Below the pieces are notes generated by a model. That model saw only the letters and a program-made list of their open reading frames with translations, searched no databases and had not been told where the DNA came from. From contig JACNJX010000106.1 in the NCBI GenBank assembly GCA_014382345.1, positions 1 to 64,000 on the forward strand: 64,000 nucleotides of DNA, in the 5' to 3' direction. The DNA comes from Alphaproteobacteria bacterium (GTDB lineage Bacteria; Pseudomonadota; Alphaproteobacteria; Rhodospirillales; Casp-alpha2). The position numbers were made by a program, and so were the translations under genes. Below are positions 1-64,000 of this stretch, in pieces. Positions within the stretch are counted from its first letter, which is position 1, and the number at the start of each line of letters is the position of its first letter.

Positions 1-160
1 GCTTATGTTCGAACTCGTCCGAGCAGCCTTCGACCAGATACGTCTTGATGGCGATATTGAACAGGATCGAGCACTGCGAAAGCTTGTCGAGAAAATCGTC
101 GATCTCCTTTTCCAGAGCGCGGGTGCGCCCGAACATGGATATTTTTTTCGTCAGCTCCAT
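1..160 (-). CDS. DUF47 / PhoU-like protein, partial (C-terminus outside window)
   Basis: The first 53 codons read MELTKKISMFGRTRALEKEI and continue with a short helical segment ending near DEFEHK. This N-terminus (MFGRT..LE.EID.FLD, later YL..G..DEFE) is typical of DUF47 proteins, which are PhoU-like helical partners of Pit-type phosphate permeases. The ATG at 160 is preceded by AGGGGGACG, a good ribosome binding site. The gene runs leftwards off the window and is divergent from the phosphonate genes, so the shared intergenic region may link phosphate uptake with phosphonate breakdown. The family call rests on the N-terminal third only. Confidence 0.75.
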   Translation of the reverse strand, partial: MELTKKISMFGRTRALEKEIDDFLDKLSQCSILFNIAIKTYLVEGCSDEFEHK

Positions 161-237
161 TTTTCGTCCCCCTAATACTCAAGATACGATAGCAGTCCAC
201 ATCAACAGGGCAATATATTGATTAAATCGATAGCTTC

Positions 238-268
238 GGTGATTTTATCGATTTTACCGATAATCACC
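238..268. promoter_or_regulatory. Imperfect inverted repeat between DUF47 gene and phnA
   Basis: The arms GGTGATTTTATCG (238-250) and CGATAATCACC (258-268) are complementary except for a two-base insertion. ATCGAT/CGATA motifs are repeated nearby (from about 226). It lies in the 168-bp divergent intergenic region, about 60 bp before the phnA start, where an operator for a phosphonate-responsive regulator would be expected. The regulator itself is not in the window. Confidence 0.45.
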
Positions 269-328
269 AAAATGATAAACCCTTTTACACTGCCAGAGTA
301 GACGGCCTTAACGGATAGAGGAACAAAC

Positions 329-1588
329 ATGACAGATCATCAACCCACCCTTGAGGTCAACGGGCGGAGTTACCGCTGGCCGCGCCAGCCACTGGTGGTG
401 GTGTGCATCGACGGCTCCGAGCCGGGGTACGTGGAAGAAGCCATCGCAGCCGGCAAGGCGCCGTTCTTCGAGCGGATCCTGGCCGAGGGAACGAACCGGC
501 TGGCGGACTGCGTGGTTCCCAGCTTCACCAATCCCAACAACATATCCATCGTTACCGGCGTCGCCCCGGACACCCACGGCATTGCCGCCAACTTCTTCTA
601 CGACCGCGACGCCGACGAGGACGTGATGACGAACACCCCGAAATTTCTCTGGGTCGACACCATCTTCAAGGCCTTCTTCGACGCCGGCGCCAAGGTCGCC
701 ATCGTCACCGCCAAGGACAAGCTGACATCCATGCTCGGCCACGGGCTCGACTTCTCAAGCGGCCGTACCCTCGCTTTCTCATCGGAGAAGTCGGACCAGA
801 CCACGCTCGCTAAAAACGGCATCGACCGTGCCGATCTATTCGTCGGACGACCGGTGCCGGAAGTCTATTCGGCCGATTTGAGCGAGTTCATCTTTGCCGC
901 CGGGGTCAAAATCATGCAACGCGACCGGCCCGACGTGATGTATCTGTCGACGACCGATTACATCCAGCACAAGCACGCCCCCGGTTCGCCGGTGGCCAAT
1001 GACTTCTACGGCATGATGGACGGCTATCTGGCGCAACTGGACGGCATGGGCTGCTTGATCGCGCTGACCGCCGATCACGGCATGAACGCCAAGCACACGG
1101 ACAGCGGCGAACCGGACGTCATTTACCTGCAGGATATCCTGGACGGCTGGTCGATGGGCAGCCAGGCGCGGGTGGTGTTGACCATCACCGATCCCTACGT
1201 CGTCCATCACGGGGCGTTGGGGTCGTTTTGCACCGTTTACCTGTCGCCCGACGACGACGGAGACGCGCTTGCTGATTCCTTGGCCGCCAAAATCCGGGGC
1301 CTGGACGGCGTCCTTGCCGTTTACTCGCGTTCCGAGGCCTGTGCTAAATTCGAACTGCCCGAGGACCGTATGGGTGACTTGATCGTGGTTTCGGAAAAGC
1401 ACAAGGTTCTTGGCTCCAAAGCCGAAAGCCACGACCTGTCAGGACTGACCGAACCCCTGCGCTCGCACGGCGGCGTCACCGAACAGCGCGTACCGTTGAT
1501 TTTGAACAAACCGACGCCGGAGCTTACGGAAGACCGCAGGCTCCGGAATTTCGACATTTTCGACGTTGCCCTGAATTACGCCCAATAG
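329..1588 (+). CDS. phnA: Phosphonoacetate hydrolase
   Basis: A 419-residue alkaline-phosphatase-superfamily enzyme that splits phosphonoacetate into acetate and phosphate. Visible motifs are the metal ligand Asp28 in VVVCIDGSEPGY, the nucleophile Thr67 in PSFTNPNN, HGIAANF, STTDYIQHKH, LTADHGMNAKH and a C-terminal SHGGVTEQRVP. Together these supply the two-zinc site and nucleophile of the PhnA family, and the length is normal. The ATG follows AGAGGA. The next gene encodes phosphonoacetaldehyde dehydrogenase, the preceding step of the 2-aminoethylphosphonate pathway; the transaminase PhnW is not visible here. This is not the unrelated E. coli protein also called PhnA. Confidence 0.92.
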   Translation: MTDHQPTLEVNGRSYRWPRQPLVVVCIDGSEPGYVEEAIAAGKAPFFERILAEGTNRLADCVVPSFTNPNNISIVTGVAPDTHGIAANFFYDRDADEDVMTNTPKFLWVDTIFKAFFDAGAKVAIVTAKDKLTSMLGHGLDFSSGRTLAFSSEKSDQTTLAKNGIDRADLFVGRPVPEVYSADLSEFIFAAGVKIMQRDRPDVMYLSTTDYIQHKHAPGSPVANDFYGMMDGYLAQLDGMGCLIALTADHGMNAKHTDSGEPDVIYLQDILDGWSMGSQARVVLTITDPYVVHHGALGSFCTVYLSPDDDGDALADSLAAKIRGLDGVLAVYSRSEACAKFELPEDRMGDLIVVSEKHKVLGSKAESHDLSGLTEPLRSHGGVTEQRVPLILNKPTPELTEDRRLRNFDIFDVALNYAQ

Positions 1589-1635
1589 CCCCCTAGCGTA
1601 TTGCCGGTCCAAAAAAACCGAGAGGAGAAATGATC

Positions 1636-3081
1636 ATGGACGTCAAAGTCAGCGACGCCATCCGCCACGAAAGCATGCGGATCGCCGGAAGGCTTGTCGA
1701 TGGGGAAGCAAGCTTTAAGGTCCGCAATCCCTATACCGGAGCCGTCGTCGCCACCGTGCCCAAAGGACAGGTGCGCCACGTCCGGGACGCCTTCAAGGCC
1801 GCCGCTGAATACACGCCCACCCTCAGCCGCGCCCGGCGCGGCGAAATTCTGCGCAAGACGGCTGAAATTCTGCAATCCCGCCGGGACGATATCTCCGACA
1901 TCATCACCATGGAAGCCGGACTCTCGAAAAAGGATTCGCTCTACGAAGTCGGCCGTGCGTATGACGTCTTCAACCTGTCGGCGCAGCTCTGCATCCTGGA
2001 CGACAGTGAGGTGTTTTCCTGCGACATCACCGAACACGGGCAAAGCCGCAAGATTTTCACCATGCGCCAGCCCCTGGGTGTGATTTCCGCGATCACACCG
2101 TTCAACCACCCCCTCAACCAGGTCGCCCACAAGATCGCGCCGTCCATCGCCACCAACAACTGCATGGTTCTGAAACCGGCGGAAAAGACGCCGCTGTCGG
2201 CGCTCAGGCTGGCCGATGTCCTCTATGAAGCCGGATTGCCGCCGGCCATGTTCTCCGTCGTCACCGGGGACCCAGCCGACATCGCCGATGAAATGGTCAC
2301 CAATGAGCTGTCCGCCATGATTACCTTCACCGGCGGCGTTGCGATAGGAAAGTCCATCGCGGCCCGCGCCGGCTACCGGCGCATGATCCTGGAATTGGGC
2401 GGCAACGATCCGCTGATCGTCATGGACGACGCCGACACGGAACGGGCCGCCACCCTGGCCGCCGCCGGCGCGTTCAAAAATTCCGGTCAGCGCTGCACCG
2501 CGGTCAAACGCATCTTCGTCCATAACGCCGTCGCCGATGACTTCGTCGAACGCCTGACCGCCAAGGCCGCCGCCCTGATCTGCGGCGACCCCATGGACCC
2601 GGCCACCGACATCGGCACCGTGATCGACGAGACGGCAGCGAAACTGTTCGAGGCCCGGGTCGAGGACGCCATGACCCATGGCGCGGACCTGCTGGTCGGG
2701 CACAAGCGCCAGGGCGCGCTCTACCCGCCGACGGTGCTCGACCATGTGCCGAATGATTGTGAACTGGTACGGGAAGAAACCTTCGGCCCTGTCGCCCCGG
2801 TTATTCGTTTCGACGGCATCGACGAGGTGATCGCGATGTCCAATTCGACCGCCTTCGGCCTGTCGTCGGGCGTGTGCACCGACCGCATGGACAACATCAC
2901 GCGCTTCATCAACGAGCTCGTCGTCGGCACCGTCAATGTCTGGGAAGTTCCGGGTTACCGGATCGAAATGTCGCCCTTCGGCGGTATCAAGGATTCAGGT
3001 CTTGGCTACAAGGAAGGCGTCATCGAAGCCATGAAAAGTTTCACCAACGTCAAGACCTATTCCCTACCTTGGCCTGGGTAA
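1636..3081 (+). CDS. phnY: Phosphonoacetaldehyde dehydrogenase
   Basis: A 481-residue NAD-dependent aldehyde dehydrogenase, expected to oxidise phosphonoacetaldehyde to phosphonoacetate for PhnA. The catalytic Cys287 sits in [12 protein letters not shown] and the general base Glu253 in [24 protein letters not shown] and [12 protein letters not shown] form the cofactor site. Two ATGs compete. The second (1636) is chosen because AGGAG at 1623-1627 then lies 8 nt upstream, against 2 nt for the ATG at 1630. The substrate is inferred from the adjacent phnA (47-bp gap, same strand) and from resemblance to characterised PhnY; alone it would be called only an aldehyde dehydrogenase. Confidence 0.88.
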
Positions 3082-3121
3082 ATGGGCCGGAAGTTCCCCG
3101 AACCGCTCTTGGGCCTACCCT

Positions 3122-3211
3122 AAGCGCCTCGCCGGCGGGCTGACCCGTCAGGCCGACGCTCTAAAAACGGAAGTGAACGATTTCCTGGAAGAGGTCCGCA
3201 AAGTCGTTTGA
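3122..3211 (+). pseudogene. Orphan C-terminal tail of a methyl-accepting chemotaxis protein
   Basis: Directly after phnY an open frame ends at TGA 3209-3211 and reads KRLAGGLTRQADALKTEVND and then FLEEVRKVV. This is the characteristic last helix of alphaproteobacterial chemoreceptors (L..QA..L..EV..FL..VR); compare the chemoreceptor at 17784-20795, which ends LSKQSTMLKVEVDKFLDGIR. No start codon, sensor or signalling hairpin precedes it, so it is the stub left after deletion or replacement of a receptor gene. It suggests that the phnA-phnY segment was joined here by recombination. Confidence 0.65.
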
Positions 3212-3234
3212 AGAAAAAAACAAACCGGTGAAAA

Positions 3235-3263
3235 GGCCGCGGAATACCCTCCGCGCCCTTTTT
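3235..3263 (+). terminator. Rho-independent terminator after phnY and the receptor stub
   Basis: The arms GGCCGCGGA (3235-3243) and TCCGCGCC (3250-3257) form a GC-rich hairpin, followed by C and a run of five T. It sits where a chemoreceptor gene would have ended and now closes the phnA-phnY transcript. Confidence 0.75.
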
Positions 3264-3359
3264 GCTGTAATGGGTAAGCCTTTCAGGGCCGCAAAACACC
3301 ACCGGCTTTTAACCAGAAAGTAATTTCTGCTACCCTAAAAAGCGCTAAACCGGCAATTA

Positions 3360-3377
3360 TTACAAAACTTTACAAAC
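3360..3377 (+). promoter_or_regulatory. Tandem TTACAAAAC box upstream of the hybrid kinase, with TATACT at 3406
   Basis: TTACAAAAC (3360-3368) is followed by TTACAAAC starting at 3370, so the two half-sites are 10 bp apart. A TATACT hexamer lies at 3406-3411, leaving 28 nt between box and hexamer. Tandem direct repeats with 10-11 bp period are the usual target of OmpR-family regulators, and one is encoded at 7744-8457. The same box occurs at 8576-8595. If TATACT is used, transcription starts near 3418, almost on the proposed kinase start. Confidence 0.5.
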
Positions 3378-3422
3378 TGAAAACCCAACCGTCGGAGCGG
3401 CCCGCTATACTTTTGCGGCTTA

Positions 3423-6400
3423 TTGCATACTGTTTTATGCCCGACCACCCAAAATGATATCCGTCAACTGGTTGGGGACCGGGAGGAAAGTCTGAAAAAA
3501 CCTCAAAACGTCCTGATACGGCTGAGGTCCGTACTGCGCGCCGGGCTTCTTGCTTGGCGCGATCCGGTGTATGCGTCCGGCCTGGAGACGTTCGGCAAAA
3601 GGAACGAACGCCTGCGCACCGCCGTCAACAGCCTTCAGGAAGGCTTCGCCCTTCTCGACGCCGAAGGCCGGCTGGTAACCTGCAACGAGTATTACCGCCG
3701 GACCAATCCGGACTCCGTTAAAATCCTTGAGCGTGGCGGCACCTTCGAAGACCTGATCCGGGCTAATGTGGAACAGGGACGGATTCCGGAAGCTGTCGGC
3801 CGGGAAGAAGCCTTCCTCCGCGAAAGGATGGAACGCCACCGCAATCCCAAAGGCCCTTTCGTGCGCCGGTTTTCCGATGGAAAATGGTGCCTGATCAATG
3901 AAACCCGCACCCCGGACGGGGGTGTCGCCATCACCTTCAGCGATATTACCGAACAGAAGAAAACCCAGGACGCCCTGCATGAAAGTGAAGAACGCTTTCG
4001 TTCCGTCGTCGATACATCGCCCGCAGGAGTTACGGTCAAGGATACCGATGGCCGGTATCTGGTCGTCAATCAGACCTTCGCCACGTGGATGGGGTTGAAA
4101 CCTTCGGACCTTATCGGCAAGACGCCGTATGAGTTTTACCCGAAGGAACAAGCCGAAGCCGGCCTGGCCCATGACCGCCAAGTGTTTAAGACGGGGCAAA
4201 CGCTCATCACCACGGACCCCAGAATCTACAACGATGGAATTCCCAGGACCATTCGGACCTACAAGGCTCCGATCCGATCCAAGGACGGCGACATCATCGC
4301 CGTCAGCACCATCCTTACGGACATTACGGAGTCCATAGATACCCAAGATGCGCTGCGCAAAAACGAAGCCCTGTTCCAGGCCGTCCTCGACCATACGCCG
4401 GCTAAAATCCACATTAAAGATACCCAGGGCCGCTATACCCTGATCAACAAGGAAGCCCGAAAGCTGTTTGGCATACCCGAGACGGACGGACGCGGCCAAA
4501 CGTCCCATGACCTGTTCCCGCAAGACATGGCCGAAACCTTTACCCGGCATGACCGGATGGTGATGGAAACCGGCCAGCCCCAGGAAGGGGAAGAGGTCTT
4601 CTTCCTGGAAAACGAAGAACACACCTACCTGACCGTTAAGTTCCCCATCTATGACCGCGACGGCGTTTCCGGCGTCGGCGCCATCGGCACCGACATCACC
4701 GAACGCAAGAAGGCGGACGCCCGAATTCGCAGCCAGGCCCTGTTCGCAGAACAAAACCCGGGTCCGGTGATGCGATTGAATCGGGACGGGACCGTCGCCT
4801 TCGCCAACCCCGCAAGCGTCCCCCTGCTCCAGCTTTGGGGCTGCAAGATCGGCGAAAAACCTCCGGCGGACATTCTCGACACGGCGGCCCATGTCCTGGA
4901 CAGGCAAAAGTTCCAGATGTTGGAACGCGCAGTCGGAGAGACCGTTTTCGCCCTGACCTTTACGCCGTTACCGGAAACCCATCAGGTCAATATCTACGGC
5001 ATGGACATCACCGAACGCATCCAGTCTGAGGTGGAACTGCGGGTCAGTGAGGAACGCTTCCGCGCCGTCATCGACAGTACGCCCAGCGCCATCGTCATCA
5101 AGGATCTGAACACCCGTTGCCTGATCGCCAACAAGACTTTCTGTGACTGGTTCGCCACCCCCAGCGAACGCATGATCGGCACCGCCACACCGGACAAGCT
5201 GGATGCGGCAAGCCGGGATCGAATCCTCGCCCACGACCGCATGGTCATGGAAACCGGTGAAGTGCTCGACGAAGAACGCCGCGTAACATATCCGGACGGC
5301 ATTACCCGCGATGTCAACGTGCAGAAATTCCCGATCCGGGACGCCGACGGGGCCATCGTCGCCATCGGTACGGTCATCAACGACATCAGCCTAAGACAGA
5401 AGGCCGAGCAGGCCAGTCGGCGCTTGTCCGCCGCTATCGAAGGACTGTCGGAAGCGTTCGCGCTCTATGATGCCAGTGAGCGGCTCATCCTGTGTAACAA
5501 GGAATACAAGGTCATTAACGAGAAAATCCCGGAAACCACCCAGCCCGGCGTTACGTTCGAGGAACACCTCAGCGCACTGGTCGGTAAAGGCCTGATCGAG
5601 GAGGCCCGTGGCAGGGAGGAAGAGTGGGTAAAAAACCGCATGAAACGCTTCCGCAACCCGGGGGAACCTTTTGAAATGGTTAACAGGGACGACCGGATTC
5701 TCCTGATCCGCGACCAGCGCATGGCCGACGGCTCGACGGCGATCATCACGTCCGACATTACCGCCTATAAAAAGTCTGAAACCCTGAACACCCGCATGGG
5801 CCGCATCATCGACCGCTCGATCAATGAAATTTTCACCTTCGACGCCAAAACCCTGCGCTTTACCCAGGCCAATCAGGGTGCGCTCAACAACACGGGCTAC
5901 AGCATGGACGAACTCCGGGAAATGACCCCGGTGGACATCAAACCCAATTACACAATTGAACAATTTGCAGACATGGTCCGGCCGCTGCGCGATGGAATCC
6001 AGGACCGGATCGTGTTTGAAACGGTGCACCGACGCAAGGACGGCTCCACCTACGACGTGGAAATCCACCTGCAACTGATGCAGGCTGAAGACCCCGCCGT
6101 TTTCGTCGCCATCGTCCAGGACATCACCGAGCGTAAACGCGCCGAGGCCAGCAGACGAGCCAGCGAGGAAACGGTGCGCGCCATCATCGACAACCTGAAC
6201 GACGGCATCATCACGATCAATGAAACGGGGGAAATCGAAACCTTCAACCCGGCAGCGGAAAGGACCTTCGACTACACCAAGGAGGAAGTTATAGGCCGCA
6301 ATGTCTCCCTGCTGATGACAAAGACCGACCGGGACAACCACAACCGGTATATGACGAATTTTAACGAATCCGGTGTCGCGAAAATCATCGGCGCCGGGCG

Positions 6401-7709
6401 TGAACTCACCGCCCAGCGCAAGGACGGGACAGAGTTTCCGGTTTTTATCTCCGTCACCGAAATGAAAGACCCCGATTGGTATCTGGAAGAACGGCGACGC
6501 GCGCCCCGCCAGCGGTTTATTGGCACCATTCAGGATCTGACCGAGAAAAAACAGGTCGAAATGACGCTGCGTCGATCTCAGAAAATGGAGGCCGTCGGAA
6601 AACTGTCGGGCGGCATCGCCCACGACTTCAACAACCTTCTCAGCATCGTTATCGGCAACCTGGATTTTTTGACCCACCTGACCAAGAACGACTCGAAACT
6701 GCTGGAACCCGTCACCTCGGCTCTCAACGCGGCGCTCCGGGGCGGTCGGCTGACGGAACGAATGCTGAGTTTTTCACAACAGTCCCAGGCCATGGTCGAG
6801 GCCACCGACATCAACACGGTTCTCGACGGCATGAGCGATATTATCACCAAGTCCCTGACCGCCGAGGTCACGATTAATTTCGAACAGGCCGGCGACCTCT
6901 GGCTATGCGACATCGACTCCGGCGAACTGGAAGATGCGCTTCTCAACCTGTCGCTCAACGCCCGCGATGCCATGCCTAAAGGCGGCACGTTTACGATCAC
7001 GACGTCCAATGTCACCCTGGATGAAAACTATGTCCGCCTCCACCCGGACGTGGTCCCCGGCGATTATGTTGAGATTTCCGCCACCGACACCGGGACCGGC
7101 ATCGCCGCCGACATTATTGAAAAAGTGTTCGACCCCTTCTTCTCCACCAAGGAAGCGGGCAAGGGAACGGGACTGGGGCTCAGCATGGTGTACGGGTTTA
7201 CGCAGCGCTCCAAGGGTCACCTGGACGTCAAAACCGAGCCGGACCAGGGAACTACCTTCCACCTGTATTTACCGAGAAGCCAACGCCAACCGGCGCCACA
7301 ACCTCTTGCTATGAACACGGAACAGGCACCGGCGGGTGGGTCCGAAACTATCCTTGTGGTAGATGACGAAAAGAACCTTGCCGAACTGACCCGGAAAAAT
7401 CTGCAGGATTTGGGCTATACGGTCTTCGTCGCCTACGGCGCCGACGAGGCGATGGAGGTTCTCAATAACGGCAATGCCATCGACCTTCTGTTTACCGACG
7501 TGGTTATGCCGGGCGACCGCAACGGCTATGATCTGGCCAGGGATGCCGCCGGCATTGACCCTGCGCTCAAAATCCTGGTGACATCCGGCTTCAGCCGTAA
7601 GCCCGAAGGCGACGATGGGTTGATGGAACTGTTTGAAAACATGGTCCGCAAACCTTATCGCAGCCATGATCTCGCCAAAAAAATCCGCCAAACCCTGGAT
7701 ACACCATAA
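3423..7709 (+). CDS. Soluble multi-PAS hybrid sensor histidine kinase
   Basis: A 1428-residue protein without membrane segments. About eight PAS-like modules occupy residues 62-1045; several begin with the repeated pattern SEERFR.V.D..P. A dimerisation/phosphoacceptor domain follows with His1067 in GGIAHDFNNLLS, then an ATPase domain with NLSLNARDAMPKGG and FDPFFSTKEAGKGTGLGLSM, then a receiver with Asp1359 in LLFTDVVMPG. It is a hybrid kinase of the family with a blind-end receiver; the cues are probably cytoplasmic (redox, ligand or oxygen) but unknown. The start is uncertain: the TTG at 3423 lies about 5 nt past the predicted transcription start and has no clear ribosome site, so a start further in is possible. 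It is convergent with the OmpR-type regulator, a likely partner. Confidence 0.85.
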   Translation: MHTVLCPTTQNDIRQLVGDREESLKKPQNVLIRLRSVLRAGLLAWRDPVYASGLETFGKRNERLRTAVNSLQEGFALLDAEGRLVTCNEYYRRTNPDSVKILERGGTFEDLIRANVEQGRIPEAVGREEAFLRERMERHRNPKGPFVRRFSDGKWCLINETRTPDGGVAITFSDITEQKKTQDALHESEERFRSVVDTSPAGVTVKDTDGRYLVVNQTFATWMGLKPSDLIGKTPYEFYPKEQAEAGLAHDRQVFKTGQTLITTDPRIYNDGIPRTIRTYKAPIRSKDGDIIAVSTILTDITESIDTQDALRKNEALFQAVLDHTPAKIHIKDTQGRYTLINKEARKLFGIPETDGRGQTSHDLFPQDMAETFTRHDRMVMETGQPQEGEEVFFLENEEHTYLTVKFPIYDRDGVSGVGAIGTDITERKKADARIRSQALFAEQNPGPVMRLNRDGTVAFANPASVPLLQLWGCKIGEKPPADILDTAAHVLDRQKFQMLERAVGETVFALTFTPLPETHQVNIYGMDITERIQSEVELRVSEERFRAVIDSTPSAIVIKDLNTRCLIANKTFCDWFATPSERMIGTATPDKLDAASRDRILAHDRMVMETGEVLDEERRVTYPDGITRDVNVQKFPIRDADGAIVAIGTVINDISLRQKAEQASRRLSAAIEGLSEAFALYDASERLILCNKEYKVINEKIPETTQPGVTFEEHLSALVGKGLIEEARGREEEWVKNRMKRFRNPGEPFEMVNRDDRILLIRDQRMADGSTAIITSDITAYKKSETLNTRMGRIIDRSINEIFTFDAKTLRFTQANQGALNNTGYSMDELREMTPVDIKPNYTIEQFADMVRPLRDGIQDRIVFETVHRRKDGSTYDVEIHLQLMQAEDPAVFVAIVQDITERKRAEASRRASEETVRAIIDNLNDGIITINETGEIETFNPAAERTFDYTKEEVIGRNVSLLMTKTDRDNHNRYMTNFNESGVAKIIGAGRELTAQRKDGTEFPVFISVTEMKDPDWYLEERRRAPRQRFIGTIQDLTEKKQVEMTLRRSQKMEAVGKLSGGIAHDFNNLLSIVIGNLDFLTHLTKNDSKLLEPVTSALNAALRGGRLTERMLSFSQQSQAMVEATDINTVLDGMSDIITKSLTAEVTINFEQAGDLWLCDIDSGELEDALLNLSLNARDAMPKGGTFTITTSNVTLDENYVRLHPDVVPGDYVEISATDTGTGIAADIIEKVFDPFFSTKEAGKGTGLGLSMVYGFTQRSKGHLDVKTEPDQGTTFHLYLPRSQRQPAPQPLAMNTEQAPAGGSETILVVDDEKNLAELTRKNLQDLGYTVFVAYGADEAMEVLNNGNAIDLLFTDVVMPGDRNGYDLARDAAGIDPALKILVTSGFSRKPEGDDGLMELFENMVRKPYRSHDLAKKIRQTLDTP

Positions 7710-7730
7710 GCCCGGGCCATAACCCAAGCG

Positions 7731-7755
7731 CCGAATGCTGCGCTTATTCGGTTTT
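7731..7755 (+). terminator. Hairpin plus T-run between convergent kinase and regulator genes
   Basis: CCGAAT (7731-7736) pairs with ATTCGG (7746-7751), followed by TTTT. An alternative stem AAGCG/CGCTT (7726-7730, 7741-7745) overlaps it. It ends the kinase transcript and overlaps the stop codon of the convergent regulator gene. The stem is short. Confidence 0.45.
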
Positions 7756-8457
7756 CGCCATAAACAGGTAACCCGCGTTGCGGACGGTTTTGATGATCGT
7801 CGGCTTCCTGGGATCATCTTTCAGCTTGCGGCGGATTTTTCCGATCAGAACGTCGATGCTGCGGTCATAGGGATCCCAGTTCCTGGCGGCGACAAGATCG
7901 AGAATCTGTTCGCGACCCAACACCCGGCCGGAATTCTGCGCTAGGGCCGCCAACACCTGAAATTCATATGCCGTCAGGGAAACGATTTCGTCATTCTCCG
8001 ATTTGACGAACTGGCCGTCCATATCAAGGGTCCAGCCGCTGAAGCGGAGAACCCTGCCTTCAGGCTCTGCGTTCGCCCCGGGCTTCTTGACATGCCGGCG
8101 CAGCACGGTTTTGACCCGTGCCGTTAGTTCACGCTGGAAAAACGGCTTGGTGACGTAATCGTCGGCGCCAATCTCCAGCCCGATCACCTTGTCGATAGGC
8201 TCGTCCCTGCCGGTCAACATGATGATCGGAATGTCGCCGGTTTTGCGGATTTCGCGAGCCAGGGTCAGGCCGTCTTCGCCAGGTAGGACCAGGTCCAGGA
8301 GCACCAGATCAACCTGGTTTTTGGCCAGAATATCGCGCATGTCTCCGCCATTTCCGGCCTCCAGGACGTCAAAGCCCTCGAAATTGAACATACGCATGAT
8401 GGTGGCTCGGATTTCCGGGTCATCATCAACAATCAAAAGGGTTCCCAAAGTGCTCAA
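7744..8457 (-). CDS. OmpR-family DNA-binding response regulator
   Basis: A 237-residue two-domain regulator. The receiver (residues about 5-120) has the acidic pocket DDDPE, the phosphoacceptor Asp55 in LVLLDLVLPG, and KPF. The winged-helix output domain (about 135-235) carries the typical LTAYEFQVLAALAQNSGRVL, DRSIDVLIGKIRRKL and TVRNAGYLF. It is convergent with the multi-PAS hybrid kinase and probably its partner. The tandem TTTACAAAAC box lies about 120 bp upstream of its own start, and a copy precedes the kinase. The start is a TTG at 8457 with no good ribosome site; another TTG at 8448 is possible. Confidence 0.9.
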   Translation of the reverse strand: MSTLGTLLIVDDDPEIRATIMRMFNFEGFDVLEAGNGGDMRDILAKNQVDLVLLDLVLPGEDGLTLAREIRKTGDIPIIMLTGRDEPIDKVIGLEIGADDYVTKPFFQRELTARVKTVLRRHVKKPGANAEPEGRVLRFSGWTLDMDGQFVKSENDEIVSLTAYEFQVLAALAQNSGRVLGREQILDLVAARNWDPYDRSIDVLIGKIRRKLKDDPRKPTIIKTVRNAGYLFMAKTE

Positions 8458-8875
8458 CTAAAAAAAATCCCAAAATCAAAAAATCGACGGAAACCCGGCC
8501 GAAACTCCCCCGAAACGCATACCGCGGAGGCGGAAAAATAAACGCCAATTGGTCACAGAAAACACCCTAACGGGGTTTACAAAACTTTACAAAACTCAAA
8601 CCGGGGGTGAAGAAAACAACCCCATCCTCCCGGTATATTGATCGTGTCTTAACGGACAATCCCTGGTCGGATGAAAGGGTGTTTTTCTATCCCCAATTCC
8701 CAAACCCCTTTCTCCGGCCAGGGTGTTTTTTAAAACATAACCCCGGAAACCAGAGGGAAACTAGAAGCGAAAACCGGTTAAAAACAAAAACAACCTGCGC
8801 TTGCTCCGCATAAAAATGAGGGAATAAATTTAACCCGATGGCGGAACGTCATCATAAACAAAGGGAAGCGTAAAA
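8458..8875. other. Intergenic region (418 bp) with divergent control signals
   Basis: This stretch separates the OmpR-type regulator from the coiled-coil/CheY pair. It holds the tandem TTTACAAAAC box (8576-8595) and a TATATT hexamer (8634-8639). A 68-codon frame at 8607-8813 starts with GTG and lacks a ribosome site and any recognisable domain, so I do not call it a gene. The leader of the downstream pair would be more than 200 nt long. Confidence 0.5.
8576..8595 (+). promoter_or_regulatory. Perfect tandem repeat TTTACAAAAC x2
   Basis: Two identical decamers are directly adjacent (8576-8585, 8586-8595), with 38 nt to a TATATT hexamer at 8634. The equivalent distance upstream of the hybrid kinase is 28 nt, so the two sites differ by exactly one helical turn. 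This is probably a binding site for the neighbouring OmpR-type regulator. Confidence 0.55.
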
Positions 8876-9265
8876 ATGACCGTTCTTCAGTTCGCCGACT
8901 ACAAAACCAAACCTACGGACTTGCCCTCACCCGTGATGGAACGCCCGCAACCCGAACCGGTGACACCCGGGAAAACGAGTAAGGAAGAAGACATGCAACG
9001 GCTGGCACAAGCGACCATGGAGCTTTGCAAATCCTCCCTGCGCCAGCGCTCCCGAGTGCGTGAATTCCGTCGCGAGACCCAAAATCTGGAAACCCAGATC
9101 AACAAACTGGAGGCCAGCTGCCTTCGCTTGGACCGGACTGTCCGCCGAATCAAGATATCCCCTTTGCGCCGGGCGGCGATCAACCTTCTCGGCACCATGG
9201 AAACCTATCTGGAAAATAATGGTGGCCCCCGTCGGTCTTCGCTTGCTACGGTTGCCGGCCGGTAG
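8876..9265 (+). CDS. Hypothetical coiled-coil protein paired with a CheY-like protein
   Basis: A 129-residue protein of unknown function. Residues about 1-38 are Pro-rich and probably disordered; residues about 38-95 are helical and charged, with a heptad-like stretch ending in ETQINKLEASCLRLDRTVRR, suggesting a coiled coil. There are no membrane segments or known domain. GGGAAG precedes the ATG at a good distance. It is 36 bp upstream of a single-domain response regulator on the same strand, so the two probably form a signalling operon; it could be a scaffold or target of that regulator. Confidence 0.65.
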   Translation: MTVLQFADYKTKPTDLPSPVMERPQPEPVTPGKTSKEEDMQRLAQATMELCKSSLRQRSRVREFRRETQNLETQINKLEASCLRLDRTVRRIKISPLRRAAINLLGTMETYLENNGGPRRSSLATVAGR

Positions 9266-9301
9266 GCGGCTGAAAAACCTTTTTTTTGTCGAGACATACG
9301 C

Positions 9302-9703
9302 ATGAGCCAGAAACATTTAATCGTTGTCGATGACGAACCTGAGATTGGCCAGATGGTAAAAAACCTGGCGACGGAGCTGGGATTTTCCGTGGCCACGGCC
9401 GTTACTGCCGAGCAGGCAGTTCAGCTTTGCCAGGCATCTCCTCCCGACATTATTCTCATGGACATGGTGATGCCGGAAACCGACGGTATCGAGCTGCTCC
9501 ATTCTCTGTCCGCCATCGCCATCAAGGCAAAAATCATTTTGATGAGCGGATACGACAAAAGTTATCTTTCCATGGGAGAAAGCCTTGGCATGGCCAAGGG
9601 ATTGAACATTACCGGCACCCTCAGGAAGCCTTTTCGCCTGCAGGACGTCTGTGACCAGCTTGAAAATGCCTTAGGCTCTGGCGTGTCCCTGCAAGCCTCC
9701 TGA
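9302..9703 (+). CDS. Single-domain CheY-like response regulator
   Basis: A 133-residue stand-alone receiver: acidic pair in VVDDEPE, phosphoacceptor Asp54 in ILMDMVMPETDG, Lys109 in TLRKPFRL. With no output domain it must act by protein contact or as a phosphate relay. The hybrid kinase at 3423-7709 ends in its own receiver, which leaves room for a branched relay. It lies directly upstream of the cbb3 oxidase operon but is separated from it by an FNR-type promoter, so it is not part of that transcript. Confidence 0.88.
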   Translation: MSQKHLIVVDDEPEIGQMVKNLATELGFSVATAVTAEQAVQLCQASPPDIILMDMVMPETDGIELLHSLSAIAIKAKIILMSGYDKSYLSMGESLGMAKGLNITGTLRKPFRLQDVCDQLENALGSGVSLQAS

Positions 9704-9784
9704 CGACCCAGCCCACACACACGATACCCTTAAAATTCTCCCGTTTTTGCAACGCTTATAAAAAACCCCAACGTCGGAACTATC

Positions 9785-9802
9785 AATTGACCCTAGTCAA
9801 TT
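9785..9802 (+). promoter_or_regulatory. FNR/FixK/Anr-type box of the cbb3 operon
   Basis: AATTGACCCTAGTCAATT is a perfect 18-bp palindrome with core TTGAC-N4-GTCAA, matching the low-oxygen activator consensus. A TATCGT hexamer at 9818-9823 places the box near -41, the class II activator position. It predicts induction of the terminal oxidase at low oxygen. Confidence 0.88.
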
Positions 9803-9893
9803 CGTGCGGGTTCCCCATATCGTAAAAAAGCGTGTATTGTTGCTGGTACGGACGGTCGCGTTCGGCCCTGCAGCCATGAGGGAGTTTGCGTCT

Positions 9894-11504
9894 ATGACAT
9901 TTCTAACCATCGGATCCCTTGGATTCGGGGGCTTGCTTGGCGCTTTTCTCGCCGCCAATGCCGTCGATACGGGAATTTACGCACATGGCCTGTTGTTGGT
10001 CACTTTTTGCGTACTAGGTGTTTTCTGGATTCTCAAACAGGGCGGCGATACCGGCGGCCCCGCCGATCCCGAAAGCGCCATCCCCTACAACGACGCCGTC
10101 GTCCGGGCCGGGGTCATCGCGTCGACCTTCTGGGGCGTGGTCGGCTTTCTGGTCGGACTGGTCATTGCCCTACAACTGACGTTCCCGGTTCTCAATTTGG
10201 ATCTGCAGTGGACCAGTTTCGGACGCCTGCGCCCGCTGCACACATCGGCCGTTATTTTCGCCTTCGGTGGCAACGTCCTGTTGATGAGCTCTTTCCATAT
10301 CGTTCAACGCACCTGCCAGACCCGCATCGCCGGCGGCTGGGCGCCGTGGTTCGTGTTCTGGGGGTACCAGTTGTTCATCGTGCTGGCGGCGACGGGCTAC
10401 GTCTTCGGCATTACCCAGTCCAAGGAATACGCCGAACCCGAATGGTACGTGGATTTGTGGCTGACCGTTGTCTGGGTGGTGTATCTGCTGGTCTTTTTGG
10501 GCACGCTGTGGCGGCGGCGCGAACCCCACATCTATGTCGCCAACTGGTTCTTCCTGGCCTTTATCGTTACCGTCGCTCTGCTGCACATCATCAACAACCT
10601 GTCCATGCCGGCCAGCTTCTTCGGCGTCAAAAGCTATTCCCTGTTTTCCGGCGTGCAGGATGCCCTGACCCAATGGTGGTATGCGCACAACGCGGTCGGG
10701 TTTTTCCTCACCGCCGGGTTCCTCGGGCTGATGTATTATTACGTGCCGAAACAGGCCAACCGCCCGGTCTATTCCTACCGGCTGTCCATCGTCCATTTCT
10801 GGAGCCTGATTTTCCTCTATATCTGGGCCGGGCCGCATCACCTGCACTATACCGCGCTGCCCGATTGGGCGCAGACCCTCGGCATGACCTTTTCGATCAT
10901 GCTGTGGATGCCCAGTTGGGGCGGTATGATCAACGGCCTGATGACGCTGTCCGGCGCCTGGGACAAGCTGCGCACGGACCCGATCCTGCGCATGATGGCG
11001 CTTTCCATCGCCTTTTACGGCATGAGCACCTTCGAAGGCCCGATGATGTCCATCAAGGCCGTCAACGGTTTGAGCCACTATACGGACTGGACCATCGGTC
11101 ACGTCCATTCCGGCGCGCTGGGCTGGGTCGGCATGGTCAGCTTCGGCGCCATTTACTTCCTGGCGCCGAAGATGTGGAACCGCACGCGCCTGTATTCGGT
11201 GCGGCTGGTGTCGACGCATTTCTGGCTGGCGACCATCGGCATCGTCATCTACACCGCGTCCATGTGGGTGTCGGGCATCATGCAGGGCCTGATGTGGCGG
11301 TCTTATGATGCGCTAGGCTTTTTGGAATATTCCTTCGCTGAGACGGTAGCGGCCATGCACCCGTTCTATCTGATCCGGGCCATCGGCGGCGGTTTCTTCG
11401 TCGTCGGCGGATTGGTTATGGCCTACAACGTCTACCGCACGGCGCAGGGACATTTGCGCGAGGAGAAGCCCTATGAGGCCGAACCCGTCGCGGTTCCGGC
11501 GTAA
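9894..11504 (+). CDS. ccoN: cbb3-type cytochrome c oxidase subunit I
   Basis: The catalytic haem-copper subunit in the inner membrane. Many membrane segments are visible, with the haem and copper ligands in [32 protein letters not shown] and [13 protein letters not shown]. The frame is open from 9804, but that start would abut the FNR box and precede the predicted transcription start. The ATG at 9894, 9 nt after AGGGAG, gives a normal 536 residues; the ATG at 9876 is the alternative. An extra N-terminal helix (ILTIGSLG.. to ..VFWILKQ region) precedes the conserved core that begins [17 protein letters not shown]. It is the first gene of ccoNOQP-GHIS. Confidence 0.95.
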
Positions 11505-11517
11505 GGGGGATTGAGAC

Positions 11518-12243
11518 ATGTTTGATCATTCAAAAATAGAAAAAAACTCGATCCTGATGCTGATCGGAATCCTGATTGTGGTATCCATCGGCGGCATTGT
11601 CGAAATCGCGCCGTTGTTCTATCTGGAAAGCACCATCGAAAAGGTCCGGGGCATGCGGCCCTATACGCCGCTGGAACTGGCCGGACGCAATATCTACATC
11701 CGCGAAGGCTGCTACAACTGTCACAGCCAGATGGTGCGCCCCTTCCGCGATGAAATCGAACGCTACGGGCCTTACAGCCTGGCAGCGGAAAGCATGTATG
11801 ACCACCCCTTCCAGTGGGGCTCGAAACGCACCGGGCCGGATCTGGCCCGCGTCGGCGGCAAGTATTCCGACGACTGGCACCGCGAACACATGATCAACCC
11901 GCGCGCCGTGGTGCCGGAATCGGTCATGCCGGGGTATTCGTTTCTGATGGACGCGCCCGTCCGGATCGCCGGGTTCGCAGGTCACCTGGCGGCCAACCGG
12001 GCGGTCGGCGTGCCTTACACCGACGCCATGATCGCCGCCACCGAAACCGACATGGCGGCCCAGGTCGATCCCGATGGGGACGGCGCCGAGGCGCTGGTTA
12101 AACGCTATCCGAAAGCCCAGGTCCGGGATTTTGACGGACGCCCCGGAAAACCGTCGGAAATGGATGCCTTGATCGCCTACTTGCAAATGCTCGGCACCCT
12201 GGTCGATTTCAGCGCCTATAAGGCGCAAGAGAACCTGAGATAG
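11518..12243 (+). CDS. ccoO: cbb3-type oxidase subunit II, monohaem cytochrome c
   Basis: A 241-residue protein with one N-terminal membrane anchor (about residues 12-33) and a periplasmic cytochrome c domain with CYNCH (Cys65, Cys68, His69) followed by SQMVRPF. It passes electrons from CcoP to CcoN. It starts 13 bp after ccoN with a GGGGGATTGAG ribosome site. Length and order are standard. Confidence 0.95.
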
Positions 12244-12253
12244 GAGGCCGGCC

Positions 12254-12403
12254 ATGACATTCCAGGACGTTTCCCATTTCGCCCAAACGTGGGGGCTTGT
12301 CTATCTGATTATCCTGTTCGCCGGCATGTTGGTTTACGCCTTGCGGCCCAGCGCCAAAAAGAAATTCGACGAAGCCGCCCTGATCCCGTTCAAGGAGGAC
12401 TGA
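12254..12403 (+). CDS. ccoQ: cbb3-type oxidase small subunit CcoQ
   Basis: A 49-residue protein beginning MTFQDVSHFAQTWGLVYLII. One membrane helix is followed by a basic, then acidic, cytoplasmic tail (LRPSAKKKFDEAALIPFKED), the classic CcoQ layout. TAGGAGG lies before the ATG. It sits between ccoO (10 bp) and ccoP (3 bp). It stabilises or helps assemble the oxidase. Confidence 0.93.
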   Translation: MTFQDVSHFAQTWGLVYLIILFAGMLVYALRPSAKKKFDEAALIPFKED

Positions 12404-12406
12404 GCC

Positions 12407-13279
12407 ATGGCGGAGCAAAAAGACATCGACGCCCTTTCCGGAATCGAAACCACCGGCCACGAATGGGACGGTATCAGGGAACTGGATAATCCCCTGCCCG
12501 CCTGGTGGCTGTGGATTTGGTATGCATCCATCGTCTGGTCGATCGGCTACTGGATCGCCTATCCGGCATGGCCCCTGGTCAGCAGCTACACCAAGGGGGT
12601 GCTCGGCTATAGTTCACGCGCCGAGGTCGCCACGGAGGTCAGCGCCGCGAAACAGGCCCAGGCCGGCTTCCGGGCGAAACTGGAAACCGCGTCCATGGAA
12701 CAAATCCGCACCCAACCGGACTTGCTGGAATTCGCCCTCGCCGGCGGACGCTCGGCGTTCAACGTCAACTGTTCGCAGTGCCACGGTTCCGGTGCCCAGG
12801 GGTTTGCCGGTTATCCCAATCTCAACGACGATGAATGGCTGTGGGGCGGCTCCCTCGACAATATCCGGAAAACCATTACCCACGGCGTGCGTAACACTGA
12901 CGACGAAGACGCCCGAACGTCCGACATGCCCGCTTTCCTGCGGGACAAACTTCTGACCCGGCCACAGGTGGCGGACGTCGCAGACTATGTCCTGAAACTG
13001 TCGGGCCAGACGCACGACGCACCGGGGGCCGGGCGCGGGGCCGCCATCTTCGCCGAACAATGCCAGGCCTGCCACGGCGAAACCGGTGCAGGCGATATAG
13101 AGCAGGGCGCACCGGCCTTGAACAATGCCATCTGGCTATACGGGGGCGATAAGGAGACCATTATCGAAACCGTCTCCAACAGCCGCGGTGGCGTCATGCC
13201 GGCCTGGGGTAAAATTCTGGACACCGTGACCGTCAAGCAGCTGGCGGTCTATGTCCACTCACTGGGCGGCGGACGATAG
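12407..13279 (+). CDS. ccoP: cbb3-type oxidase subunit III, dihaem cytochrome c
   Basis: A 290-residue protein with one membrane helix (about 31-52) and two periplasmic cytochrome c domains, CSQCH (Cys122/Cys125/His126) and CQACH (Cys219/Cys222/His223). It receives electrons from soluble or membrane cytochromes c. The ATG follows the ribosome site AAGGAGGAC, which lies within the end of ccoQ. Typical length. Confidence 0.95.
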   Translation: MAEQKDIDALSGIETTGHEWDGIRELDNPLPAWWLWIWYASIVWSIGYWIAYPAWPLVSSYTKGVLGYSSRAEVATEVSAAKQAQAGFRAKLETASMEQIRTQPDLLEFALAGGRSAFNVNCSQCHGSGAQGFAGYPNLNDDEWLWGGSLDNIRKTITHGVRNTDDEDARTSDMPAFLRDKLLTRPQVADVADYVLKLSGQTHDAPGAGRGAAIFAEQCQACHGETGAGDIEQGAPALNNAIWLYGGDKETIIETVSNSRGGVMPAWGKILDTVTVKQLAVYVHSLGGGR

Positions 13280-13309
13280 AGACGTTCTCGCCTTAGGACA
13301 CACACGTTT

Positions 13310-14794
13310 ATGAACGAACACCCTCCCAACCCCTCAGCGGAGGGCGGGCTCGAACGCTTTGACGTAGAGCCCGTCAACAAGAAGGAAAACCGCTCGCTCT
13401 ATAAGCCACGCGAGCGCATTCACCCGAAACGGGTCAAGGGCACGTTCCGGACCTTCAAGTGGCTGGTCATGGCGGTGACGCTGGGCATTTATTACATCAC
13501 GCCCTGGCTGCGCTGGGACCGCGGCGCCGGCGCGCCGGACCAGGCCGTGCTGATCGACTTCCCGGCCCGGCGGTTCTACTTCTTCTTTATCGAAATCTGG
13601 CCGCAGGAGATCTATTACATCGCCGGCATACTGATCCTGGCCGGAATCGGGCTGTTCCTGGTGACCAGCGTGTTCGGCCGCGCCTGGTGCGGCTATAGCT
13701 GCCCGCAGACGGTGTGGGTGGACCTGTTCCTGGTCGTCGAACGCGCCGTCGAAGGCGACCGCTCGGCCCGCATCCGCCTCGACCAGGCGCCGATGACATC
13801 GTCCAAGGCGGTCAAGCGTATCCTCAAACATATCATCTGGCTGCTGATCGCCATGCTGACCGGCGGCGCCTGGGTGTTTTATTACGCCGACGCACCGACG
13901 CTGGCGGTAGAACTTGTCACCCTCAGCGCCCAGCCCGTAGCCTACATCACCATCGCCGTGCTGACGTTCACCACCTATACCCTGGGCGCGCTGATGCGAG
14001 AGCAGGTCTGCACCTACATGTGTCCGTGGCCGCGCATCCAGGGCGCGATGATGGACGAGGAGTCCCTCACAGTCACTTACCGCGCCGACCGGGGCGAGCC
14101 GCGCATGCCCTATCGAAAGGGCGAGACGTGGGACGATCGGGGCGACTGCATCGAATGTAACGCCTGCGTGGTGTCGTGTCCCATGGGCATCGACATCCGC
14201 GACGGCCAGCAGTTCGAATGCATCACATGTTCGCTGTGCATCGACGCCTGTGACGACGTCATGCGCCGCATTGATCGGCCACGCGGCCTGATCGACTACG
14301 ATTCGCTCGCCAACGCCGAGCGCCGCGCGCAGGGCGACGAAAGCGCGATCCGGTTTTTCCGGCCCCGGACACTTATCTACTTCGGCATTCTGACCCTGGT
14401 CGGCGGCGTGATGGTGGCGGCTTTTTTGACCCGGTCCGACACCGACATCAACGTCTTGCACGACCGAAATCCACTGTTTACGCGCCTGTCGGACGGCTCT
14501 ATCCGCAACGGCTACACCTTCAAGGTTCTCAACAAGGCCCGAGTCCAGCGCACCTTCGCCATAACGGCGGACGGCATCGACGGCGTCACGATGGGCGTGG
14601 TGGGTTCGCAAAACCTGAGCGGCAGCGCACCCTTCGTTACCGTCCGGCCGGACCGGGTGCAGAGCTTCCGACTGCTGGTCACCGCGCCGAAAGAGTCCCT
14701 GTCCGAGGACTCCCACGATATCCGGTTTGTACTAGAAAACATCAACACCCGCGAAACCGCGACCTATGACAGCATCTTCCGGGGGCCGAAATGA
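13310..14794 (+). CDS. ccoG: cbb3 oxidase accessory protein CcoG (FixG)
   Basis: A 494-residue membrane protein with several helices, an N-terminal conserved CGYSCPQTVWVDLF, two ferredoxin-type 4Fe-4S motifs (CIECNACVVSCP and CITCSLCIDAC) and a C-terminal Ig-like periplasmic domain. CcoG is reported to reduce Cu(II) for the oxidase copper supply. It opens the GHIS assembly half of the operon, 30 bp after ccoP, and its stop overlaps ccoH by 4 nt. Confidence 0.95.
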   Translation: MNEHPPNPSAEGGLERFDVEPVNKKENRSLYKPRERIHPKRVKGTFRTFKWLVMAVTLGIYYITPWLRWDRGAGAPDQAVLIDFPARRFYFFFIEIWPQEIYYIAGILILAGIGLFLVTSVFGRAWCGYSCPQTVWVDLFLVVERAVEGDRSARIRLDQAPMTSSKAVKRILKHIIWLLIAMLTGGAWVFYYADAPTLAVELVTLSAQPVAYITIAVLTFTTYTLGALMREQVCTYMCPWPRIQGAMMDEESLTVTYRADRGEPRMPYRKGETWDDRGDCIECNACVVSCPMGIDIRDGQQFECITCSLCIDACDDVMRRIDRPRGLIDYDSLANAERRAQGDESAIRFFRPRTLIYFGILTLVGGVMVAAFLTRSDTDINVLHDRNPLFTRLSDGSIRNGYTFKVLNKARVQRTFAITADGIDGVTMGVVGSQNLSGSAPFVTVRPDRVQSFRLLVTAPKESLSEDSHDIRFVLENINTRETATYDSIFRGPK

Positions 14795-15333
14795 CCGACG
14801 CGGAGCCCATCATGGATGAAGATATGCCCACGGGGGATATGCAAGACGGACGCCCCCTTACCGGACATAGGGTGCTGATTTGGATGCTCGTGTTTTTCGG
14901 CTTTATCTTCGCCGCCAACGGGGCGCTGGTGTTCTTCGCCCTGGAAAGCTGGCCGGGGCTGGTGTCTGAGAAAGCCTATGACGAAGGCGTCGCCTACAAC
15001 CGCACCCTGGATAAAGCGGCGGCCCAGACACGACTTGGCTGGAGCAGCGATTTGGCGCTTGTCCCCGCCGACAAGACAGGGCACGGCAAGGTGCACCTCC
15101 GCTTGGCGGACCGAAACAAGACCCCGGTGACAGGCCTGAAGGCGCACGTCCGTTTCCACCGCCCGGTCGGCAAGGACGACGAAGAAACGGTTGCGCTCAG
15201 GGAAAGCGAAAGCGGGCTCTACACCGCCCCGGTGAGGCTGCCGCTGGCCGGACGCTGGTACGCCGACATCGACATCCGGCGTGGCCAAACCATCGTCTAC
15301 AGGATGCGCCACGAATTGATGGTGACGCCATGA
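14791..15333 (+). CDS. ccoH: cbb3 oxidase assembly protein CcoH (FixH)
   Basis: A 180-residue FixH-family protein: an acidic cytoplasmic N-terminus, one membrane helix (about 28-52, LIWMLVFFGFIFAANGALVF) and a periplasmic beta-rich domain. It is needed for cbb3 assembly and probably acts with the copper pump CcoI. ATGA overlaps join it to ccoG and to ccoI, indicating translational coupling. Confidence 0.93.
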   Translation: MTDAEPIMDEDMPTGDMQDGRPLTGHRVLIWMLVFFGFIFAANGALVFFALESWPGLVSEKAYDEGVAYNRTLDKAAAQTRLGWSSDLALVPADKTGHGKVHLRLADRNKTPVTGLKAHVRFHRPVGKDDEETVALRESESGLYTAPVRLPLAGRWYADIDIRRGQTIVYRMRHELMVTP

Positions 15334-17573
15334 CGATGGCCCCCACCCCGCCCCCTACCGCTACCCTCACGCCCTACGTGATTGACCTGCCCGACGGCGT
15401 CCGGCGGCTTCACCTGATGGTCGAGAACATTCACTGCGCCGCCTGCATCCGCCGCATCGAGAGCGCGCTCTCAGCCATGCCGGGCGTGGTCCGAGCGCGC
15501 GTCAACATGAGCACGCGGCGTTTGGTCTGCGAATGGCAGGAAGCCGAAACCTCCGCCGAGGCCGTGATCGAACGCGTCGAGGCGCTGGGCTTTCCATCCG
15601 CCCCCTTCGATCCCGGACGGATGCAAACGTCCGCTACGGATGAGGACCGCCGCCTGTTGCGCGCCCTGGCCGTCGCCGGTTTCGCCGCCGGTAACGTGAT
15701 GCTGCTGTCGGTATCCGTCTGGGCCGGCCACGCGAGCGGTCCGGGGAGTGGTATGGGCGACGCCACGCGCACGCTGTTCCACTGGGTTTCGGCGCTGATT
15801 GCGCTCCCCGCCGTGGCCTACGCGGGGCAGCCGTTTTTCCGCTCCGCCGTGTCCGCGCTGCGCTCCGGCGGGTTGAACATGGACGTGCCGATCTCGCTCG
15901 CCGTGCTCCTGGCCGCGGCCATGAGCCTGTATCAAACCATCCAAGGCGGGGAACACGCTTATTTCGACGCCTCGGTGACGCTGTTGTTCTTTCTCCTGGT
16001 TGGGCGCTACCTGGACCACCGGGCGCGGGCCAAGGCGCGCTCGGCGGCGGAACAGCTTTTGGGGCTGGCCGCCGTCACCGCCACCGTGATCGAACCTGAC
16101 GGCGCCATGCGGGCCGTCGCCGTAGCCCAGCTGCAACCCGGCATGGCCGTCGCCGTGGCCGCCGGTGAACGCATTCCCGTCGACGGTACGGTCCTGCAAG
16201 GGATCAGTGACATCGACACCAGTCTGGTCACCGGCGAAAGCCTGCCGCGTCTGACCGAAACCGGAACACAGGTATTCGCCGGCACGCTGAACCTGAGCCA
16301 GCCGCTCCGCATCCGGGTGACGGCTGCCGGCGACGGCACCCTGCTGGCGGAGATCGTACGCCTGATGGAAGCCGCCGAGCAGGGCCGGGCGCGATATGTG
16401 CGGCTCGCCGACCGGATTGCCAAAATCTACGCGCCGACGGTCCACATCCTGGCAGGCGGGACGTTCCTCGGCTGGTGGCTGATCGCCGGCGCCGGGTGGG
16501 AGGCCGCCCTGATGGCCGCCGTGGCGGTGCTCATAATCACATGCCCGTGCGCCATCGGCCTCGCCGTGCCGGCGGTGCAAGTGGTGGCGTCGGGCCGCCT
16601 GATGCAACGCGGGGGATTGCTGAAGTCCGCCGACGGGCTGGAACGCCTAGCCTCCGTCGATACGGTGGTGCTGGACAAGACCGGCACGCTGACCACAGGC
16701 AAGCTCAGCCTGACCAACCGGAACGCCGTGCCGGACGAAGACCTGGCGCTGGCCGCCGCCATAGCGCAAAACTCCACCCATCCGGCGGCGCGCGCGCTCT
16801 CAAACGCGGCCAAGGGCCTCGCGCTGGCGGAGATGACGGACGTCAACGAAGTGCCGGGACAGGGTCTCTGCGCCGTCTTTGAAGGCGGCGACATCCGCCT
16901 TGGGCGGCGCGAATGGTGCGGCGTCACCGGGGATACGCAAGCAGAAGAGAAAATCGCTACGGGCACGGAAATCTGGCTGACCGGGCCGGGCCGGACGTCG
17001 CGCCGGTTTGTCCTCGCCGACACGCTGCGCCCGGACGCCGTCTCTGCCGTCCGCGATCTTCGCCGCTTGGGACTGGAGCCGATTTTACTTTCCGGCGACC
17101 GTTTGGACGTCGTCGCAAACGTCGCCGAAACGCTTGGCATCCGGGATTTCGAGGCCGAAGTCCTGCCCGCCGAAAAAGTCGCCCGGGTCCGCGCCCTGAC
17201 CGACGAAAGACGCAAGGTGCTGATGGTCGGCGACGGCCTCAACGACGCACCGGCGCTGGCCGCCGGCTTCGCCTCCATGTCGCCGGCGGATGCCGCCGAC
17301 GTCAGCAAAACAGCCGCCGACGTGATCTTTCAGGGCAACGCCCTGGCGCCGGTGGCGGCAACCATCCGCACCGCGCGGCTGGCCGACCGGCTGGTGCGGC
17401 AGAATTTCACCCTGGCGTTTCTGTATAATTCCGTCGCCGTGCCGCTGGCCGTGGCCGGGCTGGCGACGCCCCTGGTCGCGGCGGTGGCGATGTCGTCAAG
17501 CTCCGTGCTGGTAACGCTGAACGCGCTCCGGCTTCGTTTAATGGCGTGGGAACGTAAAGAGGCGGGACACTGA
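15330..17573 (+). CDS. ccoI: Copper-exporting P-type ATPase CcoI (FixI)
   Basis: A 747-residue P1B ATPase. An N-terminal metal-binding domain (VENIHCAACIRRIES) is followed by eight predicted membrane helices with the copper motif Cys405-Pro-Cys407 (TCPCAIGLA), phosphorylated Asp449 in DKTGTLTTG, HP in STHPAARAL and hinge GDGLNDAPAL. The cco context marks it as the pump supplying copper to cbb3 rather than a detoxification pump. Confidence 0.94.
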   Translation: MTMAPTPPPTATLTPYVIDLPDGVRRLHLMVENIHCAACIRRIESALSAMPGVVRARVNMSTRRLVCEWQEAETSAEAVIERVEALGFPSAPFDPGRMQTSATDEDRRLLRALAVAGFAAGNVMLLSVSVWAGHASGPGSGMGDATRTLFHWVSALIALPAVAYAGQPFFRSAVSALRSGGLNMDVPISLAVLLAAAMSLYQTIQGGEHAYFDASVTLLFFLLVGRYLDHRARAKARSAAEQLLGLAAVTATVIEPDGAMRAVAVAQLQPGMAVAVAAGERIPVDGTVLQGISDIDTSLVTGESLPRLTETGTQVFAGTLNLSQPLRIRVTAAGDGTLLAEIVRLMEAAEQGRARYVRLADRIAKIYAPTVHILAGGTFLGWWLIAGAGWEAALMAAVAVLIITCPCAIGLAVPAVQVVASGRLMQRGGLLKSADGLERLASVDTVVLDKTGTLTTGKLSLTNRNAVPDEDLALAAAIAQNSTHPAARALSNAAKGLALAEMTDVNEVPGQGLCAVFEGGDIRLGRREWCGVTGDTQAEEKIATGTEIWLTGPGRTSRRFVLADTLRPDAVSAVRDLRRLGLEPILLSGDRLDVVANVAETLGIRDFEAEVLPAEKVARVRALTDERRKVLMVGDGLNDAPALAAGFASMSPADAADVSKTAADVIFQGNALAPVAATIRTARLADRLVRQNFTLAFLYNSVAVPLAVAGLATPLVAAVAMSSSSVLVTLNALRLRLMAWERKEAGH

Positions 17574-17574
17574 C

Positions 17575-17787
17575 ATGGACGTCCTGATCTACCTGATCCC
17601 CGTCGCCCTGTTCCTCGGCATGTTGGGGCTCGGCGCCTTTTTCTGGGCGCTCAGATCCGGCCAGTTCGAAGACCTGGATGGCGCCGCCATGCGTATTCTG
17701 CTGGACGACGAGAAAAAGGAAACGGGCAACGGCAAAGAGCCGGAACAAACCGGCTCTTTGCCGCGCCCTAATACCCTGGGACGTTAA
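17575..17787 (+). CDS. ccoS: cbb3 oxidase maturation protein CcoS
   Basis: A 70-residue protein with one N-terminal membrane helix followed by the diagnostic WALRSGQFEDLDGAAMRIL. It is needed for cofactor insertion into cbb3. It starts 1 nt after ccoI ends, and its last codon overlaps the stop of the convergent chemoreceptor gene. The C-terminal tail is encoded by a perfect hairpin. Confidence 0.94.
   Translation: MDVLIYLIPVALFLGMLGLGAFFWALRSGQFEDLDGAAMRILLDDEKKETGNGKEPEQTGSLPRPNTLGR
17731..17762. terminator. Perfect 13-bp inverted repeat inside the end of ccoS
   Basis: GGCAAAGAGCCGG (17731-17743), a 6-nt loop, then CCGGCTCTTTGCC (17750-17762). It lies just before the stop codons of two convergent genes (ccoS and the chemoreceptor). 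There is no T-run, so it may act as an RNA stabiliser or a factor-dependent end for either strand. It is unusual in lying wholly within coding sequence. Confidence 0.5.
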
Positions 17788-20700
17788 CCGCCCCGGATTC
17801 CATCCAGGAACTTGTCGACCTCGACCTTGAGCATCGTCGACTGCTTTGACAACTCGCCGGCGGCGTCTTGGATCTGACCCGCAGCCTGACCGGTCTCACC
17901 CGCCGCTTGCGTGACGCCTGAAATATTGGATGTCACCTCGCTGGTGCCGGCGGACGCCTGCTCCACATTGCGGGCGATTTCCTGGGTCGCGGCGGACTGT
18001 TCCTCGACCGCCGACGCGATGGTTGTCGTGATCTGATTGACCTCGCTGATGGTCTTTCCGATACCCTGGATCGCCTTGACGGCCTCCAGCGTGGCGGACT
18101 GAATATCGCCGATCTGGGATTCGATTTCGCTGGTCGCCGTCGCCGTCTGGCTGGCCAAATTCTTGACCTCCGACGCCACGACCGCAAAGCCCTTGCCGGC
18201 ATCACCGGCCCGTGCCGCCTCGATGGTGGCGTTCAGGGCCAACAGGTTGGTCTGCTCGGCGATGTCGGAAATCAAGCCGACAACCTCGCCGATTTTTTCC
18301 GCCGCCGTGGCCAGGCCCTGGACCTGATCATTGGTCCGATTGGCTTCGTTCACCGCGTTGCCGGCGATCTCGGCCGACTGCGACACCTGACGGCTGATTT
18401 CACTGATCGAGGCTGACAGTTCCTCGGCCGCCGTTGCCACGGTCTGCACGTTGGCGGACGCCTGTTCAGCTGCTGCCGCCACCGCCGTCGACTGGGCGTT
18501 GGTTTCTTCCGCCGTGGACGACATGGTTTCCGCCGATGACTGCATCTTGGACGAAGACGAAGACACCGATTGCACCACGCCGCCGACCGAGGCTTCGAAA
18601 TCATCGGCCATCTTGTTCATCAAGGCGCGTTTTTCTTTATCCGCCTGGCGTTCGCGTTCGGCTTCGGCTTCGGCTTCGGCCTGTGCTCGTTTGGATTCTT
18701 CGGCGAGGCGTACCTTTCCGGCCTCCTCTTCGCGTTTGCGGGCTTCTTCCGCTTCCGCCTCCAGGCGGCGTTGTTCGATGCCGTTTTCCTTGAAGACCTG
18801 AACCGCGTGGGCCATTTCGCCAATTTCGTCTTTACGGTCCTGCGCCGGAATATCGATTTCCAGATTGCCGTCGGCCAGCGTGGTCATGGCAACGGTCATC
18901 GCATTCATCGGCCGAAGCACACGGATTCCGACGATCCAGAATGCCGCACCGCCGATCGCAACGGCGGCGATCAAAATGATCAGCCCCGTCACAAACGATC
19001 CGGTCGCGGAAGACACCGATGCCTTGACCGCGGCCTTGGCAGCGTCACTGGCCGCCTGTTGCACCGCCAGCAGCGAATTGATGGCCGTGGTCGCCTTGCC
19101 GATCCATTCCGCCCCCGTCAGCGGATAGGCCGACGTGCCGAGGCTGGCGTCATAAACGGTTGCGCGGACCTCTTCAAATTTTCCGAAATACCCCGCCTCG
19201 GCTGCGGCGGCGGCCTTTTTCACATCGTCCGGGGTGTCCGGATGTTTGGCCATCCTTTTCAATGTATCGTGGGCGTCTTCCACATGGCCGCGGAAAACGG
19301 CGAGCTTGCCCCTGATGACCGGCGGCAACGGCGCATGAGAGGCAATAATACCGGCCATAATGGCGCGTTCGCGCCCGGCGAATTCGGCCATGGTCCAGGC
19401 CGCATGTTTGATCGTCAGCAAGTCCGCAACGGTGGGGTTAGCGCGGCTGGCGGAACGGGTCGCGGAAATACGAAGTTCCTGACTTTTCAGAATTCGGCCC
19501 GTTGCCGCCGGCAGCCATTGACTGACAACCGCGCCATCGCGGTCTGCTTTCGCCAGCTTCAGGGCTTCGTCAACCTTGGCGCGGAGCGCCACCACCTTTT
19601 CGTGCGCCGTTGCCAGGGAAGCGAGCAAATCATCCTTGCCGGCAAAAGCCGGGCCTGAAGCAATAACGGTCTTTGCTTTGGCATAGGCTTCATCACCCTT
19701 GGCGCGTCGCGTGTCGATGGCCCCGCGCGCCTTATCGGACACCGGCCCATCTCCCTTGAGCGCCGAATTGCTGACACCGCGTTCGACCGCCCAATGGCCG
19801 GCGGCGACGATCAGCGCGTCGCTGATTTCGTTAGCCTGCGGCGCGAGCCCCAGCGCCGTCCATGCCTGGGATGCCGCTGTGCGGATGGCCAGCAAGGTAT
19901 CGATGTTCTGCGTCGCCCAGGAAATCCACTCCGCAGACGTGATCGGATACTGGGCGCTGGAAATGCCCGCCTTGTAGATAGCCTTGCGGGTATTTTCGAA
20001 GTCTCTGAAATAATTGGCCTTGGCGTCGGCGACGGCCTTTTTCACGATGTCCGGCACGGTGCCGCTTGAGGAAATGCCGCTAACCGTCGAAAGCGCGGAT
20101 TCCACGTTGCCGCGGAAGCGGGCCAACAATTGCAGTTTTTCAGGCGTCAGGCGCGACTCGGTGGCAATGGTGCCGCCAAGGATCGCCCGTTCGCGACCGG
20201 CAAACTCGCTCATTTGCCAGGCGAAATGTTTCAGCGTCACCAGTTGTCCGACTTCGGCGCTCGTTTCGATGCTATTGGAAGTAGCGACGCGCAGATCCTG
20301 ACTCTTTAAAATCAAGCCGGTCATGGTCGGCACCCACGTCTTAAAGCTGGCCTTGTCGCGGTCGGTCTTGGCCAGTGCGAGTTGCTTGTCAGCAACCTTC
20401 CGCATGCTAAGCGCTTTTTGGTAGGCGGCTTCGGCGGACGCGATCAGTTCTTTCTTGCCGGCGAAGTCGCGAAAATCTTGCAATCCTCCGAGCGCCTTTT
20501 TAAACGCCGGGTCGGCCTTGGCCCGGCGTCCATCAATGATGCCGCGCGCCTTCTCGCCGACCGGATCGTCGCCCGCCAGGTTAGCGTTGGTGACGCCGCG
20601 TTCCACCGCCCAGTTGTTGGCGCTGGTCAGCAGATCGCTGGCGATTTCGTTGGCAATCTGGACCTCATTTTCGGCGTTGCGTTTGTTCATGGACTCAAGC

Positions 20701-20795
20701 GCAGCGAGACCGGATTCGATGACCAGGCCGATCATTAAAACGCCGGTGATGGCGAACAGGCTGTTACGGACGGTAAAAAAAGTACCGGAATTCAT
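17784..20795 (-). CDS. Methyl-accepting chemotaxis protein with duplicated NIT-like sensor
   Basis: A 1003-residue receptor: membrane helix about 10-30, long periplasmic region 48-600, second helix about 602-625, HAMP about 626-680, a charged helix rich in Ala/Glu/Arg (680-725), and the signalling hairpin with EQTNLLALNATIEAARAG. The periplasmic part consists of two homologous units of about 270 residues: NWAVERGVTNANLAGDDPVG near 61 matches HWAVERGVSNSALKGDGPVS near 334, and EFAGRERAIL near 197 matches the same string near 471. The ERG/RERAIL pattern resembles nitrate/nitrite sensing (NIT) domains, which is a tentative assignment. It is convergent with ccoS. Confidence 0.92.
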   Translation of the reverse strand: MNSGTFFTVRNSLFAITGVLMIGLVIESGLAALESMNKRNAENEVQIANEIASDLLTSANNWAVERGVTNANLAGDDPVGEKARGIIDGRRAKADPAFKKALGGLQDFRDFAGKKELIASAEAAYQKALSMRKVADKQLALAKTDRDKASFKTWVPTMTGLILKSQDLRVATSNSIETSAEVGQLVTLKHFAWQMSEFAGRERAILGGTIATESRLTPEKLQLLARFRGNVESALSTVSGISSSGTVPDIVKKAVADAKANYFRDFENTRKAIYKAGISSAQYPITSAEWISWATQNIDTLLAIRTAASQAWTALGLAPQANEISDALIVAAGHWAVERGVSNSALKGDGPVSDKARGAIDTRRAKGDEAYAKAKTVIASGPAFAGKDDLLASLATAHEKVVALRAKVDEALKLAKADRDGAVVSQWLPAATGRILKSQELRISATRSASRANPTVADLLTIKHAAWTMAEFAGRERAIMAGIIASHAPLPPVIRGKLAVFRGHVEDAHDTLKRMAKHPDTPDDVKKAAAAAEAGYFGKFEEVRATVYDASLGTSAYPLTGAEWIGKATTAINSLLAVQQAASDAAKAAVKASVSSATGSFVTGLIILIAAVAIGGAAFWIVGIRVLRPMNAMTVAMTTLADGNLEIDIPAQDRKDEIGEMAHAVQVFKENGIEQRRLEAEAEEARKREEEAGKVRLAEESKRAQAEAEAEAERERQADKEKRALMNKMADDFEASVGGVVQSVSSSSSKMQSSAETMSSTAEETNAQSTAVAAAAEQASANVQTVATAAEELSASISEISRQVSQSAEIAGNAVNEANRTNDQVQGLATAAEKIGEVVGLISDIAEQTNLLALNATIEAARAGDAGKGFAVVASEVKNLASQTATATSEIESQIGDIQSATLEAVKAIQGIGKTISEVNQITTTIASAVEEQSAATQEIARNVEQASAGTSEVTSNISGVTQAAGETGQAAGQIQDAAGELSKQSTMLKVEVDKFLDGIRGG

Positions 20796-21114
20796 GAGAA
20801 GCTCCCCCTTATGTCAGGCCCTGATCATAAGGGGCCTGAAAATTAGAATAACACCCCGAGAAAGCATTCCTTGATTTGCATCTCTAAGGCCGTTTGTTGC
20901 CCAAGAGGGTATATCCTTTGTATATGTATGGTTTATTCCCAGAGTTTCGATTTGTGACATATTGTGTCGATTTATGTCAGCGTCCTTCTTTCTTCACCGC
21001 TCCACGAACGCGTGAATTCCCGACTAATATAAAGACTCCATCCCGCCGCCGTTTGCTGTAAGTTGGCAAAGCGCCGGCTGGCACAGGCTTGGCATTTTCC
21101 TTTAAGGCAACCGC
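20796..21114. other. Divergent intergenic region (319 bp) with a direct repeat
   Basis: This region separates the chemoreceptor (leftward) and the nickel/cobalt permease (rightward). It contains TCGATTTGTGAC (20947-20958) and TCGATTTATGTC (20967-20978), near-identical sites 20 bp (two helical turns) apart, next to AT-rich GTATATCC/TATATG stretches suitable as promoter elements. No gene is supported here. Confidence 0.45.
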
Positions 21115-21840
21115 ATGCTTTCCATACTGACATTGGGGTTTCTGATCGGCATGCGCCATACGCTTGAGGCCGACCATGTCGCCGCCGTCGCCACCTTGAC
21201 GGCGCGGGCCGGCTCCGTCCGCCGGGCCGTGCCGCTGGGACTGATGTGGGGGCTGGGCCATACGCTGGCGCTGGGCGGATTCGGTATGGCGGCGTTGCTT
21301 TTGGGCGCCGCCCTGCCCCAATCGCTCGCCGGTTTTCTGGAACTGGCCGTCGGCGTCATGCTGGTGGCGTTGGGGACGGACGTGTTGGTCCGGCTCATCC
21401 GCGACCGCATTCATTTCCATGTCCATCGCCACCATGACGGGGTTGTGCATTTTCATGCCCATTCCCACGCCGGAGACCCCAATCCGGGCGAACCGCACAA
21501 GGACCTTCGCAATGCACCGGCCCATCGGCACTGCCACTCCGCCGGGCTTCGGGTGCGCGCCTTTTTCATCGGCATCATGCACGGCATGGCGGGCTCCGCC
21601 GTGCTGATCGTGCTAACCATGCAAAGCCTGCCGTCGCTCGCCGCCGGGATGACCTATATCGCCCTGTTCGGCATGGGCTCGATCCTGGGAATGACGGTTT
21701 TAACGGCGGCCATCGCCTGGCCGCTGCACCGGTGGGGACAAACCCTGACCTGGCTCAACAATACCGCGCGCGCCGGTGTCGGCGGGCTGACCATCGTCCT
21801 TGGCGTGGTTATCGTGTTCGAGCATTGGTCTGTTTTTTAA
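21115..21840 (+). CDS. Nickel/cobalt permease of the NiCoT/UreH-like family
   Basis: A 241-residue membrane protein with about six helices. The NiCoT signature H-x4-D-H appears as RHTLEADHVAAV near residue 15. A second motif GLGHTLALGG and a histidine-rich loop (HFHVHRHHDGVVHFHAHSHAG, residues about 101-121) are likely to bind metal. It imports or exports Ni2+/Co2+. The window contains a B12-dependent ribonucleotide reductase, so a cobalt role would fit, but the substrate cannot be told from sequence. Short for classical NiCoT (about 330 residues), normal for the UreH-like branch. Confidence 0.8.
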   Translation: MLSILTLGFLIGMRHTLEADHVAAVATLTARAGSVRRAVPLGLMWGLGHTLALGGFGMAALLLGAALPQSLAGFLELAVGVMLVALGTDVLVRLIRDRIHFHVHRHHDGVVHFHAHSHAGDPNPGEPHKDLRNAPAHRHCHSAGLRVRAFFIGIMHGMAGSAVLIVLTMQSLPSLAAGMTYIALFGMGSILGMTVLTAAIAWPLHRWGQTLTWLNNTARAGVGGLTIVLGVVIVFEHWSVF

Positions 21841-21936
21841 GTTCTTCGCACCTGCAAAAAAACCTTTCCGCCGTAGCCCCGCGCTGGTAGTTTCCCGCGC
21901 AATTCCGAACCATTCAGGCAAGAGGCTCCCAAGGAT

Positions 21937-22479
21937 ATGGACGTCACCAGGATTCCCGTCGGCAGTAACCCGCCCCATGAGGTCAACGTGATCATCGAAA
22001 TCCCGCTCGGCGGGGTGCCGGTGAAGTACGAATTGGACAAGGAGTCCGGCGCCATGTACGTCGACCGGTTCCTGCATACGGCGATGTACTACCCGTGCAA
22101 TTACGGCTTCATCCCGCACACGCTGTCGGACGACGGCGATCCCATCGACGCCGCCGTGGTCGGTCAGATTCCGGTGATTCCGGGTGTCATCATCCGCTCG
22201 CGCCCGGTCGGCGTGCTGATCATGGAGGACGAAAGCGGGATTGACGAAAAAATCCTCTGCGTGCCGGTGGACGACCTGCATCCGTTCTACACCAACATCA
22301 GTTCCTACCGCGATCTCCGGCCGATCCTGATCGACCAGATCGCGCACTTCTTCGAGCACTATAAGGATCTGGAGACCGACAAATGGGTCAAGGTTCAGGG
22401 CTGGGGGGAGGCCGAGGAAGCGACTCGGCTGATTGAACAGGCCATTGCCAGGGCCGCCGGGGAGGGCAACACCGCCTGA
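21937..22479 (+). CDS. ppa: Inorganic pyrophosphatase, family I
   Basis: A 180-residue soluble enzyme hydrolysing pyrophosphate. The signature DDGDPIDAAVV, the upstream MYVDRFLHTAMYYPCNYGFIP and the later VPVDDLHPFY and HFFEHYKDLE are all typical of bacterial hexameric family I enzymes. AAGGAT precedes the ATG. It is a housekeeping gene, followed by a hairpin (TTCTCTT-TCGGG-AAGAGAA, 22482-22500) that may protect the transcript end. Confidence 0.97.
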   Translation: MDVTRIPVGSNPPHEVNVIIEIPLGGVPVKYELDKESGAMYVDRFLHTAMYYPCNYGFIPHTLSDDGDPIDAAVVGQIPVIPGVIIRSRPVGVLIMEDESGIDEKILCVPVDDLHPFYTNISSYRDLRPILIDQIAHFFEHYKDLETDKWVKVQGWGEAEEATRLIEQAIARAAGEGNTA

Positions 22480-22605
22480 TTTTCTCTTTCGGGAAGAGAA
22501 TACCGGGAGAAAAATGGCGATATCCGGACGACAAAATAGCGACACCCTGAAGACATTCGGACGATTAGGTTGCGATGCAAGGCGCAGGGCAAGACGCGGG
22601 CGCCC

Positions 22606-22633
22606 TTGACTTAACCCGCCGTAACCCTATATC
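22606..22633 (+). promoter_or_regulatory. Sigma-70-type promoter of typA
   Basis: TTGACT (22606-22611), a 16-nt spacer and TATATC (22628-22633) form a close match to the vegetative consensus. Transcription would begin near 22640, leaving a leader of about 170 nt before typA. Confidence 0.6.
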
Positions 22634-22700
22634 AAGCGGCCACCGGATTAGTCGCCGCACGGGCCGGCCGGTTTGGTTCCCGACAAAGTTACCGTTCCCG

Positions 22701-22739
22701 TCTGCCTGGACACTGTTCTTATTAGAACAAGCGGGCAGA
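22701..22739 (+). other. Structured leader hairpin upstream of typA
   Basis: TGTTCT-TATT-AGAACA (22714-22729) forms a perfect inner stem, and TCTGCC/GGCAGA (22701-22706, 22734-22739) an outer stem across an internal loop. It lies in the predicted 5' untranslated region of typA. It could be an RNA element or a DNA operator; GTTC-N6-GAAC does not match the alphaproteobacterial LexA box. Confidence 0.4.
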
Positions 22740-22809
22740 ACTGGCGGGCCGGAGTTTCTCCCGGCCATCGGATTCGGGTTTTTGCTTTTTGCACGAAGGA
22801 TTTAAGACG

Positions 22810-24630
22810 TTGGATATTCGCAACATCGCCATTATCGCTCACGTTGACCATGGCAAAACGACCCTGGTCGATGTCCTGCTGCGCCAGAGCGGCCTGTTCC
22901 GCGACAACCAGCACGTCGAAGAACGTGTCATGGACAGCAACGACCTGGAAAAGGAACGCGGCATTACCATCCTCGCCAAGTGTACGTCGGTGGAATGGAA
23001 AGGCGTGCGCATCAACATCGTCGATACTCCCGGCCACGCCGATTTCGGCGGCGAGGTGGAACGCATTCTCAGCATGGTCGATGGCGTGATTTTGCTGGTC
23101 GATGCCTCCGAAGGGCCGATGCCGCAGACCAAATTCGTCACCCAGAAGGCCTTAGGCCTGGGCCTCAAGCCGATCGTCGTCGTCAACAAGGTCGACAAGC
23201 CCGATGCCCGGCCCGACGGCGTCCATGATGAGGTCTTCGACCTGTTCGCCATACTCGACGCCGACGAGGAACAACTGGACTTCCCCACCCTGTTTGCATC
23301 CGCCAAGCAAGGTTGGGCGTCCGAGGATTCCGAAACCCGAGGCGAAGACATGGCCTGCCTGTTCGACAAGGTGATCGAATACGTACCAGCCCCCGATGTG
23401 AAAGAAGACGGGCCGTTCAAAATGCTGGTGACGACGCTCGAAAGCGACCCCTATCTCGGCCGGGTGCTGACCGGACGCATTGAATCAGGAACGCTGTCCC
23501 CCAACGACACCATCCAGGCGCTGAACCGCAACGGCAAGGTCGAACAGACGCGCGTCAGCAAGGTACAGGAATTTCGCGGCCTGGTCCGCACCGATGTCGC
23601 AACGGCGCGCGCCGGCGACATTGTTTCCATCGCCGGCTTCCCCACCGCGACCGTCGCCGATACGCTGTGCGCACTCGACGTCACGGAGCCGATCCCGTCC
23701 GATCCGATCGATCCGCCGACCCTGGCGATGGTGTTTTCGATCAACGACTCACCGATGGCCGGGCTCGATGGCGACAAGGTGACGTCGCGTGTCATTCGCT
23801 CGCGGCTGATGGCGGAAGCCGAAGGCAACGTCGCCATCCACATCACCGAAATCGAAGACGGCAACGGCTTTGAAGTCGCGGGACGGGGTGAACTGCAGTT
23901 GGGCGTTTTGATCGAGACCATGCGCCGCGAAGGGTTCGAGTTATCCATCAGCCGGCCCCGGGTGCTGACCCGCCAGGACCCGGACACCGGACAGACGTTG
24001 GAGCCCTTTGAAGACGTGCTGATCGACGTCGACGAGGAATTTTCCGGCGCCGTGGTCGAGGCGATCTCGAAACGCAAAGGCCGGATGGAAGAATTGCGCC
24101 CGTCCGGCGGCGGCAAGGTGCGGGTGCGATTTATCGCGCCGTCGAGGGGCCTGATCGGATATCACGGCGAATTCATGACCGAAACGCGGGGCACCGGAAT
24201 CATGAACCGCATGTTCAAGGAATACGCGCCCCACGCCGGTCCCATTGCCGGGCGCAATAACGGAGTGTTGATTTCCAACGCCAGTGGCAAAAGTGTCGCC
24301 TATGCACTGATGAACCTGGAAGAGCGGGGCGCGATGTTTATCGAAGCCGGCGTCGCCGTTTATGAGGGCATGGTGATCGGCGAAAACAGCCGCGGCAATG
24401 ACCTTGAGGTCAACCCCATGAAGGGCAAGCAGCTGACCAACGTCCGAGCGTCGGGCACCGATGACGCGGTGCGCCTGACGCCGATCAGGCAGATGTCGCT
24501 GGAACAGACCATCGCCTATATCCAGGACGACGAACTGGTCGAGGTGACGCCGTCCCACATCCGGCTCCGCAAACGTTCGCTGTGTCCGCACGAGCGAAAA
24601 CGCCAAAACCGCCAGGCGGTCAACGCCTAA
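22810..24630 (+). CDS. typA: Ribosome-associated GTPase TypA/BipA
   Basis: A 606-residue translational GTPase. It has G1 [12 protein letters not shown], switch [11 protein letters not shown]3 [12 protein letters not shown] and G4 [12 protein letters not shown], then EF-G-like domains and the TypA-specific C-terminus with [13 protein letters not shown] and [19 protein letters not shown]. It helps ribosome assembly and function under stress or cold. The start is set at TTG 22810 because translation then begins [16 protein letters not shown], the usual TypA N-terminus, with AAGGA about 10 nt upstream. Confidence 0.97.
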
Positions 24631-24708
24631 AGGGAGAGGGGGGAAATTCTTTAGCCGTGGCATGCCGCCACTTTGTTTCCAAAGATTTTACCCGATCGGA
24701 CAAAACTG

Positions 24709-24744
24709 AACCGGGGCGGCTTGCAACCGCCCCGGTTTTGTTTT
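24709..24744. terminator. Strong terminator between typA and the convergent permease gene
   Basis: AACCGGGGCGG (24709-24719), loop CTTGCAA, CCGCCCCGGTT (24727-24737), then TTGTTTTG. The flanks CAAAAC/GTTTTG extend pairing, so it can serve both strands. Confidence 0.9.
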
Positions 24745-24782
24745 GTCTAAATTTCCGGCCTTAACGCCCTGGCGTGTTGGCG

Positions 24783-25679
24783 TTAGCGGGACCGCAGTTT
24801 CGGATCGAGAATATCGCGAAGCGCATCGCCGAACAGGTTGAACCCGAACACCGCGAGGCTGATGGCAACGCCGGGCCAGATCGCCATCCACGGGGCGCTT
24901 TCGGCATATTCCTCGGCGCCGCCCTGCAACATCAGGCCCCAGGCCGGCGTCGGCTCCTGCACGCCCATGCCCAGATAACTGAGCGAAGCCTCAAGCAAAA
25001 TGGCGTGGCCGACAAAGGTGCTGGCCATGATTAGAAACGGCGCCATCACGTTCGGCACCATGTGGCGCAGGATAATCCGCGAATGGGTGAAGCCGAGCGC
25101 ACGGGCCGCGTCCACATAAGGAATTTCGCGAATCGCCAGCGCATTTGATCGCACCACCCGCGCACATTGCGGGACAAACGGGATGGTGATGGCGATAATG
25201 ACGTTTTGCGTACCCGGGCCGAGCGTAGCCACGATAGCCAGCGCCATGATGATCAGCGGAAAGGCCATGAACACGTCCATCACGCGCTGCAGGATCAGGT
25301 CGAAGCGGCCACCGTAATAGGCACTGGCAACGCCCAGGACGAGTCCAATCACGGAGCCGAAAAATGCCGCCGTCAAGCCGACGAACAATGCCGTTCGTGC
25401 GCCATAGATGATCCGGGTCAACACGTCCCTGCCGAACTGGTCGGTGCCCAAGTAAAACGGACTTCCAGGGGCTGTCAGCATATGTTCGAAGGAATTCAAT
25501 TCCGGATCGAACGCTGTAATTACGTCAGCGAAGGCCGCCATGAAGATCATGGCGATGACTATGAAGGCGCCGAAAGACCCCAACGGATGCTTGCGCGCAT
25601 TCGTCAAAAGAGCCTTGTGCCAGGGGGTTTTGATTTCCGGTTCTTCCAGATGAACCGGCAGGTCGCCTTCAGGGGCCAT
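24783..25679 (-). CDS. ABC transporter permease, DppC/OppC family (orphan)
   Basis: A 298-residue inner-membrane permease with an N-terminal OppC-type region (WHKALLTNARKHPLGSFGAF), GTDQFGRDVLTRIIYGARTAL, and the ATPase-contact EAA loop ARALGFTHSRIILRHMVPNV. Such proteins import di/oligopeptides, nickel or glutathione with partner permease, ATPases and binding protein. None of the partners is in the window: a terminator lies downstream and an amidase gene upstream. The ATG at 25679 is chosen for its GGGAG site; the frame is open to 25838 but that extension is not conserved-looking. Confidence 0.88.
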   Translation of the reverse strand: MAPEGDLPVHLEEPEIKTPWHKALLTNARKHPLGSFGAFIVIAMIFMAAFADVITAFDPELNSFEHMLTAPGSPFYLGTDQFGRDVLTRIIYGARTALFVGLTAAFFGSVIGLVLGVASAYYGGRFDLILQRVMDVFMAFPLIIMALAIVATLGPGTQNVIIAITIPFVPQCARVVRSNALAIREIPYVDAARALGFTHSRIILRHMVPNVMAPFLIMASTFVGHAILLEASLSYLGMGVQEPTPAWGLMLQGGAEEYAESAPWMAIWPGVAISLAVFGFNLFGDALRDILDPKLRSR

Positions 25680-25824
25680 GATAGATGTTCTCCCAAAATA
25701 ATTTTTAGGTTTTCCGCCGCTACAAAACGCCGGCAACCGATTGACCGGTAAAGTAAGGATTGTTGCCGGACGCATCAAGACTCTCTTTTGCCCACGAACC
25801 GGAATGAAGGGAGTCAGCCGGGAA

Positions 25825-27147
25825 CTACCGGCTTCCAAACCGTTTCCACAGCCAATTTGCCGCCATTAACGCGCCGGCATCATCTTGCCGCCGACTGATA
25901 ACCTGAACCCCGATGGGCATTCCGTTTTCACCCGTTAACAACGGCACCGAAACCGCAGGCACCCCCATCAGTGTCCACATGCCATTGAAAATGGCGCGGC
26001 CTGTGATTTCCAGGCTGGCCGGGGCCTCGCCCGGAGCCGCCGGTGTCAAAATGGCGTCATAACGATCAAACAAATGATCCAGAGCCTGGGTCTGGGCGTC
26101 GGCCAAGGCAAGGCTTTCGATGTAACGCGCCGCCGAAATCGAGCGGCCGCTGTTGGCCCGGTTCCGCGTTTCTTCGCGCAACTTCTCAGGGGTTTTTTCC
26201 GCCGCCTCTCCCAGGGATGCCGTCAAATTGGCGTTCATGACCGTGACATGACAATCGACGATATCGGCAAAGACACCTTCCAGTTCGACCTCCCTGACCG
26301 AATCCCCAAGACCTTCGATAAATCCCTCGAACGCTGCGGCCATGTCGGGTTCCGCCTGATCCCAGGCCGGCCCGCGGACGAAGGCGAAACGGGGCGGCGC
26401 TTCCCTTTCCCCGGCCGTCGCCCGAACCAGATCTTTTCCCGGTTCGGCCAACATGTCCCGGTCGCCGGGATCATGAACCATCAGCGCATCGCCGATCAGC
26501 GCCAAATCCTCCACGCTGCGCCCGTAGACACCGATATGGTCCAGCCGCCGTGCCAGCAGGCTCACGCCGCGTCTGGAAATCGAACCAAAGGTGGGCTTGA
26601 AGCCGAATACGCCGCAAAAAGATGCCGGACGGATCATCGACCCACCGGTCTGCGAACCAACCGCCAAGGGCACCATATGATCCGCCACCGCCGCCGCAGA
26701 CCCTGACGAAGATCCCCCAGGCGTCCGCTTCGGATCGTGCGGGTTGGTGGTTTTCCCGGGCGCGGACAGCGCCATTTCCGTGGTCACCGTTTTGCCCATG
26801 ATGACCGCGCCGGCCTGACGCAACAAAGCTGCCACGGCCGAATCCTCAAGCGGGCGGCGGCCCGCATGCAGGGCCGAGCCGCATTCCGTGGGCATATCGG
26901 CGGTATCGATGATGTCCTTGATACCGACGGGGATACCATGCAACGGCCCGAGCGGTGCCCCGGATTGTTTCCTTTCATCCAACGCACGGGCCTGATTTAA
27001 CGCCAGTTCTTCTTGCAGAAAGGCCCAGGCGCCAACCGTGGCCTCACGCTCAGCAATGCGCGCCAGACAGGCCCTCGTCAGGTCCTCGACCGAGAAATCC
27101 CCTGCTAACAACCGGTCCCTAGCTTCAACGGCGCCAAGAGCAGTCAA
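25825..27147 (-). CDS. Amidase signature family hydrolase
   Basis: A 440-residue amidase. The Ser-Ser-Lys triad is visible as Lys77 in GIPVGIKDI, Ser146 in RTPGGSSSGSAAAV and Ser170 in GSQTGGSMIRPAS. It cleaves an amide of unknown identity; it is not GatA by context. It sits between a divergent GntR regulator and an orphan peptide-type permease, suggesting uptake and hydrolysis of an amide compound. The TTG at 27147 has no ribosome site, and the frame stays open upstream (PISVSEKS) to a GGGGAG followed 7 nt later by ATT, so a rare ATT start near 27168 is possible. Confidence 0.85.
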   Translation of the reverse strand: MTALGAVEARDRLLAGDFSVEDLTRACLARIAEREATVGAWAFLQEELALNQARALDERKQSGAPLGPLHGIPVGIKDIIDTADMPTECGSALHAGRRPLEDSAVAALLRQAGAVIMGKTVTTEMALSAPGKTTNPHDPKRTPGGSSSGSAAAVADHMVPLAVGSQTGGSMIRPASFCGVFGFKPTFGSISRRGVSLLARRLDHIGVYGRSVEDLALIGDALMVHDPGDRDMLAEPGKDLVRATAGEREAPPRFAFVRGPAWDQAEPDMAAAFEGFIEGLGDSVREVELEGVFADIVDCHVTVMNANLTASLGEAAEKTPEKLREETRNRANSGRSISAARYIESLALADAQTQALDHLFDRYDAILTPAAPGEAPASLEITGRAIFNGMWTLMGVPAVSVPLLTGENGMPIGVQVISRRQDDAGALMAANWLWKRFGSR

Positions 27148-27191
27148 AGATTTTTCAGAAACAGAAATAGGCTGGCTCCCCTAATCGAGTT

Positions 27192-27203
27192 ATTGTATAC
27201 AAT
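27192..27203. promoter_or_regulatory. Operator palindrome of the GntR regulator
   Basis: ATTGTATACAAT is a perfect 12-bp palindrome followed by TGTACA, in the divergent amidase/gntR region. TTGTATACAA-type sites are typical for FCD-subfamily GntR repressors, so autoregulation and control of the amidase are likely. Confidence 0.75.
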
Positions 27204-27261
27204 TGTACACTATAAAAACAATCAAGCCTCTACAAGAAAGCGAAACTCGACTGGAGCACGA

Positions 27262-27942
27262 ATGCCTAAAAAGAACCCGAAAACACCAGCCATAAAGAAG
27301 GACTTGGATACCTCGCTCGGGGAATCCGTGCAAGTCTGGCTCAGGGAAGCTATTCGTGAAGGGATGTTTCAACCCGGCAGCCGGATTCGCGAAGCCGAAG
27401 TAGCCGCACAACTCAACGTCAGCCGCACCCCGGTCCGGGAAGCGTTCGGCCGGCTTCAGGCGGACGGCATTTTGATCCTGACGCCCTGGCGCGGAGCCCA
27501 GGTGGCGGAGCTGGACCGCAACCAGGTGGTTGAACTGTATGCCATGCGCCAGGCCCTGGAAGGCACCGCTGCCGCGCTGGCAGCCCAACATGCCAGCAAG
27601 GCCGAAATCGACCTTCTGTTTGATTTGCTGGAACGCGACAACACCGAGAAAGGTGATGCCCGCCACCACGCCGACCTCAACCGGCAATTCCATCAAACCC
27701 TGTACGGCGCAGCCCACAACCGGTATCTGGTCAAGGCACTGAATGCGCTTGCCGATTCCCTTTCCTTGTTGAAATCCACCACATACGAGGTCAAAGGCCG
27801 GTCCGCCACCGCCAGGGCGCAGCATGTTAGTATCGCCAATGCGATCCGGAATCATGACTCCGTCGCTGCCGAACAGTCGGCCCGCGCGCACATCGAATCC
27901 GCCGAACAAGCGCGCATCAAGCTTCTGTTTGGCGACCATTAA
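27262..27942 (+). CDS. GntR-family transcriptional regulator, FCD subfamily
   Basis: A 226-residue regulator. The winged helix-turn-helix (about residues 20-85) contains GSRIREAEVAAQLNVSRTPVREA, and the all-helical FCD effector domain holds the metal/ligand pattern with LYAMRQALEG, LNRQFHQTLYGAAHN and ARAHIESAE. The ATG at 27262 follows GGAG; an open frame back to 27193 would cross the operator. It is divergent from the amidase gene and probably represses it; effectors of this group are usually small carboxylic acids, unknown here. Confidence 0.92.
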   Translation: MPKKNPKTPAIKKDLDTSLGESVQVWLREAIREGMFQPGSRIREAEVAAQLNVSRTPVREAFGRLQADGILILTPWRGAQVAELDRNQVVELYAMRQALEGTAAALAAQHASKAEIDLLFDLLERDNTEKGDARHHADLNRQFHQTLYGAAHNRYLVKALNALADSLSLLKSTTYEVKGRSATARAQHVSIANAIRNHDSVAAEQSARAHIESAEQARIKLLFGDH

Positions 27943-27992
27943 GACTATAAAAAATCCTCTTCCCAGACGGACGGAGAACGGTATAAACCGTC

Positions 27993-30160
<2,168 letters not shown>

Positions 30161-30187
30161 TTTTCCAGTTTTTTGGAATTGACAGCG

Positions 30188-30213
30188 AAGTAATTCAATA
30201 TTACTTGAATTAC
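30188..30213. promoter_or_regulatory. Overlapping palindromes upstream of the HTH-QueF fusion
   Basis: GTAATTCAA (30190-30198) and TTGAATTAC (30205-30213) form perfect 9-bp arms around a 6-bp spacer. Within them AAGTAAT/ATTACTT (30188-30194, 30200-30206) form a second perfect palindrome. A TTGACA hexamer (30179-30184) lies directly upstream, so a bound repressor would block RNA polymerase. A related half-site GTAATTC recurs at 32170 between queC and queG. It is the best candidate operator for the fused DNA-binding domain of the next gene. Confidence 0.75.
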
Positions 30214-30255
30214 CTCCATATTTTCGCTTTTAATTTCCAGAAAACGAGTAATTTT

Positions 30256-30948
30256 ATGACATCCTGGGAGAACCGTTTAACCGAAGCCTTCCGAGCGACC
30301 GGCTGGAGCAAGGCCGAACTGGCCCGCCGTTCCGGCATTTCCTATGACAGCCTCAATAAGTACCTGGCCGGAAAGGTCGAGCGCCCCCGCGGCGACAGCC
30401 TGCCCCGGCTGGCCAACGTGCTGGCCGTCGATCTGGACTGGCTACGGGATGGGATCGGCCCAAACACACCCTCCACCGCCCCGGGGACGAACCTGGGGAC
30501 GGAAAACCTGACGCAACTGGGGGGCAACGCCGAAACCCCGGCGAGCCCGGCGGACGCTGTTTTGGAAACCGTCCCCAACCCGAATGCCGGCGCCGACTAC
30601 CTGATACGCTTCACCTGCCCGGAATTCACGTCGCTCTGCCCGGTCACCGGCCAGCCCGACTTCGCTCACCTCGCCATCGACTACGTTCCGAAAAAATTCA
30701 TTGTGGAGAGTAAGTCGCTGAAGCTTTTCCTGACGTCCTACCGTAACCATGGCGGGTTTCACGAAGCCTGCACGGTGGAAATTGCTAATCGTCTGGTGGA
30801 TGCTGCGAAACCCAAATGGCTACGCATCGGCGGATACTGGTATCCGCGCGGCGGCATTCCCATCGATGTGTTCTACCAGACCGGCCAACCACCGAAGGGC
30901 CTGTGGATTCCCGACCAGGGAGTCCCACCCTACCGGGGCCGCGGCTGA
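30256..30948 (+). CDS. queF: XRE/CI-type HTH fused to NADPH-dependent preQ0 reductase (QueF)
   Basis: A 230-residue fusion. Residues 1-66 are a repressor-type helix-turn-helix ([20 protein letters not shown], then [18 protein letters not shown]) like the N-terminus of CI/S24 repressors. A Pro/Thr/Gly linker (67-82) leads to a complete unimodular Que[15 protein letters not shown], catalytic Cys128 in [14 protein letters not shown], Asp135, NADPH motif [20 protein letters not shown] and the conserved end [12 protein letters not shown]. QueF reduces 7-cyano-7-deazaguanine to preQ1. No start codon or stop separates the halves, so it is one protein. The ATG at 30256 is used because an earlier TTG (30205) lies in the palindrome. 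Dual function as enzyme and autorepressor is inferred. Confidence 0.9.
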
Positions 30949-30964
30949 GCTGCGGCCAATACCG

Positions 30965-31234
30965 TCAGCCCGGGATTCCCATCGGAACCTCGCCCAAGGG
31001 GTCGAGGCTCTTTGAGTGGAACCTGTAGAAACCCTGAGATTCGATCGAGCGCTTGGCGAAATCCTCGTCGAACGCTGCCCTTTCCTTGCCCATTTCACCG
31101 AACACGCCGACTTTTTCCAACTCATCGCCCGGTGTCGGAGAAACATTCGGATCGTTAAGGGCATCCAGATGGCTTTCATCCGTGACCACAAAAAAGTCCT
31201 TGTCGGTCTTGCACTGGAATACATGGAATTCCAC
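30965..31234 (-). CDS. Hypothetical 89-residue protein in the queuosine cluster
   Basis: The protein starts at a GTG preceded by GGAGGTAGCC, a strong ribosome site, and reads VEFHVFQCKTDKDFFVVTDE and then SHLDALNDPNVSPTPGDELE before a charged end with GVFGEMGKERAAFDEDFAKR. It is soluble and acidic and has no known motif. It ends 16 bp from the convergent HTH-QueF gene and lies downstream of queC on the same strand (gap about 165 bp). I do not recognise its function; good codon quality and the ribosome site make it a real gene. Confidence 0.65.
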   Translation of the reverse strand: MEFHVFQCKTDKDFFVVTDESHLDALNDPNVSPTPGDELEKVGVFGEMGKERAAFDEDFAKRSIESQGFYRFHSKSLDPLGEVPMGIPG

Positions 31235-31399
31235 GGCTACCTCCAATCCTTATTGTGCGCGGGGTCCAGAACCCTGCCCTCCGGCCAGCGGCAAAGAGAG
31301 CCAATTCCCGCAACCATGACCCCGAATTTGGATACTAAAGAAACAGATGAAAAATCGCATTGATCCGGGTCAAGAACACCCCGGCCGGATAGGGGGAAA

Positions 31400-32140
31400 T
31401 CATCCGGCGTAAACGGTCGGATCGTCGATGCCTGCCTCGGCAAAGCCTTTTCGGCGCAACTGGCAGGCATCGCAATGCCCACAGTGAACAAAACCGTCGT
31501 TGCCCTGTCCCGGTGCCAAAACCGGATCGTAGCAGCTCATGGTCCGGGAATAGTCGACGCCCAGCCCGGTGCCCTTTCGGATAATCTCGGCCTTGGTCAT
31601 ATCCTGCAGCGGCGCGTGCAGGGTGATGCCCTCGCCCTCCCCACCGGCGGCCTCAACCCCGGTTTTCGTCGCCAGATTGGCAAGAGTCTGGAAGGCTTTA
31701 ATGTATTCCGGCCGGCAATCGGGATAGCCCGAATAATCCAGCGCGTTGACGCCAATGAAAATTTCGGTGGCGGCCAGGGTTTCCGCCCGCGCCAGGGCCA
31801 GGGACAGGAACACCGTATTGCGGGCCGGAACATAGGTGACGGGGATGCCGTCCGCGATATCGGCCTCGCTCCGGTCCTTGGGCACAGCCACGTCACCGGT
31901 CAGGGCCGAGCCGCCGAACTGGGCTAGATCGATATCGAAGAAATCATGGCCTGCGGCAGCATAGATGCCGGCAATGGTCCGGGCCGCTTCGATTTCCGCC
32001 TGATGGCGTTGCCCGTAACGGAACGTCAGGGCGTGGGCCTGAAACCCTTCGTTCGCCGCAATGGCGAGACAGGTCGCGGAATCGAGCCCGCCACTCAGCA
32101 AAACCACCGCCTTGCGTTTGCCTGAATCCCCGGAAGCCAT
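31400..32140 (-). CDS. queC: 7-cyano-7-deazaguanine synthase
   Basis: A 246-residue ATP-pyrophosphatase-type enzyme that makes preQ0 from carboxydeazaguanine and ammonia. P-loop [28 protein letters not shown]; zinc ligands in SCYDP and [16 protein letters not shown]. Its product is the substrate of the fused QueF at 30256. It is divergent from queG. Confidence 0.97.
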
Positions 32141-32306
32141 TAGATCCCGTGCCCAGCCACGCTAAAGCCGTAATTCTTCGCGACGATCCGGGGAGAGGAG
32201 ACAACTGTGTATTGAAACCGCATTCCATGGCACCTTTCGGGGGCGGCCTCCTGTTTTGGGGCCGCGAGAAGGGTGCATATCATAGCCGGGAGCCTCTGGC
32301 GAGACC

Positions 32307-33356
32307 ATGTCAGACGAAGCCAATCGTGATCTCAAGACCATTATCCGCGAACACGCCAACGCGCTCGGGTTCGACGCCGTCGGCTTTGCGTCCGCCGCCG
32401 CGGACCCCGCCGATACCCGCGCGCTTGACCGGTTCCTGAACCAGGGCCGACAGGGCGACATGGCGTGGCTGGACAACGCCGATGGGCGGCGCGGCAACCC
32501 CAAAGCGCTGATGCCGGACGCCCAGACCATCATCATGCTGGGCGCCAACTACGGCCCCCCCGGCGGGGTAACACCTGTTTCCGAAGACCGGGGTGCCATC
32601 AGCGTTTATGCCCGTGGCCGCGATTACCACGACGTTCTGAAGAAAAAAATGAAACAACTGGCCCGCTGGCTTTCCGAGACGCATGACTGCGGCGTCAAGG
32701 TCTTCGTCGATACCGCGCCGGTCATGGAAAAACCGCTGGCAGGGCGCGCCGGGATCGGCTGGCAGGGGAAACACACCAACCTGGTCAGCCGGGACTTCGG
32801 CTCCTGGCTGTTTCTTGCCGAAATTTTCACCACGCTGGATTTGCCCCCCGACCGGCCTGAGCCCGATCATTGCGGTCATTGCGACCGGTGCATTCGGGCC
32901 TGCCCGACCGACGCCCTGCCCGAGCCTTACCAAATCGACCCCCGCCGCTGCGTGTCCTATTTGACCATCGAACACAAAGGCCCCATCGCGCCTGAACTGA
33001 TGGCCCACATGGGCAACCGCGTTTACGGCTGTGACGACTGCCTCGCTGCGTGTCCCTGGACCAAGTTTCAGCAGCCGGCCACGCTGGAAGCGTTTCAAGG
33101 CCGTGCCGAACTGGCCATGCCGAAATTGGCCGATCTGGCGGCGCTGGACGACGCGGGGTTCAGGAAATTTTTTTCGGGCTCTCCCATCAAGCGCACCGGA
33201 CGTGAGCGCTTCGTGCGCAACGTCCTCATCGCCATCGGAAATTCCGGCGACAAAGACCTTCTGGACACGGCGGCGGCCTTAACCGATGATTCTTCGCCTC
33301 TGGTCGCCGAAGCCGCAGCCTGGGCCGCCGAACAGCTAGGCTCGAAACAGGGATGA
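32307..33356 (+). CDS. queG: Epoxyqueuosine reductase
   Basis: A 349-residue cobalamin and 4Fe-4S enzyme catalysing the last step of queuosine synthesis. Two cluster motifs are CGHCDRCIRACP and CDDCLAACPW, with the N-terminal cobalamin-binding module and a C-terminal HEAT-like segment (IGNSGDKDLLDTAAAL). With queA, tgt, queF and queC it completes most of the later pathway; queD, queE and folE are not in the window. Confidence 0.96.
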   Translation: MSDEANRDLKTIIREHANALGFDAVGFASAAADPADTRALDRFLNQGRQGDMAWLDNADGRRGNPKALMPDAQTIIMLGANYGPPGGVTPVSEDRGAISVYARGRDYHDVLKKKMKQLARWLSETHDCGVKVFVDTAPVMEKPLAGRAGIGWQGKHTNLVSRDFGSWLFLAEIFTTLDLPPDRPEPDHCGHCDRCIRACPTDALPEPYQIDPRRCVSYLTIEHKGPIAPELMAHMGNRVYGCDDCLAACPWTKFQQPATLEAFQGRAELAMPKLADLAALDDAGFRKFFSGSPIKRTGRERFVRNVLIAIGNSGDKDLLDTAAALTDDSSPLVAEAAAWAAEQLGSKQG

Positions 33357-33403
33357 TTACGCCTATAATGGCCCAGGGATATCTCGCCAATACGGAAAAA
33401 CGC

Positions 33404-34312
33404 ATGAGAAATTTGAACATCTTCATTTCCGCCCGGATGCTGGTTGCCGGACTTGTTCTTGTCGGGACGGTCCTGGCCGGAACTGCCTGCGATGCCGACC
33501 AAGGCAGCAAGCCTGCCGCAGCCGCCAAAACCAAAGCCGCTTCCGGCGCCGAGGCCCCGCCGCCGGCATACAAGCCCGGCCAGGTCTTCCGGGACTGTCC
33601 GGAATGCCCGGAACTGGTCGTCTTGCCGCCCGGCATCTTCATCATGGGATTGAACGCCACCAGCAAGAAGAGCAAGCCGCCGCACCGGGTAAATATTACC
33701 AAGCCCATCGCCATGGGACGGTTTGAGGTTAAGTTTTCCGAATGGCAGGCCTGTGTTGATGCCGAAGCCTGCAACAACCAGCCAGACGACCATAAATGGG
33801 GCCGCAAGGGCCGCCCGGTCATCAACGTCACCTATTTTGACGCCAAGCGTTATCTTGCTTGGCTCAGCAAAAAAACCGGCAACCGCTACCGCTTACCGTC
33901 GGAAGCGGAATGGGAATACGCAAACCGGGGCGGAACCACTACGACATGGTGGTGGGGCAGCAAGGTTGGTAAAAACCATGCCAACTGCAAGGATTGCAAA
34001 AGCCCGTGGAGCGATGGCGGCGACGCCGTGCACGGAACCGCGCCGGTGGGATCTTTCCCGCCCAACCCTTTCGGCCTGCATGATACGGCGGCCAATGTTT
34101 TTGAATGGGTGGAAGACTGCTGGAACAAATCCCACAAGAATGCACCGAGAGACGGCTCGGCCCGGACCGAAGGCAATTGCCACTACCGGGTCATCCGCGG
34201 CGGATCATTCTATTATTTTTCCAAGGTCGCCCGTTCGGCCTACCGGGCCAAAAACCCGCCCAACGTGAAAAGTTACTGGCTGGGGTTTCGGGTTCTAAGG
34301 GAACTGGACTGA
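33404..34312 (+). CDS. Exported formylglycine-generating-enzyme-like (SUMF1) protein
   Basis: A 302-residue protein with a signal sequence (hydrophobic residues about 11-28, then ACDADQ; not a perfect lipobox), an Ala/Lys/Pro linker and an FGE-sulfatase fold: PPGIFIMGLN, GRFEVKFSEWQACV, YRLPSEAEWEYANRGG, NVFEWVEDCW, VIRGGSFYY and GFRVLREL. Many exported members are not formylglycine enzymes but binding or regulatory proteins, so the activity is open. It starts 47 bp after queG; the frame reaches back to the queG stop, but the ATG at 33404 gives the correct signal peptide. Confidence 0.82.
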   Translation: MRNLNIFISARMLVAGLVLVGTVLAGTACDADQGSKPAAAAKTKAASGAEAPPPAYKPGQVFRDCPECPELVVLPPGIFIMGLNATSKKSKPPHRVNITKPIAMGRFEVKFSEWQACVDAEACNNQPDDHKWGRKGRPVINVTYFDAKRYLAWLSKKTGNRYRLPSEAEWEYANRGGTTTTWWWGSKVGKNHANCKDCKSPWSDGGDAVHGTAPVGSFPPNPFGLHDTAANVFEWVEDCWNKSHKNAPRDGSARTEGNCHYRVIRGGSFYYFSKVARSAYRAKNPPNVKSYWLGFRVLRELD

Positions 34313-34316
34313 ACGA

Positions 34317-34955
34317 TTAGCGACGGGTCAGCTTGTCGACTTGGCGCTGCATCTCTTCAAGCTGGGCGCGCAGGTCATCCAACTGGCTGTCGTCTTTATC
34401 CTTTGCCGAGCCGGTGGCTTTATCCTGCCCCTTCGCAGCCGTCTTAGGCGGGCTTTTTTCCTCGTCCCCGCCCGCACCTGAGGCTCCGCCTGGGAAAAAC
34501 GGCATGAACATTTTCATCGCTTCCTCGAACATCTCGACGTTCTTTTTGCCCATTTCTCCGAACTGGGTCATGGGGTCGAGGCCGCCCAAGACATCTTGCA
34601 TATTATCGCGCATCTGTTCCTGATTGCGCGCGAACGCCTTCATGGAATAGTCCAGGTAATTGGGCACCACTTTTTCCAGGCTGTCGCCATAGAAGCTGAT
34701 CAGGTGTCGCAGGAACCCGATGGGCAGCAGGTTTTGTCCCTTGCCTTCTTCTTCGACGATGATGTGGGTCAGAACCTGCCGCGTGATGTCCTCGCCGGAC
34801 TTGGCGTCATAGACGACGAAGTCCGTGCCCTCCTTAACCATTTGCGCCAGATAATCGAGGGTGACGTAGCTGCTGGTCGCCGTGTTGTAGAGACGGCGGT
34901 TGGCGTACTTTTTGATTGTTATGGGGGGCGCGTCGCCCCCGGCTTCGTCACTCAT
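34317..34955 (-). CDS. phaR: Polyhydroxyalkanoate synthesis repressor PhaR
   Basis: A 212-residue regulator. The N-terminal DNA-binding module ITIKKYANRRLYNTATSSYV is diagnostic, followed by the PHB accumulation regulatory domain (HIIVEEEGKGQNLLPIGFLR..SFYGDSLEKVVPNYLDYS). The C-terminus has a Lys/Asp linker and a short coiled coil (LDDLRAQLEEMQRQVDKL). It binds PHB granules and represses phasin and synthesis genes. The ATG at 34955 gives the standard N-terminus; it is divergent from the PHA genes. Confidence 0.95.
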   Translation of the reverse strand: MSDEAGGDAPPITIKKYANRRLYNTATSSYVTLDYLAQMVKEGTDFVVYDAKSGEDITRQVLTHIIVEEEGKGQNLLPIGFLRHLISFYGDSLEKVVPNYLDYSMKAFARNQEQMRDNMQDVLGGLDPMTQFGEMGKKNVEMFEEAMKMFMPFFPGGASGAGGDEEKSPPKTAAKGQDKATGSAKDKDDSQLDDLRAQLEEMQRQVDKLTRR

Positions 34956-35007
34956 TTTGTAGATGCTCTTGAATTTAAAGGGAAACAAGAGCCTATCCCG
35001 GAAAATG

Positions 35008-35018
35008 CTGCACTGCAA
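35008..35018. promoter_or_regulatory. Possible PhaR half-conserved site in the phaR/phaC intergenic region
   Basis: CTGC-ACT-GCAA resembles the CTGC-N3/4-GCAG sequence described for PhaR of Paracoccus but lacks the last base. It lies between the divergent phaR and PHA operon starts, where autoregulation is expected. Confidence 0.3.
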
Positions 35019-35102
35019 TGAAATGTTCCACACCCGCACAACGGAGGCTATAATGACCGGACCATTCAAAGCGGAACGGAGACGAAAAGGATCATCACCG
35101 GC

Positions 35103-35486
35103 ATGGCAAAGCCCCCGGATTTACAGTATCTGGCAAAGCAGTATCTGGACCTTTGGCAGGGCCAGCTGGGCGGCGTGTCCAAGGATCCGAAAACCGGCGA
35201 GATCATGGCCCAGACCATGGAATTGATGAACGCCGGCGCGCAGGCGTTCGCGACCATGGTGCAGACCGCCCAAGACGGCAGCAACGATCAAGGCAATAGT
35301 GATGGCAATGCCCCACCCAGCAACTCTTCAGGCGTCTCCGCCGCCCAGCCCGCTGGCGCTGCATCTGGCGCTGCAAACGCTGACCTGGATGAGTTCGCTC
35401 GCCGCCTTGAGCGGATTGAAGAACGGCTCGATACCCTGGAGTCCAAGGCTCGAAAACGCCGGAAAGGCCCTGCAAAAAAATCTTGA
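35103..35486 (+). CDS. Small coiled-coil protein overlapping phaC
   Basis: A 127-residue protein. The N-terminus LQYLAKQYLDLWQGQLGGVS recalls helical PHA-synthase-associated or phasin-like proteins; a low-complexity Ser/Ala/Gly/Asn linker follows; the end is a charged coiled coil (LDEFARRLERIEERLDTLES) and a basic tail. Its last 185 nt are shared, in another frame, with the start of phaC. From position it probably acts at the PHB granule, as a partner of the synthase; this is inference. Confidence 0.7.
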   Translation: MAKPPDLQYLAKQYLDLWQGQLGGVSKDPKTGEIMAQTMELMNAGAQAFATMVQTAQDGSNDQGNSDGNAPPSNSSGVSAAQPAGAASGAANADLDEFARRLERIEERLDTLESKARKRRKGPAKKS

Positions 35487-36561
35487 GTCCGCCGATCTTG
35501 CAGACTTTTTCACAGCCGTGGACGGCGAAGCCCGCTCCCGACTTGCAGCCTTCAGCCGTGGCGTCAACCGTTACCAAACCGCCGCCCGAGAGGCGCGCCC
35601 GCCGGAACCGCCCGTATTCTGGCAGGACGGGACGACGCGGGTGCTCGACTATGGGACGCGTGCCAATTCGGGAAACGAAGGCGCCTGGCCAATCCTGGTC
35701 GTGCCGTCCCTGATAAACCGCGGCTACATTCTCGACCTGAGTGAAAAGAAAAGCCTGATGCGCCATCTCGCCGGACAGGGCTTCCGCCCCTTCCTGGTCG
35801 ATTGGGGCGCACCGGGGCCGGAGGAGTGCGACTTCAACCTGACCGCCTATATCTGCTGGCGGCTGGAGCCTGCGGTGGATGAAATTTTTGACGCCACCCG
35901 GCAGCCCCCGGTGTTGTTGGGATACTGCATGGGCGGCTTGTTGACTTTGGCCCTGGCCGCACGGCGTCCGGACCGCACGGCGGCTTTGGCATTACTGGCG
36001 ACGCCATGGGATTTCCACGCCGGACAGGAAGCCACCATTCGTATGTTGCGCTCTTCCTATCCTGTTTTGGAAGCGGCCATCGACCATTGGGGGGAATTAC
36101 CGGTGGATATCCTGCAGGCCATGTTCACCAGCCTGGAGCCCTTCCTGACGACCAACAAATTCCGCCGCTTCGCCGCGATGAAAGACGGTTCCGGGCAGGC
36201 GAAAAACTTCGTCGCCCTGGAAGACTGGCTCAATGACGGGGTGGCGCTGACCGCGCCGGTGGCGCGGGAGTGCCTGTTCGACTGGTACATGGACAATGCC
36301 ACGGCAAAAGGCGTCTGGCGCGTCGATGGCGAGGCCGTCCGGCCAGGCGACATTCAGGCCCCTGCGCTGGTCGTGATACCGGAAAAAGATCATATCGTCC
36401 CGCCCCAATCCGCCTCTCCCCTTGCCGATGCCCTGCCCAACGCCGTTGCCAAAACCGTTGGCGCCGGGCATATCGGCATGGTCGCGGGCAGCCGCGCCCG
36501 CACCACTCTTTACGAGCCGTTGAGCCTGTGGCTCAATCAAACCTTGACGGAAATCAAATAA
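35302..36561 (+). CDS. phaC: PHA synthase-like alpha/beta hydrolase
   Basis: A 419-residue PhaC-type protein. The lipase-like box has cysteine as nucleophile (Cys209 in LLGYCMGGL), Asp363 lies in IPEKDHIVPP and His390 in GAGHIGMVAG, giving the Cys-Asp-His triad. It is shorter than class I synthases (about 590) and longer than class III PhaC (about 355). The N-terminal region LALHLALQTLTW..GSIPW is encoded inside the preceding gene; ATG 35302 has AAGG 8 nt upstream. It is followed by phaA and phaB, so polyhydroxybutyrate polymerisation is the likely role. Confidence 0.85.
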   Translation: MAMPHPATLQASPPPSPLALHLALQTLTWMSSLAALSGLKNGSIPWSPRLENAGKALQKNLESADLADFFTAVDGEARSRLAAFSRGVNRYQTAAREARPPEPPVFWQDGTTRVLDYGTRANSGNEGAWPILVVPSLINRGYILDLSEKKSLMRHLAGQGFRPFLVDWGAPGPEECDFNLTAYICWRLEPAVDEIFDATRQPPVLLGYCMGGLLTLALAARRPDRTAALALLATPWDFHAGQEATIRMLRSSYPVLEAAIDHWGELPVDILQAMFTSLEPFLTTNKFRRFAAMKDGSGQAKNFVALEDWLNDGVALTAPVARECLFDWYMDNATAKGVWRVDGEAVRPGDIQAPALVVIPEKDHIVPPQSASPLADALPNAVAKTVGAGHIGMVAGSRARTTLYEPLSLWLNQTLTEIK

Positions 36562-36651
36562 ATACCGAGGAAAATGAATTATCCTTTTGTCTCTCAGACT
36601 TAAATACCATCCCGCTCCCAACACCCGCCCCACGGAGGAAAATTTAAAATC

Positions 36652-37830
36652 ATGTCAAATGTTGTTATCGCCGCCGCCGCCCGTACGCCCGTAGGCGCGT
36701 TTCTGGGCGGACTCAGTTCCCTTCCAGCCCATGGACTGGGCGAAGTCGCCATTACCGAAGCGCTTAACCGGGCCGGCGTCGACCCGGGGGACGTGGACGA
36801 GGTGATCATGGGACAAATTCTCGCCACCGGCGCGGGACAAAATCCGGCCCGTCAGGCCGCCGTCGCCGCCGGCATTCCGGTGGAAAAGACCGCCTACGGC
36901 ATCAACCAGCTTTGTGGCTCCGGCCTGCGCACCGTCGCCCTGGGATATCAGGCGATCAAACTGGGCGACAGTTCCGTCGTCGTCGCCGGCGGACAGGAAA
37001 GCATGAGCCAATCGCCCCATTGCGTGCATCTGCGCAACGGCACCAAAATGGGCACCGCCGAAATGATCGATACCATGATCAAGGACGGGCTGTGGGATGC
37101 TTTCAACGGCTACCACATGGGCAATACGGCGGAAAATGTCGCCGAAAAATGGCAGCTGACCCGCGAAGAACAGGACGCCTTCGCCGCCCATTCCCAGGCC
37201 AAGGCCGAAGACGCCCAAAAGGCCGGCAAGTTCAAAGACGAGATCGTTCCCGTCACCATCAAGAGCCGCAAGGGTGAAACGGTGGTCGATGCCGACGAAT
37301 ACCCGAAACACGGCACCACGCTCGAAAGTCTTGCCCAATTACGCCCGGCCTTCGCCAAGGAGGGCACGGTGACCGCTGGTAATGCATCGGGCATCAACGA
37401 CGGGGCGGCGGCTGTCGTACTGATGACCGCCGACGACGCGGCCAAGCGCGGCATCACCCCGCTCGCCCGCATTGCATCGTGGGCCACGGCGGGGGTCGAC
37501 CCGGCGATCATGGGCACCGGACCGATCCCGGCAAGCCGCATGGCGCTGGAAAAAGCCGGCTGGTCCGTCGATGACCTGGATTTGATTGAAGCCAACGAAG
37601 CCTTCGCCGCCCAGGCCTGCGCCGTCAACAAGGACCTGGGCTGGGATGTAGACAAGGTCAACGTCAACGGCGGCGCCATTGCGATAGGCCATCCGATCGG
37701 CGCTTCCGGCGCCCGTGTCCTGGTAACGCTGCTTTATGAAATGCAGAAACGCGACGCCAAAAAGGGCCTGGCGACGCTTTGCATCGGCGGCGGTATGGGC
37801 ATCGCCATGTGCCTGGAAAGGGACGCCTAA
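36652..37830 (+). CDS. phaA: Acetyl-CoA acetyltransferase
   Basis: A 392-residue thiolase condensing two acetyl-CoA to acetoacetyl-CoA. Acylated cysteine in [13 protein letters not shown], histidine in [20 protein letters not shown], and second cysteine region in [20 protein letters not shown] site precedes the ATG. It is the first enzyme of polyhydroxybutyrate synthesis, 36 bp before phaB. Confidence 0.97.
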
Positions 37831-37866
37831 ACGCCACCGGCCCATAAAACCTTAAGGGAGGAAACA

Positions 37867-38592
37867 ATGACCCGCATCGCACTCGTTACCGGAGGCACCC
37901 GGGGCATAGGTCATGCCATTTCTATCGCCCTGAAAGATATGGGTGTCACGGTGGCGGCAAATTACGGCGGCAATGACGAAGCCGCAAAAGCCTTCACAGA
38001 AGAAACGGGGATTCCGGCCTTCAAGTTCGACGTTGGAGATTTTGAAGCCTGCAAGGCCGGTATCGAACAGGTCGAGGCCGAGGTCGGCTCCATCGACATC
38101 CTGGTCAACAACGCCGGCATCACCCGGGACAAGCCCCTGCACAAGATGGACTCCGACCAATGGCAGGCGGTCATTGACACCAATCTCACCAGCGCCTTCA
38201 ACATGACCCGCAACATCATCGACGGCATGCGCGAACGCGGCTTCGGGCGCATTATCAACATCAGCTCCATCAATGGGCAAAAGGGCCAGTTCGGACAGAG
38301 CAATTATTCCGCAGCCAAGGCCGGGCTGATCGGTTTCACCAAGGCCGTCGCCCTGGAAACCGCATCCAAGGGAATAACGTGCAACGCCATCGCGCCCGGG
38401 TATGTCGCGACAGAAATGGTGAAAGCCGTTCCCGAAGATGTTCTGAACAGTAAAATCCTGCCCTACATCCCCGCCGGGCGATTGGGGGAACCGGAGGAAA
38501 TCGGCCGCTGCGTTGCGTTTTTAGCGTCTGATGAGGCCGGCTACATCACCGGCTCAACCCTGACCGCCAACGGCGGCCAGTATATGGTTTGA
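37867..38592 (+). CDS. phaB: Acetoacetyl-CoA reductase
   Basis: A 241-residue short-chain dehydrogenase making (R)-3-hydroxybutyryl-CoA with NADPH. TGGTRGIGHAIS nucleotide motif, NNAGITRDKPLHKM, INISSINGQKGQFGQSNYSA with Tyr/Lys (YSAAKAG), and C-terminal GSTLTANGGQYM are typical of PhaB. AAGGGAGGA ribosome site. It completes the PHB monomer supply for phaC. Confidence 0.97.
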   Translation: MTRIALVTGGTRGIGHAISIALKDMGVTVAANYGGNDEAAKAFTEETGIPAFKFDVGDFEACKAGIEQVEAEVGSIDILVNNAGITRDKPLHKMDSDQWQAVIDTNLTSAFNMTRNIIDGMRERGFGRIINISSINGQKGQFGQSNYSAAKAGLIGFTKAVALETASKGITCNAIAPGYVATEMVKAVPEDVLNSKILPYIPAGRLGEPEEIGRCVAFLASDEAGYITGSTLTANGGQYMV

Positions 38593-38598
38593 GCTTTT

Positions 38599-39204
38599 CT
38601 AGGCTTCCGCCGGGGCCGTTTTTTCCATGGACGGGCGGTCCGAAACCGTAGTGAACCAGTCCGCCAGGCCGGGGCGGTCGTCCCGCCAGCCGAGGTCGGG
38701 GAACCGGAAGTCCAGCCAACCGAGGGAGCACGCAACGGCGATCTGGCCGATGCCGAACCCGGTGCCCAGGTTTTCCAGGTTATTTTCCAGCGCATCCATG
38801 GCGCGCAGCACAACGGCGGTTTGACGCCCGATCCACTTGTCGTAGCGAAATTCTTCGGGCCTGCGGGTTTCCAGAAGCCAGGCGATACCGGCATCTGTCA
38901 TACCGTCGCCCAGCGCCTGCAACCGAAGCGCCTTCCAGCGCTCAGCCCCGGATGCGGGAAACAGCTTGTCGCCGTCATGCAGGCTGTCCAGATATTCGCA
39001 GATCACAGGTGAATCATAGAGCACCTGGCCGTCCTCCAGGATCAGCGTCGGGACTTTTCCCAAGGGGTTTACATTGCCGATGTCGGTCTTCTCATCCCAG
39101 ACATTGGTAAGAACTTTTTCGACGTTGTCATCCAGACCAGTTTCGACGAGGGTGACGGAAACCTTGCGGACATAGGGCGAGGCCGGAGAGAAGCGAAGTT
39201 TCAT
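38599..39204 (-). CDS. Glutathione S-transferase family protein
   Basis: A 201-residue GST. The thioredoxin-like N-domain has LRFSPASPYVRKVSVTL, the cis-Pro GKVPTLIL and the glutathione site DSPVICEYLD; an all-helical C-domain follows. Ser at the usual position (SPASPYVRKV) suggests a beta/YibF-like class. The ATG at 39204 follows AGGAGC. Its substrate is unknown. It is convergent with phaB, 6 bp apart. Confidence 0.92.
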   Translation of the reverse strand: MKLRFSPASPYVRKVSVTLVETGLDDNVEKVLTNVWDEKTDIGNVNPLGKVPTLILEDGQVLYDSPVICEYLDSLHDGDKLFPASGAERWKALRLQALGDGMTDAGIAWLLETRRPEEFRYDKWIGRQTAVVLRAMDALENNLENLGTGFGIGQIAVACSLGWLDFRFPDLGWRDDRPGLADWFTTVSDRPSMEKTAPAEA

Positions 39205-39297
39205 GGAAGCTCCTAATAAAAATAAACGGACGATGACGGACACTATCATTACGCAAAGCTGCCCACCATCCGCTTTCTGTATTATGTTGGACTCATC

Positions 39298-40023
39298 ATG
39301 TGGACAGATGTCGTTGACCTGAGAGACTTTTATTCGACCTCCCTGGGCCAGGTTGCCCGGCGGATGATTCGGCGGCGCTTGCGGGAATTATGGCCCGACG
39401 TGACCGGGCAAAACGTTCTCGGGCTGGGATATGCCACGCCCTACCTGAACGGCTATCGCGGCGAGGCCGGGCGGATACTGGCGGCAATGCCGGCGGCCCA
39501 GGGCGTCCTGCACTGGCCCCGGGACGAACCCGGCCTGACAACCCTTGTCGATGAGTTGGAACTGCCCTTCCCCGACCTCAGCATAGATCGGGTTTTGTTG
39601 GTTCATGCTTTGGAATGCGCCGACCAGGTGCGCCCCCTGCTGCGCGAAGTCTGGCGTGTGCTGTCGGGCAGCGGCCGGCTTGTGGTGGTAGCCCCCAACC
39701 GGCGCGGGCTCTGGGCGCAATTCGAGCGCACACCATTTGGCCACGGGCAGCCTTATTCCACGGGGCAGTTGTCCAGGGTGCTCCGCGACAACCTGTTTAC
39801 ACCGATCGAAACCCACCCCGCCCTGTTCGTACCCCCGGTCTATTCACGCATGGTGTTGTCCTCGGCCCCGGCATGGGAGCAACTGGGCCAACGCGCCTTC
39901 AAGACCTTTTCAGGCGTCATCATGACGGAAGCCGTAAAACAGATTTATGCCGCAGGCGCGACGCCCGCTGGAAAAGCCCGTCGGCGCTATCTGCCCATGC
40001 CGGAACGTACACCGCGCGTTTAG
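39298..40023 (+). CDS. SAM-dependent methyltransferase, class I
   Basis: A 241-residue protein with a divergent Rossmann-type SAM site (VLGLGYATPYL) followed by the type-11 pattern LPFPDLSIDRVLLVHALE and LREVWRVLSGSGRLVVVAPN. The glycine loop is unusual, so substrate and even activity are uncertain. Rhodospirillales often carry this gene near the glyoxalase/GST type genes. It overlaps the convergent metW by 4 nt. Confidence 0.8.
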   Translation: MWTDVVDLRDFYSTSLGQVARRMIRRRLRELWPDVTGQNVLGLGYATPYLNGYRGEAGRILAAMPAAQGVLHWPRDEPGLTTLVDELELPFPDLSIDRVLLVHALECADQVRPLLREVWRVLSGSGRLVVVAPNRRGLWAQFERTPFGHGQPYSTGQLSRVLRDNLFTPIETHPALFVPPVYSRMVLSSAPAWEQLGQRAFKTFSGVIMTEAVKQIYAAGATPAGKARRRYLPMPERTPRV

Positions 40024-40649
40024 GAACCTATTTTTTTTCGGAGCAGAAATACCGCCTGTTCGCCGAACAGGTTGGCCGAAAACAGTTCCGTCGAGACCTG
40101 ACGAATGCGGCCGGTGGTGTCGAGAATTTTTTGCGATTCGATCTCGATTTCAAGCTCCCGGCACAACGCCACAAAATCGCGGATCGTGCACAGGTGAATA
40201 TTCGGCGTGTCGTACCATTCATGGGGCAGCGTCCTGCTGACCGGCATCCGGCCGAGCAGCCCCAGTGCCAGCCGCGCCCGCCAATGGGCGAAGTTCGGAA
40301 AGGACACGATGGCGTGCTTTGAAATGCGCAACAGGTGTGACAGCACCACCTTGGGCTGGACCATAGCCTGGAGAGTCTGGCTCAACACCGCGTAATCGAA
40401 CACGTCATCGGGATAGTCCTTGAGGTCGGTGTCCGCGTCGCCTTGGATCACCGACAACCCGGCACTGATCGAGGCATTCACCCCTTCGGCGCTGAGTTCA
40501 ATACCGCGCCCGTCGACATGACGGAAATGCACCAGATAATCCAGCAGCGTGCCGTCGCCGCAGCCGATATCCAGCACCCGCGAGTGGGGCTCGATCATGT
40601 CGGCGATCAACTGCAGGTCAACGCGGATGGATTTACGGTCAGGGACCAT
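40020..40649 (-). CDS. metW: Methionine biosynthesis protein MetW
   Basis: A 209-residue methyltransferase-fold protein: VLDIGCGDGTLLDYL, GRGIELSAEGV, FDYAVLSQTLQA and SFPNFAHWRARL are family hallmarks. MetW acts with MetX in homoserine acylation. The ATG overlaps the metX stop (TGATG), so translation is coupled. Reading upstream of 40649 would run into metX. Confidence 0.96.
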   Translation of the reverse strand: MVPDRKSIRVDLQLIADMIEPHSRVLDIGCGDGTLLDYLVHFRHVDGRGIELSAEGVNASISAGLSVIQGDADTDLKDYPDDVFDYAVLSQTLQAMVQPKVVLSHLLRISKHAIVSFPNFAHWRARLALGLLGRMPVSRTLPHEWYDTPNIHLCTIRDFVALCRELEIEIESQKILDTTGRIRQVSTELFSANLFGEQAVFLLRKKIGS

Positions 40650-41848
40650 CAGTCTTCTCCATCCGATTGGAGACGGGACTCGTTCCAATGCTCGGCCCCG
40701 CCGGCGAGGAAACCGTGCAGCACCCGGTGAAATTCCGGCTCGTCCAGCAAGAAGGCGTCGTGGCCCTTGTCGGACTGGACTTCGGCAAAGCTGACGTTTG
40801 CCGCCGCCGCGTTCAAGGCGTGCACGATGCGGCGGTTCTCCTCCGTCGGGTATAGCCAGTCACCGGTAAAGGAAATCACGCAGAACCGGACCGGCGTGCC
40901 TTTGAAGGCATTGGCCAGGGTTCCGCCGTGTTTCGCCGCCATGTCGAAATAATCCATGGCGCGCGTGATATAGAGATACGAATTGGCGTCAAACCGGTCG
41001 ACGAAGGTAATGCCCTGGTGGCGCAGGTAGCTTTCGACCTGGAAATCCGCATCGAACCCATACCCCACTGCGTCCCGGTCCTGCAGGCGCCGGCCAAACT
41101 TGCGATGCAGCGCCTGATCGGACAGGTAGGTGATGTGGGCCGCCATGCGCGCCACGGCCAGCCCTTTGGTCGGGTTTCGGCCCTCCTTCAGGTAATTGCC
41201 TTCGCACCAGTCGGGGTCCGCCATGATGGCTTGGCGCCCGACTTCGTGAAACGCAATATTCTGCGCCGTATGAAGCGCTGCCGCAGCAATGCAGATGGCC
41301 GAAAACACCCGATCCGGAAACATGGAGGCCCATTCCAGCACCTGCATGCCGCCCATGGAACCGCCGATCACGGCAAACAGCTTGTCTATCCCTAAATGAT
41401 CCACCAGGAGCGCCTGACAACGGACCATGTCGGCAATGGTGATAACCGGGAAGTCCAGGCCCCAGGGCTGACCCGTGTCCGGGTTATTTTCCTTCGGCCC
41501 ATAGGTCCCCAGGCACCCGCCCAGGATGTTTGAGCAGATGACGAAATGGGTGTTGGTATTGATGGTTTTGCCGGGGCCGACCATCAAATCCCACCAGCCG
41601 GGCTTGCCGGTCAGGGGGTGTTGATCGGCCACGAACTGGTCGCCTGTCAGCGCATGACAGATCATGACGGCGTTGGATTTGTCCGCGTTCAGTTCGCCAT
41701 AGGTCTGGTAGGCGACGGGAAAATCCGAAATTTCCATACCGCAATCAAGGGCCAGCGGTTTCTCGATCCCTAAGCGCACGTGATGTCCGGGCAACGGGGC
41801 CGTTGCCGCGTCCGCATGTTCATCGGAGAATTCGTTTCCCGTAGCCAT
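40649..41848 (-). CDS. metX: Homoserine O-acyltransferase (acetyltransferase MetX)
   Basis: A 399-residue alpha/beta hydrolase: [32 protein letters not shown], nucleophile Ser in [13 protein letters not shown], Asp in [11 protein letters not shown] and His in [10 protein letters not shown]. It activates homoserine for methionine synthesis. The acyl donor (acetyl or succinyl) cannot be told by eye. The ATG at 41848 is preferred for length although its ribosome site is weak; the frame is open to 41950. I looked for a SAM-II type riboswitch upstream and did not find one. Confidence 0.95.
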
Positions 41849-42076
41849 GACTGATTTCGCTTTGTTCCCGTTCACGTTGAGGCCTTCCCCAGGCAACCCC
41901 AGGGCCTCGAAAACGGCTTCATAGCTAGGAGTCAGGTCCCGAAGTGTCAATGTTTTCTTTGATTTTACCGGACCATACGATTATCACTAAGCCCGCGTTT
42001 CCCGGCTCGGGCGGGGAAACAAAATTAACCGCAAACCGGGGGTTGCCCCTGTTTTGGAACTTGCCGGGCACGTGCC

Positions 42077-42961
42077 ATGACAACCGATGAAAATTTGCTT
42101 CTGTCGTTGCGCAAGGAAATTGACGCCATCGACGATTCCCTCCATGACCTGATCATGGCCCGCACCCGCGTGGTTGAACGGGTCCGCAAGGCCAAAAAGG
42201 ACGACAAGATCAAGATTCGCCCGGCCCGGGAAGCGGAAATCCTGTACCGGCTGATGGCCCGTCACGAAGGCCACTTCCCGAAACAGGAACTGGCGCGCAT
42301 CTGGCGCGAGATGATCGTCGCCACGCTGCGCTTCGAAGGGCCGTTTTCCGTTTCTGTTTTCTCGGATGGCGATGAAGCCGGATACTGGGATCTCGCCCGC
42401 GACCAATACGGTTCCTTCACACCCATGACCCGGCATGTCTCGAGCAGAGGCGTGGTCGAAGCGGTGCGCACCTTGGACGCCACGGTGGGCATTCTTCCCA
42501 TGCCCCGTCCCGACGACACCGAATTCTGGTGGCGGCTGATGGTCTCCCAGGCCCCGGAAACACCGCGTGTAATTGCGCGCCTGCCCTTTATTCCCGGCGA
42601 CAATTCAAACCGGACCAAGGGATTGGACGCGCTTGTCATCTGCGCCGTGCCGCAGGAAAAAAGCGGGCGCGACCACTCCTACCTCAGCATCGAGGCGGAA
42701 GAAGACATCGGTTTCGGCGCCATTGAAAAGGCGGCTTCCCAAGCCGGCCTGCCGATCGTGTTCCAGCAGTTGTTTCACGACCCAAACCGTCCTGCCGCCT
42801 GGATTTATCTGATTGAAGTTTCCACCTTCGTCGATGGTCAAGGACGCCAGATACGCCGCCTGCTGGATGGATTGGGCGAACGGGCGAAAAGGGTCCTGCA
42901 CCTTGGCGGCTATGCAACGCCGCTGGCCGCCAGCGAAATGGAAACGGGAGCCTCTGAATGA
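42077..42961 (+). CDS. Chorismate mutase with degenerate prephenate dehydratase/ACT-like region
   Basis: A 294-residue protein. Residues about 1-85 are an AroQ chorismate mutase (LLSLRKEIDAIDDSLHDLIM, then RVRKAKK and REAEILYRL). Residues about 88-200 follow the outline of a prephenate dehydratase (FSVSVFSDG..GVVEAVRTLDATVGILPMP) but I cannot find its catalytic TRF motif; about 200-285 resemble an ACT domain. It probably acts only as a mutase, with the rest serving regulation. An ATGA overlap joins it to hisC, followed by tyrA. Confidence 0.85.
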   Translation: MTTDENLLLSLRKEIDAIDDSLHDLIMARTRVVERVRKAKKDDKIKIRPAREAEILYRLMARHEGHFPKQELARIWREMIVATLRFEGPFSVSVFSDGDEAGYWDLARDQYGSFTPMTRHVSSRGVVEAVRTLDATVGILPMPRPDDTEFWWRLMVSQAPETPRVIARLPFIPGDNSNRTKGLDALVICAVPQEKSGRDHSYLSIEAEEDIGFGAIEKAASQAGLPIVFQQLFHDPNRPAAWIYLIEVSTFVDGQGRQIRRLLDGLGERAKRVLHLGGYATPLAASEMETGASE

Positions 42962-44061
42962 GCGGCCCCACACCCAAGCCCGGTATCATGAATATCGCCC
43001 CCTATGTTGGCGGCGAATCCAGCCTGGACGGCCAGGACCGGATCATCAAACTGTCCAGCAACGAAGGCGCTTTCGGCCCGAGCCCGCTGGCCCAGGCCGC
43101 TTATACCGATGCGGCTTCGGACCTGCACCGCTATCCCGATGGCGGGTGTGTGGCATTGCGCGCGGCTATTGCCGAGCTGAACGGGCTTGAGGCGGACCGC
43201 ATCGTGTGCGGCGCGGGATCGGATGAAATTATCAGCCTGTTGTGCCAGGCCTATGCCGGGGCGGGAGACGAGGTCCTTTACAGCCAGCACGGTTTTCTGA
43301 TGTATGCCATTTCCGCCAAGGCGGCGGGCGCAACCCCTGTGTTCGCGCCGGAAACGAACTTGACCAGCAACGTCGACGCCCTGCTGGGTGCCGTCAGCGA
43401 CAACACACGCCTGTTGTTCCTGGCCAACCCCAACAACCCGACGGGAACGTACCTTTCGGGGGACGAGCTTTGGCGGCTGCGCCGGGAACTCCGCGACGAC
43501 ATCATTCTGGTGATTGACGCGGCCTATGCGGAATACGCCAGCCGCGACGATTACACGCCGGGCGTCGATCTGGTCGATGGCGGCGGAAACGTGGTGATGA
43601 CGCGCACCTTTTCCAAGATTTACGGACTTGGCGGGGTGCGGCTGGGATGGGCCTATTGTCCGGCCGGGATCGCCGATGTCCTGAACCGGATACGCGGCCC
43701 CTTCAACGTCGGCTCGCCCGCCCTGGCCGCCGGTCTGGCCGCTTTAGGCGATAGTGAATTTATCGAGCGTGCGCGCACCCACAACGACACCTGGCTGGAA
43801 TGGACCCGTTCGCAGTTTCTTTCCCTGGGACTCGAGGTGCCGCCCAGCGCCGGAAACTTCGTGCTGGTCCGCTTTCCGGAACAACCGGGGCGGAATGCGG
43901 ATATTGCCGAGGCCTGCGATACGTTTCTTAAAAGCCGCGGCATCATCGTCCGGCGCATGGATGCCTATGGACTGGACGACTGCCTTCGCGTCACCATCGG
44001 GCTGAAAGACGAAATGCAGGCCGCCTTTGACGCCTTCAAGGAATTTCTGGAGCAAATTTAA
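42958..44061 (+). CDS. hisC: Histidinol-phosphate/aromatic aminotransferase
   Basis: A 367-residue fold-type I PLP aminotransferase: KLSSNEGAFGPSP, CGAGSDEIISLLCQA, NPNNPTGTYL, and the PLP lysine in TRTFSKIYGLGGVRLGW. It lies between chorismate mutase and prephenate dehydrogenase, so it may transaminate prephenate or aromatic keto acids as well as imidazole-acetol phosphate. Sequence alone does not separate these roles. Confidence 0.92.
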   Translation: MSGPTPKPGIMNIAPYVGGESSLDGQDRIIKLSSNEGAFGPSPLAQAAYTDAASDLHRYPDGGCVALRAAIAELNGLEADRIVCGAGSDEIISLLCQAYAGAGDEVLYSQHGFLMYAISAKAAGATPVFAPETNLTSNVDALLGAVSDNTRLLFLANPNNPTGTYLSGDELWRLRRELRDDIILVIDAAYAEYASRDDYTPGVDLVDGGGNVVMTRTFSKIYGLGGVRLGWAYCPAGIADVLNRIRGPFNVGSPALAAGLAALGDSEFIERARTHNDTWLEWTRSQFLSLGLEVPPSAGNFVLVRFPEQPGRNADIAEACDTFLKSRGIIVRRMDAYGLDDCLRVTIGLKDEMQAAFDAFKEFLEQI

Positions 44062-44064
44062 ATT

Positions 44065-44961
44065 ATGACGTCCACTGACTCCAAACCGCTGTTCGAACGC
44101 ATGGCCCTGATCGGCGCCGGCTTGATCGGCTCGTCGCTGGCCCGTGTCGTCCGGCGCGACGGCCTGGCCGGTCACATCGCGGTCGCCGCCCGCAGCCAGG
44201 CGACGCTGGACACCATGACCGACCTCGGCCTCGCCGACAGCGCCACCCTGGATGCCGCCGAAGCCGTCCGGGATGCCGATCTGATCGTTCTCTGTACGCC
44301 GCTGGGAACCTATGAAGCCATCGCCAAAACCATCGCATCGGCGCTCAAACCCGGCGCCATCGTCAGCGACGTAGGGTCCTGCAAGGAAAGCATGTTCACC
44401 GATGTCGCACCGCACCTGCCGGACGGCGTCCACATGGTGCCCGGCCACCCGGTTGCGGGAACCGAACATTCCGGGCCGGAGGCCGGCTTTGCCGAACTGT
44501 TCGATGGCCGTTGGTGCATCCTGACGCCGGTACCGGACACTGACCAGGACGCCGTCGACAAGGTTGCCGACCTTTGGCGGCAGTGCGGAATGGACGTAGA
44601 AATCATGGACGCCGCCCACCATGACCAGGTGCTGGCGCTCACGTCGCATCTGCCGCACCTCATCGCTTACACCATCGTCGGCACCGCGACGGACCTGGAA
44701 GACGACCTTAAGAAAGAGGTCTTCAAGTATTCCGCCAGCGGTTTTCGGGACTTCACCCGCATTGCAGCCTCCGACCCGGTGATGTGGCGGGATATCTTAA
44801 TAAAAAACAGTTCTGCCGTGCTCGACGTTCTGGGCCGCTTTACCGAAGACCTGACATCCCTGCAACGCGCCATCCGGCGCGGCGAGGCGGGTACCCTGGA
44901 AGACCACTTCACCCGCACCCGCGCCATCCGGCGTGGTGTCATCGACGCCAAGCAGGACTAG
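44065..44961 (+). CDS. tyrA: Prephenate/arogenate dehydrogenase
   Basis: A 298-residue NAD(P)-dependent dehydrogenase of the TyrA/TyrC family: LIGAGLIGSSLARVV nucleotide site, CTPLGTYEAIAK, SDVGSCKESM, HPVAGTEHSGPEAG with the active-site His, and DAAHHDQVLALTSHLPHL. It makes the tyrosine precursor. It follows hisC by 3 bp and ends the aromatic operon. Confidence 0.95.
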   Translation: MTSTDSKPLFERMALIGAGLIGSSLARVVRRDGLAGHIAVAARSQATLDTMTDLGLADSATLDAAEAVRDADLIVLCTPLGTYEAIAKTIASALKPGAIVSDVGSCKESMFTDVAPHLPDGVHMVPGHPVAGTEHSGPEAGFAELFDGRWCILTPVPDTDQDAVDKVADLWRQCGMDVEIMDAAHHDQVLALTSHLPHLIAYTIVGTATDLEDDLKKEVFKYSASGFRDFTRIAASDPVMWRDILIKNSSAVLDVLGRFTEDLTSLQRAIRRGEAGTLEDHFTRTRAIRRGVIDAKQD

Positions 44962-44981
44962 CGCCTCCGCGGGCTTTTCTC

Positions 44982-45623
44982 CTAAAGCTTCAAACGCGCC
45001 TTTCCCGACGCACGTTTCCATTTGGTCTTCTGGTCCGTATCGAAGACCAGGTCCATGTCGGCCGGCGCGCTCAGCCAATCGCCGCGACGGATTTCGTTTT
45101 CCAATTGGCCCGGCCCCCAGCCGGAATAGCCATAAGCGAACAAACTGTTGCGCGGCCCCCGGCCTTCGGCGATAGCCTGCATGATGATCTTTTCCGTGGT
45201 CACGGCGAAATCCTTGTTGACCGCGTTCGTGCCCGGCCCTTCGTAATCCGCCGTGTGCAGCACAAACCCCGCCCCCGGCATTACCGGCCCACCGAAATAC
45301 AGATTGATCGTTCCCTCGACGCCGGACACGTCGACATCGAATCCTTTCAGAAATTCCTTCAATGGGCCGGATCCGTAGCTCTTGTTGATAATCAGGCCGA
45401 ACGCGCCGGACTGGTCGTGGTTGACCATATAGATCACCGATTCCATGAACCGGGGGTCCTGGATTTCGGGCGAAGCCACCAGAAGCTGGCCTTTCAGGTA
45501 AAGGGAATCAACGGGATTTTGAGATGACGGCTCGCCGGCGCGGACGGTTGCCGCAGCAAGTCCCAAAAAAATCATCAGGCCCGCAGCAAGACGCAAGATC
45601 AAACTGGAGTTTCGCCGTGTCAT
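44982..45623 (-). CDS. YqgE/AlgH family protein with signal peptide
   Basis: A 213-residue protein. The UPF0301 core is clear: LKGQLLVASPEIQDPRFMES, VIYMVNHDQSGAFGLIINK, YFGGPVMPGAGFVLH and FAYGYSGWGPGQLENEI. Unlike most cytoplasmic members it has an N-terminal signal-like segment (about residues 8-30, ending ATVRAGEP), so it may be periplasmic. The molecular role of the family is not settled. Confidence 0.92.
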   Translation of the reverse strand: MTRRNSSLILRLAAGLMIFLGLAAATVRAGEPSSQNPVDSLYLKGQLLVASPEIQDPRFMESVIYMVNHDQSGAFGLIINKSYGSGPLKEFLKGFDVDVSGVEGTINLYFGGPVMPGAGFVLHTADYEGPGTNAVNKDFAVTTEKIIMQAIAEGRGPRNSLFAYGYSGWGPGQLENEIRRGDWLSAPADMDLVFDTDQKTKWKRASGKARLKL

Positions 45624-45671
45624 AACGGCTCGATCATAGCCTAAATTTCGGCTATTCGCATTGCGCAGACC

Positions 45672-46613
45672 TTATCGGCCCGCTGGCCATTGCACCGTCG
45701 GAATTCGCCCCACGGCCAGGGGGCCGATATAAAACCGCCCATCCTGAACGCTGAGCGGCACCTTGAGGCGTTCCCCGCCTTGGCCGGCCGCCAGCATGGA
45801 CAGGACTGTTTTTACCGTCTCAGCCGCCTGCGCCCGGATCACTCCGGCGGCCCGGAGCGCGTCCACCGCTTCCCGAAACCCCCGCACACGCAGACTGAAA
45901 GCGGCTTCGAGCTGCAAGTCCCGGTCCAGCGCCATCGTGCCATCGCCGTCTATGTCCAATGGCCCGTGGTGGACCTCGAGCCGGCGAATTTCCACCGTGC
46001 CCCCATTGTCGCGCCACACAGTCACATCGCCTGAATTCATGGTCCGAGGCAGGCCGCCCGGCGCCTCGATTCGAAGGTCCAGCGATTCCGTCAGCCCGCC
46101 AAGCCCCGCCACCGGTTGTGGATGGTAGGACAAATTTTTTGCCGTAATCCGCATCTCCGGAGGCCGAGACGCCGCTTCGCCTTGTATTAGGACCAAGTCC
46201 AGCGCGCCTGCCGTAAGGTCCAGGGTTCGCGTTTCGTCCCCTCTTTCCACGGTGAACTGGTGACGGCCCGGCGCTTTGAGATGGCCTTGCGATATTTCCC
46301 ATGGACGGGTGGAGAGGGTCATCTTAGGCCCGCGCCAGGTCCAGGTTCCCCTTGCTTCCTGCTTTGATAGCGCCGGATCCGTGACCACCGCTCGGATGCG
46401 AAAGGGAAAGCCCCCGACCGCGATCTCGCCGAAAGCGACATGCACGCCCTTGTCCCGTTGCGCCACTGCCCAGCGCTCAATCCCGGCCTGGAGTCCGTTT
46501 GCCATCGCGGTCCAGTACACGCCGTAGGCCCCGGCCACGAGAAGCAAGGCGGCACCAACCCACCCGGCGATGAGGGACGGTTTCCTGAACCCGGTTTTTT
46601 GCATAGTCTCCAT
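45672..46613 (-). CDS. DUF2125 protein, membrane-anchored, periplasmic
   Basis: A 313-residue protein with one N-terminal helix (LIAGWVGAALLLVAGAYGVYW) and a long beta-rich periplasmic domain: GFPFRIRAVVTDPAL and APGRHQFTVE match the DUF2125 pattern common in alphaproteobacteria. Its function is unknown. The start is uncertain (ATG at 46613 or 46604). Confidence 0.85.
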   Translation of the reverse strand: METMQKTGFRKPSLIAGWVGAALLLVAGAYGVYWTAMANGLQAGIERWAVAQRDKGVHVAFGEIAVGGFPFRIRAVVTDPALSKQEARGTWTWRGPKMTLSTRPWEISQGHLKAPGRHQFTVERGDETRTLDLTAGALDLVLIQGEAASRPPEMRITAKNLSYHPQPVAGLGGLTESLDLRIEAPGGLPRTMNSGDVTVWRDNGGTVEIRRLEVHHGPLDIDGDGTMALDRDLQLEAAFSLRVRGFREAVDALRAAGVIRAQAAETVKTVLSMLAAGQGGERLKVPLSVQDGRFYIGPLAVGRIPTVQWPAGR

Positions 46614-46722
46614 GGCGACAGTTATATTCCGCCCGCCCCAAACCGTGAAGGACATTGGCCGGGTCCCGGTTTTATGGTTTTATTTTTCCGCTCCATCCCG
46701 CAACGCCTGACAGGATTTATTT

Positions 46723-47253
46723 GTGCAGTTCCCCGACGATGATATATGGATCTTCGGCTACGGTTCGCTGATGTGGCGGCCGGAATTTCCGCACACGGAT
46801 TTCCAGCCGGCCCTGCTCAGGGGCTATCACAGGGCGCTTTGCGTCTATTCCGTCAAGTACCGGGGCACCCGCCAGTGTCCCGGCCTGGTGCTGGGCCTCG
46901 ATCGGGGCGGCTCGTGCCGGGGCCGCGCCATGCGGGTCGAACGCGCCAAGGCCCGGGACGTTCTGGAATATCTGCATGAGCGGGAAATGACGCACCGGGT
47001 CTACCGCCCGAAATGGCTGCCCGTGCAAATTCCCACCGGCACGGTCCAGGCCTACGCCTTCACCGTCGACCGTGACCACGAGCAATACACCGGCAAGCTC
47101 AGCGACGAAGCGGCCATCAAGCTGGTCCGCCAGGGCCGGGGCCAGGGCGGCCCGTGTCTCGACTACCTGCAAAGCACCATCCAGCACCTGGATGAACTGG
47201 GAATTCCCGATGGCCCGCTGCACCGGCTGGCGCGGCTGGCGGAAGAGGCCTAA
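46723..47253 (+). CDS. ChaC-like gamma-glutamylcyclotransferase
   Basis: A 176-residue ChaC-family enzyme expected to split glutathione to 5-oxoproline and Cys-Gly. IFGYGSLMWRPEF carries the substrate loop YGSL; GYHRALCVYSVKYRGTRQCP and LEYLHEREM (with the catalytic Glu) follow. The start is GTG 46723 with AGGA about 8 nt upstream. It is monocistronic and convergent with nrdJ, 9 bp apart. Confidence 0.92.
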   Translation: MQFPDDDIWIFGYGSLMWRPEFPHTDFQPALLRGYHRALCVYSVKYRGTRQCPGLVLGLDRGGSCRGRAMRVERAKARDVLEYLHEREMTHRVYRPKWLPVQIPTGTVQAYAFTVDRDHEQYTGKLSDEAAIKLVRQGRGQGGPCLDYLQSTIQHLDELGIPDGPLHRLARLAEEA

Positions 47254-47262
47254 GGCCTTAGC

Positions 47263-49689
47263 TTACCCGCACTTGGAATAGCCGCACGACCGGCAGTTGT
47301 CGCAGCCTTCTTCGCGCACAAGGCTGGCCTGGCCGCATTTCGGGCACTGGCGGAACGGCAGGGCGTTCATGGCGCCGCCGTCTCCGGAGCCGGAGCCATC
47401 ACCCGATACGGACCCCGTCGAATCCGACCCGCTACCCCCCGAGACGCTGCCCGAAACACCACTCATCACCGCGACGTTAAGCTTCTTGGCTTCATCCACT
47501 TCCGCCAATTCGCCGGGACTCGAAAGAAACCCCGTCGCGATCATGTGCTGTTCGATGACGCCGCCGATAGCCGCCAGCAGGGACGGCACGTAGCGTCCGC
47601 CCATCCATTGTCCGCCGCGCGGGTCGAACACGGCTTTCAACTCCTCGACCACGAACGACACGTCGCCGCCGCGCCGGAACACGGCCGAGATCATCCGCGT
47701 CAGCGCCACCGTCCAGGCGTAGTGTTCGGTGTTCTTGGAATTAATGAAAATCTCAAACGGCCGGGTGCGTCCCTGGTCGTCGATAATGTCGTTCATCGTG
47801 ATGTAGATGGCATGGTCGCTTTCCGGCCAGCGCACCTTGTAGGTCTGGCCTTCCAGGTTTTCCGGCCGGTCCAGCGGCTGAAACAGGCGCGTCACCGGGC
47901 CTGCGTCGCCCAAATCCTTCGGCGTTTCCGTGACCACCGGGTTTTCCAGCGGCAGTTCCGGCTCGTCCGTGTTGGCGTCCTTTTTGACCTCGAGCACGGC
48001 GCCGGTAATGTCGTTCGGCCGGTACGTGGTGCAGCCCTTGCAGCCCAGTTCGAACGCCTGGGCGTAGATGTCCTTGAAGGCGTCGAAGGTGATGGCTTCG
48101 GGGCAGTTGATAGTCTTCGAGATGGAGCTGTCGATGTACTTCTGCACCGCCGCCTGCATCACCAGATGGTCGTTGGGCGACAGATGCTGGGCATTGACGA
48201 AGGCGTCGGTCAGCGTCGCATCGTCGCCGAACATGCGCCGGTACAAACGATAGGCAAAATCGGTGACGTTTTCCTCGCGCCGGGCCCCGTCGGGCATCAA
48301 AACGTGGCGGGCGTATTTGAAGCTGAACACCGGCTCCAGGCCCGACGACACGTTGTCAGCCAACAGCGAAATCGTCCCCGTCGGCGCGATCGAAGTTAAA
48401 AGGGCGTTGCGAATGCCATGTTCGGCGATGGCGTCGCGAACGTCGGCGTCCAGCCCGGCGACGGTTTCGCCGGCCAGGAATTGCTCCGCATCGAACAGCG
48501 GGAAAGACCCCTTTTCCCGCGCCAACTCGACGGACGCCAGATAGGCCGCGCGCTGCAAGGTGCGCATCCAGTTTTCCGTCAACTGCACGGCGCGGCTGCC
48601 GCCGTAGCGCGCGCCGGTCATGATCAGCGCGTCGGCCAGCCCGGTCACGCCGAGCCCGATTCGCCGCTTGGCCTCGGCCTCGTTTTTTTGCTCGGGAAGG
48701 GGAAAATTGGAAACTTCGATGGTGTTGTCCATCATCCGGACCGCGACGGCGACCAAGTCTTCCAACGCGTCGGTGTCGAGGCTGGCGGTTTCAGTGAACG
48801 GATCGACCACCAGCTTGGCCAGATTGACCGAACCCAACAGGCACGCGCCGTAAGGCGGCAGCGGCTGTTCGCCGCACGGGTTCGTGGCGTGGATGGTTTC
48901 GCAGTAATGCAGGTTGTTGCGCGCGTTGATACGGTCGACGAAAATCACGCCGGGCTCCGCATAGGCATAGGTCGCGCGCATGATGCCATCCCAGAGATCC
49001 CGGGCAGGCAGGCTTTTGTAGGTCACGCCGTCGAATTTCAGTTCCCACGCCGCGTCTTCCTGGACCGCCTGCATGAACGCATCGGTGACCAGCACCGACA
49101 GGTTGAACATGCGAAGCCGCCCAGGTTCGCGCTTGGCCTCGATAAAGGCCTCGATATCCGGATGGTCGCAGCGGAGCACCCCCATCATGGCGCCCCGGCG
49201 CGAGCCGGCGCTCATGATGGTGCGGCACATGGCGTCCCACACGTCCATGAAGCTCAACGGCCCCGACGCATCGGCGCCGACCTTGTGTACGGGCGCGCCC
49301 TTGGGCCGGAGCGAGGAAAAATCGTAGCCGATGCCGCCGCCCTGCTGCATGGTCAGGGCCGCTTCCTTCAGGTGCTGGAAAATGCCGCTCATGTCGTCGG
49401 GGATGTCGCCCATGACGAAACAGTTGAACAGCGTCACCCGGCGGTCCGCCCCGGCGCCAGCGAGAATGCGGCCCGCCGGCATGAACTTGAAATCGTCCAT
49501 GGCCTCGAAATAGCGCTGTTCCCATTTCACACCCTGTTCGGCATCGCGCTCGCGGTCCGGCGCGCTTAAGGCATGTGCGACGCGGCTCCAGGTGTCGGAC
49601 ATGGTCTTGTCCACGGGCTGGCCGTCGGCGCCCTTGAGGCGGTATTTCATGTCCCAGATCTGCTGCGAGATATTGGCGGGCTTAGACAT
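47263..49689 (-). CDS. nrdJ: Adenosylcobalamin-dependent (class II) ribonucleotide reductase
   Basis: An 808-residue enzyme making deoxyribonucleotides without oxygen or a radical-generating subunit. Key parts are VTLFNCFVMGDIPDD, QQGGGIGYDFSSLRP, NPCGEQPLPPYGACLLGSVN and the radical-site region SIAPTGTISLLADN. After a long Gly/Ser/Asp-rich linker (about residues 710-750) it ends in a zinc-ribbon-like tail with CPKCGQ and CDNCRSCGYSKCG, which carries the redox cysteines. The upstream leader is unusually long (about 420 nt if the SOS promoter at 50106-50146 is used). I saw no B12 riboswitch or NrdR box. Confidence 0.96.
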   Translation of the reverse strand: MSKPANISQQIWDMKYRLKGADGQPVDKTMSDTWSRVAHALSAPDRERDAEQGVKWEQRYFEAMDDFKFMPAGRILAGAGADRRVTLFNCFVMGDIPDDMSGIFQHLKEAALTMQQGGGIGYDFSSLRPKGAPVHKVGADASGPLSFMDVWDAMCRTIMSAGSRRGAMMGVLRCDHPDIEAFIEAKREPGRLRMFNLSVLVTDAFMQAVQEDAAWELKFDGVTYKSLPARDLWDGIMRATYAYAEPGVIFVDRINARNNLHYCETIHATNPCGEQPLPPYGACLLGSVNLAKLVVDPFTETASLDTDALEDLVAVAVRMMDNTIEVSNFPLPEQKNEAEAKRRIGLGVTGLADALIMTGARYGGSRAVQLTENWMRTLQRAAYLASVELAREKGSFPLFDAEQFLAGETVAGLDADVRDAIAEHGIRNALLTSIAPTGTISLLADNVSSGLEPVFSFKYARHVLMPDGARREENVTDFAYRLYRRMFGDDATLTDAFVNAQHLSPNDHLVMQAAVQKYIDSSISKTINCPEAITFDAFKDIYAQAFELGCKGCTTYRPNDITGAVLEVKKDANTDEPELPLENPVVTETPKDLGDAGPVTRLFQPLDRPENLEGQTYKVRWPESDHAIYITMNDIIDDQGRTRPFEIFINSKNTEHYAWTVALTRMISAVFRRGGDVSFVVEELKAVFDPRGGQWMGGRYVPSLLAAIGGVIEQHMIATGFLSSPGELAEVDEAKKLNVAVMSGVSGSVSGGSGSDSTGSVSGDGSGSGDGGAMNALPFRQCPKCGQASLVREEGCDNCRSCGYSKCG

Positions 49690-49711
49690 CGATAAATTCC
49701 GAAATTCCTGG

Positions 49712-49736
49712 AGGTTTCACGGGAAAACTGAAACCT
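49712..49736 (-). other. Perfect hairpin in the nrdJ leader just before the start
   Basis: AGGTTTCA (49712-49719) and TGAAACCT (49729-49736) pair perfectly around 9 nt. It ends 22 nt upstream of the nrdJ ATG, so the folded RNA could influence ribosome access. Confidence 0.5.
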
Positions 49737-49848
49737 GATTTTGCGCTTGGCCGGGCCGTGGGTAAAGAGAAAGTTCCCGTTATGTTTCCACCGACTTGTC
49801 CAGAATAGTCGGCTTTACGGAACGGGATAAAGCAGGGGCAAAAGCACC

Positions 49849-49890
49849 TTATCCCCATTATTCACAGCAAAAACCTTGGTTTTATCCCCA
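49849..49890. repeat. Two TTATCCCCA direct repeats (DnaA-box-like)
   Basis: TTATCCCCATTATT at 49849 and TTATCCCCATAATT at 49882 are 33 bp apart, about three helical turns. Each differs by one base from the DnaA box TTATCCACA; a further GGGATAA (reverse TTATCCC) lies at 49834. DnaA control of ribonucleotide reductase genes is known in E. coli, so replication-linked control is plausible. Confidence 0.4.
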
Positions 49891-50105
49891 TAATTAACCA
49901 TAAAAAACGAATGTTTCCGCGTAATGGAAAATTCCGTAGGAAATGTCAGGATTCGTCAGCTTATGTCTACATTTGTACGCATTTCAGGCTCAAAACGGGC
50001 CAAAACGCCTTTTCCGGCCCTGATTTCCCCAAAAAATCCCTTAAAATTCCAGAAACGGCTGTCTTTAACCCGCCTCCAGAGGCTCACAGGAGCAATCAAA
50101 TCTCG

Positions 50106-50146
50106 GAACAAACTAAGAACATACGCTTGTCTGGCGGAAATGTCAA
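50106..50146 (-). promoter_or_regulatory. SOS (LexA)-type promoter reading towards nrdJ
   Basis: On the minus strand TTGACA (50146-50141), a 17-nt spacer and TATGTT (50123-50118) form a near-consensus promoter. Overlapping its -10 region and start is GTTC-TTAGTTT-GTTC (50120-50106), an exact match to the alphaproteobacterial LexA box GTTC-N7-GTTC. The transcript would start near 50111 and run leftwards to nrdJ. Confidence 0.72.
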
Positions 50147-50280
50147 CCCGATGGGCGGCCTGGACCAACCGTTTGCAGCCGAGTTTTTGATGTCTGCTTC
50201 GGCCTTTAAGAGACTGCCGATGTTTGCCTTACTCAACCTCGGCGACCTTGTCAGCGGCACCCACCGGCTTCAGTCGGAAA

Positions 50281-51141
50281 TTACCCGGCGGCACGCCATT
50301 TTTTCTTGAGGGGGCCCAAGTCGAAGAGCGAGAATTTTTCTTTGCTGACTATTTTCATGATCGATTTTTCGGTTTCTTCCAGAATGGTTTTGTTGCCATC
50401 CTCAATGGCGGCGATAAGTGTGGCGCTTGCTTCTTCGGCCACCTGACGCACCATTGCGACGGCTTCGTCCGCCGCCGTCCGAAGCTCGGCGGTAGCTTTT
50501 TCCGCTGCAAGATTCACCCTTTCCGCAGCCTGGGCCAAAACCTTGATGACGTGAGAGGCCGCTTCCCGGGCTTGGTTGGGGGATTGATCCTTCTGGATAC
50601 CGGTTGTTGACCCCGGGAATCTGGTAAGGACGTCTTGCCTTGCCTTAGCGACGCTATCGGTTGCTTTTTTGCCCGCGTCGGTCAGATCCAGAATTGCCTC
50701 TTCGGCAACCCGCCTTACATGAGCCGCTGCGGTTTCAGCCCGATCGGCAACCTTGCTAATGGCGATTTCCGCACATTGATTTAACTTGGCGGAGGCATTT
50801 TCCGCCTCCTTCAATATCTTGTTGGCAGCCATTGCCGCTTTTTTCGCATTCTCTCCCGGCGGGATGTGGCTAATAAGATCGGCGGCGGCCGTTGCCGCAT
50901 CGCTGTTGATCTCGGAGACGGCGATAGCCGTCTTCGCCATTAACTTCGTACTTTCCACCTCAGCCTCGGAATAGACACGGGCTGCCATTCGCTCGACGTC
51001 CCCGGCAATTTTCCCAGCCACCGCCTGAACGTCTTGGGCGAGCCTTTCCATGGCCTCCAATGAGCCCGAGGCCTGGTCGCGCTCGATGATTTCATGCAGT
51101 TCTTTCAAGGGCCTGACGTGTTTAAGATATTCGCTCGTCAT
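50281..51141 (-). CDS. Hypothetical Ala-rich, all-helical protein
   Basis: A 286-residue protein of unknown function, predicted almost entirely helical. Repeated Ala/Glu/Lys-rich segments such as AEIAISKVADRAETAAAHVRRV, VNLAAEKATAELRTAADEAV and MVRQVAEEASATLIAAI suggest 11- or 22-residue amphipathic repeats like those of apolipoprotein-type, LEA-like or phasin-like proteins. No membrane helix or signal. The ATG has only a weak ribosome site and is directly preceded by a palindrome (51143-51160). The surrounding DNA is more AT-rich than the rest of the window, which hints at acquired sequence. Confidence 0.75.
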   Translation of the reverse strand: MTSEYLKHVRPLKELHEIIERDQASGSLEAMERLAQDVQAVAGKIAGDVERMAARVYSEAEVESTKLMAKTAIAVSEINSDAATAAADLISHIPPGENAKKAAMAANKILKEAENASAKLNQCAEIAISKVADRAETAAAHVRRVAEEAILDLTDAGKKATDSVAKARQDVLTRFPGSTTGIQKDQSPNQAREAASHVIKVLAQAAERVNLAAEKATAELRTAADEAVAMVRQVAEEASATLIAAIEDGNKTILEETEKSIMKIVSKEKFSLFDLGPLKKKWRAAG

Positions 51142-51142
51142 T

Positions 51143-51160
51143 ATTTATGCTTTCATAAAT
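51143..51160. promoter_or_regulatory. Palindrome abutting the start of the Ala-rich protein gene
   Basis: ATTTATG-CTTT-CATAAAT has perfect 7-bp arms and lies one base before the start codon at 51141. It could be an operator or an RNA hairpin covering the ribosome site. Confidence 0.45.
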
Positions 51161-51498
51161 GTGCTTGTGTCGTAAAAAATGTCATTGGCCTATTCAGGAT
51201 CAACACGTTTTCTTTGGTCAGCCCGTTTAATGGCTGAACAGTTGTAGTGGTGCAATGATGAAGGCAAAGAAATAGCCGCAACTTCAATTGACCCACTTGG
51301 TAGCTCCTATAGCCATTGCGATATTCGCTTTAGGCCGGAACTTTGCTTCCCCCTGTTTCCAAGGGTTCGCCCTTTCATGAGCCAACGATGCGGCCCTTAA
51401 AGATTAGCATTACGATATATTTTTTGGTTGCGGAGTCAATCAATTCCACAAATTTTTTGTGAGTAACTCATGGTTTTGTTTTGATATTTGCTTCTGGC

Positions 51499-51603
51499 TC
51501 AAAGCGGACATTCATTTGATGATCTAAATCGGCTGCCCCGCTTGCAGTTCCGGATGCAACGGGCATATCCATTGATGTCTTGCGGTTTCGAGATGGCGTT
51601 CAT
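51499..51603 (-). CDS. Possible small ORF with strong ribosome binding site
   Basis: AAGGAG lies 7 nt before an ATG at 51603 that opens a 34-codon frame beginning MNAISKPQDINGYARCIRNC. A second frame, starting ATG within it (MDMPVASGTASGAADLDHQM), continues about as far and has better amino acid composition, so the locus may be a frameshifted remnant of a longer gene. It lies upstream of the Ala-rich protein gene on the same strand. Function unknown. Confidence 0.35.
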   Translation of the reverse strand: MNAISKPQDINGYARCIRNCKRGSRFRSSNECPL

Positions 51604-51661
51604 TTTTTTCTCCTTAATAAATAAAAGTTCTGCCTGTGGCATTCGGGGGTCATGAGCCGGG

Positions 51662-52636
51662 TCACGGTTTGAGCACGTCCGGGTTTATGACGTTGATGGG
51701 CGCGCCGGCCTGATAGGCCAGAATCTGGTCGAAAATATCGTTAAACTGGGTTTCGTATTCCTCGCGGGTGGCATAGCCGATATGCGGCGTGCAGATGACG
51801 TTATCCATCGACAACAACGCATGACCGGTGTCGAGCACGGGCTCGGCCTCGAAAACGTCAACGGCGGCAGATCCCGGCCGGCCGGCGCGAAGCGCATCAA
51901 CCAGCGCGCCGTCTTCAATCAGGGGCGCGCGGCTGGTGTTCACCAGCAATGCCGTCGGTTTCATGCGGGAGAGATCGGCGGCGGTAACGATGTGCCGGGT
52001 GGCGTCATACAAACGCAGATGCAGCGAGATCACATCGCATTCGGCGAAGAAGGCCTCCCTGCTTTCCGCGACAATGAACCCGTCGGCTGCGGCGCGGGCG
52101 CGGGAGGCCTCGCTGGCCCAAATCACAATCTTCATACCGAAGGCGGTGCCGTAATCGGCAACGGCCCTGCCGATCCTGCCGTACCCGTAGATGCCGAGCG
52201 TCTTTCCGCGCAGCGTATCGCCGACACCAATCTGCCAGCGGCCTTCACGGAGCGCCGCCATCTGCTGCGGAATCTGGCGCATGGCCGAAAGGATGAGCCC
52301 CCATGTCAGTTCGGCGGCGGCGTAGCATGGTGTACCCGGGTGCTGGAACGATGAAAGGATGACGCCGCCTTGCGTACAGGCCTCAACGTCGATGTGGGGA
52401 TAGACGCTTCGCTGGCTGATCAGTTTGAGGTTGGCCAGGCGCTGGAGCAGGGGGGCGCGGATTTTCGTGCGCTCGCGAATGAGCACCAAAACCTCCGCAT
52501 CACGCAAGCGTTCGCAAAGAACATCGTCGTCCTGAATGTGGTCGTTCCAGATCGTCACCTCGTGGCCATCCAGCTTTTTAAAACACGCAAGCGTGCGAAT
52601 GGTGTCGAAATAATCGTCCAAGATCGTGATTTTCAT
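51662..52636 (-). CDS. D-2-hydroxyacid dehydrogenase family protein
   Basis: A 324-residue NAD-dependent dehydrogenase. Nucleotide site [17 protein letters not shown], catalytic Arg/Glu/His in [25 protein letters not shown] and [14 protein letters not shown]. Related to phosphoglycerate/glycerate dehydrogenases; the substrate is unknown. The N-terminus [16 protein letters not shown] is the usual start of the DUF-type subgroup. A hypothetical gene diverges from it. Confidence 0.93.
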
Positions 52637-52670
52637 TTTGCTCCTGCCTGACTGTAAAAACGGCCTGCCA

Positions 52671-53006
52671 ATGGATCATATTACGGATACGGTCCGGACC
52701 GGTCAGCATTCCGTTAACGGCGGAAGTCAATTCCGGCCGGCTGATGCCGATATTCTTGAGAAGATGATTGTCGAGGGTTTGCAAATGGCGGGTGTCGTCT
52801 ATCGATCCCTCAAGGCGCCCCCCCGGTTGACGGCTCCCTTTAATCTGGCCTGCCGGTCGGTCGATCATTCGGCCGCTGCGCGAAATTTCGTGAAGATGGT
52901 GCGCGCTCTCGCCGCAACGCTGGGGGAAGATGGCCTGTTGTCCGAAGACGCTACGGCGATATCCTCTTTTCTCTCAAATGCGGACATAACCAGGGGCGAC
53001 GCCTAA
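52671..53006 (+). CDS. Hypothetical protein
   Basis: A 111-residue soluble protein with mixed helical composition ([24 protein letters not shown]-like end) and no motif I recognise. ATG 52671 is chosen over the open frame back to 52626, which overlaps the divergent gene. It overlaps the convergent hydrolase gene by 4 nt. No clear ribosome site; function unknown. Confidence 0.5.
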
Positions 53007-53920
53007 CCCGGCATCAAAAATTCCAACAGTCGGCGTACTACCTCGTCCGGCGCTTCTTCCGGTAGGAAGTGTCCGCAATCGACCGGCCCGCCCGAGACGT
53101 CGCCGGCCCATTGCCGCCAGACATCCAGCGGATCGGCCGGCCCGCCGGTTCCCCCGCTTTTTGGCCCGCCGAACCCGCGCTCGGCCCCCCACAGGAACAG
53201 CACCGGGCACTCCAATTTTTGTCCCTGGGCGCGGTCGGCCTCGTCCAGGTCGTCGTCAATGGTGGCGCCGGCGCGGTAATCTTCGCACGATGCATGGATG
53301 ACCTCGGGCTTGCGGAAGCATCGACGGTATTCCGCCATGGCGTCGGCGTCAAATTCAAATCCGTCGGCCGCCCAGCTTTGCAGCAGCCATTCCAGAAAAT
53401 AGTCCGGATCATGGCCGATCAGGGTCTCCGGCCGGGGCGCGGGCTGGGCCAGAAACATCCAGTGAAAGGCGCCGATGGCCCGGTCCTTGTCGTTCTTGCG
53501 CCACATGTCGGCGGTCGGCACCACGTCCAGCGAACAAAAGCGTGTCACCCGCGGCGCATGGTCGAGCGCCAGCCGGTATCCGACCCGCGCACCCCGATCG
53601 TGACCGCAGACGGCGAAGGTCTTGAAGCCGAGTTGCGTCATCACCTCGGCCATGTCCGCCGCCATGGCGCGCTTCGAATAGGGCGTGTGGGTTTCGTCCG
53701 TCGGCGGCGTGGCGCTGTCGCCGTAGCCCCGCAAATCGGGCACGACGCAGGTAAAATGCTCCGCCAGCACCGGCGCGACCCGGTGCCAGGTGACATGGGT
53801 TTGCGGATAGCCGTGCAGCAACAGCAACGCCGGACCGTCGCCCTTGAGGCGGAGATGGATCTGCGCGCCTTGTGTTTCCACGCTACGTGTTTTGAAACCG
53901 TCGAACATGTCAGGGGCCAT
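53003..53920 (-). CDS. Alpha/beta hydrolase, haloacetate dehalogenase/epoxide hydrolase-like
   Basis: A 305-residue hydrolase. HGYPQTHVTWHRVAP is the oxyanion region, DLRGYGDS follows, and the nucleophile is Asp in VCGHDRGARVGYRLALDH, as in fluoroacetate dehalogenases and epoxide hydrolases; the His lies in VDCGHFLPEEAPDEV. Asp rather than Ser argues for dehalogenase or epoxide hydrolase chemistry. Its start overlaps the end of plsC by 11 nt; an internal ATG at 53908 is an alternative. Confidence 0.9.
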   Translation of the reverse strand: MAPDMFDGFKTRSVETQGAQIHLRLKGDGPALLLLHGYPQTHVTWHRVAPVLAEHFTCVVPDLRGYGDSATPPTDETHTPYSKRAMAADMAEVMTQLGFKTFAVCGHDRGARVGYRLALDHAPRVTRFCSLDVVPTADMWRKNDKDRAIGAFHWMFLAQPAPRPETLIGHDPDYFLEWLLQSWAADGFEFDADAMAEYRRCFRKPEVIHASCEDYRAGATIDDDLDEADRAQGQKLECPVLFLWGAERGFGGPKSGGTGGPADPLDVWRQWAGDVSGGPVDCGHFLPEEAPDEVVRRLLEFLMPG

Positions 53921-54647
53921 CGTTTAAGTGCGGAAACCGGGTTTTAGCCTCGCCAATCAGCGCGTCGGCAGCCACATCCATGCGGTTCTCCAACTCGGCC
54001 ATGAATTCGCGGCGTTTCAGACCCTTCGGCATGGCGTCCAGAAATTCAACGGTAATCACGCCGGATTGTTTCATGAAACTGCGACGCCCCCAGAACAGGC
54101 CGGAATTCAACGCCACCGGAACCACCGGAGCCTCCGTGCGGGCATAGATGGCAGCGACGCCGGGCTGGTAATCTCCGTGGGCGCCGGGCGGCTTGCGGGT
54201 GCCTTCCGGAAAAATCACCACCTGGCGGCCATCCGCCATGCGCGCTTCGACATCGCGCACCAGTTGTTTCAACGCCGCGCCGCCGCCGTCCCGATCGACG
54301 GAAATGGCGCCGCATTTGAGCGCGCACCAGCCCCACACGGGCAGGCGCGTCAGTTCCTTCTTGAGAACATAGTTGGGGTCATTCACCAGCAGATAAAAGA
54401 CGAAGGTGTCCCATGCGGACTGATGCTTGGAGACGATGACACAGGGGCCTTGCGGCGGCGTGCCGCGGACCTCGAACGTGAGCCCCAGCATGCCTTTGAT
54501 CACCATCGCGGCCCCCTTCGTCCACACCCGCGTGGTCACCTGCGACCAGCGCCGGGGAAACGGCAGCAGGAACCCTAAAAGTAACAGCAGCACCATGTTG
54601 TAGGAAAAGAAAACCACATTGAAAAGCAGCGAACTGAGTGCCGTCAT
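53910..54647 (-). CDS. plsC: 1-acylglycerol-3-phosphate O-acyltransferase family protein
   Basis: A 245-residue membrane acyltransferase: N-terminal helices (LFNVVFFSYNMVLLLLLGFLL), catalytic H-x4-D in SKHQSAWDTFV, and the glycerol-phosphate site FPEGTRKPPG. It acts in phospholipid synthesis. An ATGA overlap couples it to the upstream ydcF-like gene; the frame is open further upstream but that part belongs to ydcF. Confidence 0.92.
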   Translation of the reverse strand: MTALSSLLFNVVFFSYNMVLLLLLGFLLPFPRRWSQVTTRVWTKGAAMVIKGMLGLTFEVRGTPPQGPCVIVSKHQSAWDTFVFYLLVNDPNYVLKKELTRLPVWGWCALKCGAISVDRDGGGAALKQLVRDVEARMADGRQVVIFPEGTRKPPGAHGDYQPGVAAIYARTEAPVVPVALNSGLFWGRRSFMKQSGVITVEFLDAMPKGLKRREFMAELENRMDVAADALIGEAKTRFPHLNDGP

Positions 54648-55315
54648 CGTGCGCCCCCGGTGGTTCCGGCTTGGGTTCCGATTGGGGCGCGCAGCCCGGA
54701 CATCTCGGCCAGCCGGCCCAGCCCATGGCGGACCCAGGCAAACAAGAGTTTGTTGTATTCGCTGATCACCAGACTGGCGGTGCCGGGCCAGGCCCACCAG
54801 CGGGCCTGCTTCACGTTATCGGGAAACACCGGATGCGAGACGATGGTGGCGCCGGGCATCGCGAAGCGGAACTCCAGCAGGCTGCGGGGCATGTGATAGG
54901 CCGCCGTCACCAGCCGGAGCGAGCGGAATTGACGCGACGCCATCCAGTCCCTGGTTTCCGTCGCATTGCCGGCGGTGTTGGTGGCGACGCCGATGCTGAT
55001 GCGGCTTTCCAGTTCCTCAGGTTTGCGTTTGACGATTTTCAGCAGCTTCTGCACATCCACACCCCGATAGACCCCGGAAACGAAAAGCGTGTCCGACAAA
55101 CCCTGGGACAAAAGATCCAGGCCCTTTCCGAGCCGGCGGCTGCCGCCGGTCAGAACGACGATGGCGTCAGTCTGGGTCTGTGTATCAGCAACGCGGGCCG
55201 GTATCCAGCCGGCGAACTGAAACAGTCCGAAAACCCAAACCACGCCCGCCGCCGCCGCGGCCACCAACAGCTTGACCGCCAGTCCGGAACGCTCAGGTCG
55301 GTGTGGCCGTCGCAT
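54644..55315 (-). CDS. YdcF/SanA family (DUF218) protein
   Basis: A 223-residue protein with one N-terminal helix (LLVAAAAAGVVWVFGLFQFAG) and a DUF218 domain: DAIVVLTGGSRRLGKGLDLL, ATNTAGNATETRDWM, LRLVTAAYHMPRSLLEF. Such proteins are linked to envelope polysaccharide steps. It begins directly after ftsX, forming ftsE-ftsX-ydcF-plsC-hydrolase. Confidence 0.92.
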   Translation of the reverse strand: MRRPHRPERSGLAVKLLVAAAAAGVVWVFGLFQFAGWIPARVADTQTQTDAIVVLTGGSRRLGKGLDLLSQGLSDTLFVSGVYRGVDVQKLLKIVKRKPEELESRISIGVATNTAGNATETRDWMASRQFRSLRLVTAAYHMPRSLLEFRFAMPGATIVSHPVFPDNVKQARWWAWPGTASLVISEYNKLLFAWVRHGLGRLAEMSGLRAPIGTQAGTTGGAR

Positions 55316-56197
55316 TTACAACATCCTGGACAGGGTCTTCATGACCGTCATGCGCGCCGTCACCATGGCGATAAACGCCACCAGCAGCGGCAACACGCCG
55401 AGCGCGACCCAGTGGACGGGGCCGAGCGTGATGTCGGGCAGCAGGCCGGCCTCCATCTTGCGCGACATGACCCCAATCCCCCACAACGCCGGCACCGCCA
55501 GGGCAAGGCCTATGACGCCGCCCTTGAGGCCGAGCGTCAGCGCGCGGCTGGCGAACTGGCTGGCGACGTAGGAATCCTGCGCGCCGATGAAGTGCAGAAC
55601 CTCGATGGCGTTGCGGTGGATGGCGAGTCCTGTGCGGGTGGTAAACACCACCGTTCCCACCGTCGCCAGACCGATCAACACCAGGACCGCGCTGGCCAGT
55701 CCCTCGACCGACCGGATCAGGCTCACCAGCCGGTCCAGCCAGACGCTATGATCATCGATGGTGACGCCGGAAACCCTGGCTTCCATACGCTGGGACAGTT
55801 TATCCACATCCAGTTTGGCGCCCGGTTTCAATTCCACATCGATAAGACGCGGCAGCGGAAGGTCTTCGGAGCCCGCCGCCGCTCCAAGCCACGGCTCCAG
55901 CAGAGTCATCAGCTTGGCGTCGCTTAACGTCTCAAAACGGTAGACCTCCGGCGTTTCACCCAGGATCAAGAGCACCTTCTGGAGGCGTTCGTCATCCTTG
56001 TCCCGCGTGCCCGCCGGTACGATCTGCACCGTCAGGGTGCCGCTGACGCCCTTGTCCCAGCGCTGCGCGGTGGCGTCCAGCACCAGCATTCCCGCCATCG
56101 CCAGGACCGCCAGGAAGACCATGAACGCGATCAGCCAGGGCAGGAACCGGCTCAAGGCGTCCTTGTCGAGGGGAAGGTCGGAACGGCGCGTAAACAT
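55316..56197 (-). CDS. ftsX: Cell division membrane protein FtsX
   Basis: A 293-residue permease-like protein: helix near 18-40, a periplasmic domain (about 42-170), then three helices, with LIGLATVGTVVFTTRTGLAI and HFIGAQDSYVASQFASRALT typical of FtsX. With FtsE it controls cell-wall hydrolases at division. It overlaps the ftsE stop by 1 nt. Confidence 0.93.
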   Translation of the reverse strand: MFTRRSDLPLDKDALSRFLPWLIAFMVFLAVLAMAGMLVLDATAQRWDKGVSGTLTVQIVPAGTRDKDDERLQKVLLILGETPEVYRFETLSDAKLMTLLEPWLGAAAGSEDLPLPRLIDVELKPGAKLDVDKLSQRMEARVSGVTIDDHSVWLDRLVSLIRSVEGLASAVLVLIGLATVGTVVFTTRTGLAIHRNAIEVLHFIGAQDSYVASQFASRALTLGLKGGVIGLALAVPALWGIGVMSRKMEAGLLPDITLGPVHWVALGVLPLLVAFIAMVTARMTVMKTLSRML

Positions 56198-57003
56198 CAG
56201 ATCAAGGTTTCATAATTGGTCGTGGAGCCGTCCGCTGCGTCACTTTCGCCGCTCTCTTCGCCCGCCGGAGCGCTCCCGCTATCGCCGAACATCCTGTCCG
56301 GGTGGGGCCGGGCGGACTCGCCGCCGACGATTTCCAGCCAGCCTTCGTCCAGGTGCATGCGGGGATAGCCCATGCGTTCGACCATCTGGCTGTTGTGGGT
56401 AGCGATGATGACCGTGGTGCCAAGCTTGTTCAGTTCCTCGAACAAATGCATCAGACGCATGCCCATGCGGTCGTCAATATTGCCGGTCGGTTCATCGGCC
56501 AGCAGAACTTGCGGACGCGCGATCACGGCGCGCGCGATGGACACCCGCTGTTGCTGGCCGCCGGACAATGTCGGCGGGCGGGCGTTCAAATGATCCTTCA
56601 GGCCGACCCAGCTTAAAAGTTCGACCACGTGTTTCTGAATTTCGCTTTCGCGCACGCCGGCGACACGCAACGGCAAGGCCACGTTGTCGAAGGCGGATAA
56701 ATGATTGAGCAGGCGAAATTCCTGGAACACCACGCCGACACGGCGGCGGATGGACGGCAGATCGCGCCGGGACGTCGTCGCGATGTCCCGTCCGAAAAGC
56801 GAGATCAGCCCGCGCGATGGCTTCAAGGCCATGTAGATCAGCTTCAACAGGGACGACTTACCCGCACCGCTGGCCCCGACCAGAAAATGAAAAGACCCCG
56901 GCGCCAGTGAAAACGTCACGTCCTGGAGAACTTCCGGCCCCAATCCGTAACGCAGGCCGACGTTCTCGAATTTGACGATGGGTTCGTTGTCGTCGATGTT
57001 CAC
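56197..57003 (-). CDS. ftsE: Cell division ATP-binding protein FtsE
   Basis: A 268-residue ABC ATPase: [20 protein letters not shown], Walker [16 protein letters not shown], signature [16 protein letters not shown], Walker [16 protein letters not shown] 57003 gives the standard FtsE N-terminus. A Ser/Glu/Asp-rich C-terminal extension (about residues 228-268) is longer than in E. coli FtsE (222). It pairs with FtsX. Confidence 0.94.
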
Positions 57004-57216
57004 CCTGCCTCGCCCCTTGCTTCCCGAACCTCTCCGGAACGCCCCAGACCCTGAATGGCGAACCATGCCACGGCGAATGCCGTCCCGTCCAGCGCCGTCC
57101 CATCTTTTAGACCGATAGACGGCCAACAGCCTATAGCATAATGGACAGCTTGGCGCGGGTTGCGTTAAATGCGGCAAATGCCTATAAACGACAAGACCTT
57201 ACAGCATGCTGCGACG

Positions 57217-58293
57217 ATGATCATAACCTGTCAAAACTGCCACACGAACTACAATGTCGACGCCAGCATAATTGGCGCCGGTAAAGTTGTTCAGTGTCAA
57301 AACTGTTCCAATTCCTGGCATCAGAATCCGGTTCCGGCGGCGCCCCCGGTCCAACCAATGGCACAACCGGTTTACGCAGCACCTCCGCCGCCGCCGGTGG
57401 CCCAGCCCGCACCGCCTCCACCACCAGTATATCCTGAGCCTGTACCTGAGCCGGAGCCTGTAGCCGAGCCCGTAGAGGAACTCCCGCCCGAACCGGAAGC
57501 CATGCCCGAGCCCATGCCGGAGCCCTTGGAGGACCTTGAGGCCGAACCGGAAATGGAGATGGAGTCCGAAGAAGAGCCCATGGCCGAAGGCGCTCCGGTT
57601 GAAGAAGCCGAAGCAGACGCGGAATTAGGCGGAGAGGGCGAAGGCTCCGGCGCCGAGGAAGACGCGCTCTCGCCCGAGCAACTGAATGAAATGTTCGGCG
57701 AAGATACCGAATCGGACGCCTTCGGCTCACTCGACGGGTCGGACGATGACGGTGGCATTGACGATCTCGACAGCATCCCCGACCCCGACCCCATTCCGGA
57801 AGTCTTTTCGTCCGGCGGCGACTCGCTCGACGATGATATGGAGAGCGGCGGCGGCAAAGGAAAAATCATCGGCATCGTCGCCGCGGTTCTTATTCTCGGG
57901 CTCGGCGCGGGACTGTTTTTCGGCCGCCCCTATATCATCGACCTGGTGCCCCAGGCCGCCGGGATCTACAGCATGCTCGACTTCGGCGGCGGCGACATCG
58001 GCGAAGGGCTTGGCATCGACAACATCAAATCCCAGCGCGAAGTCGAAAGCGGCGTCGACGTCCTGATCGTGCGTGGCGAAATCACCAATACCACTGAAGA
58101 TGAACACATGGTGCCCATGATCCGGGTGGTGCTCTATGACGCCAACGGCGAAGAGGTCCAGAGCACCGTCGCAGCGCCGCTGAAAAACCGCCTGCCGGGC
58201 GGGGCCAAGGTCGGTTTCAGCGCCAAACTTCCGGAGCCCTCGGACCTGGCCCGCAGGCTCGAAGTCACCTTTACCGACGCCAAAAAGAAATAA
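57217..58293 (+). CDS. Zinc-ribbon (MJ0042) membrane protein with Pro/Glu-rich linker
   Basis: A 358-residue protein. An N-terminal zinc ribbon (MIITCQNCHTNYNVDASIIG ... VQCQNCSNSW) is followed by a long linker of PEP/EPE repeats and acidic residues (about 45-205), one membrane helix (IIGIVAAVLILGLGAGLFFG) and a C-terminal DUF3426-like beta domain (RGEITNTTEDEHMVPMIRVV). It is common next to ftsEX in alphaproteobacteria; function unknown. Divergent from ftsE. Confidence 0.88.
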   Translation: MIITCQNCHTNYNVDASIIGAGKVVQCQNCSNSWHQNPVPAAPPVQPMAQPVYAAPPPPPVAQPAPPPPPVYPEPVPEPEPVAEPVEELPPEPEAMPEPMPEPLEDLEAEPEMEMESEEEPMAEGAPVEEAEADAELGGEGEGSGAEEDALSPEQLNEMFGEDTESDAFGSLDGSDDDGGIDDLDSIPDPDPIPEVFSSGGDSLDDDMESGGGKGKIIGIVAAVLILGLGAGLFFGRPYIIDLVPQAAGIYSMLDFGGGDIGEGLGIDNIKSQREVESGVDVLIVRGEITNTTEDEHMVPMIRVVLYDANGEEVQSTVAAPLKNRLPGGAKVGFSAKLPEPSDLARRLEVTFTDAKKK

Positions 58294-58320
58294 TCACCCC
58301 GCAGACCAGAACCGTAAGGC

Positions 58321-58351
58321 GCGGCAGGTTCTGCCGCAAACGGCTCGTTTG
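58321..58351 (+). other. Two adjacent perfect hairpins after the zinc-ribbon gene
   Basis: GCGGCAG-GTT-CTGCCGC (58321-58337) and CAAACG-GCT-CGTTTG (58337-58351) abut. No T-run follows, so they are more likely transcript-end stabilisers than a standard terminator. Confidence 0.4.
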
Positions 58352-58558
58352 AGGAATAATCTTCCCCGCATTCCATCCCCGTGACCGCCTCTGCCATAGC
58401 GCTTAAACGCCCCTGAATTCCCCGCCTCCAGGGACGCCGCGGAGGGACGCCTTTAAGGCTGGCGTGAATCTTGCTTCTTTCAACACCGACAGGAGTCGGG
58501 ACCACCGGTCGCAAAGAACCGGAGGCCCGGCCATCAGGCGAAGAAGGAAACTTAAACG

Positions 58559-58774
58559 ATGATGAAAAATTATCGCGGCCCCGCGCCGCTGCCGCCGCCG
58601 AACCGGTGTTCCTGGTTCGGCGCGCGGCTCCACGTGGCCGGTACCCATTGCCGTCTGGCGGACCTGACGGTCCGGCTGCTGACGGTGTTGGGGCCGGAGC
58701 GTCAAACCGGCGGGACCTCGCCACCACGGGTGGATAATGCGCACAAGAAAGGCATGTGTGTAAAAACCGCCTGA
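58559..58774 (+). CDS. Possible small protein, 71 residues
   Basis: The frame begins ATGATG with GGAAAC about 8 nt upstream and encodes a Pro/Arg-rich peptide (MMKNYRGPAPLPPPNRCSWF at the start). It has no recognisable domain and sits in a 502-bp gap between convergent genes. GC-rich DNA produces such frames by chance, so this is a weak call. The rest of the gap (58294-58795) shows only the paired hairpins. Confidence 0.25.
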   Translation: MMKNYRGPAPLPPPNRCSWFGARLHVAGTHCRLADLTVRLLTVLGPERQTGGTSPPRVDNAHKKGMCVKTA

Positions 58775-58795
58775 ACGAGTCCCAAACGGGGCCGT

Positions 58796-61396
58796 TCAGA
58801 ACCGCTTAAGCAACCGGTCGATGTAGTTCCGCTCAGGAACCGGGCGATGGCGTTCGCCTGCGCGGCGGCGCAGTTCGTCTAAAAGATCCCGCGCGCGGCG
58901 GCGCTCGGATTGGTTCGGAACCTTGATGCCGTTTTCGTTGACGGACGTCCCCATGGCGCCCCCCGGACGGCGGCCGAAGGGATCGGACCCGGGGCCGGAC
59001 CTCTGGCCCCGTTGTCCCGGCTGGAGGGCGAACATGCCGCCCAAGCGCCGGGCCATGCTTTCCCCCATTTTACCCACCCCCTGGCGCAACAGGTCGAGCG
59101 CCCGTGTTTGGGCCTGCACCGCCTTGCGTCCCTTGCCCCCCCTCAGCGCCTTGATGGCGCCCTTCATGGCCTGTTCGGCCTGACCGAAGGTTTTCGGGAT
59201 CCCGCCCATGAGGTCGTCCATATCCAGCATCAACCGGCCAAGGTCCTGGCGCAGTTGTTGCTGTTCGCCGACACCTGGGGTCTTTTCCCCTTTCCGGCCT
59301 TGCGGCCCCTTCCCGGTCTTGGGCCGGTTCCGGGACGGTTCTTGACGGTAGCGCTTGTAGGTTTTCTCCAGTTCCTGTTGTTGACGGCGGGTCAGGTTGC
59401 GCAGATTGTCCATCAGGCGTCTGGCCTTGGCGATTTCCTTGTTGGGTTGGCCTTGTTGAATTCCGTTTTTGATGTTGTCCAGCATGCGTTGCAGGTTTGA
59501 CAGCATCTGCCGGGCCGCGTCCATCGAGCCCAGCTTCGCCAGTTCCCGCGCCTCGTCGATCATATTCTGGAGATCGGCACTGTCCATGGTGGGGGAATTG
59601 GGATCGAGGGGAACTTGCGTCAAACCCTGCTGCTGCAGATGTTCAGAGAGCGATTGCATGTATTTATCGAGGGCCTGGCGCAATTCGTTCATCAAGCGCT
59701 CGATTTCGGCCATGTCCTTGCCGTTTTTCAACGCCTGCTGCAGGCGTTCCTGGAGCTTGCGGACATCGCGCTCGGCGACCGCGAATTCTCCGTCTTCGAT
59801 TCTAAGCGCGGTCTCCCACAACAGGGTCTGGACCGCGCCGATGCCTGCGTCGGTTCCGTCATGGATCAGGCGGCTGGCGGCGACACTGAGCGCCAGGAAT
59901 ACCACGGTGTCATCGAAGAAATGCTGAGGCCGACTGGCCAGGTTGTCGAGGATGCCTACGACACTGTTGATGACCTCCGGGTCCGCCTTGTTCAGCATTT
60001 TGCGCGCACCGGCAATAGCGCGGGCGACGGGATGATTGAAGACCCGTTCCGGCAGAACCACCCGGACCGCGTCGCTTGTGCCGGCCTGGCCGCGCGCATC
60101 CAGGGCCTGAAGCCTGACCTCCACCACCAGTCCGGCCCACGGGTGGGCGCTGAAATCCTTAAGCGTTTGCCCTTGAATCTTTTTCGAGCCCAACCCCGGC
60201 AAAGCCAGTTCGGCGCGGATGGCGGTTCCGTCGTCCCCCATTGACCGCGCGCCCGGCACGGCGAGGCCATCGGGATGGCGGATCACCACCTGCAACCCGG
60301 CCAGGCCGTAATCGTCCAGGGCTTCGTAATCCAGGCGCAACTGGGCGCGCCCGGCACGCGCAGGCGCGCGCAGGAACTCCACCCTTGGCGGGCCGTCGGC
60401 GACAACCGTCACCGGCCAGCGGGCAATCGGACGGCGATCGAGCCGGACCTCGAGGCTTTCGACGGTGGCGTCGGCGTCGCCAAGAACCGCCTGCAGTCGA
60501 TAGCTGGTTCCGGGCGCATCCCCATTCCCGGATGCGCTCTCGGATGCCCCGATTTCGGCGAACTGGATGGTGCGTGTGCCGAGCACCAGAACCGGCGCCC
60601 CGCCCGCGGCCGTGGCCTGGGCCAAAACCGAGGAACCGACCGGAACCCGGATCGCTTCTTGGCCCTTCGACGAAACGGCAACGGCCCCGGGTTCAATAGC
60701 CGGAGAAACGGACCCTTCAAGGAAGATCGGCGCCATCCCCGTATAGGCCGGTGGCGTGATCCAGATATTAAGTTCGAACGGTCCGCTCAAACCGGCGTTC
60801 ATCTTCGGCACCAGGGCGCGTTCCAGGCGTCCGATGGCGTCGCTTCCAGCCGTGCCCAGGCCGATCACCAGAACCAGCAGGGCCACCGCCCGAAACCCGT
60901 AAGGATCAAGCTTCGACAGCCCCGGAGACGGCCATGCGAGACGAAGACTTCCGACCGCTTCGGCCATGCGCACCAGATGCGCCTGCCACAGTTTTTTTGC
61001 CACCGGCGTCTCGACTCCATCGGCAAGGCGGTCATTCAGGGCCGTCAGTGGGCGGTGTTCAAGATGGCTGTCCCGTTCCAGGCGGTGGCGGGCGTCCCCT
61101 TCATTCGCCGCCTGAAACCCGGCGAGCGCGCCCCGGACCATAAACCCCAGGGCCGCCGCGAAACCAATCAGAATCAAGGAATGCAGCCAGAACGGCAGCT
61201 TCGGCAACCAATCCATCAGGGCGACAGCCAGGAACACCGCCGCCAGTCCCACCGCCGGCCATACCCGCGACCATAACCTTTCCCAGGTCAACGCCGCCCG
61301 CGCCAGTTTCAGGAACAGGCGGTAACGGTTTTGCCACGCCCCTTCTCCCGTGTTCGGAGGGGGCGCCAAAAGTCCCGGGGGGGACGGGTTGTTCAT
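58796..61396 (-). CDS. TIGR02302/DUF4175 family membrane protein
   Basis: An 866-residue protein of the alphaproteobacterial TIGR02302 family: N-terminal membrane helices (about 45-62, 70-90, 172-188), a domain with the ITPPAYTGMAPIFLEG motif, and a long helical C-terminus rich in Gln/Arg with LRNLTRRQQQELEKTYKR. The function is unknown; genes of this family regularly follow lysA. It starts in an ATGA overlap with lysA. Confidence 0.92.
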   Translation of the reverse strand: MNNPSPPGLLAPPPNTGEGAWQNRYRLFLKLARAALTWERLWSRVWPAVGLAAVFLAVALMDWLPKLPFWLHSLILIGFAAALGFMVRGALAGFQAANEGDARHRLERDSHLEHRPLTALNDRLADGVETPVAKKLWQAHLVRMAEAVGSLRLAWPSPGLSKLDPYGFRAVALLVLVIGLGTAGSDAIGRLERALVPKMNAGLSGPFELNIWITPPAYTGMAPIFLEGSVSPAIEPGAVAVSSKGQEAIRVPVGSSVLAQATAAGGAPVLVLGTRTIQFAEIGASESASGNGDAPGTSYRLQAVLGDADATVESLEVRLDRRPIARWPVTVVADGPPRVEFLRAPARAGRAQLRLDYEALDDYGLAGLQVVIRHPDGLAVPGARSMGDDGTAIRAELALPGLGSKKIQGQTLKDFSAHPWAGLVVEVRLQALDARGQAGTSDAVRVVLPERVFNHPVARAIAGARKMLNKADPEVINSVVGILDNLASRPQHFFDDTVVFLALSVAASRLIHDGTDAGIGAVQTLLWETALRIEDGEFAVAERDVRKLQERLQQALKNGKDMAEIERLMNELRQALDKYMQSLSEHLQQQGLTQVPLDPNSPTMDSADLQNMIDEARELAKLGSMDAARQMLSNLQRMLDNIKNGIQQGQPNKEIAKARRLMDNLRNLTRRQQQELEKTYKRYRQEPSRNRPKTGKGPQGRKGEKTPGVGEQQQLRQDLGRLMLDMDDLMGGIPKTFGQAEQAMKGAIKALRGGKGRKAVQAQTRALDLLRQGVGKMGESMARRLGGMFALQPGQRGQRSGPGSDPFGRRPGGAMGTSVNENGIKVPNQSERRRARDLLDELRRRAGERHRPVPERNYIDRLLKRF

Positions 61397-62700
61397 ACAC
61401 TTGCCTCGCGGCGTGCTCCGCCGCCATCGGTGAGCCAGTCGGGAACGCTTTCGCGCGCCAGCATATCATCAACCGAGATGCGGTCCCTAATCACAAAAAA
61501 AGCATCGTCCTTGACCATAACCTCGGGCACCAGCGGTCGCGTGTTGTAGGCGGACGCCATCACCGCGCCATAGGCCCCGGCGGTTCGGATGGCCAGAAGA
61601 TCGCCGGCCCCGGTCGCGGGCAATGCCCTCGGTTCGCCAAACGTATCGCCGGTTTCGCAAATCGGCCCGACGACTTCCCAGGCGACGTCCATAACCTGTC
61701 CCTCGCCATCGTCCTCGGGCTCGCTGACGGGCACGATATCGTGGTGCGCCTCATAGAGGGTCGGGCGCAACAGATCGTTCATCGCCGCATCGACGATGAC
61801 GAAGGAACGCGTCGCCCCTTCCTTGACACGGATGACCCGCGTCACCAGAACGCCTGCATTCCCGGCGATCAGCCGTCCCGGTTCGAAGAAGACACGGCAG
61901 CCCAGGTCCCCGACTATGGCCTGCACCATGGCGCCATACTCCTGCGGCGACGGCGCTTGTTCCCCGACATAGGGAATGCCCAAGCCCCCGCCCAGGTCCA
62001 GGTGTTCGATGGCGTGCCCGTCGGCGCGAAGGGTGGCCACCAGTTCGGCAACCAGACCATAGGCCTTGCGAAACGGTTCCAGGTCGAGAATTTGCGATCC
62101 GATGTGGACGGCAATCCCGGCGACCCGGATGCCCGGCAGGCTCGCCGCCCGGGCATAGGTTGCCGGCACGTCGGCCCAGTCGATACCGAACTTGTTTTCG
62201 CTTTTGCCCGTGGTGATTTTTTCATGCGTCAGGGCGTCGACGTCCGGATTGACGCGAATAGAGACATTCGCCTCAAGCCCCAGCGAGGCGGCCACCTCTG
62301 ACAGCATTTCCAGCTCCGGGGCCGATTCCACGTTGATATGCATCACGCCCGCCTTCAGGGCCACCGCCAGTTCGTCGGCGGTCTTGCCGACGCCGGAAAA
62401 AACAATTTTCGACGCCGGCACGCCGGCCACCAGGGCGCGCTTCATTTCGCCCGCCGAAACAACGTCGGCGCCCGCGCCGAGGCGCGCCAGGGTGGTGATC
62501 ACGGCAATGTTGGAGTTGGCCTTCACCGCATAGCAGACCGTGGCGTCCAGCCCGCCGACGGCGTCGGCGAAGACCCTGTAATGATTTTCCAGGGTCTCCG
62601 ACGAATAGCAGTAAAAAGGCGTACCGACGGCGTCGGCGATGTCGCGGAGCGCCACCCCTTCGGCGTGCAGTTCGCCGTTTTGGTATTGGAAGTGATCCAT
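61393..62700 (-). CDS. lysA: Diaminopimelate decarboxylase
   Basis: A 435-residue PLP enzyme making lysine from meso-diaminopimelate: PLP lysine in CYAVKANSNIAV, HIGSQI, EPGRLIAGNAGVLVTRV and the GAYGAVMASAYNTRP end. Normal length. The gene order argH-lptM-lysA is typical. Confidence 0.97.
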   Translation of the reverse strand: MDHFQYQNGELHAEGVALRDIADAVGTPFYCYSSETLENHYRVFADAVGGLDATVCYAVKANSNIAVITTLARLGAGADVVSAGEMKRALVAGVPASKIVFSGVGKTADELAVALKAGVMHINVESAPELEMLSEVAASLGLEANVSIRVNPDVDALTHEKITTGKSENKFGIDWADVPATYARAASLPGIRVAGIAVHIGSQILDLEPFRKAYGLVAELVATLRADGHAIEHLDLGGGLGIPYVGEQAPSPQEYGAMVQAIVGDLGCRVFFEPGRLIAGNAGVLVTRVIRVKEGATRSFVIVDAAMNDLLRPTLYEAHHDIVPVSEPEDDGEGQVMDVAWEVVGPICETGDTFGEPRALPATGAGDLLAIRTAGAYGAVMASAYNTRPLVPEVMVKDDAFFVIRDRISVDDMLARESVPDWLTDGGGARREASV

Positions 62701-62721
62701 GGGTCACAAACCTTGATTGCG

Positions 62722-63006
62722 TTATTTATAGTTAGGCCGGTTCGGGTATTCCAAGGGGAAGCCGAGCGGTGAGCGCGCACCACCCGTTCCCGTATCTTCG
62801 CGGGCGTCGCCTTTTTGAGGAGACGCCGTTCCGATCTTCGTCGCCGGACCGGGGGTCGGATACTGGTGCGGAAATTCCGTACCCGGCGGGTGCGCGGGCG
62901 AGGATTTGACGCCGCACGCGCTCACCGACAGGCCCGCCGCCAGAACCACAGCGGAACCGAACACGGTTTTTACGGCCCGGTTAAAATTTTTCCTTACCAC
63001 GGTCAT
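62722..63006 (-). CDS. lptM: Small lipoprotein LptM-like
   Basis: A 94-residue lipoprotein: signal helix then lipobox VSAC followed by [11 protein letters not shown], matching the LptM (YifL) pattern C-G-x-K/G... In E. coli LptM assists LPS-translocon maturation. The C-terminus is a Pro/Gly-rich tail. It sits between argH (ATGA overlap) and lysA (21 bp), the usual place. Confidence 0.85.
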
Positions 63007-64000
63007 CCCGTCAAAAACCTCTTCTTCGCTTCAGCCACGGCGTCCCGTACCTTTTCGGGGGACGTGCCGCCGAAACTGTTACGGCTGTTCAGTGCATCTT
63101 CCACCTTCAAAACATCATACACCGCTTCGGTGATCCCCGGTGCAACCGATTGCATAGCATCCAGGCTTAACTGGTGCAGGCCCATGCTGGCCGCGTCGGC
63201 CATCTTGACCAGCGTGCCGGTGACGTGATGGGCGTCGCGGAACGGCATATTCAGTTCCTTGACCAGCCAGTCGGCCAGGTCCGTCGCCGTGGCATGTCCG
63301 GCGCCGGCGTCGGCGCGCATCCGTTCCGTATCGAAGGTCATGCCCTCGACCATACCGGTCATGGCGGCCAGGCACAGGCTCAACGTATCCGCAGCTGCGA
63401 ACACCGGCACCTTGTCTTCCTGCATGTCCTTGCCATACGCCAGCGGCAACCCCTTCATCACCACCAAAAGGGTGTTCAGCGCGCCGATCAGGCTGCCCGC
63501 CTTGGCCCGGATCAGTTCCGCCGCGTCGGGGTTGCGTTTCTGCGGCATGATGGACGAACCGGTGGAATAGGCATCGGGCATATGGGCATAGGCGAACTGC
63601 ACCGAACACCAGAGAACAATTTCTTCGGCGAAACGCGACAAATGCACACCCAGTATGGACGCCACGGACAGGTATTCGAGGACGAAATCCCGGTCCGATA
63701 CCGCATCCAGGGAATTCGCCATCGGCTGATCGAAGCCGAGCGCATCCGCCGTCATATGCCGGTCGATTGGGAACGAAGTGCCGGCCAGGGCGGCTGCGCC
63801 CAACGGGCTTTCGTTCAGCCGCTTGCGGCAATCGGCCGCCCGGCCCCGGTCCCGGCCGAGCATTTCCACATAGGCCAGCAGATGATGGCCGAGCGTCACC
63901 GGCTGCGCCGATTGCAGGTGCGTGAAACCGGGCATCATGGTCGCCGCGTGTTCTTCCGCCCGGCCGATCAGCGCCGCTTGCAGGGTTTCCAGGTCACCGT
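63003..64000 (-). CDS. argH: Argininosuccinate lyase, partial (N-terminus outside window)
   Basis: The C-terminal 332 residues or so of ArgH, which releases arginine and fumarate. The fumarase-family signature [15 protein letters not shown] is present, with [20 protein letters not shown]. The frame continues past the window edge. Its stop overlaps the lptM start as ATGA. Confidence 0.96.

Follow-up and report, generated by a model that had tools for sequence, protein, structure and literature searches.

The window analysed here is a stretch of 64,000 nucleotides from the genome of an uncultured marine alphaproteobacterium. It contains nrdJ, the product of which was assigned to the class II ribonucleotide reductases by its match to TIGR02504 (585.7 bits, above the cut-off of 399.95). 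Upstream of nrdJ lie a proximal promoter candidate, a long predicted leader and a distal promoter, named promoter A, which is overlapped by a predicted LexA operator (box A). The features of the locus are:

47263-49689, minus strand: nrdJ, adenosylcobalamin-dependent ribonucleotide reductase, 808 amino acids (PF02867, PF00317, PF12637)
49690-50111, minus strand: predicted untranslated leader between promoter A and nrdJ; the position of the -10 hexamer suggests a start near 50111
49738-49766, minus strand: proximal nrdJ promoter candidate TTTACC-N17-CAAAAT, from sequence comparison
49773-49787, plus strand: LexA-like operator B, GTTCCCGTTATGTTT, directly upstream of the proximal -35, from an order-wide comparison
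49858-49866, minus strand: DnaA-box-like site TGTGAATAA; such sites occur in seven of eight genus leaders
49917-49936, minus strand: downstream module of a dispersed element, CGGAATTTTCCATTACGCGG, the family being defined by comparison within the genus
49943-49982, minus strand: degenerate copy of the dispersed array element, made up of four 10-bp direct repeats (.TG...AC..; 0 of 200 shuffles)
50106-50120, minus strand: predicted LexA operator A, GTTCTTAGTTTGTTC, overlapping the -10; exact in seven of eight genus members, one mismatch in the eighth
50118-50123, minus strand: -10 hexamer of promoter A, TATGTT, after a 17-nt spacer; genus forms TANGTT or TATATT
50141-50146, minus strand: -35 hexamer of promoter A, TTGACA, unchanged across the eight genus members

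As described in the initial annotation, a near-consensus promoter TTGACA-N17-TATGTT with an exact GTTC-N7-GTTC box over its -10 was confirmed at 50106-50146 on the minus strand, facing nrdJ. It matches the consensus at 10 of 12 positions, and the distance to the nrdJ start (49689) is about 420 nt. Four exact GTTC-N7-GTTC boxes were observed in the window versus 2.2 expected, and at least four were obtained in 13 of 100 shuffles. The 1.6 kb around promoter A contained one promoter-like site versus 1.0 expected. Each taken alone in the window, the box and promoter A are within chance, and therefore the case for promoter A rests on comparison.

A nrdJ-like sequence was present in all 61 genomes that were searched. 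The genus of the window, of which MarineAlpha3_Bin2 (L131) is a named member, was represented by the eight genomes with a readable 5′ end of nrdJ plus upstream sequence. In all eight, promoter A and its box were found in the same orientation 341-435 nt upstream of nrdJ; in the eighth member one half-site of the box reads ATTC instead of GTTC. The conservation of the box upstream of nrdJ in relatives, which the initial annotation had proposed as a check, was thus verified within the genus. When the sequences were aligned on the box, mean pairwise identity was 0.57-0.85 in the stretches of the -35, the -10 and the box, versus 0.2-0.4 in the spacer and the flanks. The genes further upstream vary between most of the eight genomes, and promoter A stays with nrdJ. 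The significance of box A comes from this footprint in eight of eight genomes, which are not independent draws because the genomes are related. The frequencies in the window would also fit an ordinary constitutive promoter that the box overlaps by chance. However, the box was kept in every genus member despite diverged flanks and changed upstream genes, and a coincidence of this kind is regarded as extremely improbable. Outside the genus, promoter A was not found in the nrdJ upstream regions of the relatives compared, and the best reading of the sequences is that the distal, presumably LexA-blocked promoter is a genus-level addition.

The identity of box A was addressed by comparison with the SOS boxes of the same genome. 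LexA is encoded in this genome, with the DNA-binding domain PF01726 and the S24 peptidase domain PF00717 (G000:C46), and boxes of the GTTC-N7-GTTC kind lie close upstream of its lexA, recA, ssb, comM, radA and umuD genes. Similar boxes were also present close upstream of a nuclease-like gene and a phage terminase gene. Upstream of radA the layout TTGACG-N17-TATGTTC matches the arrangement of promoter A. The exact pattern occurs 83 times in the whole genome, and a control pattern 73 times. All 83 matches were scored with a matrix built solely from the lexA operators of relatives, with the nrdJ sites excluded, and box A ranked 13th, slightly ahead of the recA box. The first place of lexA carries no independent weight, because some of the relatives' operators are identical in sequence to the genome's own. 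Box A thus resembles the lexA and recA operators of the genome and its relatives, in agreement with its earlier description as an alphaproteobacterial LexA site. Two further boxes of the LexA type, both AT-rich, were noticed in two mutually similar stretches, L018 (G000:C36, GTTCTACATTTGTTC) and L087 (G000:C113, GTTCTATGTTTGTTC); their flanks are alike, and no gene is obvious downstream of them.

The leader between promoter A and nrdJ was analysed for alternative products. The initial annotation had seen no convincing gene in these 420 nt, and indeed no open reading frame is common to the eight genus leaders. It had also considered that, instead of nrdJ, the promoter might serve a leader-encoded small RNA or peptide that is induced by damage. 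The leader is long enough to invite this idea, and in the window a frame of 51 codons, with TTG as its start, begins shortly past the box. However, that frame is not shared by the genus, the leader sequence is unconserved, with an identity at background level beside the promoter, and its length varies from about 340 to 430 nt in the eight members. Furthermore, no same-strand terminator-like site was found between promoter A and nrdJ in the window, and a search of the leader and six related loci for Rfam families was negative except for an unrelated riboswitch farther upstream. A separate small RNA or peptide is thus considered very unlikely. The lack of a terminator, an RNA family and a shared frame, together with the conserved pairing with nrdJ, makes it most likely that promoter A belongs to nrdJ. 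The riboswitch is a c-di-GMP-I aptamer (RF01051, 49 bits) at 51296-51381 on the minus strand, upstream of an uncharacterised, alanine-rich open reading frame of 286 amino acids (50281-51141).

The leader also contains other elements, and these, together with its length, were counted against the main reading. DnaA boxes are present by sequence, as predicted sites, close to the nrdJ promoter, and in 102 nrdJ upstream regions DnaA-box-like sites numbered 51, versus 1.6 in shuffles. A repeat block lies between promoter A and the DnaA-box-like sites in six of the eight genus members. In the dispersed genus element to which it belongs (loci L262-L311), four 10-bp units (TGNNNACNNN) stand in tandem, and a module close to GGAATTTTCCATAATNCCGG comes after them. 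The NNN of the units tends to be constant inside a genome and to differ between genomes. The element occurs at up to about 17 places in the genus genome G003, and the module pattern had matches in nine of ten genomes, with almost none for the control. NrdR boxes were not detected in the window with up to three mismatches to the consensus tried; a nrdR gene is present in the genome.

The comparison of upstream regions revealed a second candidate operator at nrdJ, operator B, which is new and was absent from the initial annotation. It belongs to the proximal promoter, which reads TTGACC-N17-CAAAAT or CAAGAT in several genus relatives. In most relatives site B has the form GTTC-N7-GTT(T/C); it is oppositely oriented and precedes the proximal -35 by 4-8 nt. 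A site of this type with a score of at least 6 was found in 77 of 89 distinct upstream regions, versus a mean of 3.1 in shuffles, and in 2 of the 13 remaining regions, mainly a Rhodobacterales set; this split into 89 and 13 regions was chosen after inspection of the site table and is descriptive. In 74 of the 77 regions the orientation was the same, and the three matches in the other orientation could represent the genus's box A. The site ends with GTTT in 54 of the 74 cases and has a conserved flanking CCA(C).

Several observations connect site B with LexA. SOS genes of Caulobacter use the box GTTCttgttatGTTC (PMC12700426), and a common form of site B is one base from it. The exact GTTC-N7-GTTC is found at site B in several taxa, e.g., Skermanella aerolata and an Elstera MAG. 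Because the search itself selected the half-sites, the spacer was tested alone: its correlation with the spacer of the order's recA operators, likewise chosen by a one-mismatch rule, was 0.875, a value reached in 5 of 5000 column permutations. Like B, the operators of recA and lexA in this order often deviate from the exact box in one half-site (GTAC, ATTC, GTTT). As a side observation, two LexA-type sites were often seen at the recA promoters of the order (L231-L260). They face the same way with a distance of about 69 bp between them, and in each of them one half-site is commonly imperfect (GTAC or ATTC). Taken together, the sequence comparisons indicate that site B is probably a LexA operator. 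The idea that site B defines a separate regulon in this genome was rejected, as the sole exact match in the genome lies at nrdJ and the mismatch counts equal the control.

Given the CCA(C) flank and the fixed position of B, another factor might bind there, or LexA might act as an activator. If so, the order-wide site would be bound by a non-LexA factor or by an activating LexA, and an SOS link of the repression type would run via promoter A only. The conserved terminal T and the CCAC flank fit this possibility, and a fixed orientation 4-8 nt upstream of a -35 is unusual for a plain repressor site. In addition, the LexA of Rhodobacter sphaeroides is reported both to repress and to optimise recA transcription. 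However, the spacer preference agrees with the recA operators, exact boxes occur at B in several taxa, and imperfect half-sites are also found in the recA and lexA operators of the order, and this explanation is therefore judged rather unlikely.

The genome encodes a second class II reductase of 1235 amino acids (NF005736). SOS control of this long NrdJ was considered and rejected, as its contig lacks an exact box and the region upstream of its start has no good site. No match to the class I small subunit (PF00268) was found in ten genus genomes, several of which are incomplete. With no comparable box at the long NrdJ and no class I small subunit detected, the shorter NrdJ looks damage-linked, and the longer one looks like the standing supply. 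In the genus member G003 the NrdJ (L226:182-3703, minus strand, P0002) has an in-frame, intein-like insert of about 370 amino acids at the NPC/GEQP motif, and a similar split with a long frame was seen in genus member G014.

The proposal of the initial annotation that a LexA-controlled promoter serves nrdJ gained comparative support from the eight genus members, the likeness to SOS boxes and the order-wide operator B. It is considered highly likely that 50106-50146 is a LexA-repressed, sigma70-type promoter of nrdJ that adds to the proximal promoter, and the best reading of these comparisons is that nrdJ, the shorter of the two class II reductases, belongs to the SOS regulon. From the architecture we infer LexA binding, damage induction, read-through and a benefit, as follows. 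In the undamaged cell, LexA on the GTTC-N7-GTTC over the -10 would block RNA polymerase at promoter A. Upon DNA damage, RecA-stimulated LexA cleavage would free the promoter, and transcription would cross the leader into nrdJ. The output of nrdJ would then raise the deoxynucleotide supply for repair synthesis. Promoter A would thereby add to a proximal promoter carrying the putatively older and weaker LexA-like operator B.

The arrangement resembles the alphaproteobacterial LexA regulon, e.g., of Caulobacter, in having the same operator over a core promoter (PMC12700426, PMC3323433). It differs in that the main text of the 2025 paper on the Caulobacter SOS regulon names no nrd gene (PMC12700426). 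In E. coli, nrdAB is controlled by DnaA, Fis and NrdR (PMC4009431, PMC8203912). Like nrdAB with its DnaA control (PMC8203912), the present locus is a reductase promoter with DnaA-box-like sites; unlike nrdAB, nrdJ encodes a class II and not a class Ia enzyme, carries LexA-like operators and has no NrdR box by the consensus tried. In the archaeon Halobacterium sp. NRC-1, nrdJ comes up in UV-response studies (PMC1224876, PMC2556686). The searchable literature yielded no report of an SOS-controlled nrdJ in alphaproteobacteria, or of an SOS-controlled ribonucleotide reductase; it may have been predicted in silico before. To our knowledge, the response of the class I reductase genes to DNA damage in E. 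coli has not been ascribed to LexA.

LexA sites at nrdJ would link DNA damage to the supply of DNA building blocks. It is tempting to speculate, as a tentative and somewhat doubtful extension, that in Rhodospirillales-like alphaproteobacteria the shorter class II reductase could be a dedicated SOS enzyme, tuned by a LexA operator upstream of the -35 that possibly both activates and represses, with the genus of the window adding a second, LexA-blocked promoter and the damage-related dNTP supply becoming B12-dependent. Site B is also present in cultured relatives such as Skermanella aerolata, Zavarzinia aquatilis, Dongia deserti and Paramagnetospirillum caucaseum. If true, a LexA-controlled, B12-dependent reductase across an order would couple the capacity for DNA repair to the supply of cobalamin. 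B12 is scarce in the ocean, and it is in the ocean, the habitat of this alphaproteobacterium, that such a cobalamin link would matter.
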